Source of the DNA: an uncultured Sphingomonadaceae bacterium
GTDB taxonomy: Bacteria; Pseudomonadota; Alphaproteobacteria; Sphingomonadales; Sphingomonadaceae
DNA: 64,000 bases
Assembly: GCA_947501325.1 (NCBI GenBank)
Contig: CANMVC010000002.1
Coordinates: 744,001 to 808,000, forward strand
Direction of reading: 5' to 3'
Shown: piece after piece, positions 1-64,000 of the stretch
Numbering within the stretch: the first letter of the stretch is position 1
How the letters are laid out: each line of letters opens with the position of its first letter
Notes under the pieces: generated by a model
Databases searched by the model: none
Seen by the model: the letters and a program-made list of their open reading frames with translations, nothing else
Told to the model about the DNA's origin: nothing
Translations under genes and position numbers: made by a program

Positions 1-131
1 CTTCGTAGTGTTGCACAATCCGGCATGCGCTGACCCAAATCAGAAATGCTGAGAATACAGGCTTTATTGGTGAGAACTGTGTGAACTTTGGCCTCTCCTT
101 CCCACTCCCAATTAATAAGGAACCCAGATCC

Positions 132-545
132 ATGTCTCTGCTTTCCACCCTCATCGAACCCATCTCCAAAATAATCGACAAGGTCATCCCCGACAAAGAA
201 GCCCGCGACCGCGCCAAGCTGGAACTGCTCAAACTGGAGGGCAGTCAGGAAATGGAACAGGTCCGCGTCCAGATATCTGCCATCTTGGCAGAAGCGCAAT
301 CCACCGACCCCTGGACCAGCCGCGCTCGCCCGAGTTTTTTATACGTCATGTATATCTTGCTGCTCTGGTCTCTACCCATGGGTTTGATCGCCGCGATCAG
401 ACCAGAGGCAGCCCAGGACATTGCCAGCGGGATGAACGCTTATCTCGCCGGGATTCCCGAACCCCTATATGCCTTATTTGGGACAGGATATCTTGGCTAT
501 ACTGTGGCAAGACAATGGGGGAAAATACGCGGTGTCGAGAAATAG
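132..545 (+). CDS. GTA-type holin family protein (3-TM holin)
   Basis: A protein of 137 residues with a charged amphipathic N-terminal half (EARDRAKLELLKLEGSQEME) and a membrane-embedded C-terminal half. Hydrophobic stretches near residues 71-90 (FLYVMYILLLWSLPMGLIAA) and 108-128 flank a short loop. This fits the 3-TM holin family linked to gene transfer agent release. An in-frame upstream start at 81 exists, but the ATG at 132 follows AAGGA at good spacing. No capsid, tail or lysozyme genes are near, so this is a lone copy, not evidence of a prophage here. The family call rests on composition and remembered family pattern. Confidence 0.65.
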   Translation: MSLLSTLIEPISKIIDKVIPDKEARDRAKLELLKLEGSQEMEQVRVQISAILAEAQSTDPWTSRARPSFLYVMYILLLWSLPMGLIAAIRPEAAQDIASGMNAYLAGIPEPLYALFGTGYLGYTVARQWGKIRGVEK

Positions 546-573
546 ACAAAGAATCGCGTAGATTAACCGCCTG

Positions 574-609
574 TTTTTTGGGCAATTAACTATTTTCTTG
601 CCCAAAAAA
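574..609. repeat. Perfect 12-bp inverted repeat after the holin gene
   Basis: TTTTTTGGGCAA at 574-585 is mirrored by TTGCCCAAAAAA at 598-609 around a 12-nt loop. The T-run lies on the outer 5' side and the A-run on the outer 3' side, which is the reverse of an intrinsic terminator on either strand. It may be an operator or a transcript-stabilising hairpin. It lies between the holin gene and the Cys-rich lipoprotein gene. Confidence 0.5.
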
Positions 610-715
610 TGGACAATTTCCGCCATTTTTTAAGACGACGCACAAATAGACTTGCCATGCCTACATCTTTGCAGATAGAGGGGAAAGTCTAGTTCATTCC
701 AAAGGGGATATTTAA

Positions 716-1012
716 ATGTCTAACGAAACAAGTTTCCGCAAAATGCTGGCAGTAGCCGGTGGTCTTGCTCTTGCAGTACCTGCTCTTTCAGCATGTGCCG
801 AGCAAGCTGAAGACGCTGCTGCAACAGCAGAATGTGCTGCATGTGCAGCTGAATGCGCTGCTGAGTGTGCCGCATGTGCTGCTGAATGTGCTGCTGACGC
901 GACCGGCGATGCCGCTGCTTGTGCTGCTGGCTGTGCTGCATGCGCTGCTGAGTGTGCTGCTGAAGCTGCTGGCGATGCAGCTTGTGCTGCTGCAGACGCA
1001 GTTACCGAGTAA
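716..1012 (+). CDS. Ala/Cys-repeat small lipoprotein with cysteine stripe
   Basis: A protein of 98 residues beginning with a lipoprotein signal (lipobox LSAC, Cys27). The mature part is almost entirely Ala, Cys, Glu and Asp and carries 11 more cysteines in two blocks. In the first block successive spacings are 3, 4, 4, 3 and 4; in the second 4, 3 and 4. In an alpha helix (3.6 residues per turn) each block places its cysteines on one face. The start has a strong RBS (AAAGGGG). The next gene starts 17 nt downstream, so the two are probably cotranscribed. I recognise no family. Metal binding, for instance of Cu(I) as in cysteine-lined copper storage proteins, is inference. The codon repetition could also be simple expansion. 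Confidence 0.75.
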   Translation: MSNETSFRKMLAVAGGLALAVPALSACAEQAEDAAATAECAACAAECAAECAACAAECAADATGDAAACAAGCAACAAECAAEAAGDAACAAADAVTE

Positions 1013-1029
1013 GCTAAGCTTATTCAGCA

Positions 1030-1656
1030 TTGGAAAATGCATTAGAAAGGCTGTTTGAGCTTACGGGCCAGATAGCTAAAGAGGGCGTCTCGCTAGTACC
1101 CAGAGTGGTACCGGCAGACGCCCCTTTCGTTCAGTACCAACATTATCCGAAGGGCGACTGTGTTGCACCCGGCAACAAGTCTCGCTGGTTTTACCATGCG
1201 CACAAACCCGAAGAACGGGAAGAAGGCGAACATGGCCATTTCCACATGTTCCTGCCGCTCGATATGTTCAAAGGCGTAGACGCGCTGTACGAACCACCGA
1301 AAAAATTACCCAATGGCAAACCAACCCAAGGCGTTGTCCATTTTGGTGCTTTGAGCTTTGATCTCGATGGCATGCCGCTTAGCTGGTTCACGACCAACTA
1401 TTGGGTCACTTACGAATATTTCATGCCTGCTGATGCCATAGCATCACGGCTAAAGCTATTTTCGATGAAAAACGCGCCGGGTGATCCGCTGGTCAACGAC
1501 TGGCTTACCGCCGCTGTAACGGTTTTTAACGAGCCAATTATTGACATGCTCAACGAACGGGACAAGCTGTTAGCCGAAAAGAAGGCGGAGCTTGGCGACG
1601 CTGTCTTCGAGAATAAATCGGTCGAGATCATGTCACGCCGGGCCTTCGACCTTTAA
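1030..1656 (+). CDS. DUF6969 family protein
   Basis: A soluble protein of 208 residues with no signal peptide. The conserved-looking core (YQHYPKGDCV, then SRWFYHAHKPEERE and HGHFHMFL at about residues 35-75) is rich in His and acidic residues. It matches my memory of the uncharacterised DUF6969 family. The HAH and HGHFH clusters could bind a metal, which is inference. The start is TTG, 17 nt after the stop of the Cys-rich lipoprotein; no upstream in-frame ATG fits. The pairing with a cysteine-stripe lipoprotein suggests a joint role in metal or thiol chemistry, but nothing here proves it. Confidence 0.7.
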   Translation: MENALERLFELTGQIAKEGVSLVPRVVPADAPFVQYQHYPKGDCVAPGNKSRWFYHAHKPEEREEGEHGHFHMFLPLDMFKGVDALYEPPKKLPNGKPTQGVVHFGALSFDLDGMPLSWFTTNYWVTYEYFMPADAIASRLKLFSMKNAPGDPLVNDWLTAAVTVFNEPIIDMLNERDKLLAEKKAELGDAVFENKSVEIMSRRAFDL

Positions 1657-1719
1657 GCCGAAAGCGTCTCGAATTATCGCGCTGAGCCGCATTTGGCAAT
1701 GCAACCGGGCCAAGCGCTT

Positions 1720-2226
1720 CTATCGTTCAACAACGTCCTTTTTCATCGGAGCAAGCTTCGCCAGAAACCGATTTTGCAGCCGGAAGGGGACCTTTTCTTC
1801 TTCCATAGCTACCTGTAAATTCTCAACCAGCGCGTTCATATCGGCCATCTGAATGCCCAGATTTTTATGCGCAGCGCGCATGTCGCGGCCAGAATAATCG
1901 CAACCGGCATTGAGTATGTAACAAAATTGTTCGAAAAGCGTTCGGCGCAGACGCATCATGTCCTGACCTTTGAAAATATCACCGATCCTCGGATCTTCAA
2001 TGCTGATATCAACAAGACGATCGGATATGCGCTGGATACCTTGTTGGTTACCAAAGGCTTGCGCCATGTAAGAACCGGAAAATTGCCTGGCGCCTGCATT
2101 GTCATTGCTTTTCGCATAGGCATCAACCGGCAATTCTCCGGTTACCGGATCCCGTACTTCCGTTTCATCGATAATCGGAGACGGCGCTTCTTGAAGAGCC
2201 ATCAGCAGGGCAATTGAAACAAACAT
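1720..2226 (-). CDS. Group 1 truncated hemoglobin, probably exported
   Basis: A protein of 168 residues. Its C-terminal ~120 residues carry the truncated-globin pattern: GIQRISDRLVDISIEDPRI near the helix B/C region and the proximal His in the motif AAHKNLGI. The N-terminal ~45 residues extend beyond a minimal 2-on-2 globin and begin with a short hydrophobic stretch (MFVSIALLMAL) that may be a signal or anchor. Two cysteines (CYILNAGCDY) are close enough to form a disulfide if exported. It is the second gene of an operon after DUF3034, with a 12-nt gap. The role (O2, NO or peroxide chemistry in the periplasm) is inferred from family and location. Confidence 0.75.
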   Translation of the reverse strand: MFVSIALLMALQEAPSPIIDETEVRDPVTGELPVDAYAKSNDNAGARQFSGSYMAQAFGNQQGIQRISDRLVDISIEDPRIGDIFKGQDMMRLRRTLFEQFCYILNAGCDYSGRDMRAAHKNLGIQMADMNALVENLQVAMEEEKVPFRLQNRFLAKLAPMKKDVVER

Positions 2227-2238
2227 ATCCTGTTATCC

Positions 2239-3120
2239 TCAAAAAGATGCGCGGAGCGAGAGAAAGGCGCCCCGCTGATTATCAGCGGTAGCGATCGACC
2301 CCAAGTCGACATAAGCGCCAGCAACGGTCAGGTTGCGATTAATGGCATAGGCGGCAAACAGATCGAACCAGTCGTCTTCTCTGGCAATACCCAGATTGTC
2401 CGGTTTCGTTCGATATTCCCCGCCAACAACGAATTTGCGAGAAAATTGATACGCTACAGAGCCTTCAAATTGCAGCGCCCGTGCATCCTTCTGATCTCCG
2501 CCAAACCCAAGCAATCCGCCTTGATTGGCCTTGGTGTAGCGGACTGTTGCATTGGCCAATATACTTTGTGCCAGGAACAGTTTGGTAGCGCTGACATAAA
2601 AATCTGTGCCGTTGGTTTCAGCTGCACCCACCGCCCTTGCAACCTGCCCGTCGAGATTGCGCTTGTGCTGCACACCGACAGCTATTTGGGGCATATGCGG
2701 ATCGCCATATATCACATCCCCTGCCAAACGTATCTTGGCTCCGTAGACATCCTGATTAAGGCTATATCCAAATCCCAGACCCAAAGCGGCCCCGATGGAT
2801 TTTGTATTGAGATTCTGCCGCGCATAGCTGAGTTCCACACGGTCGAATAATCCGATGGCAACGCCTTGGGTATCGAGCCGATAGTCAGGCAATTCGACAA
2901 GCGTGATGTGGGCAGAGCCACCAATGCCGTCTTTCGTTGCGTTTCCTGCGATCAAACTCCAACTCGCCAGACCCCCGCCAGAAGAGCCCTCCACGGTCGC
3001 TATTCCATTTGTCAGAAGTAACTTGCCGCCAGAACGTAAATCTTCGGCAAATGCGGGTGCCGCTAAACTTACCGCGATCGCAACCGTTACCGATGTCAGA
3101 AAGAAACGTAGAAAACTCAT
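2239..3120 (-). CDS. DUF3034 family outer-membrane beta-barrel protein
   Basis: A protein of about 293 residues with a cleavable signal peptide (ending near PAFAED) and a body of alternating hydrophobic/polar strands ending in Phe (LSLRASF), typical of an outer-membrane barrel. The segment LLTNGIATVEGSSGGGLASW matches the start of the DUF3034 family as I know it. The ATG at 3120 is chosen over a TTG three codons upstream. It is transcribed divergently from the cupredoxin-like gene, sharing a ~125-bp control region, and is followed by the truncated globin gene. Substrate unknown. Confidence 0.75.
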   Translation of the reverse strand: MSFLRFFLTSVTVAIAVSLAAPAFAEDLRSGGKLLLTNGIATVEGSSGGGLASWSLIAGNATKDGIGGSAHITLVELPDYRLDTQGVAIGLFDRVELSYARQNLNTKSIGAALGLGFGYSLNQDVYGAKIRLAGDVIYGDPHMPQIAVGVQHKRNLDGQVARAVGAAETNGTDFYVSATKLFLAQSILANATVRYTKANQGGLLGFGGDQKDARALQFEGSVAYQFSRKFVVGGEYRTKPDNLGIAREDDWFDLFAAYAINRNLTVAGAYVDLGSIATADNQRGAFLSLRASF

Positions 3121-3244
3121 ATCGAGCAATGGTTTAGATATTTATGGTTAAAATAGAGCTAAGAAAAATCAACGATCGAGTACGAAGAAGAGATATTTCC
3201 GAGAGTTATCCGGTTAGTAATCATTTTTGCGTACGAGCTGTGAC

Positions 3245-3880
3245 ATGAAATATCGTTTCACAACTATGCTGGCTGGATTATTGGCCATCATTCCCGTTAG
3301 CCTGAGCTCGATTGTTTTCGGCCAGTCGTCAACCGGTGCGCGTCTGAGCATCGCCGTGAAAGACGATAACGGCATGCCGGTAAGGGATGCCGTGGTCATG
3401 GTTTATCCAGCAAAAGGCAACGGTGGCGTTGGTTTTAAATCAGGCAACGCCGTCATGAACCAGCGCAACATTCAATTTAGCCCAGGGACCATCGTCGTGG
3501 GCAAGGGAGCCACCGTAAGCTTCCCCAATCGCGACCGCGTGCGCCATAATGTCTATAGCTTTTCGAAAGCCGCGCGCTTTGAAATGAAATTATACGGCAA
3601 AGACCAATCCCGATCACGAGCATTTCCGATCGCCGGTACCGTCGCGCTGGGCTGTAATATTCATGACGAAATGAAGGGCTTTATAAAAGTCGTCGATACG
3701 CCCTATGCCGCAAAAACCAATCACAATGGCTTGGTCCAGATTGACAGCTTGCCCAGTGGATCGGCCAAGCTCAAAGTCTGGCATCCCAAAAACCGTGTTC
3801 GCAATGGCGAAACGCTTAGCAATATTGAGATAACCGGCGGCAATATCAAACAGACGGTTAAACTGGCACTTCGCAGATGA
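3245..3880 (+). CDS. Periplasmic cupredoxin-like (methylamine-utilisation-like) protein
   Basis: A protein of 211 residues with a signal peptide (cleavage near VFGQ). Residues about 75-150 carry a blue-copper-like pattern: a first His in RVRHNVYS and, later, Cys, His and Met in GCNIHDEMKG, in the order and spacing expected of cupredoxin ligands. The C-terminal part (LPSGSAKLKVWHP) resembles a carboxypeptidase-regulatory-type beta domain. Such proteins are often named methylamine utilisation protein, but no methylamine genes are here. The stop overlaps the next gene's ATG by 4 nt, so it is translationally coupled to the GGDEF-EAL enzyme and may supply a periplasmic redox or copper signal. That last point is inference. 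Confidence 0.75.
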   Translation: MKYRFTTMLAGLLAIIPVSLSSIVFGQSSTGARLSIAVKDDNGMPVRDAVVMVYPAKGNGGVGFKSGNAVMNQRNIQFSPGTIVVGKGATVSFPNRDRVRHNVYSFSKAARFEMKLYGKDQSRSRAFPIAGTVALGCNIHDEMKGFIKVVDTPYAAKTNHNGLVQIDSLPSGSAKLKVWHPKNRVRNGETLSNIEITGGNIKQTVKLALRR

Positions 3881-6177
3881 TCACTAAGTTATTGCGATCA
3901 GGTTCGCTGTCGAAGCGGATTGCGTTTCTATATTCCGGTCTGTTTATTTTGACGTTTGGCACGTTAATCGTAGTCGCGACAGGCGGCATTGAACGTTATG
4001 CGGCCGGGATGATCTCAGACGAAATGCGTTCAAACGCCAAGGCATTTGAAAAATTACTCGAACTTGAATCTAAAAATATGTCAGCCGCCTCGGAAATATT
4101 GGCGTCAGATTTCGGTTTCCGGGAAGCCGTCGCGTTGGGAGATAAGCCGACTATCGAAAGTGCCCTGGTCAGCCTGAAAAATCGCCTGGATGTACCCAAT
4201 GCATTCATCATGACCCTGGCGGGCGACACGATCGGGCTGCAAGATGCCCTGACTAATAGCGATACCGACAGTTTGTGGCTTGCTCTTGATGAAGGGGCGG
4301 ATAGCGGCCTGATCAAAATTAATGAGCAATATCACGGGGTCGTAGCGTCACCGGTTGAAGCGCCTGACCTTTTTGGCTGGTTGGTTGTGGGCAAGCCGCT
4401 CGATCAAGCTGAGATGGCCCAGCTGTCTGAACTGGCACCCATTGAGCTGACCGCGACAGTGGTCGAACGCAGCAACCTATCGGCTGCCCTTCAGTCTTCG
4501 ATCGATAGCCAGATAGAAATATCCGAAAAAGGCGATCGGATCTTGTATCGCACATCCGGCCTGCCGGCACTTAGCAGCAATCATCAACCTGTGTTGCTGT
4601 TACGCTATTCTCTCAGCGAAGCTCTAAGCGCGTATCGCCCGATTACATGGATATTGATAAGCTTGAGCCTTGCTGGCTTATTGGTCATCATCGGCGCCGG
4701 ATGGTTACTTGCAAAGGGCATCACGCGGCCAATTGCCAAGCTGGATAAAGCGGCCCAGCTCATTCGAGCCGGCCAGAGAAAAAAGGTCACAATCAATTCC
4801 TCCGACGAGATTGGCCGATTGGCCGAGAGTTTCAATCAGATGGTTGATGCTATCGTGGAGCGGGAAGACGAGATATCTCACATCGCTTTGCACGATGCTC
4901 TCACGGGCTTGCCCAATCGAAAATATTTTAAAGACCATCTGGAATCTGCAATGAAAAAATGCAGTGATACCAATCTGGTCGCGGCCTTTTATCTGGATTT
5001 GGATAATTTCAAATCCGTCAATGACACGCTTGGCCATCCGGTTGGAGATGCGTTGCTAAAAACCGTCGCCGCTCGGATGGAGGAGGTTCTCGACGGGCTT
5101 TTGCTCGCGCGCTTGGGTGGCGATGAATTTGCCATTCTCGTGGATGGTGCACCCAGCAGCGACGATATTACGCTGCTCGCAGAAAGGCTTGATCGATCCT
5201 TCGGCAAGCGCTTTACGGTTGCAGGTCATGAAATGCCGAGCACATCGAGCATCGGGATAGCCGTAGCGCCGCATGACGGCACAACGTCCGAAGATCTGAT
5301 GAAAAATGCTGACTTGGCTTTGTATAAGGCCAAGAATGAAGGAAAGAGCTGCTACCGTTTCTTCGAAAAAGGGATGGATGAACAGGCCCAAAAAAGGCGC
5401 CAGATGGAGCTCGACCTCAAGTTGGCAATCGAAGAAGGCCAGTTTGAACTGCATTATCAACCGCTTTATGATGCGCATCTGGAGAAAATAAGCGGATTTG
5501 AAGCGTTGATTCGGTGGAACCATCCCGACCGAGGACTGGTCCCGCCGGTTAATTTCATACCGTTGGCAGAGGAGACCGGCCTGATCGTCCCGATAGGTGA
5601 ATGGGTTATTCAAGAGGCCTGTCGCCAAGCTTCACAATGGCCAGAGGACATTCGCATTGCAATCAATGTCTCGCCCGTTCAGTTCCGCTCCACTGGTCTG
5701 CGCGCTGTTTTGTTGCAAGCCCTCAGCCGATATGGCCTGGCGCCAGAACGCCTCGAGCTGGAAATCACAGAATCACTATTGATTGAGAATGTCGAAGATA
5801 CGCTGAAAGTCTTGCACGGCCTTCGTGCAATTGGGGTGAGGATAGCGCTGGACGATTTTGGAACCGGATTTTCTTCGCTCAGCTACTTGCGAAGCTTTCC
5901 ATTTGACAAGATCAAGATCGATCGCAGCTTTGTTGTGGATATACTCCAGGACAAGAGCTGCGCAGATATTGTTCAAGCTATTATCGGGCTGGCTGCAGCA
6001 TTGGGCATGGAAACCATAGCCGAGGGCGTGGAGGAACAAGAGCAAGTCGATATGCTGTTGCAACGCGGGTGTAACAACATCCAGGGCTATTTGATCAGCC
6101 GCCCAATTAATGGGGTTTCCGCGACCGATTTTCTGGAACAAGCATCACAGTCGAACCGGAACCGAAAAACTGCGTAA
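3877..6177 (+). CDS. Membrane diguanylate cyclase/phosphodiesterase (sensor-HAMP-GGDEF-EAL)
   Basis: A protein of 766 residues. A TM helix at about 14-34, an extracytoplasmic sensor region of ~210 residues and a second TM near 257-277 are followed by HAMP (~278-330), GGDEF (~335-500) and EAL (~515-750) domains. The cyclase motif GGDEF (414-418) and the phosphodiesterase signature EAL (542-544), with DDFGTGFSSLSYL further on, are all intact, so both c-di-GMP synthesis and hydrolysis are possible. The start overlaps the stop of the cupredoxin-like gene (ATGA). The coupling and the large periplasmic domain suggest that the small protein is its sensory partner. Confidence 0.93.
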   Translation: MITKLLRSGSLSKRIAFLYSGLFILTFGTLIVVATGGIERYAAGMISDEMRSNAKAFEKLLELESKNMSAASEILASDFGFREAVALGDKPTIESALVSLKNRLDVPNAFIMTLAGDTIGLQDALTNSDTDSLWLALDEGADSGLIKINEQYHGVVASPVEAPDLFGWLVVGKPLDQAEMAQLSELAPIELTATVVERSNLSAALQSSIDSQIEISEKGDRILYRTSGLPALSSNHQPVLLLRYSLSEALSAYRPITWILISLSLAGLLVIIGAGWLLAKGITRPIAKLDKAAQLIRAGQRKKVTINSSDEIGRLAESFNQMVDAIVEREDEISHIALHDALTGLPNRKYFKDHLESAMKKCSDTNLVAAFYLDLDNFKSVNDTLGHPVGDALLKTVAARMEEVLDGLLLARLGGDEFAILVDGAPSSDDITLLAERLDRSFGKRFTVAGHEMPSTSSIGIAVAPHDGTTSEDLMKNADLALYKAKNEGKSCYRFFEKGMDEQAQKRRQMELDLKLAIEEGQFELHYQPLYDAHLEKISGFEALIRWNHPDRGLVPPVNFIPLAEETGLIVPIGEWVIQEACRQASQWPEDIRIAINVSPVQFRSTGLRAVLLQALSRYGLAPERLELEITESLLIENVEDTLKVLHGLRAIGVRIALDDFGTGFSSLSYLRSFPFDKIKIDRSFVVDILQDKSCADIVQAIIGLAAALGMETIAEGVEEQEQVDMLLQRGCNNIQGYLISRPINGVSATDFLEQASQSNRNRKTA

Positions 6178-6281
6178 TGGAAAACCACCAAACCGAGAGC
6201 CGGAGATTAAATGGGTCCGTCACTTTCAATTAGGTAATCCACATAGCGGAAGAGCCGCTTTCGCTCTGCAGGCCTCTTGGC

Positions 6282-7844
6282 TTAACTATCGGATCTAATC
6301 AAATAATCAAACGCAGACAGGCCAGCCTTCGACCCCTCACCCATCGCGACAACGATCTGCTTGTAAGGAGCAATGGTTGCATCCCCTGCGGCAAAAACGC
6401 CCGGCAAGCTGGTGCCACCATGTTCATCAACATCAATCTCGCCATATTTTGTCAGCTCCAGCGTGTCGTTTAGCCATTCACTGTTTGGAACCAACCCAAT
6501 CTGCACGAAGATACCATCTAGCTCTACGTCATGGCTCGCGCCGCTATCACGGTCGGTATAACGTAACCCGATAACTTTGTCGCCGTCGCCGAGAACCTCA
6601 GTCGTTTGCGCTGATTTGACGATAGTTACATTGGGCAAGCTTTCCAATTTAGTCTGCAAGACTGCATCTGCCCGCAAATCGCTGTCAAATTCGAGGAGCG
6701 TCACCTGCTTAACGAGGCCAGCCAAATCAATCGCCGCTTCCACGCCGCTATTGCCTCCGCCAATTACAGCGACATCCTTGCCTTTATAAAGAGGACCGTC
6801 GCAGTGCGGACAATAAGCGACGCCACGATTACGATATTCTTCTTCACCCGGCACACCTATCTGCCGCCAGCGCGCACCGGTGGACAGAATGATAGTTTTC
6901 GCCTTCAGCTCTGCGCCGTTTTGAAGATGCAGTTTGTGCAAGCCATCACCATTGGCCGCTGCCAGACTGACTGCCTTTTGAGTATCCATGATATCAACTT
7001 CATATTCCCGGACATGCTGTTCTAGCTCAGCGGCAAGCTTGGGGCCTTCCGTGCGCTGCACCGAGATAAAGTTTTCGATGCCGAGCGTGTCCAGCAATTG
7101 GCCACCAAATCGCTCTGAGACAATGCCAGTGCGTATCCCTTTACGAGCGGTATAAATAGCTGCCGCTGCTCCAGCGGGGCCACCACCCACCACAAGTACA
7201 TCGAATGGATCCTTACTCGACAGCTTCTCAGCCGCTTTTTCCGAAGCACTGCTATCGAGTTTCGTTACAATCTGTGCAAGATCCATACGGCCTGCGCCAA
7301 AGGGCTCTCCATTGAGAAAAGTGGTCGGCACAGCCATGATTTTTCGCCGTTCGACTTCATCTTGGAACAGAGCGCCGTCAATGGCCGTGTGCCGGATATT
7401 CGGATTAAGTGCGGCCATGATATTCAGCGCCTGCACGACATCAGGGCAGTTTTGGCAGGACAGCGAGAAGAAGGTTTCGAAATGAAAGTCGCCTTCTAAG
7501 CCCCGCACAGTGTCGAGCAGGTCTGCATCTTCTTTCGGCATATGACCGCCGACATGGAGCAAAGCGAGTATCAAAGACGAAAATTCATGACCGATGGGCA
7601 GGCCCGCAAACTCTACCTCTGATTTTCCATCATCGGCTACAATAGTGAAAGATGGGCGCCGGTTAGCGGTACCATCATAAAAGGCCTCAACTTTTTCAGA
7701 AAGCGGAGCAATCGTTTCGAGCAGTTCTCTCAGTTCAGCAGATTTGGGACCATTGTCCAGAGACGCTATAAGACGAATAGGTCGACGCAAATTCTCCAGA
7801 TAAGTTTTCAGTTGCGCGATCGTGGGTTCATCAAGGACTGCCAT
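6282..7844 (-). CDS. ahpF: Alkyl hydroperoxide reductase subunit F
   Basis: A flavin disulfide reductase of 520 residues, the normal AhpF length. The N-terminal tandem thioredoxin-like domains carry the redox pair [13 protein letters not shown] near residue 129. An FAD site ([19 protein letters not shown]), the second CxxC ([11 protein letters not shown]) and a pyridine-nucleotide site ([12 protein letters not shown]) follow. It reduces AhpC using NADH. It lies 118 nt downstream of ahpC on the same strand, so the two probably form one operon. It converges with the GGDEF-EAL gene. Confidence 0.97.
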
Positions 7845-7962
7845 GTCTGAGCTCTATTCTTTTTTTGGGGGATATAACCGAACCTTTACGGTTCGGTGAG
7901 ATACCAGAGGCGACCAATCGATCGAGAGGCCGCCTCCAGCATTCGTTCTGCGTCGGTCTTAG

Positions 7963-8526
7963 TTAGATTTTTCCGACGAGCTCAATGGACGGAGCAAGCG
8001 TGGTTTCGCCTTCTTCCCATTTTGCTGGGCATACTTCACCGGGATTTGCGCGAACATATTGAGCAGCTTTTATCTTGCGCACCAGTTCCGCAGCATTGCG
8101 GCCAACACCTTCGCAGGTGATTTCCATAACTTGAATCACGCCATCGGGATCGACAACGAACGTAGCCCGGTCAGACAACCCTTGGCCTTCTCGAAGAACA
8201 CCAAAATTATTGCTTATCTGATGGTTCTGATCACCAAGCATGTAGAAGTTGATTTTGCCAATAGCATCTGAACTTCCGTGCCAAGCTTTATGACTAAAAT
8301 GGGTATCTGTTGAAACGGAATATACTTCAACGCCCATTTTCTGGAGTTCATCATATTGATCAGCAAGATCTTCAAGCTCGGTTGGGCACACAAAGGTGAA
8401 ATCTGCTGGATAAAAGAAGAATACAGCCCATTTTCCTTGGGTGTGTTCTTCCGACACATTAACAAATTCACCCCGATAAAATGCTTCCGTTGAAAATGGC
8501 AGTATCTTACTATTAATCGTTGTCAT
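7963..8526 (-). CDS. ahpC: Alkyl hydroperoxide reductase subunit C (typical 2-Cys peroxiredoxin)
   Basis: A peroxiredoxin of 187 residues with peroxidatic Cys47 in DFTFVCPTE and resolving Cys166 in [11 protein letters not shown], the positions expected for AhpC. It reduces H2O2 and organic peroxides in the cytosol and is recycled by AhpF, encoded next. The ATG follows AAGGAATAAAA. An OxyR-type promoter could lie in the gap upstream, but I could not identify a site with confidence. Confidence 0.97.
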
Positions 8527-9012
8527 TTTTATTCCTTATTAGTGGTAAAATTACGAGTTTTTCTGCATCTCTTACCAAAGATTACAGTTGTTCAAATAAT
8601 TTGATCGAGGCGCAGATATGCGGATACGGCTTGCGTTTCAACACCTCATTGGATGAATTCCGGTTATTATTTTTGTCACTGTCATTGGGGCATTCGATCA
8701 GCTGCGTGATGATATGTTTCAGCCTGCAATTCTTGAGTTGGAAAAATACGACGAGCTATGAGTTTTCCATCCGGAACCAAGCAAAAATAAGTGATCTTGC
8801 ACTAGGGCTTTGGCCTTCTAAGCTATCGGGATAAATTTGTAACCGCATTGGCGCTTTTATCATGTCAGCTTCTCAACCAGACGCTGCCTATAAGTCACCT
8901 ACGCAGATTTCAGGCAATTTATGGTGATTAGATTGACCCTCGCCGCCTAAGTTAAAGCGAAGAGTCCATTCTATACAATTCAAATTGAAAGCTTTGGATT
9001 AACTCATTTCAT

Positions 9013-9037
9013 GGAACGGAAATCGCGACCCACCGTT
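9013..9037 (+). promoter_or_regulatory. Orphan EcfG-type (general stress) promoter
   Basis: GGAAC (9013-9017), 16 bases, then CGTT (9034-9037): an exact match to the alphaproteobacterial EcfG consensus and the same spacing as in front of phyR in this window. No coding gene starts within 300 bp downstream; the predicted transcript would begin about where the GC hairpin at 9043 starts. Confidence 0.6.
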
Positions 9038-9042
9038 TCAGC

Positions 9043-9175
9043 GCCCCGCCCGCCACCTCAGGTTGGCGGGGCATATTTTCCTCCAATCTTGGCTGGTTAA
9101 ATATCGGGCCCTCTTCCCAAGCTCTGTTAAAGCGACTTATCGCAAAGCATGGAAAGGTCATTTTCCGCCGATAAG
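9043..9175 (+). ncRNA. Candidate structured small RNA or leader
   Basis: Two foldable blocks lie directly behind the EcfG-type promoter. The first pairs GCCCCGCC (9043-9050) with GGCGGGGC (9065-9072). The second pairs CTTATCG (9136-9142) with CGATAAG (9169-9175), with GGAAA/TTTCC nested inside. There is no clear coding frame with an RBS. It could be a stress-induced sRNA, a long leader, or simply a terminator plus unrelated sequence. No U-tract terminator is evident at its end. Confidence 0.25.
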
Positions 9176-9221
9176 CGACCGAGATCCTCGATTATTCCCA
9201 CAACTAAAGTTAGTTAAAGTT

Positions 9222-9240
9222 GCGAATTATTTTCATTATC
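9222..9240 (+). promoter_or_regulatory. Fur-box-like site upstream of fbpA
   Basis: The 19 bases match 14 of 19 positions of the classical Fur box (GATAATGATAATCATTATC), with the right half (TTTCATTATC) nearly complete. The site lies 110 bp before the fbpA start, which suits iron repression of the importer. Alphaproteobacterial Fur or Irr sites can differ, so this is a prediction. Confidence 0.5.
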
Positions 9241-9349
9241 AATTATAGTCAGAAAATTGCTTGGACTGATTCGGTCGCGAATATCTACAACCATGCCAAT
9301 CGAGAGTTTTGCTCAGTTCAGAACACCGCGGTGCCAGAGGAAAGAAAAA

Positions 9350-10390
9350 ATGCGTTTACGATTAATGACTTTGATGTTGGCAGTTTTCAGTTTGACGGCA
9401 TGCGAGAATAAACAGTCTGATGGAACCGGCGCATCCGGGTCCGACCAAATGCTCGTTGTATTTTCGTCCCGTCATTATGATTCCGATTATGCGTTATATG
9501 ACGCATTCGAGAAAGAGACCGGCGTCGACGTCCGAACGATTGAAGCTGATGGCGACCTGTTGGTCGAGCGATTAAAATCAGATGGCGCGCGCAGTCCGGC
9601 CGACGTGATCATTACGGTCGATGCTGGCCGACTCTGGCGGGCTGAACAGGAAGGTCTGTTTGCACCACTGCAATCTGACATACTCGATGACGCTATACCA
9701 GCAGCAATGCGGCATCCGGATGGCCTTTGGTATGGCTTGGCGAGCCGCGCGCGCGTGCTCGTTTACGCGACGGATCGCGTGGAAGAAGACCAGCTCAGTG
9801 GATATGAAAGCCTTGCCGATCCAGTCTTCAAAGGCCGGGTGTGTGCGCGGTCCTCCGGAAATATTTATAATATTTCACTGCTCGCCGCGCTTATTGATCG
9901 CTGGGGTCCGGAAAAGGCACAAGACTGGGCTAGCAGCGTGGCGGCCAATTTCGCTCGCGATCCTTTAGGTGGCGATACTGACCAGATCAAAGCAGTGGCT
10001 GCTGGCGAATGTGATGTAGCTCTGGTCAACCACTACTATTTTGCGCGGCTGATGAACGATGAAAAGGACAAAGATATTGTCAGCAGTCTTGCGGTATTTT
10101 GGCCAAATGCTGGTGAAGGCGTGCATGTCAATGTATCGGGTGCCGGGGTTGCAAAAAATGCTCCAAATCCTGAGCTGGCAAAGCGGTTCATCGAATTCGC
10201 CGTCAGCGAGCAGCCGCAGCGCTTTTTCGCCGAATTGACCAATGAATATCCCGCTGCAACGGCGGTAAAATATGACAACAGCGCTTTGGCTGAACTGGGC
10301 GAATTTAAGGCTGATCCAATCAGCTTGTTGAAGCTGGGTGAGAATCAAGCCGAAGCGCAGCGCCTTTTTGATCGTGCCGGCTGGCCCTGA
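9350..10390 (+). CDS. fbpA: Ferric iron ABC transporter, substrate-binding lipoprotein
   Basis: A protein of 346 residues with a lipoprotein signal (lipobox LTAC) followed by a family 1-type iron-binding fold. Recognisable segments are VVFSSRHYDSDYALYDAFE at the start of the mature protein and the paired tyrosines in VNHYYFARL, which in FbpA/FutA proteins bind Fe(III). The ATG at 9350 has a good RBS (AGAGGAAAG); longer in-frame starts would bury the signal peptide. It is the first gene of fbpABC and captures iron in the periplasm. Confidence 0.9.
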   Translation: MRLRLMTLMLAVFSLTACENKQSDGTGASGSDQMLVVFSSRHYDSDYALYDAFEKETGVDVRTIEADGDLLVERLKSDGARSPADVIITVDAGRLWRAEQEGLFAPLQSDILDDAIPAAMRHPDGLWYGLASRARVLVYATDRVEEDQLSGYESLADPVFKGRVCARSSGNIYNISLLAALIDRWGPEKAQDWASSVAANFARDPLGGDTDQIKAVAAGECDVALVNHYYFARLMNDEKDKDIVSSLAVFWPNAGEGVHVNVSGAGVAKNAPNPELAKRFIEFAVSEQPQRFFAELTNEYPAATAVKYDNSALAELGEFKADPISLLKLGENQAEAQRLFDRAGWP

Positions 10391-10407
10391 ACGCTACAAG
10401 CCATAGA

Positions 10408-12021
10408 ATGAAACTGTCTTCCAGGGAGCGCTGGCGCGGGGTTAGTCCGGCACCAATTGGCATATTCGCTGCTCTGCTTTGCACATTGCCTGCTATCGCA
10501 CTGATCCCCATGGCTATCGCTGATGGGGGGTCGCATATCGGGCACCTGATCGATACCCAGCTGACCAGCTATGCCCTGAATTCAATCACAATAGTGGTGA
10601 TGACAGTTATCGGCACCCTGCTGCTCGGGGTACCAACGGCTTGGCTAACAACCCGCTATAATTTTCCCGGACGCGGCCTGTTGTCAGTAGCATTACCGCT
10701 GCCACTGGCAATGCCTAGCTATATCGCTGCATATGCCTGGCTCTCCATGACGTCTAACGGGGGACCATTTCATGATTTGACCAACGGATATATGCCGACT
10801 GTCAGCGGTGTAGCAGGCGCAGCTTTCGTCTTTTCGATCTGCCTCTACCCGTATGTATATTTGCTCTCACGGCAAGCCTTCGAGAGTCGCGGCGTGAACA
10901 GTTATGAGGCGGCAAGAACACTGGGGTCTTCGCCAATCAAAGCTTTTTGGAAAGTGTCTCTCCCGCTAGCTCGTCCCGCGATCATGGCCGGCATGGCTCT
11001 GGTAGTCATGGAAACTCTGGCCGACTATGGAACAGTCGACTTTCTCGGCACGCCTACTTTTACCGTCGGCATCTTGCGAGCCTGGATTTCGCTTGGTGAC
11101 CCCGAAGCGGCAGCGCGGTTGGCCCTGATCCTGCTAGTGACGACCTTGCTTGTTTTCGGGGGCGAAAGGCTATCACGGCGAGGTCAAAGCGTGGCGGAAA
11201 ATGGTGGGCGCAGCAAACCTTTGCAACGCGTCAGCCTGTCATCGCATACTGCTCTTTTCGCAATATTGTGTTGCACCATCCCGGTCATATTCGGATTGAT
11301 CGCGCCGGTCTGGTACTTGGCAATACTTGCGCTGGAAACTGCCCCTGTCCGTTCTCCTGTAGATGCATTGCAAGGCACATTGTTGGTTGCATCCCTTTCC
11401 GCTCTGATTGCAGTAGCCGTTGGGCTGGGCGCTGCTTATGCTGATCGAACCGGTGGTTGGTTCGCGAACGTGTCGGTGCGCGTTGCCCATGCAGGATATG
11501 CCGTGCCAGGGGCTGTCGCAGCGCTCGGAGTGATCGCGCTGTTGGCTGCTGCCCAGAGCCTCATCGATACAGTTTTCGGATCCGTCGCACCGTTGATCGC
11601 GGGGGGCGGCATCATTGCTCTTCTTTTCGCCTATCAGGCCCGTTTTGCCGCCGCGGCCATTGGACCATGTGAAAGCGCCTTAGCGCGAATCCCCTTCACC
11701 ATGGACCGCGCTGCCCGGTCGCTGGGTGCTAGCCGTTGGGCTGTCATCAGGCGCATCCATGTCCCATTGGCATTGGGCGGTATTGTCACGGCTGCATTGC
11801 TGGTATTTGTAGAGGTAATGAAAGAATTACCGGCCACAATGATATTGCGCCCCTTAGATTTTGAGACATTGGCGGTCAGCGCACATCATTTTGCATCGGA
11901 CGAGCGGCTCACACAAGCAGCCTTACCATCCTTATTGCTGATCATGCTGGGCCTACCGATTATGATTTTAGTAAGCTGGATGATGTCCCGTCAGCAAAAA
12001 GAAAGTGCCTTCGATGAATGA
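10408..12021 (+). CDS. fbpB: Ferric iron ABC transporter, fused permease
   Basis: A permease of 537 residues made of two homologous halves, about 12 membrane segments in total. Each half has a cytoplasmic EAA-type coupling loop: EAARTLGSSPIKAFWKVSLP in the first half and RAARSLGASRWAVIRRIHVP in the second. This is the usual fused form of the FbpB/SfuB family. It starts 17 nt after fbpA and overlaps fbpC, so the three are cotranscribed. Confidence 0.94.
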   Translation: MKLSSRERWRGVSPAPIGIFAALLCTLPAIALIPMAIADGGSHIGHLIDTQLTSYALNSITIVVMTVIGTLLLGVPTAWLTTRYNFPGRGLLSVALPLPLAMPSYIAAYAWLSMTSNGGPFHDLTNGYMPTVSGVAGAAFVFSICLYPYVYLLSRQAFESRGVNSYEAARTLGSSPIKAFWKVSLPLARPAIMAGMALVVMETLADYGTVDFLGTPTFTVGILRAWISLGDPEAAARLALILLVTTLLVFGGERLSRRGQSVAENGGRSKPLQRVSLSSHTALFAILCCTIPVIFGLIAPVWYLAILALETAPVRSPVDALQGTLLVASLSALIAVAVGLGAAYADRTGGWFANVSVRVAHAGYAVPGAVAALGVIALLAAAQSLIDTVFGSVAPLIAGGGIIALLFAYQARFAAAAIGPCESALARIPFTMDRAARSLGASRWAVIRRIHVPLALGGIVTAALLVFVEVMKELPATMILRPLDFETLAVSAHHFASDERLTQAALPSLLLIMLGLPIMILVSWMMSRQQKESAFDE

Positions 12022-13054
12022 TAACGTCATCAGCGCAACCGGACTCATTAAATCGTGGCGCGGTCGCCGGGTGCTCGATAATGTTGACATTGATCTGGTG
12101 CGCGGTCGGGTGACCGCTGTTCTGGGACCGTCAGGAACTGGGAAATCCACCTTGTTGCGCGTTATTGCGGGGCTCGAAAATGTAGACAGTGGGCAGGTCA
12201 GAACTGCTGATAAGCTGTTAACCGATGGGCTCGTCTTGATACCCCCCGAACGTCGCAATATCGGCTTGGTCTTCCAGGACTTCGCCTTGTTTCCACACCT
12301 CAGCGCAATTGATAACGTCATGTTTGGGCTGGTCGAAGGATCAAGCACCATGCGGCGAGAGCTCGCGCTCCGACAGTTGGATTCTGTGCAGATGGTGGAT
12401 AAGGCTGAAGCTTATCCCCACACATTATCGGGGGGTGAGCAACAGCGCGTAGCTTTGGCTCGTGCGTTGGCGCCGGGCCCGGATGTGGTACTGATGGACG
12501 AGGCTTTTTCCGGACTTGATGCGAAATTACGCGTCGAGCTGCGTAATACAGCGCTCAATGCACTCAACGAATCTGGAGCTGCCGTTCTCGTGGTTACTCA
12601 TGACGCCGAAGAAGCCATGTTCATGGCCGATGAATTGGCACTGATGGTGGACGGAAAAATCATCCAATCTGGCCCACCGAAAGATTTGTATTTAGCACCC
12701 CAATCTCTTGCGTCAGCGCGCCTTTTGGGAGAAGTTAACAGCTGGACGGGCCCAGTTCGCGACGGAAAGCTTCACAGTCCATTCGGCTCGGTCAGCATCG
12801 AGAAAGCAGAAGACAACCAATCCGCAACCTTAATGGTGCGGCCCGAGGGTCTCATTTTGGTAGATAATCCCACCGGCCACTTAGATATTGTCGAAACGCG
12901 CTTCTTAGGGGCATCTATCGCAATAACGGTTTGTGCGGTGACCGGTGAAACCTGGTCGAGCCGCATGCCGATTGGCTCACAGTTCCGGAAAGGGATGAAG
13001 GTGGACGCCAGCTTCACACCCCATTTGACAACGACTGTGCGGTCTGACCGCTAA
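12014..13054 (+). CDS. fbpC: Ferric iron ABC transporter, ATP-binding protein
   Basis: An ATPase of 346 residues with Walker A (GPSGTGKST), Q-loop (VFQDFALFPH), signature (LSGGEQQRVALARAL), Walker B (VVLMDEAFSGLDAK) and H-loop (VVTHDAEEAM). The C-terminal ~110 residues form a regulatory beta domain as in FbpC/PotA. The ATG at 12014 overlaps the end of fbpB by 8 nt; a GTG nine bases upstream is an alternative. It powers Fe(III) import. Confidence 0.94.
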   Translation: MNDNVISATGLIKSWRGRRVLDNVDIDLVRGRVTAVLGPSGTGKSTLLRVIAGLENVDSGQVRTADKLLTDGLVLIPPERRNIGLVFQDFALFPHLSAIDNVMFGLVEGSSTMRRELALRQLDSVQMVDKAEAYPHTLSGGEQQRVALARALAPGPDVVLMDEAFSGLDAKLRVELRNTALNALNESGAAVLVVTHDAEEAMFMADELALMVDGKIIQSGPPKDLYLAPQSLASARLLGEVNSWTGPVRDGKLHSPFGSVSIEKAEDNQSATLMVRPEGLILVDNPTGHLDIVETRFLGASIAITVCAVTGETWSSRMPIGSQFRKGMKVDASFTPHLTTTVRSDR

Positions 13055-13184
13055 ACCAAGCGACAGGATAGTTTAGAGCATGTTGTTGCCAGATACTATC
13101 AGGGGAATTCTGATTACAGTTGCGACATCTTCGGCCGCTGGCCATACTCACGGCTGAACAATTCAAACAGGTCGGAATATAATT

Positions 13185-14051
13185 ATGAGCGAATGGGTAT
13201 TGGGCATCATGGGCGGATCCGGTCTGTATCAATTGGATGCGTTGCAGGATGCTGAATGGGTATCGACGGCCACGCCTTGGGGGGCCCCGTCTGACGATTT
13301 GCTCGTTGGCCATATCGATGGTGTTAAATGTGTTTTCCTCCCGCGCCATGGTCGCGGACATCATCTCGGGCCAAGTCAGTTGAATTTTCGCGCCAATATT
13401 GACGCCATGAAGCAAATGGGCGTGACGGATCTCATATCCATTTCCGCCGTGGGATCACTCGCAGAAGATCTACCACCAGGGCATTTTATTGTTGTTGATC
13501 AGTTTATCGATCGCACTTTCGCGAGGGAAAAAAGCTTTTTCGGAGATGGTTTGGTTGCCCACGTGTCCGTCGCTGACCCTGTCTGTTCGCGCCTATCTGG
13601 ATTTGCCGCTGAGGCTGCGCGCAAGGCTGGCGCAGATGTTCGCGAGGGTGGGACCTATATCGCTATGGAGGGACCGCAATTTTCGTCGCGTGCAGAGAGC
13701 CATCTCTATCGCCAGTGGGGCGCGCATGTGATCGGAATGACGGCAATGCCGGAAGCAAAATTGGCTCGCGAAGCGGAACTCCCTTATGCGCTGATAGGTA
13801 TGGTCACCGACTATGATTGTTGGCGAGAAAATGAAGCGCCGGTCGAGGTCGACGCCGTAATCGCTCAGATGCATAACAACGCAGCTAAAGCCCGCGAGCT
13901 GGTCGCGCATCTCGCAATCAGTTTGCCGGCGGAACGCGAAGCCAGTCCGATTGATAATGTTCTTGATTTTGCATTGATTACTGATCCATCCGCCCGCGAC
14001 CCCATATTAGCCGCAAAGCTACAAAATATCGCCGGACGAGCATTAGGCTGA
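13185..14051 (+). CDS. mtnP: S-methyl-5'-thioadenosine phosphorylase
   Basis: An enzyme of 288 residues of the PNP/MTAP fold: IMGGSGLYQLD at the N-terminus, the phosphate-loop segment RHGRGHHLGPSQLNFRANI, the nucleoside-binding segment YIAMEGPQFSSRAES, and the base-site segment VTDYDCW. It splits methylthioadenosine, and probably other 5'-deoxyadenosyl compounds, into adenine and the ribose phosphate. Its end overlaps the convergent radical SAM gene by 9 nt. Besides methionine salvage, this neighbourhood allows a role in processing a 5'-deoxyadenosyl product; see the finding. Confidence 0.93.
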   Translation: MSEWVLGIMGGSGLYQLDALQDAEWVSTATPWGAPSDDLLVGHIDGVKCVFLPRHGRGHHLGPSQLNFRANIDAMKQMGVTDLISISAVGSLAEDLPPGHFIVVDQFIDRTFAREKSFFGDGLVAHVSVADPVCSRLSGFAAEAARKAGADVREGGTYIAMEGPQFSSRAESHLYRQWGAHVIGMTAMPEAKLAREAELPYALIGMVTDYDCWRENEAPVEVDAVIAQMHNNAAKARELVAHLAISLPAEREASPIDNVLDFALITDPSARDPILAAKLQNIAGRALG

Positions 14052-15002
14052 GCAGCTTGCTCCGCCGAGCACGCAAAAACGCGCGCAATGCGGATGGTTG
14101 AGTTTTACGGTTTGAGAAGCCTCGGCAAGCGTTTCTCCCATGTCAAATTGTGGATCATAGGGCAGCAGAGTGCACGCCGCGACGCGGGGGGTTGCTTCGC
14201 CTTTGCGTTTTACGACCATCCGGCTGGATGCGCACATGATGTTCGCCGGTGAAACATCCAAGATATCCCAACAGGCCGTTGTGATTTCAGCAACGTCCGC
14301 TTTTTCATCCATGGCCGGAAACAAAACCAAAGCCATCGGATCGCTTGCGTCAATCGAAAGACCATGCGCATTAAATAGAGCAGCATATCCTTTTCGCGCT
14401 GTGGCTTCACTCTCGCCATCCAAGTGCCGCCCGGCAATTGTCGTTTGGATATTGTTCGACGCAAGCCAATTAAGGCCGTCAATGGCTTTGTTCCAACTAT
14501 TGGCCCCTCGCTCAGCATCGTGCACTTGCTGTGTAAAATGATCGAGGCTGACCCTGATGGTCAGCCTATCGCGATGCGGCAGTGCCAATAATTGTTTTTC
14601 AAATCTCCGCATCGGCCGCATGGCATTAGACAATACCAGCACCTCAAATCCGCGTTCCAGGCATAGGGCAAGGATGGGCATAATCTCGCCATTCATGAAC
14701 GGCTCGCCACCGGTGAAAGCAATTTCTCGCGTAGGCAGTCCGCTATCAGCTATTTCATCCAGATATGAACGGACTTCGGCGACCGAGATATAGACTAAAG
14801 CATCGTTGGTTGGAGAGCTTTCAATATAGCAGCTTTTGCAGGCAAGATTACAAAGCGTACCGGTATTGAACCATAAAGTTTCCAGGCCGGTCATCGCCAC
14901 TGAAGCACGCTGCTCGCCCTTTGATGTTAACAGCGGATCTTTAAACTTGCCATGTGCGAGAGGCCTGACCTCGGCGATTATAAATGGAGATATTGCTGTC
15001 AT
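14043..15002 (-). CDS. Radical SAM enzyme, rSAM/selenodomain-associated context
   Basis: A protein of 319 residues with the radical SAM cluster motif CNLACKSC (CxxxCxxC) in FNTGTLCNLACKSCYIE at about residues 47-63, then the SAM-binding segment FTGGEPFM and a TIM-barrel body. The C-terminus has an extra Cys-rich tail (CARFCVLGGASCSA) that may hold a second cluster. It is the third gene of a minus-strand run after the two transferases typical of rSAM/selenodomain (arsenosugar-type) loci. It does not look like canonical ArsS, so substrate and product are unknown. Confidence 0.8.
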   Translation of the reverse strand: MTAISPFIIAEVRPLAHGKFKDPLLTSKGEQRASVAMTGLETLWFNTGTLCNLACKSCYIESSPTNDALVYISVAEVRSYLDEIADSGLPTREIAFTGGEPFMNGEIMPILALCLERGFEVLVLSNAMRPMRRFEKQLLALPHRDRLTIRVSLDHFTQQVHDAERGANSWNKAIDGLNWLASNNIQTTIAGRHLDGESEATARKGYAALFNAHGLSIDASDPMALVLFPAMDEKADVAEITTACWDILDVSPANIMCASSRMVVKRKGEATPRVAACTLLPYDPQFDMGETLAEASQTVKLNHPHCARFCVLGGASCSA

Positions 15003-15104
15003 GCTTATTATTTCGCCCGGTTAAGCCGCTTGGTTACATATCTGAGCATAAAAGCAAATAAATATGTTATTTTAACCGGTTTGGGGGCTTTCGGCGCAGC
15101 GGCG

Positions 15105-15833
15105 CTAGCGAATGTCGGGATAATGGTCCGCCAGTCGTTTGCGTGCGCCCATAGCCCACATCATACCAACTTTGACGTAAATCCAATTGGCACGCCATCG
15201 ACCCCATGCAACTATGCGTCGATCCGACGTCCATACCCAGCGACGTATCATCCGTGTATGGCCAAAGCGTGCAAGTTTGATGCAAAGGTCTGCCTCCTCC
15301 ATCACCACAACATCTTCATCGCATCCACCGACCGCCAGAAACTGCTCCCGTCGAAAAAACATAGCGTGATCACCGAAAAGCAACCGTACACCTTTGAAAA
15401 ATAGCCGAGGTCGCATTAACAAGGGGATATACGAAGTCTTTAGCCAATTGTGGACCGTGGATCCCCACCTTGTACCACTTGGCCCAGCAATACGCGGCGT
15501 AAAACTCGCTAGGGACAGTTTGGTGTCATCCATCGCTTTGCGGATTTCCTCGACCGCATCGACCGGTAAAAGCGAGTCTGCGTGAAGCACACAGATAATA
15601 TCACCGCTAGCCTGCAAAACCCCAAAATTGATTTGTGCCCCGCGCCCGCGCTTCGGGGATAAAAGGACGGTTAAACCACCCTCTGTTGCGATTTTTCTGG
15701 TTGCATCTTCGCTGCCACCGTCGATCAACAATATTTCATCCGCTGGTGGGTCGAGTGCGTCCAGACATGCCAACGTGGCTGGTAGCCCCTGCTCTTCATT
15801 TAACGCCGGCACCAGGATCGTGACTATGCTCAT
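15105..15833 (-). CDS. TIGR04283-type glycosyltransferase (rSAM-associated transferase 2)
   Basis: A family 2 glycosyltransferase of 242 residues: ILVPALNEEQGLPATLACL at the N-terminus, the nucleotide-binding LIDGGSEDATRKIA, then a DxD-like ICVLHADSLLP. The length and the partner (DUF2064 transferase 19 nt upstream) fit the TIGR04283 family, which is annotated as arsenosugar biosynthesis glycosyltransferase or rSAM/selenodomain-associated transferase 2. A C-terminal hydrophobic patch may give membrane association. The acceptor is unknown. Confidence 0.83.
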   Translation of the reverse strand: MSIVTILVPALNEEQGLPATLACLDALDPPADEILLIDGGSEDATRKIATEGGLTVLLSPKRGRGAQINFGVLQASGDIICVLHADSLLPVDAVEEIRKAMDDTKLSLASFTPRIAGPSGTRWGSTVHNWLKTSYIPLLMRPRLFFKGVRLLFGDHAMFFRREQFLAVGGCDEDVVVMEEADLCIKLARFGHTRMIRRWVWTSDRRIVAWGRWRANWIYVKVGMMWAMGARKRLADHYPDIR

Positions 15834-15852
15834 AATCGGTCCTTAGTCATAT

Positions 15853-16530
15853 TCATGCAGTCAACCAAGGCCATCGCGCGAGGTCATCCGGCGTATCACA
15901 ATCACTCAATGTTTCGAGGAGTTTGCAGGTCAAGCGGCGTTCGGCAACACGTCTTAGTGTTTCAGGCAAAACCTGATCGGTGCTCCACGGCATATCTTCA
16001 AACAAGAACGGATAGGAACCATTGACCCCAATGCAATAATAACCGCCGTCTTCCGCTGGGCCAACAACCACATCATGATCGTGCAATGCGGTAATCGCCT
16101 GTTCGATGTGATGACTTTTTAATTCAGGCGTATCAGAACCAAAGAAGAGCACGGGTGTGGGCTGCAATGCGTCCAATAAGCGGGTGGTCAGGTCCCCCTC
16201 CGCTTGAGCAACAAAAGTCAGATCATCACCCAACCATTTTCCGAAAGCAGCTTTGTCCGCCCCCGTATATCGAATTTCGACTTGGCAATTGCTGGATTTC
16301 AATGTCGCGACAGTTCGCTCCGTCAAAATCCTGTGGACTGCCGCCGCGCCATCCGGGCCGATGGCGGGGATGAGGCGGGTCTTCGCGTGCCCCGCTGCAG
16401 GAAAGCGGGTGAATAAAACCGCTCTGCATGGCTGATTTTCCACTCGATTGTTCACCTTTTCGATGGGAAGTCGGATTTGATATCGGCCTGAGTTTGTTTT
16501 CAAACTGATATGAACGACTTTTTTAGACAT
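15853..16530 (-). CDS. TIGR04282/DUF2064 nucleotidyltransferase-like (rSAM-associated transferase 1)
   Basis: A protein of 225 residues with the CofC/MobA-like fold: FTRFPAAGHAKTRLIPAIGP, then FFGSDTPEL and VVGPAEDGGYYCIGV. This is the DUF2064/TIGR04282 family. The family motif starts only at about residue 38, so the N-terminal ~35 residues may be an extension or the true start may be an internal GTG near residue 25 or 30. It heads the transcription unit that continues through the glycosyltransferase and radical SAM genes, and is divergent from the sensor kinase. Confidence 0.83.
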   Translation of the reverse strand: MSKKVVHISLKTNSGRYQIRLPIEKVNNRVENQPCRAVLFTRFPAAGHAKTRLIPAIGPDGAAAVHRILTERTVATLKSSNCQVEIRYTGADKAAFGKWLGDDLTFVAQAEGDLTTRLLDALQPTPVLFFGSDTPELKSHHIEQAITALHDHDVVVGPAEDGGYYCIGVNGSYPFLFEDMPWSTDQVLPETLRRVAERRLTCKLLETLSDCDTPDDLARWPWLTA

Positions 16531-16765
16531 GGAGCAAGCAATATCATTACTGATAAGAAGCTTAGGACTTTAAGGGATGAAGCCATAACGAACTTCCATG
16601 AAGGATGTCTCGCCAATGTCACGTCCACCAATCAACAGTGAAATGTTGGCAAAAATACTTTGGTTGGTCAATATGAGTTAATGCGCGTCAATCCCTATAT
16701 GACCATCCACATTTGATCCACAATTGGGCTCCAAACCATATTCTCGAGGGGCGGCTATAAAACCA

Positions 16766-18265
16766 ATGCAACTACGACTGTTTCATAAGCTATTTTTCTT
16801 AATCGGACTGACCGCTTTGGTGGCGTCCTTAGCTATGGCCAGCGTGTTGTCACTTAATCTCAGTCGCGGTTTTGCCGATTATCTTGCTGCGCGCGATGCG
16901 GAGATTTTGGATGGATTTGTCGCTACGATATCAACCGAACTTGCAAATGAAGAAAATCTTTCAGCTCTTCGACAAGGCAATTTAAACCTGCAGGACGTGT
17001 TTCAAGATCTAACGCGAACCGGACAAGTTAGGGGTTTCCAACCCCGACCTCGAGGTACCGGCGCGAATATGCGTCCGAACGATGGCGGACGCCCGCGCAG
17101 ACCAATGCGCGCGCACTCCGGGGAAGTGAATCCACCACCGCCACCTCCGCCGCCTGGAGCTTTTGGGCCCAGACTACTATTGTTTGATGCCAACGGCGTG
17201 CAGGTCGCTGGTCCCCGACCGCCGCAAAACGAACGGCGGGTCAATATGGTTGAGCGCCCCATCATGGTCGAGGGCATCTTAGCTGGAACCGCGCGACTGT
17301 TGCCGCGTGGACCGTCGCCTAACAATGTTGATGCCCGTTTCTTGCGCAGCCAATATATCGGATCGGCCGTTTTGACCGCAGCCTTGTTGATATTGGCTGG
17401 CATCGCCGCGCTGCTGTTAGCCCGTTCTGGCACAAAGCGGCTAAGCGATATGCAAATCGCTACCGACGCCATAGCCAGCGGCGATCTGGAGGCACGCGTT
17501 GCCACCAAAGGACATGATGAAATCGCTGCCATGGGTGAGAATATCAATATCATGGCGGCTAGTCTCGCCAAACTGGACAGCGCCCGGAGGCGATGGCTAG
17601 CCGAAATCGGTCATGAACTGAGAACACCGTTAACCGTTCTAGTCGGGGAACTCGATGCGCTGAAAGATGGTATTAGACCGATTGATATGGCGGCCATTCA
17701 GTCCCTTTCGGACGAGGCCAAATTACTCAGTCGGCTGGTAGAAGACCTTCATTTCCTTGCGATTTCTGATTTGTCCGCTCCGTCTTGTCAATTTGATAAA
17801 ACTGATGCGGCGGCATTGATCAAGTCCGTTGCTGCGCGTTTTAGGCCTCAGATGGAAGAGGCTAGGTTGCAATTGAAGGTTGACCTAGGGTCGATTCAAT
17901 CCCTTGCGGTCTGTTGGGATAGCACGCGGATTGAACAACTCCTCGGTACGCTGCTGACCAATTCCCAGCGCTATACGGATGCGCCCGGGACAGTTCGGAT
18001 AAGCTTGGTACAGGAAAGCGACAAAGTGCGAATCACAATCGAGGACAGCGCGCCTGGCGTGCCTTCGGAACATCTACCACATCTGTTTGAGCCGCTTTAC
18101 CGGCTTGATGAGGCCAGAAACCGTGCGACCGGAGGAAGCGGCCTGGGGCTTGCGGTCAGCAGAGCCATCGTCCGCGCGCATGGCGGGACGATTACCGCAC
18201 AATCCTCGGCAAAAGGCGGTCTTTTGGTCGACATAAAATTGCCAGTGGAAAGTAGTGCGCCATGA
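16766..18265 (+). CDS. HAMP sensor histidine kinase (BaeS-like)
   Basis: A kinase of 499 residues. TM1 (~7-30) and TM2 (~196-216) flank a periplasmic domain of ~165 residues that contains a proline run (NPPPPPPPPGAF) and several Arg/Pro-rich stretches. HAMP, HisKA (H-box EIGHELRTPLT) and HATPase_c (GSGLGLAVSRAIV) follow. The ATG at 16766 is preferred over a TTG 42 bases upstream. Its last bases overlap the response regulator's start. The BaeS resemblance suggests envelope, metal or solvent stress sensing; the signal is unknown. Confidence 0.92.
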   Translation: MQLRLFHKLFFLIGLTALVASLAMASVLSLNLSRGFADYLAARDAEILDGFVATISTELANEENLSALRQGNLNLQDVFQDLTRTGQVRGFQPRPRGTGANMRPNDGGRPRRPMRAHSGEVNPPPPPPPPGAFGPRLLLFDANGVQVAGPRPPQNERRVNMVERPIMVEGILAGTARLLPRGPSPNNVDARFLRSQYIGSAVLTAALLILAGIAALLLARSGTKRLSDMQIATDAIASGDLEARVATKGHDEIAAMGENINIMAASLAKLDSARRRWLAEIGHELRTPLTVLVGELDALKDGIRPIDMAAIQSLSDEAKLLSRLVEDLHFLAISDLSAPSCQFDKTDAAALIKSVAARFRPQMEEARLQLKVDLGSIQSLAVCWDSTRIEQLLGTLLTNSQRYTDAPGTVRISLVQESDKVRITIEDSAPGVPSEHLPHLFEPLYRLDEARNRATGGSGLGLAVSRAIVRAHGGTITAQSSAKGGLLVDIKLPVESSAP

Positions 18266-18957
18266 AGACCCGAAAAATCAAAGGAAGAACCGTTTTTGTC
18301 GTTGAAGATGATCGCAAGATATCCGGTATATTGGAAGATTATTTGCGCAGCGCGGGTCATGAGCCACGGAGTTTCTACGATGGTCGCTCCGTCGTCGACG
18401 CTGTGCGTAGCGAGGAACCGGCTGCGGTAATATTGGATATCATGCTGCCTGCCAGTGATGGCTTGACGATTTGCAGAAAGCTCCGCGAATTCAGTGCTGT
18501 TCCGGTGCTGATGCTCACCGCGAAAGTAGAAGAAATTGACAAGATTAGCGGTCTTGCCTTCGGCGCCGATGACTATGTCACCAAACCGTTTAGCGCTCAG
18601 GAAGTCATTGCCCGCGTCAACGCCATGATCCGGCGGGCTGAGGGACGGATCACCAATAATCCGGCGGGACATGTCTATTTGGTCGATGAAGCAGGCCAAC
18701 GGGTGGCATGGCATGGTGAATGGTTGGATCTATCGCCGTCGGAATTTCGGATATTGGCGGCGATGATGAAACGGCCGGGCCAGGTCTTTTCCCGGGATCA
18801 GTTGCTCGATGCGCTGGGTGATCATGCTCTCGACAGTGGTGACCGTGCGATTGACAGTCATATCAAGAATATCCGCCGCAAGATCGTTGCCGTGGATCAT
18901 AAGGCGCGGTGCATCGCATCGGTCTATGGCTCAGGTTACCGGTTCGAACCGGACTAA
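18262..18957 (+). CDS. OmpR/PhoB-family response regulator (BaeR-like)
   Basis: A regulator of 231 residues. The receiver domain has the acidic pair near residues 16-17 (VEDDRK), phospho-acceptor Asp59 (VILDIMLP), Thr in LTAK and Lys in VTKPF. The C-terminal winged helix contains SPSEFRILAAMM and a typical ending VYGSGYRFEPD. The ATG overlaps the kinase stop by 4 nt, so it is the cognate partner. Possible targets are the neighbouring HupE/YHYH genes, which end toward it; that is inference. Confidence 0.95.
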   Translation: MKTRKIKGRTVFVVEDDRKISGILEDYLRSAGHEPRSFYDGRSVVDAVRSEEPAAVILDIMLPASDGLTICRKLREFSAVPVLMLTAKVEEIDKISGLAFGADDYVTKPFSAQEVIARVNAMIRRAEGRITNNPAGHVYLVDEAGQRVAWHGEWLDLSPSEFRILAAMMKRPGQVFSRDQLLDALGDHALDSGDRAIDSHIKNIRRKIVAVDHKARCIASVYGSGYRFEPD

Positions 18958-19068
18958 GACGCAGAGCGTCAAGCAATAACAATCGCATCAAATCCCTTGC
19001 AATGTAACCGGGCCGAAAGGCACGAAGAAAAGGAGTCAGACTAAAAACAAAAAAAGCAGTAAAACTTG

Positions 19069-20151
19069 CTAAATCAGCACAATGCGTTGAATCAAAAGGA
19101 TGAAGCCGAGAATAATCGCGGTGGCTGAAGCAAATTTGGGTACGCGATCAGCGATCCTCATATTGCCGAACCGGTGGAAGACACCAACCAGAAGCAGCAC
19201 TGCACCCAGAAAGAAAAACTGGCCAAGCTCGATCCCGATGTTGAAGCCTGCAAGGGTAGCGACCAGATTGCCGGTATCGCTTGTCATCGCGCCGATGGCA
19301 GATCCAAAGCCAAAGCCGTGGATCAACCCGCAGGCAAATATGACACCAATCCGTGTCCAGCCGATTGTCGCATCATTTTTGTGCCAGTAAGAAAGGTTGA
19401 GCAACGCCATCAGGACAATGCTCGCCGCTATGGCCGGTTCAACAATATCTGGCGATATCCGGAAAATATCCTGCGTCGAAACGGTCAGTGTGATGCTGTG
19501 GGCGATGGTAAAGCTGGTTACGACACTGACCCAGTAGCGCCACCCCGCTCCGGCAATGATGATTGTCAGCAGGAACAGCAAATGGTCCGCACCCGTCAGG
19601 ATATGATCACCGCCGATGCGGATATAGTCCAGAAAAATCGCCCAACCGCCGCGAAAAAACTCATGGGCGGTAACAACCGGCCGCAAGACGGCGACCTCTG
19701 ATACACCGTCCAGAGTCGCTTTAACCGTCATCTGTTGCTCGTCGGGGCCGGTGCCAAATAAGTCGGTCGTCAGAACCGGGTTTTCAGGCGTTTCCGGAAA
19801 GTTGGCGCGATGCAAGATAACGACATAATCCGCCTCCATTTGCGCATCGCTGCCATCCGGTGCCATCACCCAGGAAAGAACGGATGTGCCCGCTTGTCCG
19901 CCGTTACTCACGGTGAACCGGTTGGCAAATTGCTGCTTTATGCTCTGGTTATGCTTCTGGATTTCCTGCGCTGTCAGCTTGCCATCGCCGTCATCATCCA
20001 CATTTTTCAGCGCCGACACTGGCACGGACACGACAAAAAAAGCCGCGTCATCGACAATATTCATTGTCGCATTTTGCTTAGGCAACAAATGGGCTTGTGC
20101 ACCGCTGGCTAAAATGAGTAGCCATAATGCGGCACAAATCCGGGCGATCAT
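19069..20151 (-). CDS. HupE/UreJ-like membrane protein with periplasmic EF-hand
   Basis: A protein of 360 residues. A signal peptide (ending GAQAH) precedes an extracytoplasmic domain of ~150 residues that holds a full EF-hand loop (DDDGDGKLTAQE). About seven membrane helices follow, with His-rich segments GGDHILTGADHLLFLL and ACGLIHGFGFGSA, the pattern of the HupE/UreJ metal-transport superfamily. It probably moves a divalent metal such as nickel or cobalt; the metal is not determined by sequence. The start abuts the stop of the YHYH gene with no gap, so the two are cotranscribed. Confidence 0.82.
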   Translation of the reverse strand: MIARICAALWLLILASGAQAHLLPKQNATMNIVDDAAFFVVSVPVSALKNVDDDGDGKLTAQEIQKHNQSIKQQFANRFTVSNGGQAGTSVLSWVMAPDGSDAQMEADYVVILHRANFPETPENPVLTTDLFGTGPDEQQMTVKATLDGVSEVAVLRPVVTAHEFFRGGWAIFLDYIRIGGDHILTGADHLLFLLTIIIAGAGWRYWVSVVTSFTIAHSITLTVSTQDIFRISPDIVEPAIAASIVLMALLNLSYWHKNDATIGWTRIGVIFACGLIHGFGFGSAIGAMTSDTGNLVATLAGFNIGIELGQFFFLGAVLLLVGVFHRFGNMRIADRVPKFASATAIILGFILLIQRIVLI

Positions 20152-21417
20152 TTATGATCTGCCGCCGCCGCGCGGTGGGCGGTTGCCGCGTCCGCGGCCT
20201 TGCCCGCGCTCACCGCGAGCTTCGCCTCTGCGCTCTGCAGTAGGCTGACTATCCACGGAGCCTTTGACGCACCGTTGCAGGAACGGATAAGTGTCGGTGG
20301 CATAATAATGGTAAACCCCCGTCGGAAAGTCCGGCGTCACACCAAAACGGCCATTGCATTCATCCAAGTCACCAGAACCTGCGACATATTCATAGTCCTG
20401 GGTGAATGCGCCCATCGGTATGACGCCGGAGCTCGGGCGACCAGCGTCGGGAGTAGACTTTAGCTGGTAGCTCGATTTCATAGCACGCAAGGGACTCGTG
20501 CTATATTTGGGGTCCGCATAGCCATAACGGGCATAAACGGGAAAACCGTCGGCAGCCCATCCGATGAGCTGCATCGCTTCACCGGCTGCGGTTTGTTCGG
20601 TCAGCATGCCTTCGGGGATGCCGTGATAATGATATTCGCCGCTTGGCTGGACATGGGCATGGTTTTCGTCATCCCCGAAGGCAAAGCTCGACTGACCCAG
20701 CGCCTCGATGTGCCATTCGCCGGTCCCGCGACCGAGGTCACAGGATGCCGGGTCGGTCACGTCTGATTCACATCGTCCAGCCGTGCCAGGGTCAAATTTT
20801 ATGCCGTTAAGAGCATAAGCAGGAACTTTGACCGGCCGGCCGGACCCTGTCCGCGCGACAGGCGTCAGCGTTGTGGCAAAGCTGACGGTTTGCGCCGATA
20901 TCCGGTTAGGATTATTGGCGTTCGGGAATGTGCCAGTAGCGTGATTGGGCACACCATTGGCGACCAGTAACCGCTGGCCTCGGGTACAGGACCATTTCGC
21001 CTCGCTCTTGAGACCAAGTTGCTCGTTCAGTTCATTGACTTCACTGCTGCAACGGACGCCCAGCGACTGAGCTTGGGTAGAAGCAATCGGGTCGCCCTGA
21101 TCGCCGGCATCTGGTCCTCGCCCATCTTGCCCGCCACCGCGGCGGCCACGGGGACCTCCGGACGGACGGCAGGCAAGGGGTCTATTCTGAGGAGCAAAAC
21201 AGGTGCCGGAAACTTCATCCTGCTCAGATGATTCAAAAGAACAGACATCTCCAGCCGCTTTGCTTACACAGGCGTTCAGCATTTCTTCGGTTGGACGGCC
21301 TTGTCCGCCGCCGCGAGAGCCTTGTTGTGCGGACAGATTGACTGCACCAAAGACGCCGAATCCGAGTGCTGCAATCGACAGAAATGGTACCCAATAGCGT
21401 TTGATTGCCCGCGTCAT
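20152..21417 (-). CDS. YHYH domain protein
   Basis: A secreted protein of 421 residues: an N-terminal hydrophobic segment, a Gly/Arg-rich linker, a Cys-containing region and a YHYH domain with the hallmark GEYHYHGIPEGML. A second conserved stretch (GWAADGFPVYARYGY) and a terminal FPTGVYHYYAT segment follow. The C-terminal ~30 residues are Arg/Gly-rich. The YHYH family is uncharacterised; paired histidines suggest metal binding. It is cotranscribed with the HupE-like gene and has a broken paralogue just upstream. Confidence 0.85.
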   Translation of the reverse strand: MTRAIKRYWVPFLSIAALGFGVFGAVNLSAQQGSRGGGQGRPTEEMLNACVSKAAGDVCSFESSEQDEVSGTCFAPQNRPLACRPSGGPRGRRGGGQDGRGPDAGDQGDPIASTQAQSLGVRCSSEVNELNEQLGLKSEAKWSCTRGQRLLVANGVPNHATGTFPNANNPNRISAQTVSFATTLTPVARTGSGRPVKVPAYALNGIKFDPGTAGRCESDVTDPASCDLGRGTGEWHIEALGQSSFAFGDDENHAHVQPSGEYHYHGIPEGMLTEQTAAGEAMQLIGWAADGFPVYARYGYADPKYSTSPLRAMKSSYQLKSTPDAGRPSSGVIPMGAFTQDYEYVAGSGDLDECNGRFGVTPDFPTGVYHYYATDTYPFLQRCVKGSVDSQPTAERRGEARGERGQGRGRGNRPPRGGGRS

Positions 21418-21418
21418 A

Positions 21419-22447
21419 TCAGTTCACCGTCCCTTTGAGACAGCGGCTGAAATAGGGATAGCTGTCAGTCGCCATATAATAATAAATACCGTCGGGAAAT
21501 TCCGGGGTGACGCCAGTGCGGCCATTGCAATCATCGAGATCGCCGGATCCCTCGACATAGTTCCAGTCAGACCCAAAGGCGCCCAGGGCGACAAAATCCG
21601 TGGAAGGACGATCGGCATCAGCGACCGTGTCCAGCTCAAAGCTGCCTTCGCAGACTTTGACCTCGCTAGTCGCATCCATGGCGTCTGTGTAGCAATAGCG
21701 CGCGTAGACCGGATAGCCGTCAGAAGCCCAGCCGACATGGACCATCTGCCGATTGGTATCGGACACGCCAGCATTGGTCAAAATGCCTTCGGGCATGCCG
21801 TGATAGTGATATTCACCGGTTGGCTGGACATGCGCATTGTTCATGTCCTCGCCAAAATCGAATACATCCTGTCCCAAGGCTTCCACCCGCCACTGATCGG
21901 TACCGTTGGCGAGGTTGCAATCACTGGCTTCATCGGCATCACTCGGACAGGTTCCAGCGGTTCCGGGGTCGAATTTGACGCCATTACGCGCAAAAACATT
22001 GGCGCCGCCGGGGCCGCCTATTTGCGTATTACCGGGACCTGTCGTCGGTGTCAGGGTCGCGATCATGCTCACGGTCTGCGCTTAAATCGTGTTGGGGTTG
22101 CCGGCGTTGGGAAAGGTTCCCACTTCATGATCCGGCAGGCCATTGGCAGTCAAAGTTCGATTGGTATCGTCACAAGACCAGTCCCATGTCGATGTCAGCA
22201 TGCCCGAGGTGCTATATTCACCCATGTAGCTGCCGCTATAGGGACAGTCGACAGCAGCCGTTGACGTATCGGTAGGGGTTGGTGTGGGTGTAGGCGTGGG
22301 CGTTGGAGTTGGTGTGCCAGGAAGAACGACTTCTGTATCATCATCATCACTGCCACAGGCCACTAAGCCAAGCGCGAGAACAGCTGCAGCAGCACCGCTA
22401 AGCATATCTCGACCCAAGCCATTAAACATCATCTTATCTCCACTCAT
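21419..22447 (-). pseudogene. YHYH domain lipoprotein split by one in-frame stop
   Basis: Two same-frame fragments make one YHYH protein of ~342 residues. The 5' fragment (22447-22082) has a lipoprotein signal (LVAC), a Thr-Pro repeat linker (TPTPTPTPTP) and ends NAGNPNTI before TAA. The 3' fragment continues in the same frame as AQTVSMIATLTP and has GEYHYHGMPEGIL. The intact paralogue next door reads NPNRISAQTVSF at this point, so TAA replaces a Ser codon (TCA to TAA is one change). No frameshift is needed. It may be a recent pseudogene, a readthrough gene or a sequencing error. Confidence 0.8.
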
Positions 22448-22608
22448 TCCCGCCTAAGCAAAACGAATATGGTAGGAATGTGGAGGCAATATGGATGCGT
22501 CGGATTTGAGCTATTTGAACCTATATCTTCCGAGAACGGCAATCTTGTGGCACGGGGATAGGCAATGCATTACCCGCAAGCAAACCTGGGGCACATCGCA
22601 ATGAAGTC

Positions 22609-23640
22609 TTATCTTTGTACACGGCCCGAGCCATCACCGCCCATCAGTTTTTCAACCTCGCTAACGGATACGCGGTTAAAGTCGCCTGAGATGCTATGCT
22701 TCAAACAGCTGCCGGCTACAGCAAATTCCAATGATTCTTGACGATCTTCATAGGCATTCAATCCATAGATCAGAGCAGAGGCGAAACTGTCCCCACCGCC
22801 GACCCGGTCGATAATATCGGTAATCTCGTATCGCCGGGATAGTTTGAATCCGCTTTCACGATCCCGCAAGCAGGCAGACCAGCCATTACGGTCCGCGCTA
22901 TGACTTTCTCGCAGCGTAATAGCGATTGTCGACATGTCGGGGTAAAGCTCTAATACTTTCTCAGACAAAGCTTCATATTTTCTGGTGTCCAGTTCGCCGG
23001 CTTCGACATCAACATCTACACTAATTCCCAGGGACTTCTGGCAATCCTCTTCATTGGCGATCCCTACATCAACATATTTAACAAGCTCAGTCATCACCTC
23101 GGGTGCGGACTTGCCATATGTCCAGAGCTTGCCGCGAAAGTTAAAGTCGCACGATACTGTGAGGCCCGCCTTTTTCGCTTGCTGCACACATTCAATACTT
23201 AAATCTGCGGAATTCTGCGTCAACGCCGGTGTGATCCCCGTGATATGAAGCCACTTGACTCCTGCGAAAATCGCTTCCCAATCAAAATCGCCAATATGGC
23301 ATTCGCTGATCGAGGAATGCGCGCGATCATAAATCACTTTTGATGGTCGCTGGTTGGCGCCTGTTTCCAGAAAGTAGATGCCCACTCTATCACCAGCTCG
23401 ACGGATCCGTGACGTATCTACGCCAAACCGCTTTAATTCGCCAATAGCAGAGGCTCCCACATCATTATCGGGCAGCGCAGTTACAAAGCCAGAGGAGAGG
23501 CCGTAGTTGCTCAACGCAACAGCAACATTGGCCTCTCCGCCACCGAATGTTGCTTCAAAATTGGGTGACTGGAAGAATCTTTCATGGCCCGGCGTTTTGA
23601 GCCGCAGCATAATCTCTCCGAATGACAAATAATCCGCCAT
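22609..23640 (-). CDS. kdgK: 2-dehydro-3-deoxygluconokinase (KDG kinase)
   Basis: A PfkB-family sugar kinase of 343 residues. Recognisable parts are [11 protein letters not shown] at the N-terminus, the substrate-lid region [16 protein letters not shown] and the catalytic anion-hole motif [16 protein letters not shown] with the base Asp. It phosphorylates 2-keto-3-deoxygluconate to KDPG. The ATG at 23640 has the RBS AAGGA; an upstream frame extension overlaps the aldolase gene. It is the last gene of the alginate operon, 10 nt after eda. Confidence 0.93.
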
Positions 23641-23650
23641 ATATAATTCC

Positions 23651-24304
23651 TTATGCTCTTGCATCGTTTGCAAGACTAACCGCCTCGCGTGCCAAGTTAG
23701 TAATCAGGTTATAGTCACCCGCCTCGATTGCGGCTTTCGGCGTTAGCCAGCTGCCGCCACAGGCAATCACCGATGGGACAGCCAGAAATTCGCCGAGGTT
23801 GTCAGCCGAGACGTCGCCAGTAGGCATGAAGCGCATCTCACGGAAAACCGAGCTGAGCGTTTTGAGCATCGGCACACCTCCCGCCAGTTTTGCCGGGAAA
23901 AATTTCACCGTCCGCAAACCCATCGCATAGGCCCGCTGAACTTCTCCAGCAGTCATTGTTCCTGCGTAAACCGGAACATCTTGGCTGAGGCAATGTTGGG
24001 CAACTTCGTCCACAAGCCCTGGCGAGACTATGAATTGAGCGCCTTTCTCCATCGAGGCTTGAAGCTGGTCCATGTCCAATACGGTGCCTGCTCCGACAGT
24101 AATTCCCTCTGTTTCGGCGATAATCGCTTCGAGGCAATCCAAGGCAGCATCGGTGCGAAGTACCACCTCTATCACTTCAAGCCCTCCTTTTTGGAGGGCC
24201 TGAGCGGTTTTGATTGCAACTGCAGGATCGCTAGCTTCGATCAACGGTACAACCGGCGCGCGGTTTAATCGAGCTTCAATAATCTGTTGAATGTTACCGG
24301 TCAT
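23651..24304 (-). CDS. eda: KDPG aldolase
   Basis: A class I aldolase of 217 residues of the Eda family, with the catalytic Glu in [12 protein letters not shown] and the Schiff-base Lys in [12 protein letters not shown]. It splits 2-keto-3-deoxy-6-phosphogluconate into pyruvate and glyceraldehyde-3-phosphate, the final step of alginate monomer breakdown here. It lies 39 nt after the SDR gene and directly before kdgK. Confidence 0.95.
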
Positions 24305-24343
24305 TTTTCACCTGTATTCCGTGTAGGACTGGCGCCAATTCCC

Positions 24344-25099
24344 TCAAGAGAAGAAGAGCCCGCCATTAATGTCGATATTGGTGCCGGTAATGAATGAGGC
24401 TTCATCGGACGCTAGATAAGCGACCGCATCGGCGGTTTCTTCAGCGCGGCCCTGACGCCGCAAAGGAGTCGAATTGGCAACATTTTCTCGAACGGCGTCT
24501 TTGGTGAATTTGTCGTGGAAAGTGGTGGCAATCATCCCGGGGCAAAGCGAATTGACGCGGATGCCCTTAGGTCCTAGCTCTTTCGCCATTGAACGAGTGA
24601 AGGTCATCACCGCACCCTTGGATGTAGCATAGGCCGAAGCGCCCGGTCCGCCGCCATCGCGACCCGCTTGCGAGGCCAAATTCACGATCGCGCTACCATC
24701 TGGCATGTAAGGCACAGTTGCCTTGGTCACAAGGAAGGTCGATGTGGTGTTGAGCTGCATGACATAGTTGAAAAATTCTTCGTCCATCTGGTCGAGCGTT
24801 TTACGTTCAACCATACCTCCTGTTACGTTGACGACGATATCGATAACACCACCATAAGAACTACGCGCCTGATCTACCAAATTGGCCACATCTGCTTGTT
24901 TGGTCATGTCGCCTTGTACCAGCAGGGCTTCGCCGCCCGCCGCTTCGATTTCGGCGATGGTTGCATCGCCATCGTCTTTATTGTTGCAGTAATTGACGAT
25001 GACATTGGCGCCTTCTGCCGCGAGCTTAACCGATATGGCCCGGCCAATATCGCGGCTTCCACCAGTGACGATTGCTGTTTTACCGTTAAATTTAGTCAT
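24344..25099 (-). CDS. SDR oxidoreductase, probable DEH reductase
   Basis: A classical short-chain dehydrogenase of 251 residues: cofactor motif TGGSRDIGRA, the NNAG-equivalent VNVTGG, catalytic Ser in NLASQAG and Tyr/Lys in YATSK. On sequence alone it would be called a 3-oxoacyl-ACP reductase. Its position between the uronate transporter and eda makes 4-deoxy-L-erythro-5-hexoseulose uronate (DEH) to KDG reduction the likely reaction, as for the A1-R enzyme of alginate-degrading Sphingomonas. The cofactor preference cannot be read with certainty. Confidence 0.82.
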   Translation of the reverse strand: MTKFNGKTAIVTGGSRDIGRAISVKLAAEGANVIVNYCNNKDDGDATIAEIEAAGGEALLVQGDMTKQADVANLVDQARSSYGGVIDIVVNVTGGMVERKTLDQMDEEFFNYVMQLNTTSTFLVTKATVPYMPDGSAIVNLASQAGRDGGGPGASAYATSKGAVMTFTRSMAKELGPKGIRVNSLCPGMIATTFHDKFTKDAVRENVANSTPLRRQGRAEETADAVAYLASDEASFITGTNIDINGGLFFS

Positions 25100-25136
25100 G
25101 TTTTTTCCTGTTTTAGAACATTAAAGTTGAGATGTT

Positions 25137-26438
25137 TTAGGGAGAATTGGGTTTGAGGGGCTTGATATTCGGGCACAGAATAAAGACCGAAAGCACAGTG
25201 AATATTGCAAGAGCAGCACCAACCGCAAAAGCCGGCGCATAGCTATTCACGGTAATCACGGGGATGAGAAAATTCAGTCCCACCACCGCAAGCTTGGCCG
25301 CTGTTCCGGCAAATCCGGCTAGCGATCCGACGGATTTTCCGCTGTAGAAATCACTGGGCAAGGTCTGGATATTGCCGACAGCCGTCTGGAAACCGAACAA
25401 TATAGCCGCCATCAGCAGCACCGCCATAAGAGGTGTCGCGGCCGTGATTGTCATCAGCAACGAGACCAGCATGATCAACCCGCCCAACGCGATAACGAAT
25501 TTACGGGACTTGTTCACCGTCCAACCGGATTTGATCCGGTTTTGTGCGAGCAGCCCGCCAAACCAGGCACCAAACATGGCACCAACGTAAGGCACCCAGG
25601 CATAAAGGCCGATTTCCGCAACCCCGAAACCATAGGTTTCAGACAGATAGAGCGGAAGCCAACCAACGAACAACCACCAGATCGGGTCGAGGAAAAAGGA
25701 CGCCATAATCACGCCCCAACTTTCCTTGCGAGAGAGAATTTCTCCAGAGCTAGGTGCGTAAGTCGCGATCTCATTGGTTTCGATATTCTTCTGGCCGGTC
25801 AGGATATATTGCCGTTCGTCTTCCGACAGCCAAGGGTGGTCTTCCGGGCCAGACTTGTACATGATCAACCACGGAACCAGCCACAAAAAGCCCAGCGCAC
25901 CAACCGCGATAAAGGTTGCTTGCCATGTCCCGAGGAAGACGAAAAGATAAGCAATGATCGGAGCAGAGACGATCCCACCGATTGCTGCCCCAGAGTTGAA
26001 AATACCCTGCGCGAGTGCACGCTCATTAATCGGGAACCATTCGGCATTGGCCTTGGTTGCGCCGGGCCAGTTGCCAGCCTCAGACACACCCAACAATCCA
26101 CGGAATATAGCAAAGCTCGTCAAGCCAGTCGCTGCTGCGTGCAGCATGGTCGCAGCGGACCAGACAACAATGGACAGCACGAAACCCATTCTGGTGCCGA
26201 TCCAGTCGAATATTTTCCCAAACAGCGTTTGACCAAAGGCATAAGCGAAGGTGAACACGTTCAGGATGATCGCATAGTCGACTTTGGTTAAGCCAAGCTC
26301 GCCAGAAATTTCAGGCCAAAGGAACCCGAGCGCGCCGCGATCAATATAGTTGATAATCGTTGCCAACGCGACAAGGGTTACAATGGCCCAGCGGAATTTT
26401 CCGATCTTGGCGCCTCGGACTTTTGCGGCGACACTCAT
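25137..26438 (-). CDS. MFS transporter, hexuronate/DEH uptake (ACS family)
   Basis: A carrier of 433 residues with 12 predicted membrane helices. The N-terminal YIDRGALGFLWPEISGELG and the loop between helices 2 and 3 (GKIFDWIGTRMGF) fit the anion:cation symporter branch that includes ExuT. The start overlaps kdgF by 4 nt. It probably moves unsaturated uronate or DEH across the inner membrane after periplasmic cleavage by the lyases. Confidence 0.88.
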   Translation of the reverse strand: MSVAAKVRGAKIGKFRWAIVTLVALATIINYIDRGALGFLWPEISGELGLTKVDYAIILNVFTFAYAFGQTLFGKIFDWIGTRMGFVLSIVVWSAATMLHAAATGLTSFAIFRGLLGVSEAGNWPGATKANAEWFPINERALAQGIFNSGAAIGGIVSAPIIAYLFVFLGTWQATFIAVGALGFLWLVPWLIMYKSGPEDHPWLSEDERQYILTGQKNIETNEIATYAPSSGEILSRKESWGVIMASFFLDPIWWLFVGWLPLYLSETYGFGVAEIGLYAWVPYVGAMFGAWFGGLLAQNRIKSGWTVNKSRKFVIALGGLIMLVSLLMTITAATPLMAVLLMAAILFGFQTAVGNIQTLPSDFYSGKSVGSLAGFAGTAAKLAVVGLNFLIPVITVNSYAPAFAVGAALAIFTVLSVFILCPNIKPLKPNSP

Positions 26439-26803
26439 GATGGGTCTCCGGCGCTCAAAAAGCCTTTGCGCTCCGGACTAAACGTATCAAGCAAAACGCC
26501 GGCTTCTAGACAAACCGCGCCATGATTCTGATGCGGCGCGACATAGAAACAATCGCCTGCGCCCAGTTCAAAATCCTTGCCGTCGACATGGACCATGAAC
26601 CGGCCGGATTCGACATAGCTGGATTGGCTATGAAAATGGCTGTGAACGTCGCCGACCGCGTCTTTTTCAAACCATACGCGGCAGATCATGATGCCGGGAC
26701 CATAGCCGAGCATTTGCCGTTTGATGCCGGGACCGACTTCTTCAATGGGAACATCCGATGCACGCACGGCGCTCGGGCTGCATTCGTCCATGGTTACGCT
26801 CAT
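26435..26803 (-). CDS. kdgF: KdgF-like cupin, uronate ring-opening
   Basis: A single-domain cupin of 122 residues with the metal-site motifs GDVHSHFHSQSSYVESGRF and GDCFYVAPHQNHG, giving three to four His ligands and a Glu. In alginate and pectin loci such cupins (KdgF) convert 4,5-unsaturated monouronates to the open-chain keturonic acid. It overlaps the PL17 gene before it and the transporter gene after it by 4 nt each, a tightly coupled set. Confidence 0.87.
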   Translation of the reverse strand: MSVTMDECSPSAVRASDVPIEEVGPGIKRQMLGYGPGIMICRVWFEKDAVGDVHSHFHSQSSYVESGRFMVHVDGKDFELGAGDCFYVAPHQNHGAVCLEAGVLLDTFSPERKGFLSAGDPS

Positions 26804-28974
26804 TTTTCTCTCTCCGTTCCCAAGTCAATTCGGGCAGCAAAGCCTGTCCAACTTAGCGTCTGTCCCCGGAATTTTATGCGATGTGTGGTGGCGCTATCCG
26901 GATCATAAGAGATCGCGAAGGCCAGCTTTGTTCCCCCTAGTGTTTCAAGGAACAGCACATCTTTGCGATCCACTGTTTCAAACTTCATTTCCTTAATCTG
27001 GCTGTCGCTCGCTACGGTTTGTTCAGCGGCGCCGTCGTAACGGCCGTGGGCTTCCAATATGCCGACAAAACTTGTATTTTTGGCATTGTCTAGCCGCTGA
27101 ATCAGCATCGGTTCGCGGCGCAAATTAAAGTTGGGATCATTGGCCCCACTTTCGGCGAGGATCATTATCGCGCCTGGCTGCGGAACGAAACGCCATGTGT
27201 AGAAACGATCGTCCAACAACCAGGTGACAAAGCTTTTGTCGGCTGTCGGTATGCCTTCCGCGTCAACCCAGATATGCTCATAGCCATTCTTGTCGCCTAG
27301 CACCGGTCGGCTTTGAGCATTGGAAGCAACGTCAAAGCCAATGCGCATGATCTGGCCGTTGTAGTGCAGCGGTAAGTCATAGCGGTGCGCGGTGTCAGAT
27401 TGCACGCGCAGGATATCGACGACCAGCGGTTGGCTGAGCCCCGCGATATCGAGCAGAGCCATGGTGCGGGTGAAGGCGACATCAGGATAAGCGCCGGTCA
27501 TGCTCGCGGCGCTGATTTGGATTCCGGCCTCATCGGAGAAATAAAGTTGCTGCGGCGGCCGCGCTTCGCCGGCCTTGGTGTTACCGCCAAAATGGCTTTT
27601 CTCGTCTACTACCAGCGTGTTGTGAGCGATCGTCTGCTTCGCCCAGCTCTTATTCTCGGGGAGATAACGCCCGCCTTCTTTAGCTTCGATATTCAGGAAG
27701 CGTGCGGCGCCATAATCCGAAATCAGCTCGCGGCCATTGTCATAATACTGCCAGCCGAGCTTGTCGAAATGGCCATGGCCCATGCCTTGCGAGCTGTTTT
27801 TAGTCAACAGCACCTGATGACCCGGACCACTGCCGTTGCGTATTATCCCGACGGCACCTTTTTTGCCGTCAGGGCCGTCGCGCAGGAGCAAGGATTTGAA
27901 GTCGAACGGCATCGCTTTTCCGGTCGCCAGATCACTGGCCAGTTGCTGGCCATCCGCAGTCAGAACCGAACGCCCCTGCCATTTGGCAATGGATAAAAGC
28001 TGCGGATCGCGCGTCTTCGCATAAGCAATGGCGACACCGTGATAGAGCTCCTCGGTATTGAGGCTCTTATCCTTGATCGCGTCATTAAACGGGAAGAAGA
28101 AACCGCCGTAGGTCAACTGTATTGTGGTTTGCAGAGCCTTCAGCAATATACCGTTGCGGCGTTCGAAAATCTTGCGCTCCGGAGCATTTTTTTCAATCGC
28201 GTTTGCAAACACCATGAAGGGCATCAGCGCATAACGCTGATAATAAGGCCCTTCCGAATAATAGCCGTCTGGGGAAAAAAGTAGATCGGTCTGGCGCAGG
28301 AAGCCGGATTTTCCGTCTTTGGCCGAGCCTAGTAACGCGCGTTCGACCATATCCTGATCACCGAGCACATAGCCGGTCATGCCGACGCCAGCGGTTGCCC
28401 AGGTTGCATGATTGTGGATCAGATTAAATGTCTGTGCCGATTCCACCGACAGGAAGTCAGCTGCTTTGCGAAAGACCTGATTGTCGATCAGGTCGCGCTG
28501 TGCTTTTGGTAAAGAATCACGAATTTGTTCATAGCCCTGAATGCTCTGCACGAGCCACACAGCGTCGTTCAGAACCTGCCAGAAAATCTTGCCGTAATTC
28601 TGCTTCTTGCGAGCGGGATGCGCTTCCAGAGTGGGATAAAGCGCGGCATAAGCCAGCAAGATATCCCGCGCATACTCGGCATATTGTTGCTCACCAGTGA
28701 TCCGGTAAAGCATACCAGCCTGATAAACGGCCTTGTAATTGCGTTTGTGCTGCTCGTGCGTATAACCGCCACCGGGATCCTTCGGAACCGGCACAACCAC
28801 ACCCGCATCCATCATCATTTTCAGGAAAGCGCGCGAACGGGTGACTTCGCCATCAAACAGGGATGCTGTTGCCTGCGGTGTGGACGCGGATGAAGGCTGC
28901 GCCGCTTCAGAAGCACCCGCTACGCAAGCAGTCGAACAGCCCAGCAGGGCGACAGGCAGAACGAAACGCTTCAC
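26800..28974 (-). CDS. Exo-oligoalginate lyase, PL17 family
   Basis: A protein of 724 residues with a lipoprotein-like signal (LLGC at 13 or TAC at 17). The N-terminal (alpha/alpha) barrel, about residues 40-390, contains NLIHNHATW near residue 187 and the YYSEGPYYQRYAL segment; in PL17 enzymes such Asn, His and Tyr residues form the active site. The C-terminal heparinase II/III-like beta domain contains GMGHGHFDKLGWQYY. It releases unsaturated monouronates from the ends of alginate oligomers. It overlaps the PL6 and kdgF genes by 4 nt. Confidence 0.92.
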   Translation of the reverse strand: MKRFVLPVALLGCSTACVAGASEAAQPSSASTPQATASLFDGEVTRSRAFLKMMMDAGVVVPVPKDPGGGYTHEQHKRNYKAVYQAGMLYRITGEQQYAEYARDILLAYAALYPTLEAHPARKKQNYGKIFWQVLNDAVWLVQSIQGYEQIRDSLPKAQRDLIDNQVFRKAADFLSVESAQTFNLIHNHATWATAGVGMTGYVLGDQDMVERALLGSAKDGKSGFLRQTDLLFSPDGYYSEGPYYQRYALMPFMVFANAIEKNAPERKIFERRNGILLKALQTTIQLTYGGFFFPFNDAIKDKSLNTEELYHGVAIAYAKTRDPQLLSIAKWQGRSVLTADGQQLASDLATGKAMPFDFKSLLLRDGPDGKKGAVGIIRNGSGPGHQVLLTKNSSQGMGHGHFDKLGWQYYDNGRELISDYGAARFLNIEAKEGGRYLPENKSWAKQTIAHNTLVVDEKSHFGGNTKAGEARPPQQLYFSDEAGIQISAASMTGAYPDVAFTRTMALLDIAGLSQPLVVDILRVQSDTAHRYDLPLHYNGQIMRIGFDVASNAQSRPVLGDKNGYEHIWVDAEGIPTADKSFVTWLLDDRFYTWRFVPQPGAIMILAESGANDPNFNLRREPMLIQRLDNAKNTSFVGILEAHGRYDGAAEQTVASDSQIKEMKFETVDRKDVLFLETLGGTKLAFAISYDPDSATTHRIKFRGQTLSWTGFAARIDLGTEREK

Positions 28975-31220
28975 TTTGCCAGCTCGTCCGACATGACGTT
29001 ATCGGTCATCTGCACACGCGGTTCGCCGGCCCAGATTAATTCTTCGACTATCGGAGCCGGAGTGGCCGAAAACATATTTTCCGCAACGCGGGTTTGCGGA
29101 CGGCCGACCGTATGAACGATCTTGATTGGCGCACTATTGGCAAAATTTGATTTCTGAATGTCGCTATGTTGCACGCCGTGCAGCACTAAAGCAGCGCCGG
29201 AAGCATTGTTGCCGCCTTTGCCGACGTTCAGGAAATTGGATTCCGAAAGAGAGAAATGCGGACCAAAAGTGCTTTCGTCGCGGCCACCGCGATAGATGTT
29301 AAACGCTTCGCCGCCAATATCTTTGAAATTGGATTCAGAAATACTGACATATTCGGCGTTATACTGACCGTAATCCTCGGTCTCCGCTGCGGCCTGAATG
29401 ATCGACCCAGATATGTTGAGGAAATTGCTGTTCTTGATACTGATCCGGTCCGCAAAGCTACTCTTGCCCAGAGCGATGACGTGAAAGGATTTATTGACGT
29501 CGAGATTTGCCACGTTAACGCGATCAAGCGTGATGACGAAATTGGACTGGATGGGATAGCTGGTCGTTCGAATAACGGCATTTCCAACCGAGTCCGGCGC
29601 CAAGGCTCCATCTATCAGTACGTTGGAAAGGCTCAAACTGCCGCGTTCGCGAATTTCAAAGAGTGACGGGCGGGCGAAAGTGATTTTGGCCACCGCGTCA
29701 GCAGGCCCAACAATAGCGAGCGCCTTATCGAGATGCAGCAGCTTGTTGACCACATAATCACCGGCGCTCAGTATCAACCGGTCGCCTTCTTCGGCTTTGG
29801 CCAACGCTTGCGTCAGGCTATCTTCGCCCGGGGCGACCGCAATGTCTTTGCCGTTACCAAAACGATCACCGATTGCTGGCTTTGCATACCATGAGACCCC
29901 GACCTGCTCGCGTGTCAACGGTTTTAGATCGCGAGACGCGCCGATGTTCAAGCCTTGGGGATAAAGTAAGCCATTGTCCGCGCGGGATAACGCTACGGAT
30001 GTGTTGGAAATACCGGCAATAGGTTTTTCGATCTTGCCGGCGATCATTAGATTATCGGCAAAGCGAATACCACTGACATCGTCCTGAACCTTGATGAAAG
30101 TACCATTACCAACACCGCCCAGCATATTGCTTGAGAACTTACTGTTTACTGGCGGCGCAGAGCGTTCTTTATCGGCCCCAGCCGCAAAGGTAATTCGGCT
30201 GCTGTCGACAACGCTGTTATTCTCGATAACCGCGTTGTCGACTTGCACGTAGCGATTGACGGGTGAATTGGGCACGCCGTTCATCACCGTAAGCGCGCTG
30301 GAAAAACCGGTTCCGCGCAAACCTTCCATATAGTTATTACGGATGATCTGATCGCGATTAATCACGCGAATACCGCCACTATGATCTTTGCCATTACCCA
30401 TGAAGACATTATTCTCGACGAGATTTCCATCGCCATGGCGCAAGGTCAAAGTCCCACTGGATTCAAAGAAAACGTTTCCACGATACGTGTTTGCACCGGA
30501 TTTGGACGAGATGATTTCAACCTCTCCATCGCAGCGATCAAAAAAATTATTCTCAACCAGCGTATGAGAATTGAACACTGAATATTTGCTTGTACCAATA
30601 CGGAGAGTTTCTCCTCCGTTGGAACCAAGAACTGGGCGTGGCCCGAAATAATTATGATCGATCCGGTGATAGTTTTCCCGGCTATCCCTGCTGTCGAGCC
30701 GGACGGCAAAGGTCACACCCTTATTGCTTTTGCCAACCAAGTGATTGTGATCGAAGCGGTTGCGCTTGCCATACATCCCGACCCAATAATCACTCTCAAA
30801 GCGATCAGGTTTGTTGAAATGATCAATAACAACTTCGGTGACGCGACTATCATAGGCGAGATCGCCTTTGGTCCGGCGAAAAGAGATCACCTCCCCGGTT
30901 GGGCTATAACCGTTGCGAAACACCAGGCCGGTGACGAGAATATGTTTACCACCGATACGCAGATTGGACTGCCCCGTGATGATCACCTTACCAGGCTCTT
31001 GAGAGATAAGAGTGATTGGTTTTTTCTTGGTACCCTTGCCGGTCAGTACGATTTCAAAATCGCGCCACTCGCCATTGGCCAATATAATGACATCTCCCGC
31101 TTCAACCTTCTTGGCGGCGGCGAAATATTCAGTTTGGTTTTTGACGAGATATTGAGCGGACTGCGCAGGTGAAGCCCAGGCAATGAAAATCCCAATTATC
31201 AGGGTAAACCTGAACACCAT
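28971..31220 (-). CDS. Alginate lyase, PL6 family (chondroitinase B-like)
   Basis: A secreted protein of 749 residues: a signal peptide ending PAQSAQ, then a right-handed parallel beta-helix typical of PL6. The opening QYLVKNQTEYFAAAKKVEAG and the segment VFRNGYSPTGEVISFRRTKG are characteristic. The length suggests the two-domain PL6 type with a second beta-helix from about residue 480 (rich in NFLN and SNF repeats). It cleaves alginate by beta-elimination outside the inner membrane. The ATG at 31220 is preferred to a GTG at 31259. It is the first gene of the lyase operon. Confidence 0.92.
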   Translation of the reverse strand: MVFRFTLIIGIFIAWASPAQSAQYLVKNQTEYFAAAKKVEAGDVIILANGEWRDFEIVLTGKGTKKKPITLISQEPGKVIITGQSNLRIGGKHILVTGLVFRNGYSPTGEVISFRRTKGDLAYDSRVTEVVIDHFNKPDRFESDYWVGMYGKRNRFDHNHLVGKSNKGVTFAVRLDSRDSRENYHRIDHNYFGPRPVLGSNGGETLRIGTSKYSVFNSHTLVENNFFDRCDGEVEIISSKSGANTYRGNVFFESSGTLTLRHGDGNLVENNVFMGNGKDHSGGIRVINRDQIIRNNYMEGLRGTGFSSALTVMNGVPNSPVNRYVQVDNAVIENNSVVDSSRITFAAGADKERSAPPVNSKFSSNMLGGVGNGTFIKVQDDVSGIRFADNLMIAGKIEKPIAGISNTSVALSRADNGLLYPQGLNIGASRDLKPLTREQVGVSWYAKPAIGDRFGNGKDIAVAPGEDSLTQALAKAEEGDRLILSAGDYVVNKLLHLDKALAIVGPADAVAKITFARPSLFEIRERGSLSLSNVLIDGALAPDSVGNAVIRTTSYPIQSNFVITLDRVNVANLDVNKSFHVIALGKSSFADRISIKNSNFLNISGSIIQAAAETEDYGQYNAEYVSISESNFKDIGGEAFNIYRGGRDESTFGPHFSLSESNFLNVGKGGNNASGAALVLHGVQHSDIQKSNFANSAPIKIVHTVGRPQTRVAENMFSATPAPIVEELIWAGEPRVQMTDNVMSDELAK

Positions 31221-31286
31221 CTCCTGACCATCCTTTTTATTATGATCAAGAGCTAACACTGACGCAAATTAACGTCAACCAATTTG

Positions 31287-31320
31287 TAATACCAAAATGC
31301 AGTTTTTGTTTATACCAATT
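31287..31320 (-). promoter_or_regulatory. Predicted GntR operator sites before the lyase operon
   Basis: Read on the minus strand, AATTGGTAT (31312-31320) and ATTTTGGTATTA (31287-31298) lie between the regulator gene and the PL6 start. Both also occur exactly in front of the TonB receptor gene. The element equals a half-site of the UxuR/ExuR operator (AATTGGTATACCAATT), which is bound by the same regulator class. Confidence 0.5.
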
Positions 31321-32061
31321 TTAACCGATATTGGCATTCGTAAGGAACCGTTCGCGGCTTTCGCTCGCCCGTTGCTGCACTTCGCGTAGCGCTTCCTGTT
31401 CCGTCGCATCCAGCATCGCGCTGATGAGCCGGAAGAAATGAGCGCGCATGGCATTGCGCGCATCGTCTGAATTATGCGACTTGAGCGCATCCAGGATCAA
31501 CTGATGCTCTCTCATGCGAGATTCGGCGTCTTCTTCGCATACCGAGCCATAGGTTTTCTTTACCTTGGGCAATTCTTCGCGCATCCGCCACAGAGTCTCG
31601 ATCGTATGAACAATCGCTTTGTTCCCCGAGGCCTTGGCGATCGTCATGTGAAACGCACGATCTGCACTGGTTGCAGCATCATCATTGGCCGCCGACATCT
31701 GGCTGACCAATTCCTGCAAATCATCAAGCGCTTCGTCAGAAATAACTTTCGCTGCCAGTGCCGCCGCTTCTGATTCTATCATCGACCGCGCCTCGGTCAG
31801 TTCAAAGGCGCTAACATCAGGCAACTGCCCGGGATCTTTGGGTTGTTCATCGGAAACATAGACGCCGGAGCCGGTCTTAATCTGGATTTTACCGACTGCC
31901 TGAAGGGCGATTTCCGCCTCTCTGATGGTCACACGGCTTACGCCGAAGCGTTCGGCCAGCTCGCGTTCTCCGGGAAGACGGGTACCTAAAGGAAAGACAC
32001 CTTCGTCAATAAGATCAGAGATTTGTTCTGCAACGCTGTGAAAGAGCCTCTTCTCTGACAT
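31321..32061 (-). CDS. FadR-subfamily GntR regulator (FCD domain)
   Basis: A regulator of about 246 residues: a winged-helix GntR domain (LPGERELAERFGVSRVTIRE) and a C-terminal FCD domain whose His residues in FHMTIAKASGN and REHQLILDAL are the usual metal ligands. The ATG at 32061 is spaced properly from GGAGG; frames from 32070 or 32085 also read in. It sits between the TonB receptor and the lyase operon and probably represses both until a uronate-type ligand binds. Target and ligand are inference. Confidence 0.9.
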   Translation of the reverse strand: MSEKRLFHSVAEQISDLIDEGVFPLGTRLPGERELAERFGVSRVTIREAEIALQAVGKIQIKTGSGVYVSDEQPKDPGQLPDVSAFELTEARSMIESEAAALAAKVISDEALDDLQELVSQMSAANDDAATSADRAFHMTIAKASGNKAIVHTIETLWRMREELPKVKKTYGSVCEEDAESRMREHQLILDALKSHNSDDARNAMRAHFFRLISAMLDATEQEALREVQQRASESRERFLTNANIG

Positions 32062-32210
32062 TTGCTGCATATCCTCCAATTTCAATTAACCTGATCGATT
32101 TAGATATCTAACCCAAAGTCACTCCACTTGTCGACCAAATACCCAAACCAAAACCCGATGAACGGGCGCGGCAGGTTCAAGCTCCCGCCGCGCCAGTCTC
32201 CTGATGGAGC

Positions 32211-35200
32211 CTAGAACTTGAATTTTACGCCAGCGAAATAGCGCGGCCCGTAGACCTGTGCTGCACCGAAATCATCAAGTGTTCCGCGAGAATTGATCCG
32301 AGGTTCATTGAAAAGGTTGATGCCCTCGAGAGTAAATTTGATGTTGTCGGTCAACGCATATGAAATACGCGCCTCAAACACGCCAGTATCTTGAACGTAA
32401 CGAACCCGACCAGGCGTTGAAATGAACTGCTGGAAATAGCTGCTGCGATACTTGTATACGCCTTGTAAATCTAGATTGCCGATCTGGTAGTACAGCTGCG
32501 CAGACAGCACGTGTTTCGAGAGACCAAAGATATCAGCGGGTGGGATCAATGCTTCACTTGTTACAATAGACCCATCAGAAAGTACCGTGCTGTTCGCACC
32601 CAACGTATCATCCTGGAACTCGAAATTTGAGTTTGCATAGTTGTAGCTCACTTTAAATCCGAGGCCATCCAATGGCTTTGGAAGATAGCTAAAGCGATGC
32701 GCCGCGGTTAGTTCAAAACCAAAGATTGTGCTGTTTTCTCCAGTCGTATTCGAAGTAGAAACAACTGCATCAATTGGCTGGCCATCAACGATAAACGTTT
32801 CAGTAACAGCCGTAGTATCAAAGCCGCCATTAAAGCTCTTAAAATATACTCCGCCAGCCAGTATCGTATCGTCGTTCGGATACCACTCCAACGCGGCATC
32901 AAAATTCCATGACAGCAACGGTTCGGTAAATGGATTGCCGTTTGCGGTAACAACACCAAGCGCTTCAATCACAGAATTAGCATCTTCGTCGTCGTTGGCG
33001 CTACTGAACGAACGTCCGAAGCCCAGATTTGAAGGGTCGGGCCTAGATAGCGCGCGAAATACAGCAAAACGGGCTTGAAGATCAGGCGACACATCCGCGA
33101 CGATGTTAAAGCTCGGCAAAAACTCTGTGTAGGAACTACTAACAGCATCTACAACAAAGTTGCCGCTATCTTCATTTATAGTAACCACACCATCAGCATC
33201 CACTTCCGACGTCAAACTTGTACGGAGACCAATCGACCGAACCTTGCTGCGAACAACCCTGAGGCCAGCATTACCGCGCACCGGAATAGATCCGAGATCG
33301 CCATCGAAATTGGCCTGAATATACCCTGCCCAACTCCTCTCATTCACATCGTTATTTTGAATCGAATCGAAAGTTCCCTCTGGATAGACCGGCACACCAT
33401 CTTCGTCGAAGGTAATGTCGCCACTGGGATCGTTAGCCTCAAGGTTTTGCGCCAAACAAAGCGCATCGAAAGTTGCAAATGTGTTGGTCGTGCTGATGAC
33501 ATTGCCGTCTGCATCGATATTGGTGACCAACGGATTGCCGCCTGACACCGAAGATAGAAAACCGCTTTCAGGAAACGCGGTACGACAAGCTTGATTGGCA
33601 GCAGCCAAAGCGTCGTTATCGTAAACCACTTGAATACGGCCAGGACCACTGGCCCCTGGTACATCCCGATATTTCAGTTCCTGAAAGCGAACACCAGCTT
33701 GCACCGAGGACAGCAGTCCACCCATCTCATATTCAAGATCACCGCGGGCAGCGAAGATGCTGTTATAGCGGTCTTGCTCCAGATCATACCGGACACGCGC
33801 ATTATCCGAGAAGAGATCGTAATTGTTTACGTCAAATTCCTGCACGAAAAAGTTGAAGATATCCGAACCATTTTGCCGGATCAGATAAGCCGTCTCAATG
33901 CGGTCATCAGTGCTTGATCCATCGCTTTCCTGCGCGACAGGATATTGATCCTCATTGCCGAATATATCTTCACCATTTCTAATGCGCTGGCGAACTTGGG
34001 TAGCTTCTTCAATTCGCCGAGTTTGCGAGTAAGAAAAATCGCCTGACAGGCGCAACCGCTCGGTTGCTTGGACATCAATAGAAAGACCACCACCATAATA
34101 TTCTTCATCGCGCTCGAGATATTCGCTGTTTGTCTCAACGCTTGTTTCGCCGGTGAACTGCTGCAATTCGCCATTCGGGCCAGTGATCAGATCAAAGTCA
34201 AGACGGTTAATATCTCCGACACCGTCAACACGACGCCCTTCCGAGAAATTGAGATCATTACGCCGTTCACGGAACAGACGTTTCGAATATTGGAAGTCCA
34301 TATTGATATCGACGTCTGGAGTAGGCTGCAGCTGAAGTGCGCCAAAGAAAGAATCCCGCTCGTCATCAGTAATGTTCTGACGGTACGCATAACTGTTCCG
34401 GGCGATCACAAAATCTTCGGTGCCGGCTGTGTCGGGCCGACTTGAGTTACAGTTGCCGTCATCGAAAACGCCGTCGCTGTTATCAGTAGGGTCGTTTTTA
34501 CAATAGTTCAGTGTGTTGCTAACATTGGCTTCCTGCTCGGGATTTGTAGTCACATTACGCGAATAACCAAGCGAGATACCCACTTCGCCATCACCAACAT
34601 TAAACTGATCAATATAGCTTACTGTACCACGATAACCGAATTTCCGGAAGCGCTGGTCCGATGCTATGTCAAGATTATCCGGATTCAAATTGAGTTTGAA
34701 GTCGCCTTGAATACGGCGCTTACCGTAATCGATGGGCTTGACCGTTTCGAGAGCAATCTGGCCAGCAACACCCCCTTCAATCAATTCCGCCGATTGCGTT
34801 TTATAGATCGCAACCTTGTTGAAAAGCTCCGACGGAAACTGGCTGAAATTAACGGAACGGTCTCCGCTACCATTAGTCGCCGAACGACCGTTGATAACAG
34901 TCGAACCAAGAAAAGGACCAAGGCCGCGAATCGAAATTTCAGTCGCGCCGCCTTGCTCGCGGTGCGAAGCTGCGCCGGTGAGTGTTTCAAGCGCCTCGCC
35001 AATGGAAAGCGCGGGAAGGTCACCAATTTCCTCAGATGAAAGCGCATCGACAACCAGATTGTCGAGCTTTTTGGTTTCTATCGAATCTTGAATGGTAGCC
35101 CGAATACCGGAGACAATAATCGTGTCGTCATCCGATTCGCTGGCTGCAGTATCCTGCGCGGCAGCTGGTGCAGCCATTGCGGTTATCGCTGTGGTAGCCA

Positions 35201-35264
35201 GTAAAGTAGTGATTATTCGTTTTTGTTGGTTCTGCGAACGTGCAGCGCGAGCGTGAAAGCGCAT
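32211..35264 (-). CDS. TonB-dependent receptor, probable alginate oligomer uptake
   Basis: A protein of 1017 residues: a signal peptide (ending PAAAQD), TonB-box-like TIIVSGIRATIQDSIETKK, a plug domain (EEIGDLPALSIGEALETLTG) and a long beta barrel ending in Phe (GVKFKF). The style is that of the Caulobacter-type carbohydrate receptors (TIGR01782). The RBS AGGGAGG precedes the ATG. Location in front of the regulator and lyases gives the likely substrate. Two operator-like clusters lie 73-128 bp upstream. Confidence 0.93.
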   Translation of the reverse strand: MRFHARAARSQNQQKRIITTLLATTAITAMAAPAAAQDTAASESDDDTIIVSGIRATIQDSIETKKLDNLVVDALSSEEIGDLPALSIGEALETLTGAASHREQGGATEISIRGLGPFLGSTVINGRSATNGSGDRSVNFSQFPSELFNKVAIYKTQSAELIEGGVAGQIALETVKPIDYGKRRIQGDFKLNLNPDNLDIASDQRFRKFGYRGTVSYIDQFNVGDGEVGISLGYSRNVTTNPEQEANVSNTLNYCKNDPTDNSDGVFDDGNCNSSRPDTAGTEDFVIARNSYAYRQNITDDERDSFFGALQLQPTPDVDINMDFQYSKRLFRERRNDLNFSEGRRVDGVGDINRLDFDLITGPNGELQQFTGETSVETNSEYLERDEEYYGGGLSIDVQATERLRLSGDFSYSQTRRIEEATQVRQRIRNGEDIFGNEDQYPVAQESDGSSTDDRIETAYLIRQNGSDIFNFFVQEFDVNNYDLFSDNARVRYDLEQDRYNSIFAARGDLEYEMGGLLSSVQAGVRFQELKYRDVPGASGPGRIQVVYDNDALAAANQACRTAFPESGFLSSVSGGNPLVTNIDADGNVISTTNTFATFDALCLAQNLEANDPSGDITFDEDGVPVYPEGTFDSIQNNDVNERSWAGYIQANFDGDLGSIPVRGNAGLRVVRSKVRSIGLRTSLTSEVDADGVVTINEDSGNFVVDAVSSSYTEFLPSFNIVADVSPDLQARFAVFRALSRPDPSNLGFGRSFSSANDDEDANSVIEALGVVTANGNPFTEPLLSWNFDAALEWYPNDDTILAGGVYFKSFNGGFDTTAVTETFIVDGQPIDAVVSTSNTTGENSTIFGFELTAAHRFSYLPKPLDGLGFKVSYNYANSNFEFQDDTLGANSTVLSDGSIVTSEALIPPADIFGLSKHVLSAQLYYQIGNLDLQGVYKYRSSYFQQFISTPGRVRYVQDTGVFEARISYALTDNIKFTLEGINLFNEPRINSRGTLDDFGAAQVYGPRYFAGVKFKF

Positions 35265-35336
35265 CAGTAATCCTCCCTGAGTATTTTCTTAATTTTTTTG
35301 GAAACTGGCGTGCGCAGACAATTTTGTCAACCTAAT

Positions 35337-35385
35337 ATGCATACCATAATTGTTTTTAATGCATACCAATTATTAATACCAAAAT
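35337..35385 (-). promoter_or_regulatory. Predicted GntR operator cluster before the TonB receptor
   Basis: The sequence ATGCATACCA occurs twice (35337-35346 and 35359-35368), 22 bp apart and so on the same DNA face. It is followed by TAATACCAAAAT (35374-35385). The latter and ATACCAATT (35363-35371) are exact repeats of sequences before the PL6 gene. Placement 73-121 bp before the receptor start suits an operator set for the locus regulator. Confidence 0.5.
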
Positions 35386-35487
35386 ATCCAAGTGCATTTT
35401 CCTCTCTTACATGCACAGATTAAAACGGGCTTTCCCTGCTAACCACTCGGTCATTAATGCGCCTGTGATCGCTCAGCTTTGAAACGG

Positions 35488-35509
35488 TGGAGCTAAGCTG
35501 GAGCTAAGC
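35488..35509. repeat. 11-bp tandem duplication
   Basis: TGGAGCTAAGC occurs twice in direct succession (35488-35498 and 35499-35509). It looks like a small slippage duplication in non-coding DNA; no function is evident. Confidence 0.6.
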
Positions 35510-35669
35510 TTTTTCATACCGGAACGGGTTATGCATGACGTTACTGGCTTACCTCTTCTTGCACTCCCATTCGAGTTGGAAGATGCCCACCGTCAAAGTT
35601 TGAAAAAGATCGCGAATTGCCAGTGTACTATTTAAAATCCACGATGTTGCCTTACGCGGCATGCGAATT

Positions 35670-36719
35670 TTACTTTTTTGAAGCTTTCCGAGCCAGCCGG
35701 TCCGCTCTTCTTCGTTGCTTCTTTGCCAGAATTTGCTTGCTGGCTTCGTTCAAAAGAACATTATCAGCCATCACTGCACCTCGTTCACCAACTGGCCGAT
35801 CTGGTCCGGTGGTGGAATCTTCAAACGTCTGACGCTCCGTCTCCGCGTTGATTTCCGCTCCCAGCAAAACCGCGTAGGCCGAAAGAAACAGCCACATCAG
35901 GAAAATGACAACGGCGGCCAGAGAGCCGTAGGTGGCATTATAGTTACTTATATTGGCCGCATAAAAGCCGAAGCCTAAGGTGACTAGCAACCAGAGCAAT
36001 GTTGCCACTGCCGACCCTAGCGTCAACCAACGCCATTTGGCCGGTCGCCGGTCCGGGCCAAATCGATAGAATAACCCAAATGCGACGCTAACCAGCAAAC
36101 CCGCAGTGGACCAAGTTGCGACTTTGATCAAAGTAAGAGTAAAATCTCCTAGATAGTTCTGTAAGAAGTTACTGACATAAGTGAAAAATGTTATGGAACT
36201 CAGCCCAACAACTGCAACCATTGCCATTCCTACTGTTATTTTGGCAGCAACATAGGTTGTGGCAAATATGTTCCGTGATTCCCGCTCTTCATAGATGATA
36301 TTGAGCGCTTTTATCATCGCCGTCGCAGCGCGCATCGCACCATAGGTCGAAATCAGAAGTGCAAAGGCCAAACCGAGCCCTTGCGCAGTCTTACTGGTTT
36401 TCACTACCGCCAGCAGTTGTTCCCGGATGATAAACACGACTTCGCTGGGTAGAAGACCGTCCACATTATCTATGACGCTGGCCACGTTGCTGGTATCGGC
36501 GATCAAACCGTAGAGCATGATTATGACAGCAATTAACGGAACAAAGGCAAGAAATCCAAAGAAGGCAACCCCGGCCGCAAGCAAAGGCAGGTTATGAAAA
36601 TCGTTCATGACGTAAATGCGTTTGAGGATAGCCCACCAAGCTTTTAGTGGAAAATGAAGCGGTGTCTTGGACGAGGCACCGGAAGTTTCAGCTTCCAAAG
36701 AGTCTGCGTCGATTTTCAT
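35670..36719 (-). CDS. YihY/BrkB family inner-membrane protein
   Basis: A protein of 349 residues with about six membrane helices. It carries family segments such as NLPLLAAGVAFFGFLAFVPL, STYGAMRAATAMIKALNIIY and YGSLAAVVIFLMWLFLSAY. The ends are charged, with a Lys/Arg-rich C-terminus. The family has been called ribonuclease BN in error; a real function is unknown, with envelope transport suspected. It is the last gene of the tamA-tamB-lipoprotein operon and overlaps the lipoprotein gene by 4 nt. Confidence 0.9.
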   Translation of the reverse strand: MKIDADSLEAETSGASSKTPLHFPLKAWWAILKRIYVMNDFHNLPLLAAGVAFFGFLAFVPLIAVIIMLYGLIADTSNVASVIDNVDGLLPSEVVFIIREQLLAVVKTSKTAQGLGLAFALLISTYGAMRAATAMIKALNIIYEERESRNIFATTYVAAKITVGMAMVAVVGLSSITFFTYVSNFLQNYLGDFTLTLIKVATWSTAGLLVSVAFGLFYRFGPDRRPAKWRWLTLGSAVATLLWLLVTLGFGFYAANISNYNATYGSLAAVVIFLMWLFLSAYAVLLGAEINAETERQTFEDSTTGPDRPVGERGAVMADNVLLNEASKQILAKKQRRRADRLARKASKK

Positions 36720-36919
36720 TCTTCTGAGATATCGACTTGCCCAGTCGCTTCGTCCGCTTCTCGGCCAGCAGCCAGGCGCTCATCGGCCTGCGCTTGGATT
36801 TCATCTGCCTCGCTTTGCAGTTCCTGCAAATTATCCTCAAACTTCTGCTCGAACTTTTTTTCGCATCCCGACAGCATCAACATCGAGAAAATGGCTAGAA
36901 AGATAAACGCTGTGCGCAT
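36716..36919 (-). CDS. Small lipoprotein encoded behind tamB
   Basis: A protein of 67 residues with lipobox LSGC and a mature part of ~49 residues that is highly charged and helical (EKKFEQKFEDNLQELQSEAD), probably a coiled coil. Its ATG overlaps the TamB stop by one base and its stop overlaps the BrkB start, so it is firmly inside the operon. I recognise no family. A structural role with TamB or in the periplasm is inference. Confidence 0.8.
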   Translation of the reverse strand: MRTAFIFLAIFSMLMLSGCEKKFEQKFEDNLQELQSEADEIQAQADERLAAGREADEATGQVDISEE

Positions 36920-39900
36920 CAGTAATCTTTCCGATAGCGAACGTTGACGTTCGATCCACCGAAACTGCCAACACTGCTAAGTACAGATAAGGCGGGCGTA
37001 AGACTGATCTCGAGCTGGGTCGCCGTATATCCGCGCGTGTCCGTTATAATTTCGACGTAGACATCGTTCGATATATATTGTCCGGCGGCGATGGAAGTTC
37101 CGCGGCCTGTGTCCTCATCAGCGCCCAATACCCTTAGTCGATCGATACCAACCGATGATTGTAGAACTCCGAGCGGATTGAGACCACCGCCGCCGCCGCG
37201 CAGGCCATTCAGAGAACTGGCCAGTTGCACCGCCTGTATCGGGGACAGCTCGCCGACCGAATTGCCAAACAAGATGCGCGCCATAATCTCATCCTGCGGC
37301 AAACTTGGTGTTGAAGAAAAGTCAATTTGCGGATTTTCAGCGCTACCGGTGATATTGACATTGATCGTTACATCGTCCGCTTCTCCATTTGCAACAAGCC
37401 GCAGGGTCGGATTGGTGGCAGCACCACCGTTAAACCGCAGCCGCCCTTCGGTCAGCTGAAATGATCGCCCAGCAAAACCCAGATTTCCTCGGACAAGATC
37501 AATACCGCCGGTCAGGACAGGGGCACCGGTCGTCCCGCGCACCTGGATATCCGCAGACCATTCTGAATCGAGTCCCATTCCGCTCACATATATCTGGTTG
37601 TCAGCAACCAAATCGATGTCCAGCAGCCAATCATCCGGCACCCCACTGACGGGATCAGGGTCACCCGTAATTTTCTGCCTGCCAAGCGCTGGTTTGCGTC
37701 GAATACCAGTTAATGTCGCGACTTGTGTCGACCCTTGTTGCACGATTTTGTAGCGCGTTTCCGGAAGCTGAATGCGGCCCTTGATGGTTGCGGGCTGGGA
37801 GGCGTTATTTACGATCTGGATCTGGCCCGTCGCCGATGCCGCAAGATCACTGCCCTCGGCAAGCTGTGCATTGTCGAGATCGAGCGCGAGTTGGATCGGA
37901 AAACCTTGGTCGGAACTGAGCGAGATAAAGCCTTCACCGCTAATTGTTCCCTCGCCAGCTTTTGCTTTTAACTCGGTTACTTCCAGGCGATCGTTGGTGA
38001 AGTTTCCGCGCAAACGCATATTGGTTAGTTGCGTGCCATATTGGTTGTTCTCGTAGGTCAGGTTGTTGGCTCTCACCACGCCGGACAGGGTGGGGTTCTG
38101 GACACGACCGCTGAAATCCGCTGCGACGCCGATAGCTCCGGTCAAGTCTTGATCCGGCAAAGCAGCCAGCGAAAACAACGTACTAGCAGGACCATTATAG
38201 CGCACGCCGCCGGAAAGCGGTGCGGCCAGTAGGCGGGTTGTCCATGGTCCAGCACCGGGCGGTAGCGGGGTCAGGTTGACCTGCATGCGGCCTATGGCTG
38301 CCCCGCGCCGGCGGAAAATTGCTCTTGCGTTGCCGCCATCGGCTAGCAACCGACCAACGAAATGCATGTCAACAGGTTGAGACACCGCTGCCAGACTGGT
38401 GCGTGTAAAGTTATTAATGCGTAACCTTGCATCGGCACTGGGGAAAGTACCAGACGAATCCTGCGCAAAATCTAGGCTACCTGTCGCCGTGCCGCCCAAT
38501 CCCAATCCGGGCATCATCGGATTGATCAACGCCAGATTGACGTCTTTCAATCGCGACTGAATGTTCAAACCACGCCCATAATTACCGGCCAGCTGAATCG
38601 AACCTTGAGATAAATTGATCGTGGTGGGCAGCAAAGTATATTTGTCACCCTCTGGAATGATACGCGCTGGATTGTCAGTTTTGAAATCAATCCCGTTGGC
38701 GCGGCCGTCCAGAGCAATACGCCAGAGCTGGGGATCCATTGTGGCATTGGCCGCAACCCGGAACGGTACGAGATTGCGCCCTTCCGCCATGATCTGGGCC
38801 GTACCTTGACCGCCGCGATAATTGATCTTGGCACGCGCTGCGGCGATTTGCAGATCCTGCATGCGCAAGCCGGCCAACTGTACATCGGCAACCACTTCCG
38901 GCTGATCATAGAGAATGACATCAGCGTCAATAATGGCGCGCTGGATAGCGAGCTCGGCGGGACCCGGCAACATGGTGTTGAGCGCGGTCGCGTTAATGAC
39001 AGCGCGTTGCTGACCATTATAGGCGCTTAACGCAATATCGCCTTTCACGCCCGAACCATCGGCGACGAGCTGGCCTGCAAAAGGCCCCGCCGCGGTTTGC
39101 CTTATTTGCCCAGCCAATCCCACGCCGGCAAAACTGGTGCCGCGGTTGACATCAATCCGCAAAGCGCCGCTTCCCGACAATATATCGACATTGGCATCAA
39201 ACGGACCGTAGTCGCTATCCCCGTCGGCGACCAAGGCATAGCCTTTTCCACTGCCCCGAATAGTTGCGACAACATTGGCAAGCCCAACGCCAAGGCCGGG
39301 CCGGGCGGCGGTGACACGGGCAACCGGACTGGCGACCGTACCGGATACGTTGACACCCAGGGGACCATATTGATCAGACATACCGGCAGCAGCGAAGCTA
39401 ATAGCGCCTGAACGCCGGTAGGTGCCATTGCCGCCGGTGAGGCGGAATGATGGCGCGGCCACGTTCAGATTATCAATTTTGGCAACGCCGTCACTGCCGT
39501 AAGAGACGTTGGCAACGATGAACGAATTGCCGCCGAGAAATTCGCGCGCGCCATCGTTGAAAATCTGGCTGGTTCGTGCGCGGATCGTGCCGGTCAATGC
39601 GAACTCGCCATTGTCACCGCTTTCCAGATCAATGTCGCTATCGATATTGAAGATACCAACACTTTCAACCCGATATCCGTTTATCCTACCCTCCAGGCCG
39701 CCCGTATAAAGGCCTGTGTTCAAATCCGCGACAACCACCGCCGTCGCGTCAATCCGATCAGAACGGATCTTCAGATCGTCCGCGAGCAAGCGGGCATTGG
39801 CATAAGCAAATTCGCCGTCGATTCTGACATTAGTCAGCAATTCCCCGGTTGCAGCATCCAATCCCGTAATACGCTGGGCGCGAGCATTTAGCGGGATGCG

Positions 39901-41136
39901 CCATTGCTCATCATCCATTTCCGCGTCGCCACTGGCGCGCAGGCCCACAATAGTCGTCTGATCAAAACCGATGCGTGCCGCGTTGATGACATAGTTGATA
40001 TTGGGCGTCGCAAAATTCCCGTTCAGTGCCAATGTCGCGGTAATCCCGGCACCACTCAAATTCTCGGCAACAACCGATGGTTTGAGAAGCCGAAATTCGA
40101 CATTAAGGTCGCGCATCCGGTTATTTCCAAGATCAATCAACCCATTGGTGACAAGACTAAAGCTGTCATTGGCAATCTGCCCATCAATATCAAAAGCACG
40201 GTTGTTGCCACTGGCGGTAACATCAATATTGGTGACAGGTTCCAGCATATTGCCGGCCTGCCCCGGGATTAATAATCCGGGCCGAGCATCACCCAGCAAT
40301 TTGAATGTGCCGTCCCGGGCGGTCAGCGTGATATCGGCAAGTCTGTCGCCGCCGCTGCGACCTTCAAGCCTGCCATTCCATTTTTTCCAATCGCCCTGCC
40401 CCTTGAGTTCCAGAACCATCGGTGAATCAATGCCAGCTAAACCGGCAACCAGCCCGTCTGCCGGCGCATTGACATTGAGCGCAATATCCAGCTCATTGTC
40501 ATCCGGAACAGCGTTCAGTTTAAAGGACAGCTTATCGCCGCCCGCGACGCCTGATCCCGTAATCGCTTCACTTATACCGTTCACAATGGCGCGCCGATCG
40601 GCGATTTTTGCGTCTGCCAAGAGCGAGACTATATGCGGTTCTCCCGTAACAGAAGCGTCGATATCCAGCGCACCAATTTCCAGTTTCCCGATATCAATAT
40701 CCAGATCCGGAAGCAGCGGTTCATCGGTAACGGGCGTATCCTTGAACGCCGGAAGGCGCCACAGCCTTGCCTTGGGAATGATCAACGAACGGATATCAAC
40801 ATGGCCGAAGATAAAACCCAAAGGCCGCCAATCCATTTCGATCATGTCCGAAGACATAAATACACCGTTGGGATCGCTGATCGTCAGATCGGATATCTGC
40901 ATCTCGTCAAAGACAGATCCTTCAATCCGACCGACACCGATTTCCATACCATTTTCAAATTCGAAAGCTTCCACTTGCTGTTCAATGAAACGGTGTCCGC
41001 TGCTGCTGTCCAGCCAGAAATAGCCGCCTACCAACAGAACAAGGACAAGTGCCAGCAATCCCCCGATTCCGATAGCCAGTTTACGCGGCCAGCCCGGTCG
41101 CTTCGCTGTTTCAGGCATTGTTTCCGTTTCACTCAT
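36919..41136 (-). CDS. tamB: Translocation and assembly module protein TamB
   Basis: A protein of 1405 residues: a cytoplasmic N-terminus, one TM helix at about 19-40 (LAIGIGGLLALVLVLLVGGY), a very long repetitive beta-rich (AsmA/TamB-like) region and a C-terminal DUF490/TamB domain. That domain includes RLRFNGGAATNPTLRLVA and the end segment NVNVRYRKDY. TamB spans the periplasm and works with TamA in outer-membrane protein assembly and lipid movement. It starts one base inside the tamA stop codon. Confidence 0.95.
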   Translation of the reverse strand: MSETETMPETAKRPGWPRKLAIGIGGLLALVLVLLVGGYFWLDSSSGHRFIEQQVEAFEFENGMEIGVGRIEGSVFDEMQISDLTISDPNGVFMSSDMIEMDWRPLGFIFGHVDIRSLIIPKARLWRLPAFKDTPVTDEPLLPDLDIDIGKLEIGALDIDASVTGEPHIVSLLADAKIADRRAIVNGISEAITGSGVAGGDKLSFKLNAVPDDNELDIALNVNAPADGLVAGLAGIDSPMVLELKGQGDWKKWNGRLEGRSGGDRLADITLTARDGTFKLLGDARPGLLIPGQAGNMLEPVTNIDVTASGNNRAFDIDGQIANDSFSLVTNGLIDLGNNRMRDLNVEFRLLKPSVVAENLSGAGITATLALNGNFATPNINYVINAARIGFDQTTIVGLRASGDAEMDDEQWRIPLNARAQRITGLDAATGELLTNVRIDGEFAYANARLLADDLKIRSDRIDATAVVVADLNTGLYTGGLEGRINGYRVESVGIFNIDSDIDLESGDNGEFALTGTIRARTSQIFNDGAREFLGGNSFIVANVSYGSDGVAKIDNLNVAAPSFRLTGGNGTYRRSGAISFAAAGMSDQYGPLGVNVSGTVASPVARVTAARPGLGVGLANVVATIRGSGKGYALVADGDSDYGPFDANVDILSGSGALRIDVNRGTSFAGVGLAGQIRQTAAGPFAGQLVADGSGVKGDIALSAYNGQQRAVINATALNTMLPGPAELAIQRAIIDADVILYDQPEVVADVQLAGLRMQDLQIAAARAKINYRGGQGTAQIMAEGRNLVPFRVAANATMDPQLWRIALDGRANGIDFKTDNPARIIPEGDKYTLLPTTINLSQGSIQLAGNYGRGLNIQSRLKDVNLALINPMMPGLGLGGTATGSLDFAQDSSGTFPSADARLRINNFTRTSLAAVSQPVDMHFVGRLLADGGNARAIFRRRGAAIGRMQVNLTPLPPGAGPWTTRLLAAPLSGGVRYNGPASTLFSLAALPDQDLTGAIGVAADFSGRVQNPTLSGVVRANNLTYENNQYGTQLTNMRLRGNFTNDRLEVTELKAKAGEGTISGEGFISLSSDQGFPIQLALDLDNAQLAEGSDLAASATGQIQIVNNASQPATIKGRIQLPETRYKIVQQGSTQVATLTGIRRKPALGRQKITGDPDPVSGVPDDWLLDIDLVADNQIYVSGMGLDSEWSADIQVRGTTGAPVLTGGIDLVRGNLGFAGRSFQLTEGRLRFNGGAATNPTLRLVANGEADDVTINVNITGSAENPQIDFSSTPSLPQDEIMARILFGNSVGELSPIQAVQLASSLNGLRGGGGGLNPLGVLQSSVGIDRLRVLGADEDTGRGTSIAAGQYISNDVYVEIITDTRGYTATQLEISLTPALSVLSSVGSFGGSNVNVRYRKDY

Positions 41137-43334
41137 CAGAACGCCTGCCCGATAGAAATATAGACCGAAACCCGGGATTCACCTGGCTGGCGGTTAATTG
41201 GTGTTGCTACGTCCAGCCGCAAGGGGCCGAAATTGGTATAGAAGCGTCCGCCAATCCCGACGCCGAAGCGCATATTGTCGAAACCGGGAGTTGAGCTGGT
41301 ATAGACCTGACCGGCGTCAACAAATCCTACCACGCCATAATCACCAAACCGATAGCGAACTTCTGCGGCAGCTTCGATAAGACTACGCCCTCCAATCGGG
41401 TCGTCATCGATATCCTTGGGCCCCAGCTCCTGATAACCGAAACCGCGCACGGAACCACCACCGCCAGCGTAAAAGCGGCGCGATGGCGCGATGTCTGCCC
41501 TATCAGCCCCGGCTATTGAGCCGATGCGCGCGCGTCCTGCCAATACAAAGCTGCTGCCAATGCCGTAATAGGTTGTCGCCTCCACCTGTCCGCGGCCGTA
41601 AAATTGCGTGCCGCTGCCCAGAGATGCTTCGGGCGAGAGCTTTGCCGATATCCGGAAGCCTTCGGTCGGATTGAGCAAACTATCGGTGGTGTCAAATGTG
41701 ACTTCACCTGGTAAGGCCGCGACATAATATGTGCGGCTGTCCCGTTCCCCGGTCGAGAAGTTGAAATCTTCCTCGTTCGTACCCAGAACCTCAAACCCAT
41801 AGCTATAGGTAAAACGCTTCTGCCAGATGGGCGTACTGTTATATGAAATCCGTCCACCCAATCGACCGGTCAGAGCCTCGTATGCGTCAAGATCGCTGCG
41901 CAAGGCAGATAGACCAAATTCGACCGTGCGGTCTCTCCGCCCAGCGTTGCTGCGCCGAAAAGTAACAGAGGCGCCTTGTTCCTGCGTACCGGCCACCGCA
42001 CTCGCAATCAGCGCGCCTTCAGGCGGGAATAAATTCCGGTGGGTCCAGCTGCCTTCCACGCGGATGCCCTGGCCCGTACCATAGCCAGCGCTACCCGCGA
42101 TCGTCCGTGGGGGGCCGGCTTCCTGCTCGACATTTATCGTGGCATATTCTGTCCCATCCGGTCCTGCCTCACCGCTTGGCGCCGGCTTAACCGAAACAAT
42201 TGAAAATAATCCGGTCGAAACCAGAGCTTTGCGCAGATCATCAACCTTGCGGCTATCGTAAAGCTCGCCTTTTTTGAACCGTGCGATGACGCCGACATGA
42301 TCGGCATCAAAGGCGGTCGTACCGGTGGTCACTATCTCACCAAAACTGCTGCGCGGACCAGTATTGACAGGAAGCGTATAATCTCCGGTAGCGGTTTCGG
42401 GATCAAGCAATATGTCGCGCTGGCCAATGTCCACAAACGGGTAGCCTTCTTGTGGTAAAGCAACCGCAAGATTGGCTTCAGCCGCCAGCACCCGTTCAGC
42501 GACAATGGGCTCGCCGATTTTTGGCACAAAATTCTTGCTGATCAGATCCTCCGGTTCGACCGGCCCGGCTTCAAACATGATAGAAGCGAAATCATAGCGC
42601 TGTCCTGGTGTCACTTGCAGGATGACGGTTACAATGTCTCCTTTCTGAGCGGGCAATTCCAGATTGCCATTCACGGTCGCATCAAAATATCCCTGACCCG
42701 ACATGATATCGACCAGCAATTGCTGGTCTTCGCGCATCCGGGCCGAGATCATGGCGCCGTTGACGGCCTTTCCATCACCTTCTTCAAGCGCGGAAAGCTC
42801 AGAGAAACGTCCACGGATATCGTCAGCATTGACCGGACGAACATCGCTTTTGTCGCTCAGGCTCTCTAGCCCTTCCAGCCGATATTCATAGCGCAGCTCT
42901 GCATCGTCCAGATTCTCCGCTGCTTCTGTATATTCGCTCTCGTCAAATCGCTCGACATCGAAATTTTCGAGCGGGACCAGCGGATCATCAATTTCCGGAT
43001 CGTTTACGGGGGCGTCCGCGATCAGTTCATTGGTGTTTCCATCTTTCGCGGCAGGAATCTGCGCCGTTTCGTCCTCGGCATCGTCCGCGCGTTGTTCTTG
43101 CTCCAGACGTCTTTGTTCGTCCGTCCACTCTTGAATGCTGCCCAGCGGCGCATCGATATTCGGGTCTATCGGCGGGATGGTCTCATCAAATTCTTCATCT
43201 GTGATGATGGGGTCGCGTCGATCCGGGGCGGCTGTATTGGGATTGGTATCCTGCGCGTAAGCAACCGGCACCGGACCAAGGGTCGTCGCCAGCAGCAACG
43301 TGGCCAGAACGTATATGCTGTGTTGGTTACTCAT
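41136..43334 (-). CDS. tamA: Outer-membrane assembly protein TamA (BamA/TamA family)
   Basis: A protein of 732 residues: a signal peptide ending VAYAQD, an acidic low-complexity stretch of ~110 residues, POTRA-type domains, and a C-terminal 16-strand barrel (Bac_surface_Ag) with the hallmark GGGGSVRGFGYQELGP and terminal Phe. The acidic N-terminal insertion is longer than in enterobacterial TamA. The ATG at 43334 begins the signal peptide; the frame extends further upstream without a credible start. Partner of TamB, encoded next. Confidence 0.93.
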   Translation of the reverse strand: MSNQHSIYVLATLLLATTLGPVPVAYAQDTNPNTAAPDRRDPIITDEEFDETIPPIDPNIDAPLGSIQEWTDEQRRLEQEQRADDAEDETAQIPAAKDGNTNELIADAPVNDPEIDDPLVPLENFDVERFDESEYTEAAENLDDAELRYEYRLEGLESLSDKSDVRPVNADDIRGRFSELSALEEGDGKAVNGAMISARMREDQQLLVDIMSGQGYFDATVNGNLELPAQKGDIVTVILQVTPGQRYDFASIMFEAGPVEPEDLISKNFVPKIGEPIVAERVLAAEANLAVALPQEGYPFVDIGQRDILLDPETATGDYTLPVNTGPRSSFGEIVTTGTTAFDADHVGVIARFKKGELYDSRKVDDLRKALVSTGLFSIVSVKPAPSGEAGPDGTEYATINVEQEAGPPRTIAGSAGYGTGQGIRVEGSWTHRNLFPPEGALIASAVAGTQEQGASVTFRRSNAGRRDRTVEFGLSALRSDLDAYEALTGRLGGRISYNSTPIWQKRFTYSYGFEVLGTNEEDFNFSTGERDSRTYYVAALPGEVTFDTTDSLLNPTEGFRISAKLSPEASLGSGTQFYGRGQVEATTYYGIGSSFVLAGRARIGSIAGADRADIAPSRRFYAGGGGSVRGFGYQELGPKDIDDDPIGGRSLIEAAAEVRYRFGDYGVVGFVDAGQVYTSSTPGFDNMRFGVGIGGRFYTNFGPLRLDVATPINRQPGESRVSVYISIGQAF

Positions 43335-43464
43335 ACTCGTTCGGCGCCTAATCCTTCTAACCGACCAATGATATATATTTGTCGAAAAATTCTCCAACCG
43401 CCTGTTTGGCCTTCTACCCGCCTGCACAGCCTCGTATATGGGTCATCGGTGCTAGGTGCGGAAT

Positions 43465-43680
43465 TCAATAATCTGCCTCGCCGCTGCCTGCCGTCCATTT
43501 GGTCTTGTAATAGGCCGTCAACACCAGCCCTGCGCTAACCAGAAGCGCGGCCGGAACGGATTTGGTTGCAATGCGCAGCGCACTTAATCCCAGTCCAACA
43601 CCGACCAAGTCCTTATCGCTCATCTGCTTTCGCACAGCAGTGGCGATTGTCGTTCCAATGACGGTGTTCAACAGATTCAT
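43465..43680 (-). CDS. Small hypothetical membrane protein
   Basis: A protein of 71 residues with two hydrophobic segments (NTVIGTTIATAV and VPAALLVSAGLVLTAYY) separated by a charged KQMSDKDLVG stretch. It begins two bases after the stop of the MscS gene, so it is cotranscribed with it. I recognise no family. It may help the channel or be an independent membrane-stress protein. Confidence 0.7.
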   Translation of the reverse strand: MNLLNTVIGTTIATAVRKQMSDKDLVGVGLGLSALRIATKSVPAALLVSAGLVLTAYYKTKWTAGSGEADY

Positions 43681-43681
43681 A

Positions 43682-44581
43682 TCATTCTTCTTTTTCCCCA
43701 GAACCTATGGGAACCGGCTGTTTGAATGTGTGGGTCACATAAGGGAACGGGATTTCGATACCCGCATCGTCCAGTGCGCGTTTGATAGCGCGAATGACCG
43801 TATCACGGCTTTCATGCATATCACGCTGGGTTGAGCCGGACCACCAGCGAACGTTGAAGTCCACCGAGCTTGAGTTAAACTCACAAGCCATTACGTCCAC
43901 TATTTCGTCATCCCGGACACTATCGAGGCATTTTACGGCCTTGAGAATTACTTCGCGCGCCTGTTCGAGGTCAGTGTCGTAGGATACACCGACGACCACG
44001 TCATGCCGACGCAGCTGCCCATCAGTGGCTATTTTGACCGGGTTCTTGAACAGAATTGAGTTGGGCACGATTGTCAGTTCGTTCGATAATTTCCGAATAT
44101 GGGTTTCCCGCAGCAAAATCTGCTCCACCCTGCCCTCAATTCCTTCACATTCGATAAAATCGCCAATCCGCATTTTCTCGCGGATCATGATCAGAACTCC
44201 GGCCAGAAAATTCTCGAAAATATCCTGAAAAGCAAAGCCGATGGCGACCGTGCCGACGCCAAGACCGGCGACCAAGCTACCGGGCGTCAGGTCTGGCAAC
44301 AGAATGGTGAGCGAAACCAGCAGGCCGACTACCCAAATCCCGATGCGGACAATCGTATCAATCAGCTCTCGTAATGAGGGACGCATCCTGGTCTTGGATA
44401 TGATCTTGTCCGCGATCTTGCTGGCGAAGCGGGCCACTATCCAGGTGATGAGGAGGAAGATGAAGGCTATCGCCAAACTGGGCAACAGCTCGACCATGCC
44501 CTCCCACATGTTCAAGAGCTGTGAAATCAAAATATCTACGGTACTAAGAGATTTGTTCAGTGGATCATCCATACCCGCCAT
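43682..44581 (-). CDS. MscS-family mechanosensitive channel
   Basis: A channel of 299 residues: TM helices near 28-50, 74-97 and a pore helix region with Gly/Ala packing (GSLVAGLGVGTVAIGFAFQD), then the MscS beta domain (GDFIECEGIEGRVEQI, LTIVPNSILFKNPV) and an alpha/beta C-terminal domain. The size matches a small-conductance MscS. It probably protects against osmotic downshock. A second, BON-domain MscS is encoded 3 kb away. Confidence 0.95.
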   Translation of the reverse strand: MAGMDDPLNKSLSTVDILISQLLNMWEGMVELLPSLAIAFIFLLITWIVARFASKIADKIISKTRMRPSLRELIDTIVRIGIWVVGLLVSLTILLPDLTPGSLVAGLGVGTVAIGFAFQDIFENFLAGVLIMIREKMRIGDFIECEGIEGRVEQILLRETHIRKLSNELTIVPNSILFKNPVKIATDGQLRRHDVVVGVSYDTDLEQAREVILKAVKCLDSVRDDEIVDVMACEFNSSSVDFNVRWWSGSTQRDMHESRDTVIRAIKRALDDAGIEIPFPYVTHTFKQPVPIGSGEKEE

Positions 44582-44749
44582 ACGCGCTCCTTCGACAAAG
44601 GTTCCATTTTGCTAAGATAATGTGGATAGAAACAAACAACTTACGAGAAAAAGCCAATTTGCCGGGAACCCGAAGCTGACCGATACGTTAGGTGTGTAGA
44701 AGTTCAGAGGGCGCACCGAATTCACACGTCACTCTGCACTCAGAAAACC

Positions 44750-44821
44750 GGTCAGGATATTTGAACTCCCAACGCTCGACGCCCACCCTATGGCGGATTT
44801 CCAGCGTCAGATATCCTGACC
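44750..44821. repeat. 72-nt nested inverted repeat (long hairpin)
   Basis: An 11-bp perfect pair, GGTCAGGATAT (44750-44760) and ATATCCTGACC (44811-44821), encloses a second pair (ACGCT/AGCGT) and a third (CGCC/GGCG at 44780-44783 and 44792-44795). It lies in a 267-bp gap between the PLD and MscS genes, both minus strand. It lacks a U-tract, so it is not a standard terminator; a REP-like element, RNA processing site or structured leader are possible. Confidence 0.55.
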
Positions 44822-44848
44822 AGCCTTCTGGTCCCGGGATCTTCTAAA

Positions 44849-46303
44849 TCACTGGCTGGATGGCGACGCGCGTTTCACGATATCGCCCACCACCGTTCTT
44901 TCGCTAAATGGTTCAAAAAACTCGTCGGGGCGTTCCGGATCGAGCAATTTATTGTCGGCAAGTATCTCTTCGGCAGCGCCCAATTCCGGAATTTCGAACG
45001 GAAGCAGCTTTCGTTTACAATCCCGGTGCTGTTGGATGAAGTCCATCATCGAACAACCCCCCGTTAACGCATCAGCGGCCACTTGCTCATCGACACCGCA
45101 ATGCTCGGCAAGCAATGAAAAACGGATAGCGGCTATCTGTTGCGACACCGCCCTGTCACCCGTTTCGCGATTATCGATGACCAGATCGCATTCGCTATCG
45201 AGCCCCAAAGACCGGTTGTTCAAATTGGCGGAACCAACGCGCAAGATTTGATCATCGATGATCATTATTTTGGCATGGACGTAAATATCTTCATTCGCCT
45301 CATTCACCGGCGTGAAAATGGCAAATCTCGATGTATCTTTATTCGCGTAGATTGCGCCCACCATTTTGGCTCGGGCGCTATCCATCGTTTTTTGCTCAAG
45401 CCATCCATCCGCAGTTTTTGGCATGACCAATATTATTTCCGGCGGATCCGCTTCCTCCAGGCGCAAGGCAATGGCGTCAGCGATTTTGCGCGACGTGAAA
45501 TACTGATTTTCTATATAGATGAACTTCTCTGCTTGCCGGATCTGGTCTAGGAACAACGCCTCAATCTCGCGGACTTGTTCAACATTCTCATGTTTCGCCC
45601 GGGTCCGCGCAATGGTGATATCTATATTTTCAAAATGCGGTTCCACATCAGCTGGCCAAGGATCGTTTTCAAGCCGCAATGGCTCCAGTTGCTCGCCGCC
45701 TGCGGTGACCCAGCGATCTCGGGCCAAATCACCGAGAGCGGATGCAGCCTGGCCGTCGACAATCATCGTGACATCATGCCAAGGACTATATTGCGAACCG
45801 TTGGGGCGCTTACGGCGGCTATCTTGCCCGATATGCTCACGGGTATCCCAGCGATCAGTGGTCATGTCGATCCCGCCGCACACCGCAAAATTATCATCAA
45901 TCACCACGATTTTCTGGTGATGACAGCATCCGACAGGATGCGCACCGTCAAGCTTGAACTCAATCTGGTCGTGCACAGCCCACTTTGCGACCGTAATCAT
46001 GGTCGAACCGCGACCCAATAGCTTTATGGCGGATGTTTTCCATTTCAATATCTTGATTTCCAGATCAGGTCGATTGTCTGCCAACCACCCAACGAAGTCC
46101 CCCAATGTCACAGGAGGACCGTCCTCTTCCGGTTCATCTTTGGACAAGCTGATGCGCGTGTCGAAATCCCAGCCGATCAACATTATCCGCTTTTCCGCCT
46201 GCAGCATCGCCTTGCGCAGAGTCTCGAAATAGTCGGCGCCATCTATAACCACACGGGCTCGACTGGCTTTGACCTTTCTCCAGAACTTCTCAACGCCGCT
46301 CAC
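44849..46303 (-). CDS. Phospholipase D/cardiolipin synthase-family protein
   Basis: A protein of 484 residues with two HKD motifs: HHQKIVVIDDNFAVCGGID near residue 125 and HAKIMIIDDQILRVGSAN near residue 340. The first reads HxK(x)4D in full, and so does the second. No N-terminal membrane helices are visible, unlike classical cardiolipin synthase, so it is a soluble or peripheral PLD enzyme of the VTT/PLD stress type. It probably acts on phospholipid headgroups. It lies in the stress island between two MscS genes. Confidence 0.9.
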   Translation of the reverse strand: MSGVEKFWRKVKASRARVVIDGADYFETLRKAMLQAEKRIMLIGWDFDTRISLSKDEPEEDGPPVTLGDFVGWLADNRPDLEIKILKWKTSAIKLLGRGSTMITVAKWAVHDQIEFKLDGAHPVGCCHHQKIVVIDDNFAVCGGIDMTTDRWDTREHIGQDSRRKRPNGSQYSPWHDVTMIVDGQAASALGDLARDRWVTAGGEQLEPLRLENDPWPADVEPHFENIDITIARTRAKHENVEQVREIEALFLDQIRQAEKFIYIENQYFTSRKIADAIALRLEEADPPEIILVMPKTADGWLEQKTMDSARAKMVGAIYANKDTSRFAIFTPVNEANEDIYVHAKIMIIDDQILRVGSANLNNRSLGLDSECDLVIDNRETGDRAVSQQIAAIRFSLLAEHCGVDEQVAADALTGGCSMMDFIQQHRDCKRKLLPFEIPELGAAEEILADNKLLDPERPDEFFEPFSERTVVGDIVKRASPSSQ

Positions 46304-46427
46304 TTAAAAATCACTTCTAATTGGTTTCATAATTCACTCATATTGTCGCCGTCTTAGTCCATAGGTTTTGCGTTTCAAACATATCAATTTGAATATGTGG
46401 CGAATGGAAACCTGGAATAAGCTGAAA

Positions 46428-46466
46428 TAAAAATGCCCAACCACTATAAATAGAGCGGCTGGGCAT
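46428..46466 (-). terminator. Intrinsic terminator after the PLDc_N gene
   Basis: On the minus strand ATGCCCA pairs with TGGGCAT (46460-46466 with 46433-46439), with one internal mismatch and two further pairs, and is followed by TTTTTATT. It lies 24 nt after the stop of the PLDc_N gene. Confidence 0.65.
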
Positions 46467-46489
46467 CTAATTCTCACATCATGACGTTC

Positions 46490-46672
46490 TTAGGTGGCAA
46501 CGGAACCCTTTGGCCCGACAAAAAACCACAGTAACAGCCCGATCACGGGTAATATGATAATTATAGCGCTCCATATTATTTTCGTACCTACAGATGCACC
46601 GCTTCCCCAAACACCGAGCAGTGCCCAGATATCCAAAGCAAGAATGATTAGTCCCACTATCCCATAACTCAT
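46490..46672 (-). CDS. PLDc_N domain small membrane protein
   Basis: A protein of 60 residues with two membrane helices (IVGLIILALDIWALLGVW and IIWSAIIIILPVIGLLLWFF) and the tail GPKG. This is the PLDc_N pattern, the two-helix anchor seen in front of cardiolipin synthases but here standing alone. It may pair with the soluble PLD enzyme encoded just downstream. It follows the DUF2383 gene by 40 nt and ends at an intrinsic terminator. Confidence 0.85.
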   Translation of the reverse strand: MSYGIVGLIILALDIWALLGVWGSGASVGTKIIWSAIIIILPVIGLLLWFFVGPKGSVAT

Positions 46673-46712
46673 ATCAAAATCCTCCGTTGTTAGACTGTAT
46701 TTTTTCTTATCT

Positions 46713-47156
46713 TTAGTCTGCAGCTTCTTCCAAATAATCGATCAACCGCTCATCCGCCCGAAGCTCGCCTTGAAAATTGCTCAATATGGCCTTGGATGAC
46801 ACGCCCAAGTCATCAGCCTTGATCGCATCTTCAATCTTGTCGCGCAGATGCTCTTCGCCGGTATCCACTGCTTCAATGGCGGCTTCATCGTTATCCTGCA
46901 CAGTTGAACTGATTGTCAGGAACATCCGATGCGCTTTCGCTAGTATCGTACCTTCATTTTCAGGCACTCCGCCAAGCTGCTTGATCTCTGCCTGCACTTC
47001 AGCAGCCATGGCGCGCCGCGCCGCGGCTCTACGGATGAAGAAATTCTTGAACACGTCACGATCGGCCACTTCCGCAGCCTTGGTATATCCATCGCTGGAA
47101 TCGATCAATGTTTCGAGTACGCCATTGAGATGTTCGATTGATTTTTCGTTTGTCAT
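46713..47156 (-). CDS. PA2169-type DUF2383 four-helix protein
   Basis: A helical protein of 147 residues beginning EKSIEHLNGVLETLIDSSDGY and containing AEVADRDVFKNFFIRRAAARR and EEHLRDKIEDAIK segments, the PA2169/DUF2383 ferritin-like family. These are common stress-island proteins of unknown biochemistry. A near-consensus EcfG promoter (GGAAC-N16-GGTT) lies 35 bp upstream, which points to general stress control. It is followed by the PLDc_N gene. Confidence 0.9.
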   Translation of the reverse strand: MTNEKSIEHLNGVLETLIDSSDGYTKAAEVADRDVFKNFFIRRAAARRAMAAEVQAEIKQLGGVPENEGTILAKAHRMFLTISSTVQDNDEAAIEAVDTGEEHLRDKIEDAIKADDLGVSSKAILSNFQGELRADERLIDYLEEAAD

Positions 47157-47190
47157 AAATTCTGCCTCTTATGTTGTTGTTCGAATAATC

Positions 47191-47215
47191 AACCGGCCAG
47201 CTTGACTTCTGTTCC
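47191..47215 (-). promoter_or_regulatory. EcfG-type promoter of the DUF2383 gene
   Basis: On the minus strand, GGAAC (47215-47211), 16 bases, then GGTT (47194-47191), one base off the CGTT consensus. It sits 35 bp before the DUF2383 start, a normal promoter distance. Confidence 0.6.
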
Positions 47216-47235
47216 AAATAAAAAATTTTCTTTTT

Positions 47236-48684
47236 TTGGAACCTTTTTCCGACAGACTTGATAATAAGCGGACATCACGCAGGGGACATTCTATCCGACA
47301 TGCTTTACTCATCGCGGTGGCCATATGGTCTATTGGCCTCAATCCGGACATTTTGTCTGTCGGCTTTGTCGGAACAGCTCATGCGCAGACAGAAGCCAGC
47401 GAACCTCAAAACGACAAGATTGAGCCGATTATTTCAGCGACAGTAGCTGAATCAGATGACCAGGCCATTTTGGAACGGATATCCGGTATCTTTGCTGAAA
47501 TTGAAGAGTTTTCAGCCATAAAGGTCTCCGTTGAGTCGGGCGTCGTCAACCTTACAGGACCGATCAAAAACCAGGACGACGCTGCGCGTGCGCAATCGAT
47601 TGCCCAACGCGTTTCAGGCGTTGTTACTGTAGACACAGACTTCGACAGAGATTTATCGGTGGATGGGAATGTCGAGCCAGTCGTGAGCGATCTGGCTGAT
47701 AGCGTGAACAAATTTGTTGGCGCGCTCCCTCTCATTGGAATAGCGTTTGCTATCGCCTTAGGAATAGGCTTTCTCGGCCACCTCCTCGCCTCGGTAAAGG
47801 CCTTCTGGATACGAATAACGCCCAATATCTTTCTCGCAGAATTGCTGGCGACTTCCGTTCGCGTGATATTTATCGGCCTTGGTTTGTTCATCGCCTTGGA
47901 TATATTAAATGCGACAGCCATTTTGGGAGCCGTATTGGGCGGGGCTGGCGTTATCGGTCTGGCTATCGGCTTTGCCTTGCGAGATACGGTAGACAATTAC
48001 GTCTCCAGCATCATGCTTAGCATCAGGCAACCTTTTCGAGCCAATGATCATGTATTGATTGGCGATCGCGAAGGCCGCGTCGTTAGATTATCATCCCGCG
48101 CGACCATTTTGATGACGCTCGAGGGCAACCATTTGCGCATCCCCAATTCGACTGTCTTTAAGGCCGAGATTTTAAACTACTCCAGGAACCCTCAAAGGCG
48201 CTTTACCTTTGAGTTAGGTGTGGATGCAGATGATGATCCTGCCGCTGCCGTAAAAACCGGGTTAAAAGCTATCAATGCGCAAGACTTTATTTTGGACGAT
48301 CCTGCAGCGACAGCGGAAATTCGGGAAGTGGGCGATTCCAATATCGTGATTGCATTTCATGGATGGGTGGATCAGCGCGAAACCGATTTTAAGAAAGCAC
48401 GGGGAGCAGCTATTCGGGCAGCGAAAAATGCACTCGAAGCAGAGGGCTTTGCTTTACCGGAACCCATCTATCGCCTTCGATTTGACGGCGCGCCACCCAT
48501 TGCTTTGCAAGCCGGGACTGACAGACCTGCCCCCGAAACTAGCGGGAACATAAAAAAGACCACCCCTCCGCAGGAACAAGACTTCGATGTGTCACCTGAG
48601 ACGCATGTAGAACGATTGGTCGGCGATGAAAGAGCTGAGCATGGCGAAGCAGATTTGCTGGATGGCGACCAACCAGTAGAATAA
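47236..48684 (+). CDS. BON-domain MscS-family mechanosensitive channel
   Basis: A protein of about 482 residues. The signal-like segment ends near TAHAQ, a BON domain at ~75-130 (ISGIFAEIEEFSAIKVSVES, LTGPIKNQDDAARAQSIAQR) is followed by TM helices and the MscS pore segment AVLGGAGVIGLAIGFALRDT, and the beta domain includes LRIPNSTVFKAEILNYS. The C-terminal ~50 residues are acidic and disordered. No in-frame ATG fits; the TTG at 47236 is taken. The BON domain probably binds phospholipid or peptidoglycan-side partners. Confidence 0.88.
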   Translation: MEPFSDRLDNKRTSRRGHSIRHALLIAVAIWSIGLNPDILSVGFVGTAHAQTEASEPQNDKIEPIISATVAESDDQAILERISGIFAEIEEFSAIKVSVESGVVNLTGPIKNQDDAARAQSIAQRVSGVVTVDTDFDRDLSVDGNVEPVVSDLADSVNKFVGALPLIGIAFAIALGIGFLGHLLASVKAFWIRITPNIFLAELLATSVRVIFIGLGLFIALDILNATAILGAVLGGAGVIGLAIGFALRDTVDNYVSSIMLSIRQPFRANDHVLIGDREGRVVRLSSRATILMTLEGNHLRIPNSTVFKAEILNYSRNPQRRFTFELGVDADDDPAAAVKTGLKAINAQDFILDDPAATAEIREVGDSNIVIAFHGWVDQRETDFKKARGAAIRAAKNALEAEGFALPEPIYRLRFDGAPPIALQAGTDRPAPETSGNIKKTTPPQEQDFDVSPETHVERLVGDERAEHGEADLLDGDQPVE

Positions 48685-48797
48685 TTGGCATGGTATTAAT
48701 GTAAGTTAGTTATCCGCTCGAGAAATATCATTACATAGCCGCTAGGTTAGAATAACCGGAACATATCATCCAATATGATGGCTGGGGACCAGGACAA

Positions 48798-49217
48798 ATG
48801 ACAGATTGCACGCTAGATTCCGTAATTTATATCAGCACGGCAAGGCCCAATCTCAGCCTTCAAGATTTTTCTGACATCATCGCCGCGTCTCAACGGAAAA
48901 ACGCTGCTTTTGGTATCACCGGCATTCTTTGCTTCAACGGCACAAATTTTATGCAGTTGCTGGAAGGCGAGCGCGAATTGGTCAATGATCGTCTGCTTTT
49001 CATTGGATCGGATAAGCGGCATAATGGCATGGTTACAGTGAAACGCCGGCCCATCAACGAGCGTGAATTTCCTGATTGGGGTATGGCCGGTAGCGTTGTT
49101 CACATACAGGGTGGCGACACGGTTCAGAAGCTAACGGATCTATTGGCAATCGATAGTGTGAGTACCGAGACGCGGGAAATTTTCAATAATTTCGGCGCTC
49201 TGGGCCACGGCGTATAG
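48798..49217 (+). CDS. BLUF-domain blue-light photoreceptor
   Basis: A protein of 139 residues, essentially one BLUF domain. The flavin-contacting residues are present at canonical spacing: Tyr11 (VIYIS), Asn35 (KNAAFGITG) and Gln53 (FMQLLEGE), with a Trp/Met pair later (FPDWGMAG). It should sense blue light through FAD. A short C-terminal tail of ~45 residues has no known effector domain, so it must act through a partner. Position next to nepR-ecfG suggests light input to the stress response, which is inference. Confidence 0.9.
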   Translation: MTDCTLDSVIYISTARPNLSLQDFSDIIAASQRKNAAFGITGILCFNGTNFMQLLEGERELVNDRLLFIGSDKRHNGMVTVKRRPINEREFPDWGMAGSVVHIQGGDTVQKLTDLLAIDSVSTETREIFNNFGALGHGV

Positions 49218-49527
49218 CCGTTGAAGAGGTGGCCGCGGATTCAGTCGTTTTGATGTTCTTTTCACGAGTCTTATCGTCGGATGTCGCTAAACAAATAATC
49301 GGCACCAATCTGAGCGAAAGAATTTCCGGCCAACGTTGAGCATTTGCGGAGAGATAGTGCCACAGTTGGACTTTTCTATCGTAGGGTTTTATGGAACCAA
49401 CGGCGCATTGGGGTGTTTAAGCCCTGATGAAACAGAAATTAAGAGGCTTGTTTTGCCAGATCGAAACGAAAAACATGACCTGGGCTCGGAAGACAGCGGC
49501 TTGGAAAAGCAGGCTTCGGAAGAGTCG
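49218..49527. other. Intergenic region and leader before nepR
   Basis: About 310 bases between the BLUF gene and the nepR start. The nepR frame stays open through most of it but has no ATG before 49528. An EcfG-type promoter at 49393-49417 would give a leader of about 100 nt. Nothing else is recognised. Confidence 0.5.
49393..49417 (+). promoter_or_regulatory. EcfG-type promoter of nepR-ecfG
   Basis: GGAAC (49393-49397), 16 bases, then TGTT (49414-49417), one base off the CGTT consensus. It is positioned to drive nepR-ecfG, so the sigma factor would activate its own operon, as is usual for this system. Confidence 0.65.
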
Positions 49528-49701
49528 ATGATCAACCCAGGTGAAGTGCAAGAAAGATTAGGATTCGGACTACGCTCAATGTATCGTAGCGTGTTGGAAG
49601 AACCATTGCCAGCAGACATGATGGCCCTTCTCGATCAACTGGATGAAAGCGAAGGATCCGGCAGAAGCGACCGGGATTCAGGAACATCATCGAGTGAGTG
49701 A
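49528..49701 (+). CDS. nepR: Anti-sigma factor NepR
   Basis: A protein of 57 residues from the ATG at 49528 (RBS GGAAGAG). It contains the NepR core: RLGFGLRSMYRSVLEEPLPA followed by DMMALLDQLDE. NepR binds and blocks EcfG; phosphorylated PhyR pulls it away. The open frame extends 64 codons upstream without ATG, and a TTG start near 49501 cannot be excluded. It overlaps the ecfG start by a few bases. Confidence 0.88.
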   Translation: MINPGEVQERLGFGLRSMYRSVLEEPLPADMMALLDQLDESEGSGRSDRDSGTSSSE

Positions 49702-50284
49702 AACCGCAAAGCTGTCTACAGCGGACTTTAAGTTACAGTTGACGGACACAATTCCGCATTTGCGCGCCTTTGGCCGCAGTTTGTCTGGTAATCCAGATTT
49801 AGCTGATGACCTGGTGCAGGATACTTTACTGAAAGCATGGGGCGCTCGGGATCGTTTCGTAGCTGGAACTTCCATGAAGGCATGGACGTTTGTCATTTTG
49901 CGCAACACGTATTTTTCTAATATGCGCCGGAAAAAATTTACCGCAAACTATGATGAGACGGTTGCTGAGCGTGTCTTGTCAGCGCCTGCCCCGCAGCAAG
50001 AACCCCTTCATTTGGCGGACCTGCAACGTGCTTTGATGGAAATATCCGACGATCAGCGGGAAGCCGTCATTCTGGTGGGTGCAGGCGGCTATTCGTACGA
50101 AGAGGCGGCAGAAATTGCCGGTTGCGCAATAGGAACCATGAAAAGCCGCGTGTCGCGTGCGCGCCAGACCTTGGAAGGTATTTTGGCAGACGGGCGATTC
50201 ACGGACGCATCTATCGGGCATGACAAAAGCACCAGCACGGCGCTGGAAAACATCATCGATGCTGTTACTGAGCTGGCGCCTTAA
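49694..50284 (+). CDS. ecfG: General stress response sigma factor EcfG
   Basis: An ECF sigma factor of 196 residues from GTG 49694, with region 2 (LADDLVQDTLLKAWGARDRF, then SMKAWTFVILRN) and region 4 (REAVILVGAGGYSYEEAAEI, GTMKSRVSRAR). The match to sphingomonad EcfG begins a few residues after this start; an ATG at 49643 would add 17 residues and overlap nepR more. It recognises GGAAC-N16-CGTT promoters. The C-terminal ~30-residue tail is longer than in many EcfG proteins. Confidence 0.92.
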   Translation: MSETAKLSTADFKLQLTDTIPHLRAFGRSLSGNPDLADDLVQDTLLKAWGARDRFVAGTSMKAWTFVILRNTYFSNMRRKKFTANYDETVAERVLSAPAPQQEPLHLADLQRALMEISDDQREAVILVGAGGYSYEEAAEIAGCAIGTMKSRVSRARQTLEGILADGRFTDASIGHDKSTSTALENIIDAVTELAP

Positions 50285-50290
50285 TTCATT

Positions 50291-50422
50291 CTAGAAAAAG
50301 AATAGAAACGCCACCACGCCGAGCCCAATAATTGCTAGTGGCAAAGACCAAGCCAAGGTTTGTCGGGCCATTCGGCGCGGTTTTCCTTGACGCGCATTTT
50401 GCGTTTTAATTTCTTCGGTCAT
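50291..50422 (-). CDS. 43-residue single-pass membrane protein behind phyR
   Basis: A short gene running ATG 50422 to TAG 50291. The protein begins MTEEIKTQNARQGKPRRMAR, a basic cytoplasmic segment, and continues with one membrane helix (SLPLAIIGLGVVAFLFFF) to the end. The RBS GAGGGAC is well spaced, and the start lies 10 nt after the phyR stop, so translation is probably coupled. The basic-in orientation is typical of real small membrane proteins. I recognise no family. It may regulate a sensor kinase or PhyR at the membrane, which is inference. Confidence 0.65.
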   Translation of the reverse strand: MTEEIKTQNARQGKPRRMARQTLAWSLPLAIIGLGVVAFLFFF

Positions 50423-50432
50423 ATTTTGTCCC

Positions 50433-51221
50433 TCAAGCGCTAGACGCTTCTTTTGTGAAAAATAATGCTTGGCTGATAGCCGCGCGGATAGCGTTTGGCT
50501 GAAATGGTTTTGTAATCAAGAATGTTGGTTCGGGCCGTTCACCAGTTAAGAGGCGCTCTGGAAAGGCTGTAATAAAGATAACCGGCACTGAAAATTTCCC
50601 GAGTATTTCTTTTACGGCGTCGATGCCCGAACTGCCATCGGCCAACTGGATATCTGCGAGCACAAGGCTGGGTCTATTTTGTTCTGCAGCTGCAACAGCT
50701 TCTGCGTGCGTGATAGCGGTACCACACACCGTGTGCCCCAAGTCAGTAACAATCTGTTCCAATTCCATAGATATAAGCGCTTCATCTTCAATGATGAGCA
50801 CGTCTGATCGTATTTCCTTATCGATATCGGCGATTGCGTCTCCGAGCATACCATTTATCGAACTGGCACCCACATCAGCAATATCGGCTACTTCCTCGGT
50901 CGAGAAACCTTCAAGCGCTGTAAGCAATAATATCTGGCGACTTATCGGCGCAATTTTGTGCAATTTATCTTGGGACGTTTCCGAAATATCCATGGAAGCA
51001 ACGTCGCTCGTATCCACGTTGGCCGTTTCCCAAATGCGGTGGAAAATTTTATAGAGCTGTACCCGAGCGTCTCCGCCCTCGTCCACAGATTCTGGATCGG
51101 CAACAATGGCCTCGAGCGTCGCTTTAACAAAAGCGTCTCCGCTTTTCTGGCTACCGGTTAAAGCCCTTGAATATCTGCGCAAATAAGGCAGGTGTGGCTT
51201 CAATGTTGTTGCTAGTGACAT
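50433..51221 (-). CDS. phyR: Anti-anti-sigma response regulator PhyR
   Basis: A protein of 262 residues: an N-terminal sigma-like domain (LPYLRRYSRALTGSQKSGDA, then SRQILLLTALEGFSTEEVAD) and a C-terminal receiver with phospho-acceptor Asp190 (LVLADIQLADG) and Lys in LITKPFQPN. Phosphorylation exposes the sigma-like domain, which captures NepR and frees EcfG. An exact EcfG promoter lies 26 bp upstream. The gene converges with nepR-ecfG, with only the small membrane gene between them. Confidence 0.96.
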   Translation of the reverse strand: MSLATTLKPHLPYLRRYSRALTGSQKSGDAFVKATLEAIVADPESVDEGGDARVQLYKIFHRIWETANVDTSDVASMDISETSQDKLHKIAPISRQILLLTALEGFSTEEVADIADVGASSINGMLGDAIADIDKEIRSDVLIIEDEALISMELEQIVTDLGHTVCGTAITHAEAVAAAEQNRPSLVLADIQLADGSSGIDAVKEILGKFSVPVIFITAFPERLLTGERPEPTFLITKPFQPNAIRAAISQALFFTKEASSA

Positions 51222-51246
51222 CCAAAAACCCTTTCGTCATTGAGCT

Positions 51247-51271
51247 AACGCGCTCTGCCTAGACTGGTTCC
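51247..51271 (-). promoter_or_regulatory. EcfG promoter of phyR
   Basis: On the minus strand GGAAC (51271-51267), 16 bases, then CGTT (51250-51247), an exact consensus match 26 bp before the phyR start. It predicts positive feedback on phyR. Confidence 0.8.
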
Positions 51272-51326
51272 CAACGAAATAACTTTTTTGTCAGGTCCGG
51301 TCATGTCCATCTAATTGGTTTATACG

Positions 51327-51351
51327 GGAACTCAACCGGCTTGCGTGCGTT
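51327..51351 (+). promoter_or_regulatory. EcfG promoter of the ElaB-like gene
   Basis: GGAAC (51327-51331), 16 bases, CGTT (51348-51351), an exact match 38 bp before the ATG at 51389. It is back to back with the phyR promoter. Confidence 0.8.
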
Positions 51352-51388
51352 GATTAAGCATATGCAATCTATGAATGGAGCAAATCAC

Positions 51389-51679
51389 ATGACAGCCAAT
51401 TACACCGAAGAAATGGGTGCCGTAAAATCAGACCTGCAAGCCTTGAAAAATGATATTACCAAACTGACCAAAACGGTTGCCAATGATGCGCAGGAAAACG
51501 CATCCGCGTTGACTTCGAAAGCAAAAAGCAAAATGAAGCAAGCGTCAGATCGCACCAAAGAGGTTAGCTTGCAAAGTAAGGACAAGGCTCATCAGACCGT
51601 TGCGGCCAATCCTTTGGTGAGCATTGCAGCAACAGCTGGCATAGCGCTTATTGTCGGAGCGTTGCTAGCAAGGAAATAA
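51389..51679 (+). CDS. ElaB/YqjD (DUF883)-like membrane-anchored protein
   Basis: A protein of 96 residues: a long charged helix (EEMGAVKSDLQALKNDITKL) and Lys/Ser/Ala-rich region, then a C-terminal membrane helix (NPLVSIAATAGIALIVGALL) ending ARK. This is the ElaB/YqjD pattern, inner-membrane proteins that bind ribosomes in stationary phase in E. coli. The ATG at 51389 has GGAG and follows the EcfG promoter; the frame upstream would begin before the transcription start. It ends at a strong terminator. Confidence 0.85.
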   Translation: MTANYTEEMGAVKSDLQALKNDITKLTKTVANDAQENASALTSKAKSKMKQASDRTKEVSLQSKDKAHQTVAANPLVSIAATAGIALIVGALLARK

Positions 51680-51694
51680 TCCGAATAACCTAAA

Positions 51695-51727
51695 AACCCG
51701 CTGGTTATTGAACCAGCGGGTTTTTTT
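51695..51727. terminator. Bidirectional intrinsic terminator
   Basis: AACCCGCTGGTT (51695-51706), loop ATTG, AACCAGCGGGTT (51711-51722), then a T-run on the plus strand and an A-run before the stem that gives a T-run on the minus strand. It separates the convergent ElaB-like and general stress protein genes. Confidence 0.93.
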
Positions 51728-51745
51728 GTGCCTGTCGTCAAATCA

Positions 51746-52243
51746 TCACATCGCGATTGTTTTATTTTCGCCCATATCAGGTTTCTCATCGGTCATATAA
51801 GCCTTGGCAAGTTCCCAGGCCTGCACCATCTTTGATTCCGGCGATGACCAATATTCAGCAATATTGGGCCGAAAACAAATCGCCGAAACTTTCGGATCAT
51901 CTTTTTCGCAACCAAACCAAGCACTAGCCCAAGGACCCCAGAGGTCATCAATTTTTTCCTGATTGCGATTTACCACGGACTCTCCACTTACGGAAATATA
52001 GGTTTCTTTTTCGGGACATGAATAAGTCAAATTAGTCGACTGCTCGCGATTAATTTCCCCGGTTTTCCCGGAGTTACTTTCCGTTAAAAACCAAATCTCT
52101 CCACTATCGCGATAAAGCTTGCCCTTCATCGGGCGGCTGCGGATTTCGCCGGTAGTTTCGGTGACCAACATCGCGGTTCCTACGTCGTCAATCATGTCAT
52201 ACAGGTCGTCTAAGTCGTCGGTACGCATATTCGCTTTCTCCAT
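51746..52243 (-). CDS. General stress protein 26-type flavin-binding protein
   Basis: A protein of 165 residues of the pyridoxamine-5'-phosphate oxidase-like split-barrel fold: LYDMIDDVGTAMLVTETTGE, RSRPMKGKLYRDSGEIWFL and VNRNQEKIDDLWGPWASAWF segments. The family (general stress protein 26) binds FMN or FAD; its reaction is not established. An exact EcfG promoter lies 41 bp upstream of the ATG. A second ATG 15 bases downstream is an alternative start. Confidence 0.9.
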   Translation of the reverse strand: MEKANMRTDDLDDLYDMIDDVGTAMLVTETTGEIRSRPMKGKLYRDSGEIWFLTESNSGKTGEINREQSTNLTYSCPEKETYISVSGESVVNRNQEKIDDLWGPWASAWFGCEKDDPKVSAICFRPNIAEYWSSPESKMVQAWELAKAYMTDEKPDMGENKTIAM

Positions 52244-52283
52244 ATATTTTCACGCTTATTGTCGCGTTGAGTTACATTGGACT

Positions 52284-52308
52284 AACGCACCTCAAGCTTA
52301 TCCGTTCC
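52284..52308 (-). promoter_or_regulatory. EcfG promoter of the general stress protein gene
   Basis: On the minus strand GGAAC (52308-52304), 16 bases, CGTT (52287-52284), exact consensus, 41 bp before the start of the general stress protein 26-type gene. Confidence 0.8.
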
Positions 52309-52395
52309 TTTAAATTGCAACAGTTTGGAGAGTTTTTCGTTGAACCTTTAATTACGCGAAGAGATACGGTGTATGAATTGAATTGAGGAAGGTCG

Positions 52396-53892
52396 ATGCA
52401 GCAGAGCAATATAGCGGCTAAACTAGAGCATGAACGCCTCGCAACGTTGGACAGCTATCAGATAATGGACAGCCCTCCAGAAGTTGCTTTCGACAGATTG
52501 ACCCGGCTCGCTGCCGACATATTCGACGCGCCCATGGCCACCGTCTCGCTCATTGATGACAAACGGCAGTGGTTTAAATCAGCGGTCGGACTTGAAGAAC
52601 GTGAAACGCCTCGCGACGTAGCCCTATGTTCCAACATAGTTGAAAGCCGGGAAGCCATGATTGTCGAAGACGCAACTTGCGATAGCCGCTTCGATTGCAA
52701 TCCTCACGTCACAGGTCCGCCATTTATTAAATTCTACGCCGGCTATCCCTTGACTGCGCCAAATGGGATGGTTCTTGGAACCATATGGATCGCCGACAAA
52801 GAAATGCGCCAGCGGCCCTCTGATGACGAATTGGACCGGCTCAGGAGCATGGCTGAAATAGTCATGAGCGAACTGGAATTGCGTCGCGAAGTTGAACAGC
52901 GGAAAAAAGCGCAACAGGAAGCTGCCGAGGCACGGGTAGACCTGGAACTATCCCTAGCCCTCAGTTCAACCGCAAGTTGGACGCTGGACTTGGCTAGCGA
53001 CAAGATCAGATGGGGCGGCGCTTATTATAAAGTCTGGGGCGAAGATGCCGATACCGCTCTGACTACTGGTGACGACGCCTTTGCCAGAATTCATCCGGAA
53101 GATCGTCAGAGAATCCGTGAAGCCATGGACAAGGCAGCGGCGCCGGATAGCGGCGGCTATAAAGAGAGTTTTCGGATAGTTTTGCCATCGGGTGAAACGC
53201 GTTGGCTATCAGGACGCGGTAATTATAACCGCAATAGGAATTCCGATACAATTACTGGCATTAATTACGATATTACCGACACGATCCAACAGCAGGAGCA
53301 GCAAAAGCTTCATACGCGTGAACTTCATCATCGTCTGCGCAACCTCTTTGCTACATTGCAATCCATCATGACGCTGACGAAAAACTCGGCAACATCCATT
53401 GATGATTATATTGAGCGGATCGAAGGAAGACTTCGCGCATTGAATCGCGCGCAACAGATATTGCTGGACACCAATTTCGTTACCGGTTCTTTCGCTGCGC
53501 TGGTCAACGATCTCTGCGCGACTTACCCCAAAATAAACTGGACTGGCCCTGACGTCGCTCTGCCTGAAAATGCGATGGTTTCGATATCGCTGGTACTCAA
53601 CGAGTTGGCAACTAACGCGGCCAAATATGGCGCATTGTCTGAAGGAGACGGGACCGTCGCTATCAATTGGTCGATCGGCGATGATGCTAAGCCAGGCGAG
53701 AACTTACTCACGTTATGCTGGCAGGAACGGGGAGGCCCGGTGCTGCATTCATCACCGGCTCGAACTGGTTTTGGCTCGTCCCTGATCGATCACAGTATCA
53801 GACGCAATCTTAAAGGCGAAATCGCTAGGGAATGGTATGAAGATGGTCTAACTTGCTCGATATCGTTTCCTTGTTCTGAAAGCGAAAGTTAG
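52396..53892 (+). CDS. GAF-PAS HWE-family sensor histidine kinase
   Basis: A soluble kinase of 498 residues: an N-terminal GAF domain (LCSNIVESREAMIVEDATCD, YAGYPLTAPNGMVLG), a coiled linker, a PAS domain (about 190-300) and an HWE-type transmitter with phospho-acceptor His312 in ELHHRLRNLFATLQ, LNELATNAAKYGAL and the WxE motif in LCWQERGG. HWE/HisKA2 kinases are the usual phosphodonors of PhyR. It overlaps the Crp/Fnr gene by one base. It probably feeds the stress response; its signal is unknown. Confidence 0.92.
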   Translation: MQQSNIAAKLEHERLATLDSYQIMDSPPEVAFDRLTRLAADIFDAPMATVSLIDDKRQWFKSAVGLEERETPRDVALCSNIVESREAMIVEDATCDSRFDCNPHVTGPPFIKFYAGYPLTAPNGMVLGTIWIADKEMRQRPSDDELDRLRSMAEIVMSELELRREVEQRKKAQQEAAEARVDLELSLALSSTASWTLDLASDKIRWGGAYYKVWGEDADTALTTGDDAFARIHPEDRQRIREAMDKAAAPDSGGYKESFRIVLPSGETRWLSGRGNYNRNRNSDTITGINYDITDTIQQQEQQKLHTRELHHRLRNLFATLQSIMTLTKNSATSIDDYIERIEGRLRALNRAQQILLDTNFVTGSFAALVNDLCATYPKINWTGPDVALPENAMVSISLVLNELATNAAKYGALSEGDGTVAINWSIGDDAKPGENLLTLCWQERGGPVLHSSPARTGFGSSLIDHSIRRNLKGEIAREWYEDGLTCSISFPCSESES

Positions 53893-54632
53893 TGGCCCGT
53901 GAAGCTCTCCTGCGACGTATTTCCTTTTACGCCGATCTAGATGACAAAGATAAAAACGAGGTGCGGGCTCTAAAAGGGCATGAAAAACGCTTTCCACGTA
54001 ACGCCGAAGTTATTGATGCAGGGCAACAACTGGATAGCGTTCTCATCGTCAAGGAAGGATGGGCCATACGCTACAAGACCTTGGATGACGGGCGCAGACA
54101 AGTGCTTAACGTTCTGTTGCCCGGCGATATGTTTGATCTTCAGGTACTAGTTGCGGCCGAGGCAGATCATTCAGTTTTAGCCGTCACAGATCTCGAAACC
54201 CTGTCGATAAAGCCTTCGACTTTTCGGGATATATTGACAGAGTCGGGAAAGCTCACCCTCGCCTTCTGGTGGATGCAGGTTCAGGAAGAGGCGTTTTTGA
54301 GAGAGCAAATCATCCGCAACGGTCAACAGACAGCACGCGAACGCATCGGGCATTTTCTCCTTGAGCTTCATCGCCGTGTACAGATTGTAAAAAAAGGCAC
54401 TCGTGACGGATTTCGCCTGCCATTGACCCAAACCGTTATTGCTGATGCCTTGGGACTAACTCCCATCCACACTAACCGGGTGCTGCGGCAGTTAGAACGA
54501 GATGGACTGATCGAACGAGAAAAAGGCTGGGTCGTCTTTCAAGACGCGGAACGCCTAGCGGAAATAAGCGATTTCGACCCCAGCTACTTCCATTTGGATG
54601 CTTTTCGTATGCGATTGGGACGAGTTGAATAA
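53892..54632 (+). CDS. Crp/Fnr-family transcription regulator
   Basis: A regulator of 246 residues: a cyclic-nucleotide-type beta-roll (LDSVLIVKEGWAIRYKTLDD, LPGDMFDLQVLVAAEAD), a dimer helix and a winged helix (LPLTQTVIADALGLTPIHTN). There is no FNR-type Cys set, so an iron-sulfur oxygen sensor is unlikely. The start is GTG, sharing one base with the kinase stop, so the two genes are coupled. Its target genes cannot be read from here. Confidence 0.92.
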   Translation: MAREALLRRISFYADLDDKDKNEVRALKGHEKRFPRNAEVIDAGQQLDSVLIVKEGWAIRYKTLDDGRRQVLNVLLPGDMFDLQVLVAAEADHSVLAVTDLETLSIKPSTFRDILTESGKLTLAFWWMQVQEEAFLREQIIRNGQQTARERIGHFLLELHRRVQIVKKGTRDGFRLPLTQTVIADALGLTPIHTNRVLRQLERDGLIEREKGWVVFQDAERLAEISDFDPSYFHLDAFRMRLGRVE

Positions 54633-54649
54633 AATATTATGTTCGGGGT

Positions 54650-54674
54650 GGAACCTTATGCTATTCCTTGCGTT
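54650..54674 (+). promoter_or_regulatory. EcfG promoter of the acidic lipoprotein gene
   Basis: GGAAC (54650-54654), 16 bases, CGTT (54671-54674), exact consensus, 28 bp before the ATG at 54703. Confidence 0.8.
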
Positions 54675-54702
54675 AGTCGGACATCTGATAAAGGGAGTTT
54701 TT

Positions 54703-54930
54703 ATGAAGAAGTTATCAATCGCTACTGTTTTGGCAGCTGGACTTGCACTTACTGCATGCGAAGCAACGGTTACTGAAGAAGGCGAAATGCCTTCCATGGA
54801 CGTTGATGTTTCAGGCGATGCCGGTAATTTGCCAGAAATCGATGTTGAAACTGCTGATGTTGAGCTTGGTACAGAAGAAAAGACCATTGAGGTGCCAGAT
54901 GTCGACATAACGATGCCTGACGAAAAATAG
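54703..54930 (+). CDS. Small acidic stress lipoprotein
   Basis: A protein of 75 residues with a lipoprotein signal (MKKLSIATVLAAGLALTAC, Cys19). The mature part is strongly acidic with Val/Asp alternation (MDVDVSGD, EIDVETADVELG, VPDVDITMPDEK), more beta-like than helical. The RBS AAGGGAG is excellent and an exact EcfG promoter lies 28 bp upstream, so general stress induction is likely. I recognise no family. Calcium or cation binding at the envelope would fit the charge but is speculative. Confidence 0.82.
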   Translation: MKKLSIATVLAAGLALTACEATVTEEGEMPSMDVDVSGDAGNLPEIDVETADVELGTEEKTIEVPDVDITMPDEK

Positions 54931-54952
54931 GCGTATATTTAATGATTTTGAG

Positions 54953-54980
54953 AGGCCGGGCTATATACCCGGCCTTTTTT
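54953..54980 (+). terminator. Intrinsic terminator after the acidic lipoprotein gene
   Basis: AGGCCGGG (54953-54960), loop CTATATA, CCCGGCCT (54968-54975), then a T-run. It ends the lipoprotein transcript 22 nt after its stop. Confidence 0.92.
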
Positions 54981-55004
54981 ATTTGCGGAAAAAATATCGA
55001 CAGA

Positions 55005-56027
55005 TCAGTTAGATGTTGCTGGCTTCTTATTGGTTTGCTGAAGAAAAGAGAGTAGCATTTGCTCGTCTTTTCTCAAATCTCGAATCGCCGGTTTTGACAA
55101 CTGAATCAGCGCCTTTCGGTCGACATAATTCTGTTTCGTAAGCGCTATGATCTCCGGATGGATATAGCTAGACCGGCAAATGGCTGGGGTGTTCTTAAGG
55201 CGGTCGGCGGATTTCTGGCATGCCGCTTTGATCGTCGGGTTTCTCGCGCGCCTTATATACCGAAAGGCCGCAAGGCTTCCATGCCATGTCCGAAACACTT
55301 TTGCGCTGATATCCGTGTCCCCGGACTGCTCCTTGAGCCATTGATTGACGTCACCGGAGTCCAGTTGATAAATTTCATCACCTTGTCCAAAATACTGAAA
55401 CAATGTCTTGCCGGGCAGATCATCTATTGATGATAATATTTGCAGGAGTCGCCGATCCTTAATTTGTCGTCGCACGCGTTTTCCGCCTTTCGCCATATAG
55501 TCCAGCCGGAGCTCTTTTTCGCTCATCCGGATGTTCCTGGCGATCAGCGTCGTGGCACCACGAGCTTTGTCGTTTTGTCTATTACCGATCCTTAAGGGAG
55601 CGTTATCCAACAGCCGCACCAAAGCTGCGCATGCGAGTTGCTTATCGATGGTTTGATCCGGGCTCGCATCTCTGAAAATACGACGAATATTGCGGCGCAA
55701 CTTGGGAAGTGCATATCCGAAATCTACCAGCTTGGAAAATTTCTGACGGTCGCGATATTCCCGCCAATCCGTATGATAGCGATATTGCTTACGGCCCGCA
55801 TCATCAACGCCAGTCGCCTGAATATGGCCATTATGCAGCGGACATATCCAAACATTTTTGTAGGCAGGGGGAATAGCTAATGACTTTATGCGTTGCAGTT
55901 CCAGCGGATCATCAATCTGATTTTTCTCAGGGCCAGTATATAGGAAATCATCGCAGATTGGTCGACGTGCAATACCGGGCATATTGTCCGAAACATAAAC
56001 CAGATGCTTTGCCGTCATCGCCTGCAT
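55005..56027 (-). CDS. DNA topoisomerase IB
   Basis: A protein of 340 residues of the poxvirus-like bacterial type IB topoisomerase family. It shows the N-terminal beta domain (CDDFLYTGPEKNQIDDPLEL, IPPAYKNVWICP) and a catalytic domain with Arg in LRIGN, Lys in AKGGKR, Arg in FRTWHG and the nucleophilic Tyr in CRSSYIHPE. The usual GNEEY after RxGN is replaced by GNRQN. It relaxes supercoils through a 3'-phosphotyrosine intermediate. The ATG at 56027 is chosen; 56018 is possible. A near-consensus EcfG promoter lies ~160 bp upstream. Confidence 0.9.
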   Translation of the reverse strand: MQAMTAKHLVYVSDNMPGIARRPICDDFLYTGPEKNQIDDPLELQRIKSLAIPPAYKNVWICPLHNGHIQATGVDDAGRKQYRYHTDWREYRDRQKFSKLVDFGYALPKLRRNIRRIFRDASPDQTIDKQLACAALVRLLDNAPLRIGNRQNDKARGATTLIARNIRMSEKELRLDYMAKGGKRVRRQIKDRRLLQILSSIDDLPGKTLFQYFGQGDEIYQLDSGDVNQWLKEQSGDTDISAKVFRTWHGSLAAFRYIRRARNPTIKAACQKSADRLKNTPAICRSSYIHPEIIALTKQNYVDRKALIQLSKPAIRDLRKDEQMLLSFLQQTNKKPATSN

Positions 56028-56186
56028 GATCAATCCCGTTGAAAGAGTTGCTGCACAAATGGCTGAAGAATTGAACTGGTTCGTCTCCAACGGACATCGG
56101 GTCGATTTGACAGATTCAATTATCCAGCCCTTTTGCAAGGCAATATCTGCAAGACCAAGAGCAGAAAAAGCCGCTGTGATATTTGA

Positions 56187-56211
56187 AACTCCGTAAGGAA
56201 GAATCGGTTCC
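56187..56211 (-). promoter_or_regulatory. EcfG-like promoter upstream of topoisomerase IB
   Basis: On the minus strand GGAAC (56211-56207), 16 bases, AGTT (56190-56187), one base off consensus. It points to the topoisomerase gene but would leave a leader of about 150 nt, so support is moderate. Confidence 0.45.
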
Positions 56212-56349
56212 CAACTTCTTGGATTCAGGCGTCAAAAGCGTAGCCGCCCTATTCTGGCAGGTAGCCGGCCAAAGGATCATACTAATACAGGTTAATGTCC
56301 AAGTTTTTGTAATCTCTATGCATGTGTTCTTTACAAGGAACATAATAGC

Positions 56350-56808
56350 ATGTTGGATCCATTATCACATAGACATGCAACTGAGCTAAGCGTGAAGAGG
56401 TTACGACGCTTTGCAGTCTCTATGGTGGGCGACCAAGATGCTGCGGATAGGGTCGTGCTGGGCGTTATGAACAGCCACAGACACTTGCTGGTGTCAGGAA
56501 TATCTCATGCGGCCCAGTTATTAGGACTGCTCGAGGCAGTTTACAAAGATCTCCATGGTGGGAGAAGGAAGTCCCAAAATCTGTCGCTGTTAAACCCTTT
56601 ACGGTCTGAGCTAGTAGATACTTTTGTGAAATTTCAGTCGCTAGACTATACGAAAAAAGCGATTATTTCGCTTTTGCTTATAGAAGAGTTATCCTCGGAG
56701 AAGATCTCACAAATAACTGAAATTCCATTTCCCCAGGTGGACATATATATTTCACAGGGCTTGCAATTTCTGTCCGAAGGAGAGAATCGCAAGCTTGTTT
56801 CAGGATGA
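56350..56808 (+). CDS. Free-standing sigma-like protein (PhyR-like, no receiver)
   Basis: A protein of 152 residues that parallels the sigma-like half of PhyR: a region-2-like start (VKRLRRFAVSMVGDQDAADR against LPYLRRYSRALTGSQKSGDA), a middle helix (LLGLLEAVYKDLH against YKIFHRIW), and a region-4-like end (AIISLLLIEELSSEKISQI against ILLLTALEGFSTEEVADIAD). No receiver domain follows before the stop. The ATG has the RBS AAGGA. It could be a NepR-binding competitor or a degenerate ECF sigma factor. I base this on pattern, not on alignment scores. Confidence 0.6.
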   Translation: MLDPLSHRHATELSVKRLRRFAVSMVGDQDAADRVVLGVMNSHRHLLVSGISHAAQLLGLLEAVYKDLHGGRRKSQNLSLLNPLRSELVDTFVKFQSLDYTKKAIISLLLIEELSSEKISQITEIPFPQVDIYISQGLQFLSEGENRKLVSG

Positions 56809-56944
56809 AATTTTCTGTTATTTACCAAACGGTCTCCGGAGCCGTTGGCTGCGTTGCTGTAAACTAAACTTCAAAATTGGCGCGGAGAATATCGCATATT
56901 CTGCAGAAAGCTGTTGATAACAGACATTTTTCTGGAACACATAT

Positions 56945-56978
56945 AGGAAAAGGGCCAATCGAAAAATTGATTGGCCCT
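56945..56978 (-). terminator. Intrinsic terminator after the Glu/Ala-rich lipoprotein gene
   Basis: On the minus strand AGGGCCAATC (56978-56969) pairs with GATTGGCCCT (56960-56951) around an 8-nt loop, followed by TTTTCC. It lies 30 nt after the stop of the lipoprotein gene. Confidence 0.75.
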
Positions 56979-57007
56979 CCTCTAGTTCCCCAAAGGGAAA
57001 TTCTGAA

Positions 57008-57274
57008 TTATTGTGCCAGAACGCCTTCTTCTTCGTCGGCTTTCTCTTCCAGGACATCAGCTTTGTCTTCCATAGCAGCGGCCTGGTCTTCCAAGGCTTC
57101 TTCGCCAGCTTCCGTCGGGGCCGCGTCTGCAGCTTCTTCCAAACGATCGGCTTCTACTTCAGCTTCCTGAGCTTCCACTTCTGTTGCGGTTTCTGCGCCG
57201 CTGGTATCTTCCTGCGCGCAGGCGGTTAGTGCCAATGCTGCAGCAGTTGCCGTGAAAATCGTTAGTTTACGCAT
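57008..57274 (-). CDS. Glu/Ala-rich small lipoprotein
   Basis: A protein of 88 residues with a lipoprotein signal (MRKLTIFTATAAALALTAC, Cys19) and a mature part made almost only of Ala, Glu and Asp with scattered Lys (EAQEAEVEADRLEEAADAA, AAMEDKADVLEEKADEEEG). It should form a long acidic helix or coiled coil. The ATG at 57274 begins the signal; upstream in-frame codons lack an RBS. A GGAAC lies at 57349-57353 but its -10 (TGTA) is poor. I recognise no family; it resembles the other small lipoproteins of this island in architecture. Confidence 0.78.
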   Translation of the reverse strand: MRKLTIFTATAAALALTACAQEDTSGAETATEVEAQEAEVEADRLEEAADAAPTEAGEEALEDQAAAMEDKADVLEEKADEEEGVLAQ

Positions 57275-57655
57275 TCCAAATTCCTTCGTTCCTAGATGAA
57301 AAGACATGAAAGCCTTTCTACAATCTACTACAATCGAATGATGGAATGGTTCCAAAAGACATTCGGAAATTTTTGACACCCATTTCTAATGAGTACTTTT
57401 TTTTGCTCGTAATCTCTGACGTCTCGCACCGGGCAATAGTTGTGAGGTAGCATCATGCAAATGTATCAAGACATTACTCTACAATCCGGTCGATTTAATA
57501 TTTATCCACTCGTATCAATTTAGACAGTTCTGGATTACTACGGCATTGGATAGACATTCTTATCCGGCATTGGAACCGGACAAAAAGATACTGTCATGCC
57601 CGTAACCCAGAACACTGGGGTTGGCATTAAAACAGCAGCTCACAGGAGGGATGAT
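57275..57655. other. Divergent intergenic region before the second TonB receptor
   Basis: About 380 bases between a minus-strand lipoprotein gene and a plus-strand TonB receptor gene. It must hold both promoters. I see no clear operator, hairpin or small gene with an RBS. Confidence 0.5.
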
Positions 57656-59818
57656 ATGACGGGAACTCAAATCCAGCGCACTCTGCGCCGCATGCCTTAT
57701 CTAATCGGCACCGGGATCATTGCAGGCGCAGTCGGCATGACCAGCATGCCCGCTTATGCCCAAAACGAGACAATCGTTGTTACGGCGCGAAAAGTCGAAG
57801 AAAACCTGCAAGACGTTCCCGTCTCGGTCACTGCCTTCAGCGGAGAAACTTTTGAAGAAGCCGGGCTGACCGAATTTGCCGATATATCCCAACTCACACC
57901 CAATTTTGACGTCAGGCCACGAGGAGCGACCGGAGCACTTTTTGCTACTCTCACTATCCGTGGTCAAACTTCCGGTTTTTTGACACTGAACGCAGATCAG
58001 GCTGTCGGGATAAACATCAATGGTGCGCCGATTACACGCGGCACCAGCTTGTTCTCCAATTTGTTTGATATTGAACGCATTGAGGTGCTGAAAGGTCCGC
58101 AAGGCACGCTCTATGGCAAGAATACCACAGGCGGAGCGGTGAATGTCGTCACAAGGGGCCCCGAACTCGACGAGATAAGCGGCTATGGTCAGTTTACATA
58201 TGGTTCATTTGATCGGACGGACGCGCAGCTAGTCGCCAATGTGCCGCTGGTGGAAGACACGCTTGGCATTCGCCTTGGTGCTGCGCTGACACATCGAGAT
58301 GGTTTTGGCATCGGGGTGGGAACGGGCCGGGAACTGGCAGATGATAATGAAATTTTCCTGCGCGGTTCACTGTTATTCGAACCTAGCGACACGTTCTCCA
58401 TCCGCATCAATGCAGATTATCATGATGTTGATGAGTCCACTTCGATCTTCCGGTCTTTACGATCAGCATCGCTGGACCTTGGCTTTTTCATCCTGCCAAT
58501 TGCCGTCGAAACGACCGATCCGAATTTTTATGCCGGCAACGATTTTCGCGCCGAGGCGCCATTTGCGAGATCGGATGAGTTTAACATCAATGCCACGGCG
58601 ACCCTTGACCTGGGCGGTGCCAGGCTGGAATCCATAACGAGTTATCGCGAACAAAATTCACTGACACTGGTGCAATCCGCTCCGAGTACGTCCGTCACTC
58701 TGGGTCAGGATTCCGACCTGTTTGCGCAGGAGCTGCGTTTGTCCGGAACGGCCCGGGATGACCGGTTAACCTGGCAGTTCGGTGTTTTCTATTCCAAAGA
58801 GTCTGGTGAAGATATTGATAATGTTGGAGGGTTTCAGACCACGGCCGCAGAAAATGAAGGCTGGTCTTTGTTCACGCAGAACAGCTTTGCAATTACCGAT
58901 CAGTTGAAATTGACCCTTGGCCTTCGCTACACAAATGAAGATCGCGAAGTACGAGATATTTCGCCGGTTGTGTCTGGACTTCTCCAGAATAATGCAAGTT
59001 TTGATGCCTTCTCCTCGCTGGCCAGTCTCGACTTCAAGCCAACAGACGAGACGTTACTATATGCCAGTATATCACGCGGCTTCCGAAGCGGCGCGATCGA
59101 TCAGGACAATCTGGCGACCATCGTCGAACCCGAATTTGTGTTGAACTATGAAGCGGGCTTCAAAGCAGATCTGTTCGATAACAATGTCCGCTTCAACACG
59201 TCCGTTTTCTATAGTGACTATACCGACATCCAGCGGACAGCGTTCGACCCCGATAGTATCGGCATGACGGGTGTGCCGACAACCGTGCTACGAAATGCTG
59301 CCGAAGCCACTATCTGGGGTTTCGAGGCAGAGCTTCAGGCGACGCCAGTGGATGGATTGTCCTTGGGGGCCACTGTTGGATATACCAATGCGGAATTTGA
59401 CGAGTTTATTGATTTCGACGCGGCGGGCAATCTCCTTGACCGGACCGATGAGCCGCTTGGCGGCCCGGAGTGGCAGTTTAGTCTGAACGGCCGGTACGAA
59501 TATTATATCTCCGACACGACCAAGCTTGGTATTCAGGCGAACTATTTCTGGATTGGCGAGGATGTCCTTGCTGCGCCGTCTGTAATTGCAGTGCTGGACC
59601 CCGGCGAAGGGTCAATCGAATCGATTGGCTTGCTGAACGGTCAGATTGATCTCGATCTTGAGAAATGGGGCGGCCTGAACATCGCTGTCTTTGGCACGAA
59701 CATTTTGGATAAGGAATATTTTGTCGGCGGTATTGCGCTCGATCTGTTTGGGGGAATCTCCAACAGGCTGGTTGGTGAACCACGGCAATGGGGTATTCGC
59801 GTGACAAAAGACTTTTAG
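57656..59818 (+). CDS. TonB-dependent receptor
   Basis: A protein of 720 residues: a signal peptide ending PAYAQ, a TonB box (NETIVVTARK), a plug (EENLQDVPVSVTAFSGE, GTLYGKNTTGGAVNVVTRGP) and a beta barrel ending in Phe (GIRVTKDF). The ATG at 57656 has AGGAGGG; an earlier ATG at 57596 lacks one. It is of the common sphingomonad catch-all type whose substrate cannot be read. A TetR gene and a D-amino-acylase unit follow, so the ligand may be an acylated amino acid or related compound. Confidence 0.93.
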   Translation: MTGTQIQRTLRRMPYLIGTGIIAGAVGMTSMPAYAQNETIVVTARKVEENLQDVPVSVTAFSGETFEEAGLTEFADISQLTPNFDVRPRGATGALFATLTIRGQTSGFLTLNADQAVGININGAPITRGTSLFSNLFDIERIEVLKGPQGTLYGKNTTGGAVNVVTRGPELDEISGYGQFTYGSFDRTDAQLVANVPLVEDTLGIRLGAALTHRDGFGIGVGTGRELADDNEIFLRGSLLFEPSDTFSIRINADYHDVDESTSIFRSLRSASLDLGFFILPIAVETTDPNFYAGNDFRAEAPFARSDEFNINATATLDLGGARLESITSYREQNSLTLVQSAPSTSVTLGQDSDLFAQELRLSGTARDDRLTWQFGVFYSKESGEDIDNVGGFQTTAAENEGWSLFTQNSFAITDQLKLTLGLRYTNEDREVRDISPVVSGLLQNNASFDAFSSLASLDFKPTDETLLYASISRGFRSGAIDQDNLATIVEPEFVLNYEAGFKADLFDNNVRFNTSVFYSDYTDIQRTAFDPDSIGMTGVPTTVLRNAAEATIWGFEAELQATPVDGLSLGATVGYTNAEFDEFIDFDAAGNLLDRTDEPLGGPEWQFSLNGRYEYYISDTTKLGIQANYFWIGEDVLAAPSVIAVLDPGEGSIESIGLLNGQIDLDLEKWGGLNIAVFGTNILDKEYFVGGIALDLFGGISNRLVGEPRQWGIRVTKDF

Positions 59819-59865
59819 AACAGCAGAAAGACGGCTTGAAATTCGTCATCATTTGCGAGGATAAT

Positions 59866-60540
59866 ATGGAAACCGGACTGGAACTAGACACGCGCTCGAA
59901 ACTGCTCAAAGCAGCCGTCGTGCAATTTGGTAAATTTGGCTTTGCTGGCACCTCTGTGCGCAAAATCGCTGATGATGCTGGTGTAAACCACGGTTCGATC
60001 AAATATCATTATTCCAGCAAGGATGACCTTTGGCGCGCCGCCGTGGCCTATCTCTATGGCTTGCTCGATGAAGCCGTGCACAAGGATGAGGCAGAATGGA
60101 AAAACATGTCTCCGCGCGAGCAAATCATCAACAGTGCCACCAACTATATCCGTTTTTCTGCAAAGCATCCTGAATTGAGCCGGATCGTTTTTTTCGAAAC
60201 GATGCACGAGAGCGAACGTCTGGAATGGCTGACAGAGAATTTTATCCGGCCCTACACATCGCGTGCGATTGCCCGCGTTGCCTTGGCGCAGGAGCAAGGC
60301 GTCTATGTTGATGACGTGCCTGCGATGAACCTGCATTATGTCAATATTGCCGCAGCCAAGAATATCTTCCTCATGGCGCCGGAAATCAAACGGGCCTTCG
60401 ACATTGACGTCTTTGATGATGACCAGATTGAACAGCATATTGATGCCGTGTTGAAACTGACCATACGTCCGGAAAACACGGAAGAAAAACCATCACAAGA
60501 TGGCGCGGACGCAGATACGAGTATTTCCAATGTGACTTAG
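59866..60540 (+). CDS. TetR/AcrR-family regulator
   Basis: A regulator of 224 residues. The N-terminal helix-turn-helix is clear (KLLKAAVVQFGKFGFAGTSV, KIADDAGVNHGSIKYHYSSK), followed by a helical ligand domain with ISAKHPELSRI-type family sequence (FSAKHPELSRIVFFETMHES). The ATG at 59866 has GCGAGG; the frame overlaps the receptor gene if read from 59788. It lies between the receptor and the deacylase gene and probably controls this unit. Confidence 0.92.
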   Translation: METGLELDTRSKLLKAAVVQFGKFGFAGTSVRKIADDAGVNHGSIKYHYSSKDDLWRAAVAYLYGLLDEAVHKDEAEWKNMSPREQIINSATNYIRFSAKHPELSRIVFFETMHESERLEWLTENFIRPYTSRAIARVALAQEQGVYVDDVPAMNLHYVNIAAAKNIFLMAPEIKRAFDIDVFDDDQIEQHIDAVLKLTIRPENTEEKPSQDGADADTSISNVT

Positions 60541-60605
60541 CTTAGCCCCCCGCCAAAACTGACGCCACCTCAGGCGTTGCGCGGTATCGGGTATGACATG
60601 AAAGG

Positions 60606-62366
60606 ATGAAAATGCTTGATATAGTGATCAAAGGCGGAACCATAATTGATGGATTGGGCGGCGCCTCTCGCATCGGAGATGTTGGCATCAAAGACGGAAT
60701 GATCGTCGAGATGGGTGACGCGATCACGACGGTTGCCGACGAAGTGGTTGATGCACAGGGCGCGATTGTCACCCCCGGCTTTGTTGATATTCACACCCAT
60801 TATGACGGTCAGGTGAGCTGGGATGATGAAATGAATCCATCCGCCAGCCACGGGGTAACATCGGTTGTGATGGGCAATTGCGGCGTCGGCTTTGCGCCGG
60901 TTCCACCGGGTGGGGAGCGGGATCTGATCGAAGTGATGGAGGGTGTTGAAGATATACCCGGCACTGCCCTTTATGAGGGCATAGAATGGGGTGCTTGGGA
61001 GAGCTTTCCCGAATATCTGGACTATATCGCCTCACGAAAATTTGCGTTGAACATCGGCGCCCAGATCCCCCACGCCGCCGTACGCAACTATGTTATGGGT
61101 CAGCGCGGCCGGGACAATGAAGCGGCGACGCAGGATGATCTCGATAAAATGGCAAAGATTGTCAGAGACGGTCTGGAAGCGGGAGCTGTTGGATTTTCAA
61201 CCTCTCGCACCATCGGGCACCGTTCGACACATGGTCATTCCATTCCCGGCACATTTGCGGCGGATGACGAAATCCTGACCTTGGCCAACGCGATGACCAA
61301 GGCGGGCAAAGGCGTCTTTGAGCTTATCCCCGCTGGCGTGATTGGCGATCTGGAAATGCTGGGCGGTGAAAAACGGAGCGCCGAGCAGGAACTGGAGCTG
61401 ATGACGCAAATATCACGTGACAGTGGCCGGCCAGTGACCTTCACTCTGCTTCAGCATTCCGACGAAAAAACGGCATGGCGCGAGATCCTCGAAAAAGTGT
61501 CAGCCGCCAATCGCGAAGGCGCGCATCTCTTCCCCCAAATTGCTTCGCGCCCAATCGGGTTGGTAACAAACCTCAGAACCTATCATCTGTTTCAGCGCCG
61601 GGAGACATTTCTCAAGCTGCGCGACTTGCCATTTGATCAGCTCCTGACCGAGATGCGCAAACCGGAAGTCCGCGCCGCAATTCTTTCTGACCAGGACATA
61701 AAACCTGACCTGCCAGGCACGATGGAAAACGTCTATTACATGTTTAAAATCGCGACGGCGAGCCTGTTCGAGATCGAAGATCCGATCGATTACGAGCCAA
61801 CCGCAGACAAGAGCTTCAAAGCCCGGGCGGCCGCATTGGGTCAAGATGAAGAGGAATTCATGTATGATTTCCTGCTCAAAGATGACGGGTCCCGGTTCGC
61901 CATCGTACTGGGCAGCAATTTCTATGACTATAATCATGATGCGATTCACGAGATGCTGTCTCATCCCGAAACAGTGACCGGATTAAGCGATGCCGGGGCC
62001 CATGTCACTTTGATATTCGATGGCGTCGCGCCCACCTATCAGATGACGCACTGGAGCCGTGACCGAAAGCGGGGCGCGCAAATACCGCTTGAATTTATCG
62101 TCCACAAACAAAGCTATAAAAATGCCCAGCTTTACAATCTGCAGGATCGGGGTTCGCTGGAAGTTGGCAAGCGGGCAGATATTAACGTTATCGATTTCGA
62201 TCAACTGAAACTCGGCGGACTGGAAGTGCATGCAGACCTGCCGGCTGGGGGCAAGCGCATCTTGCAACCGGCATCGGGCTATATCGCGACCTATGTAAAT
62301 GGTGTCAAAACCAGAGCGAATGATCGGGATACCGGTGCACGGCCCGGCCACTTGCTACGCGGGTGA
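60606..62366 (+). CDS. N-acyl-D-amino-acid deacylase family amidohydrolase
   Basis: An enzyme of 586 residues of the D-aminoacylase/amidohydrolase-3 family. It has the metal-site HTHYDGQ, the Cys in [10 protein letters not shown], later His residues in [11 protein letters not shown] and LLQHSDEK, and the catalytic Asp in [10 protein letters not shown]. It should hydrolyse an N-acyl amide or related cyclic amide; the exact substrate is unknown. Two close ATGs (60606, 60612) are possible. It is followed directly by a transporter and an acyl-CoA synthetase, which suggests the released acid is activated with CoA. Confidence 0.9.
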
Positions 62367-62411
62367 GTGAGCCAAGATCATTCAGCCAAGCCGTCGGGGG
62401 AGAAACATCTC

Positions 62412-63605
62412 ATGACCAGTGATAATATCGTTGCGCTAAAGCCCTATCAACTCGCGGCCTTGCTGGTCATTTTCATGACCGTTTTTGCAGCGCCGCTGAC
62501 CATCGCCTTTAATATCGGTGCAATTGTTTCTGCGTTTGACGCAACGCGTACCGAGGCCGGACTGGTAATGACGGCAGAAGGCGTAGCGGTATCCATTGCT
62601 TCGATCATAGGGTCCCGTCTCATATCAAAATATTATCTCAAAACATTGCTGGTTGCGGGCTTATTGCTGGTCATCGCGGGCAATGCACTGACCATGATGG
62701 CGACGGATATCCCCATGATGGTCGTCTGCCGCGCATTGGCTGGTCTGGGTATCGGAACGGTCATCAGTTCGATCATGGCGACTGCCGCACGTACCCCCAA
62801 GCCTGAAATGACCTTTGGCTGTGTCAATGCTAGCGCAGGCGCGTTCATCTCGCTGCTCGCACTTGCCGTTCCCTTTGCGATAATCCGCGGTGGCCTAGAC
62901 GGCGCATATGGGCTCTACACCGCTCTTGCCGTAATGGGGTTGATTCTGATCACGGTGATTCCAAATAACAAAGCTCCAACCAACAGTTCTCCCGCAACAG
63001 CATCGGGGAACAAAAAACCTGTCGGACGGTTTGCGGCCAATGCAGGATGGATTGCGCTTTTGGGCCTGGGTATTTTCTTCTTTGGTCAGGCAGGTATTGC
63101 CGCCTTTGTGGAACGCATAGGGGCCGATGTCGGGATTCCGCTCGCGAAAATCGGAACGATATTCTTCTTTGCAGGTCTGTTGACTATCGTCGGCCCCATC
63201 TGCGCTGGTATCGTTGGCGCGCGCTTCGGCAGTACGAAACCGCTTGTGCTTGTGGGTGTGTTTATTTGTCTCGCGGTAATCGGCATTGCGATTAGCGGAG
63301 AGAAAATCGGCTTCTACATCGGCGTTCCGATGATCATGATCATGCCAGCCATCATGTTGCCATCCTTCCTCGGCGGTCTGGCGGTGGTCGATCCGACGGG
63401 CCGTCTTGCGGGCGCGCATCCGGCCTTCGCGACCATGGGCGGTGCCATGGGGCCGGTGGCAGCGGGTATGATCTCGGATATCGGGGGTTTTGCGACCCTT
63501 GGGTGGTTTATAGTGGCTGTGCTGATCATCGGAATGACGCTGATGGCTGCCGCTACATTCAAGGCAGATAGTCTTCGCTCAAATAGCTTGCAGCCTGCGG
63601 AATAG
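62412..63605 (+). CDS. MFS transporter
   Basis: A carrier of 397 residues from the ATG at 62412, with about 12 membrane helices (AALLVIFMTVFAAPLTIAFN first). A GTG at 62367 would add 15 hydrophilic residues. It belongs to no subfamily I can name with confidence; charged MFS loop motifs are weak. Context suggests uptake of the deacylase substrate or export of a product. It is cotranscribed with the genes on either side (14-45 nt gaps). Confidence 0.87.
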   Translation: MTSDNIVALKPYQLAALLVIFMTVFAAPLTIAFNIGAIVSAFDATRTEAGLVMTAEGVAVSIASIIGSRLISKYYLKTLLVAGLLLVIAGNALTMMATDIPMMVVCRALAGLGIGTVISSIMATAARTPKPEMTFGCVNASAGAFISLLALAVPFAIIRGGLDGAYGLYTALAVMGLILITVIPNNKAPTNSSPATASGNKKPVGRFAANAGWIALLGLGIFFFGQAGIAAFVERIGADVGIPLAKIGTIFFFAGLLTIVGPICAGIVGARFGSTKPLVLVGVFICLAVIGIAISGEKIGFYIGVPMIMIMPAIMLPSFLGGLAVVDPTGRLAGAHPAFATMGGAMGPVAAGMISDIGGFATLGWFIVAVLIIGMTLMAAATFKADSLRSNSLQPAE

Positions 63606-63619
63606 AGAGACACGACCCG

Positions 63620-64000
63620 ATGCATCCTCGCTTTTTTGCGGAAACCCACCCCGGCCATTTTGCAGCGATTATGGCCGATGGTTCTCGGGCATTGCTTTAC
63701 GCAGAGCTGGAAACGCGAGCGAACAAGGGGGCGCATTATTTTCGGTCGCTTGGTATCCATAATGGAGACGCCATTGGCATTTGGCTGCACAATGGTATTG
63801 AATTTTTCGAAGTCTATTGGGCGGCCCAAAGAGCGGGCGCTTATATATGTCCGATATCGACCCAACTTACCGCAGAAGATGCGGCCTATATCCTGAACGA
63901 CAGCGGTGCCAAACTTGTTGTCACCGACATTCTCGTGAAATCTGCAAAGGAACTCATTGATCGCAAGAGCAATCTGGTTTCTGGCCGGCTTGCTATTTTA
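63620..64000 (+). CDS. AMP-dependent acyl-CoA synthetase, 5' part only
   Basis: The first 127 codons of a gene that runs off the window. The N-terminus (MHPRFFAETHPGHFAAIMAD, then ALLYAELETRANKGAHYFRS) and the segment AIGIWLHNGIEFFEVYWAAQ followed by GAYICPISTQLTAEDAAYIL are typical of the ANL acyl-CoA synthetase family; no stop occurs before 64000. It begins 14 nt after the MFS gene. It would activate a carboxylic acid with ATP and CoA, probably one released by the amidohydrolase. Confidence 0.85.
   Translation, partial: MHPRFFAETHPGHFAAIMADGSRALLYAELETRANKGAHYFRSLGIHNGDAIGIWLHNGIEFFEVYWAAQRAGAYICPISTQLTAEDAAYILNDSGAKLVVTDILVKSAKELIDRKSNLVSGRLAIL

Follow-up and report, generated by a model that had tools for sequence, protein, structure and literature searches.

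DUF6969 genes recurrently pair with genes for predicted exported cysteine-repeat proteins in Sphingomonadaceae and other Proteobacteria

The MNIO/bufferin systems are characterized by the conversion of cysteine residues to thiooxazoles or similar groups, a route that yields new copper-chelating groups. Those parts of the published account on which we draw describe the bufferins as precursors with cysteine motifs and Sec signals, some of the lipoprotein type; they state that preliminary results support the signal peptide as part of the recognition sequence, describe a Buf1–cytochrome c–FGE-sulfatase fusion and identify the Buf1 domain with DUF2282 of Pfam (PMC12452194). The Csp proteins, as portrayed in the part of the literature used here, are cysteine-lined four-helix bundles (PMC9484137). 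A further point of comparison is CefA, the "Cys-every-fifth RiPP peptide" (NCBIfam NF038108), which, going by its name, has a five-residue cysteine spacing. Here, we compare with these systems a pair of genes of which one codes for a DUF6969 protein, a domain to which the Pfam entry (PF22308) assigns no function; our literature search recovered no paper naming either DUF6969 or PF22308.

The pair lies on the forward strand of the window, i.e., the whole 64,000-nucleotide stretch from an uncultured Sphingomonadaceae bacterium that was analyzed. Its first gene (716..1012) encodes a predicted 98-residue Cys-repeat lipoprotein precursor, for which 46 distinct homologs were aligned. Residues 1–26 (716..793, forward strand) constitute a signal peptide with the motif MLAVAGGLA, followed by the predicted lipobox cysteine, Cys27 (LSAC; 794–796, forward strand), before which the precursor is likely to be cleaved; after export, the protein would probably be lipid-anchored in the outer membrane. 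The first-pass annotation had reported 12 cysteines in 98 residues with spacings of 3-4-4-3-4 and 4-3-4, which the open reading frame bears out: other than Cys27, 11 cysteines belong to the repeat part, namely those of block 1 (Cys 40, 43, 47, 51, 54 and 58; 833..889, forward strand), those of block 2 (Cys 69, 73, 76 and 80; 920..955, forward strand) and Cys90. Searches of Pfam and NCBIfam with this protein returned no family at E up to 1, in agreement with the earlier statement that no described family has this repeat, and a PDB sequence search, weakened by the low complexity of the sequence, likewise returned nothing at E up to 1. The lipoprotein stop codon is separated by 17 nt from the TTG start (1030) of the second gene (1030..1656, forward strand), whose 208-residue product is a DUF6969 protein (PF22308, E 3.9e-58) and a candidate maturase or loading partner. 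It contains both the HAH and the HGHFH clusters that had been noticed in the partner gene.

Upstream of the pair, the element TTGCCA (652–657), a 16 nt spacer and GATAGA (674–679) form a promoter-like block (652..679, forward strand) that may be read as a sigma-70 promoter; it is followed by AAGGGG (702..707, forward strand), a putative ribosome-binding site inside a conserved 5′ leader. Both the promoter-like element and the 5′ leader are retained within the genus in an upstream alignment of 22 rows, comprising the window, its own copy among the collected loci (L001) and 20 other genus-type loci, and no metalloregulator site was recognized by eye in this alignment. The neighboring genes upstream and downstream (window 135–545, 1720–2226, 2239–3129 and 3227–3880) include a GTA_holin_3TM gene upstream of the pair; bacterial globin-like and DUF3034 genes lie nearby on the minus strand, and a cupredoxin-like (PF00127) protein is also encoded among these neighbors.

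The DUF6969 protein matches its profile over practically the full length (196.8 bits against a cut-off of 27; profile positions 2–199 of 201), with its closest relatives among named records coming from uncultured Sphingomonadaceae, Sphingorhabdus and Parasphingorhabdus. Its start-aligned codon is TTG in 21 of the 22 genome_contigs loci and ATG in the remaining one. In an alignment of 83 DUF6969 proteins, P40, H56, H58, E67, G69, H70, H72, H104 and R177 are invariant, and H38, H68, D43 and D178 are conserved in at least 90%. The histidine cluster H56-x-H58…E67-H68-G69-H70-F71-H72 (1195..1245, forward strand), together with H38 (1141–1143, forward strand) and H104 (1339–1341, forward strand), thus provides seven conserved histidines. 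The structure model is a confident one (pLDDT 94.3, pTM 0.90); comparison with the PDB gave neither a sequence match nor a clear fold match, which by itself does not establish a new fold, and we found no convincing relatives among Pfam families and no resemblance to a known enzyme. No signal peptide is visible in the protein, pointing to a cytoplasmic location.

We detected DUF6969 in 31 of 249 sampled Sphingomonadaceae genomes. In all 31, with one of the two copies in G121 considered, it is preceded by a gene with an MLAVAGGLA-like leader, the stop codon of which lies 21–268 nt before the DUF6969 match, and in 29 of them the precursor has at least five cysteines. Just three low-Cys precursors were seen among the 53 checked, with three cysteines in G089 and L070 and one in G120. 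All 22 named genome_contigs loci also feature a leader-bearing precursor next to DUF6969, with 3 to 20 cysteines. As the 46 aligned homologs were picked by a motif demanding the GG of the leader, the invariance of this GG (46/46) arises by construction, and we dropped it as evidence in its own right. When the precursor was instead picked by cysteine content only, the same reading frame, with the same stop codon, was recovered at all 50 feasible loci of the 53 examined, the other three having too few cysteines for such a pick; 41 of the frames so picked retain the GG, the leader being clipped in nine by the use of the shortest in-frame start. The precursors are 74–138 residues long, and a loose lipobox motif is present in 41 of the 46, the other five (L019, L033, L037, L049 and L056) resembling ordinary secreted proteins. 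Mean column identity is 0.85 over leader residues 8–20 versus 0.56 in the core, a difference biased upward by the leader-based choice of rows. The repeat unit itself is clade-specific, with CAACAA, GCCAAE, NPCSAKA, NPCAA, KPCAAKGCGAK and CGACSAYGC among its versions. The family thus displays the anatomy of a RiPP system: a conserved leader, a variable core and a linked gene, DUF6969, as the candidate actor on that core.

The 11 core cysteines of the window protein fall on one face of an alpha helix, as the first-pass annotation had noticed: at 100 degrees per residue, their mean vector length is 0.83, which none of 20,000 random placements reached (p = 1e-4 for block 1 and 0.008 for block 2), although these p-values overstate independence because random placement ignores the apparent origin of the sequence by repeat duplication. 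An AlphaFold2 model of the protein shows a two-helix hairpin; the predicted structure is helical, but at low confidence (pLDDT 58.6, pTM 0.34). In each of the 21 distinct genus-type homologs, the 3/4/7 register is kept: the spacings are 3, 4, 7 or 11 in 171 of 173 cases and the vector length is 0.83 or more. Another 23 family members also have five or more core cysteines; of these, just three reach a vector length of 0.75 or above, and 15 have no helical face (vector length < 0.4), with spacings of 5, 6–7 or 1+5, including Pro-containing NPCAA repeats. The first-pass annotation had held that same-site homologs without the cysteine register would count against its metal-thiolate proposal; judged by this standard, a mechanism based on the helical stripe does not hold beyond the genus group and a few relatives, the register being kept in three others and lost in those 15, while the cysteine richness and the pairing persist. 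Immediate context is better conserved, with A-x-C-A-A surrounding 194 of 194 core cysteines in the genus set and alanine at +2 of 276 of 290 cysteines in 25 other family members, against 39% alanine overall. Thus, the conserved trait is not a single fold but a density of cysteines flanked by small residues. The resemblance to Csp1 and Csp3, with cysteines along one helical face, is seen in the genus-level proteins and lost in most other homologs, the low-complexity Ala/Cys repeats and the lack of a Pfam match, in a search that such sequence weakens, being additional differences. The CefA profile matched one NPCAA-type family member (L164) at E 0.0033 and 17.3 bits, below its 30-bit cut-off and in a low-complexity stretch, and matched neither the window protein nor any of nine other proteins tested alongside.

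In samples reaching beyond the family, DUF6969 turned up in 90 of 385 genomes at the class level and in 20 of 398 at the phylum level, and it was found in none of 14 named control genomes. We examined 86 DUF6969 loci, namely a first set of 40 (33 from outside the family and seven from Sphingomonadaceae) and 46 more, stemming from slightly fewer genomes since two of these (G457 and G947) gave two loci each. Scanning stop-to-stop frames for at least five Cys motifs in 40 residues, we found a linked Cys-repeat ORF at 50 of the 86 loci, including 44 of the 79 outside Sphingomonadaceae (within about 9.5 kb). Of the first 40 loci, 27 have such an ORF, as against none of 40 control stretches, 39 of which came from the genomes of these loci and one from the genome of the window. 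The co-occurrence of Cys-rich proteins with DUF6969, for which the first-pass annotation had proposed a search, is supported. The 36 loci at which this criterion found no linked ORF include some on short contigs (e.g., L253, L260, L263 and L265), which lower the linked count, and weaker cases that it misses, such as four-Cys NPC or SPC proteins just upstream (L153 and L154) and a one-Cys homolog (L165); the genomes of unlinked loci have NPC matches elsewhere in some instances and none that we found in others.

A query with the NPC-type repeat gave matches in 44 of the 385 class genomes, of which 40 carry DUF6969 as against 10.3 expected (p = 1.1e-24, by a statistic that ignores kinship between genomes). 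In 31 of these 40, the match lies within 10 kb of DUF6969, and of the four NPC-positive genomes without DUF6969, two (G330 and G517) have matches with internal stop codons. The same query found nothing in 50 of the 90 DUF6969-positive class genomes; some of these, such as the window's genome, have other repeat types, and for others (e.g., G592, G298, G540 and G428) no Cys-repeat was found.

The linked repeats outside the family are of the NPCAAK, CGAC and other types, and some are fused to cytochromes. Of three Cys-repeat proteins whose P460-like C-terminus was compared with the Pfam cut-off of 27, one passes (L137, 39 bits) and two fall below (L136, 26.0; L158, 22.3), while three others (L150, L151 and L155) score above the thresholds for cytochrome c of the SoxA/TsdA and CCP types. 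By motif scan, 17 of the 86 loci have a gene with an FGE-sulfatase domain upstream of DUF6969 and in the same orientation (PF03781, E 7.1e-43 for the single such gene tested), and a DUF2336-type gene, of which one member was tested, follows DUF6969 at eight of the first 40. We also observed large Cys-repeat proteins with a C-terminal P460-like domain ending in CxxCH (L130, L132, L136, L138, L139, L158, L283 and others); several genes of this P460 type are divergent from an FGE-sulfatase-type gene sited before DUF6969.

Among named organisms, DUF6969 is coded by both megaplasmids of Sinorhizobium meliloti 1021, by Azospirillum plasmids and by Burkholderia plasmids (B. glumae among the matches listed). 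In S. meliloti, a frame of the APCAAGAPC type ends just before DUF6969 on pSymB (strains 1021 and ml21) and on pSymA (strain R28). This Pro-rich secreted-peptide frame (L197, L199 and L200) is absent from the gene tables examined, which are incomplete. On pSymB, sulfurtransferase and YeeE/YedE genes also adjoin DUF6969; these neighbors were not seen at the pSymA locus examined. In B. glumae, an annotated 89-residue CGAKC/CAPKC peptide ends just before DUF6969. On its plasmid pBIN_2 (L201:728-10024), the pair sits among the arsenosugar genes arsS, S-methyl-5′-thioadenosine phosphorylase and the TIGR04283 and TIGR04282 glycosyltransferases; genes for a sigma factor and a zf-HC2 protein are close by. 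The two Azospirillum loci examined, at which DUF6969 lies downstream of an Mla-type operon, have no linked Cys-repeat protein.

These organizations bear comparison with the bufferins (Buf1, Buf2 and Buf_EGKCG) and their MNIO (PF05114) and DUF2063 partners. In the parts of the bufferin account used here, as in our loci, the gene for an exported precursor with Cys motifs is followed by one for a cytoplasmic protein, and there is an occasional association with cytochrome c and FGE-sulfatase, paralleled here by the cytochrome-fused repeats and the FGE-like genes. The repeats differ: CAA, NPCAAK, CCAAEG and others in our proteins, and EGKCG or domains of four and six cysteines in the bufferins as described there. 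No curated bufferin signature of Pfam or NCBIfam was found in the window lipoprotein at E up to 1, and profile comparison revealed no similarity between DUF6969 and either the MNIO of the window's genome or its DUF2063-like neighbor. The one MNIO match of this genome is on another contig (C6) than the pair (C2). There, near 27.4 kb (L196), the MNIO gene (PF05114, E 1.3e-94) lies beside a bufferin-like exported peptide with four cysteines, and from their sequences we take its neighbors to be this peptide and DUF2063-like and DoxX-like genes. The closest approach noticed among 69 DUF6969-positive genomes tested is in G223 (contig C1, near 24.3–28.2 kb), with MNIO about 2.5 kb from DUF6969. MNIO is present in 37 of the 69 genomes and was not found in the other 32, including genomes that are 100% complete on one contig, such as G096, G142 and G208; thus, it cannot be a general requirement.

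The two genes very probably belong together functionally. Given that the anatomy, with an exported Cys-repeat precursor, a shared signal region and a partner lacking a signal, is like that of the bufferins, we read DUF6969 as a functional analog of the MNIO part. It might serve in this capacity as a Cys-modifying enzyme, to which we give somewhat less than an even chance, or, with a somewhat lower likelihood, as a loading or holding partner. Our best explanation, offered tentatively as it falls a little short of an even chance, is that of a precursor and a dedicated cytoplasmic DUF6969 partner that acts before export, with a metal buffer as the product. The signal peptide of the precursor would be of the Sec/lipoprotein kind, with its core, MLAVAGGLA, doubling as a recognition handle. 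DUF6969, as a metal-dependent protein with seven conserved histidines, would then act on the tail of Cys-[A/G/S]-A repeats while these are still in the cytoplasm; its most likely role is that of a maturase oxidizing or cyclizing Cys side chains, and otherwise it would load metal. Once exported and, in the window's case, anchored by lipid, probably to the outer membrane, the product would buffer soft metals at high capacity, copper being the most likely of them by analogy. In favor of this explanation we count the adjacency in the family, the linked Cys-repeat ORFs beyond it as against none in the controls, the NPC co-occurrence, the pairs of S. meliloti and B. glumae, the alanine context of the cysteines, the seven histidines and the bufferin parallel; against it weigh the want of resemblance between DUF6969 and any known enzyme, the 36 loci with no linked ORF by our criterion, the 50 class genomes with no NPC match, the three low-Cys precursors and the two Azospirillum loci. 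The first-pass proposal of a metal-thiolate lipoprotein with a cytoplasmic partner survives in its lipoprotein-type signal and its signal-less partner, and not in the Csp-like helix as a general principle.

Several alternatives could account for the same pairing. DUF6969 might be a metallochaperone or holding chaperone that binds the reduced precursor or supplies metal, preventing disulfides or premature folding before Sec export with no covalent modification. A His-rich protein without a visible signal peptide that repeatedly adjoins exported Cys-rich proteins fits this role, as does its tolerance of very different repeats; however, the seven histidines on or beside predicted strands, together with the invariant Glu and Arg, would suggest a fixed metal or active site rather than a shuttle, and a sequence context as strict as Cys-x-Ala points to recognition at a local level. 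We regard this alternative as somewhat unlikely. A much lower probability attaches to Csp-like storage, with Ala/Cys helices forming a Cys-lined, Cu(I)-storing bundle and DUF6969 being incidental or regulatory. The genus-type spacings and the predicted helical hairpin agree with it, but the loss of the register in most homologs outside the genus indicates that the common principle does not lie in a Csp-type bundle, many repeat types accompany DUF6969, and the window lipoprotein found no Pfam match in a search weakened by its low complexity.

The cytochrome fusions, to P460 and the SoxA/TsdA type, and the sulfur genes of pSymB would be accommodated by a sulfur or redox relay, in which persulfides or disulfides on the repeats serve the transfer of sulfur or electrons in the envelope with cytochromes as partners, and DUF6969 processes sulfur. 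We consider this marginally less probable still than the Csp-type reading: the 46 Sphingomonadaceae precursors aligned are of a length that leaves no room for a cytochrome domain, and the sulfur neighbors were not seen at the pSymA locus examined. Least probable, and in our view very improbable, is a scenario in which an unlinked MNIO acts on the Cys-repeat protein as on a bufferin-type substrate, DUF6969 being an accessory. The window's genome does have an MNIO gene elsewhere, and over half of the DUF6969-positive genomes tested have one; yet the remainder, complete genomes included, have none, and the MNIO of the window's genome adjoins its own bufferin-like gene.

Returning to the reading of DUF6969 as a dedicated partner acting before export, it may be extended to a wider proposal, in which our confidence is slightly lower. 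DUF6969 might define a class of metalloenzymes that is new, cytoplasmic, marked by seven histidines and devoid of a recognized fold relative. Its members would modify cysteines within repeats, either [A/G/S]-rich or of the NPC type, of precursors exported by Sec. These precursors, small lipoproteins at one extreme and large cytochrome fusions at the other, would form a second family of metal-buffering RiPPs in Proteobacteria, one that does not depend on MNIO.

What is new here is the link between DUF6969 and exported Cys-repeat proteins, by which a domain without an assigned function becomes a biochemical system open to testing, and which provides a setting for low-complexity Cys-repeat proteins, a kind that gene tables may overlook. 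This system parallels the MNIO/bufferin route with a protein that has no detectable similarity to MNIO. The recurrence of the pairing in many Proteobacteria, with very different Cys repeats, suggests from the sequences that these bacteria may possess a previously unrecognized route to metal-binding proteins of the cell surface.
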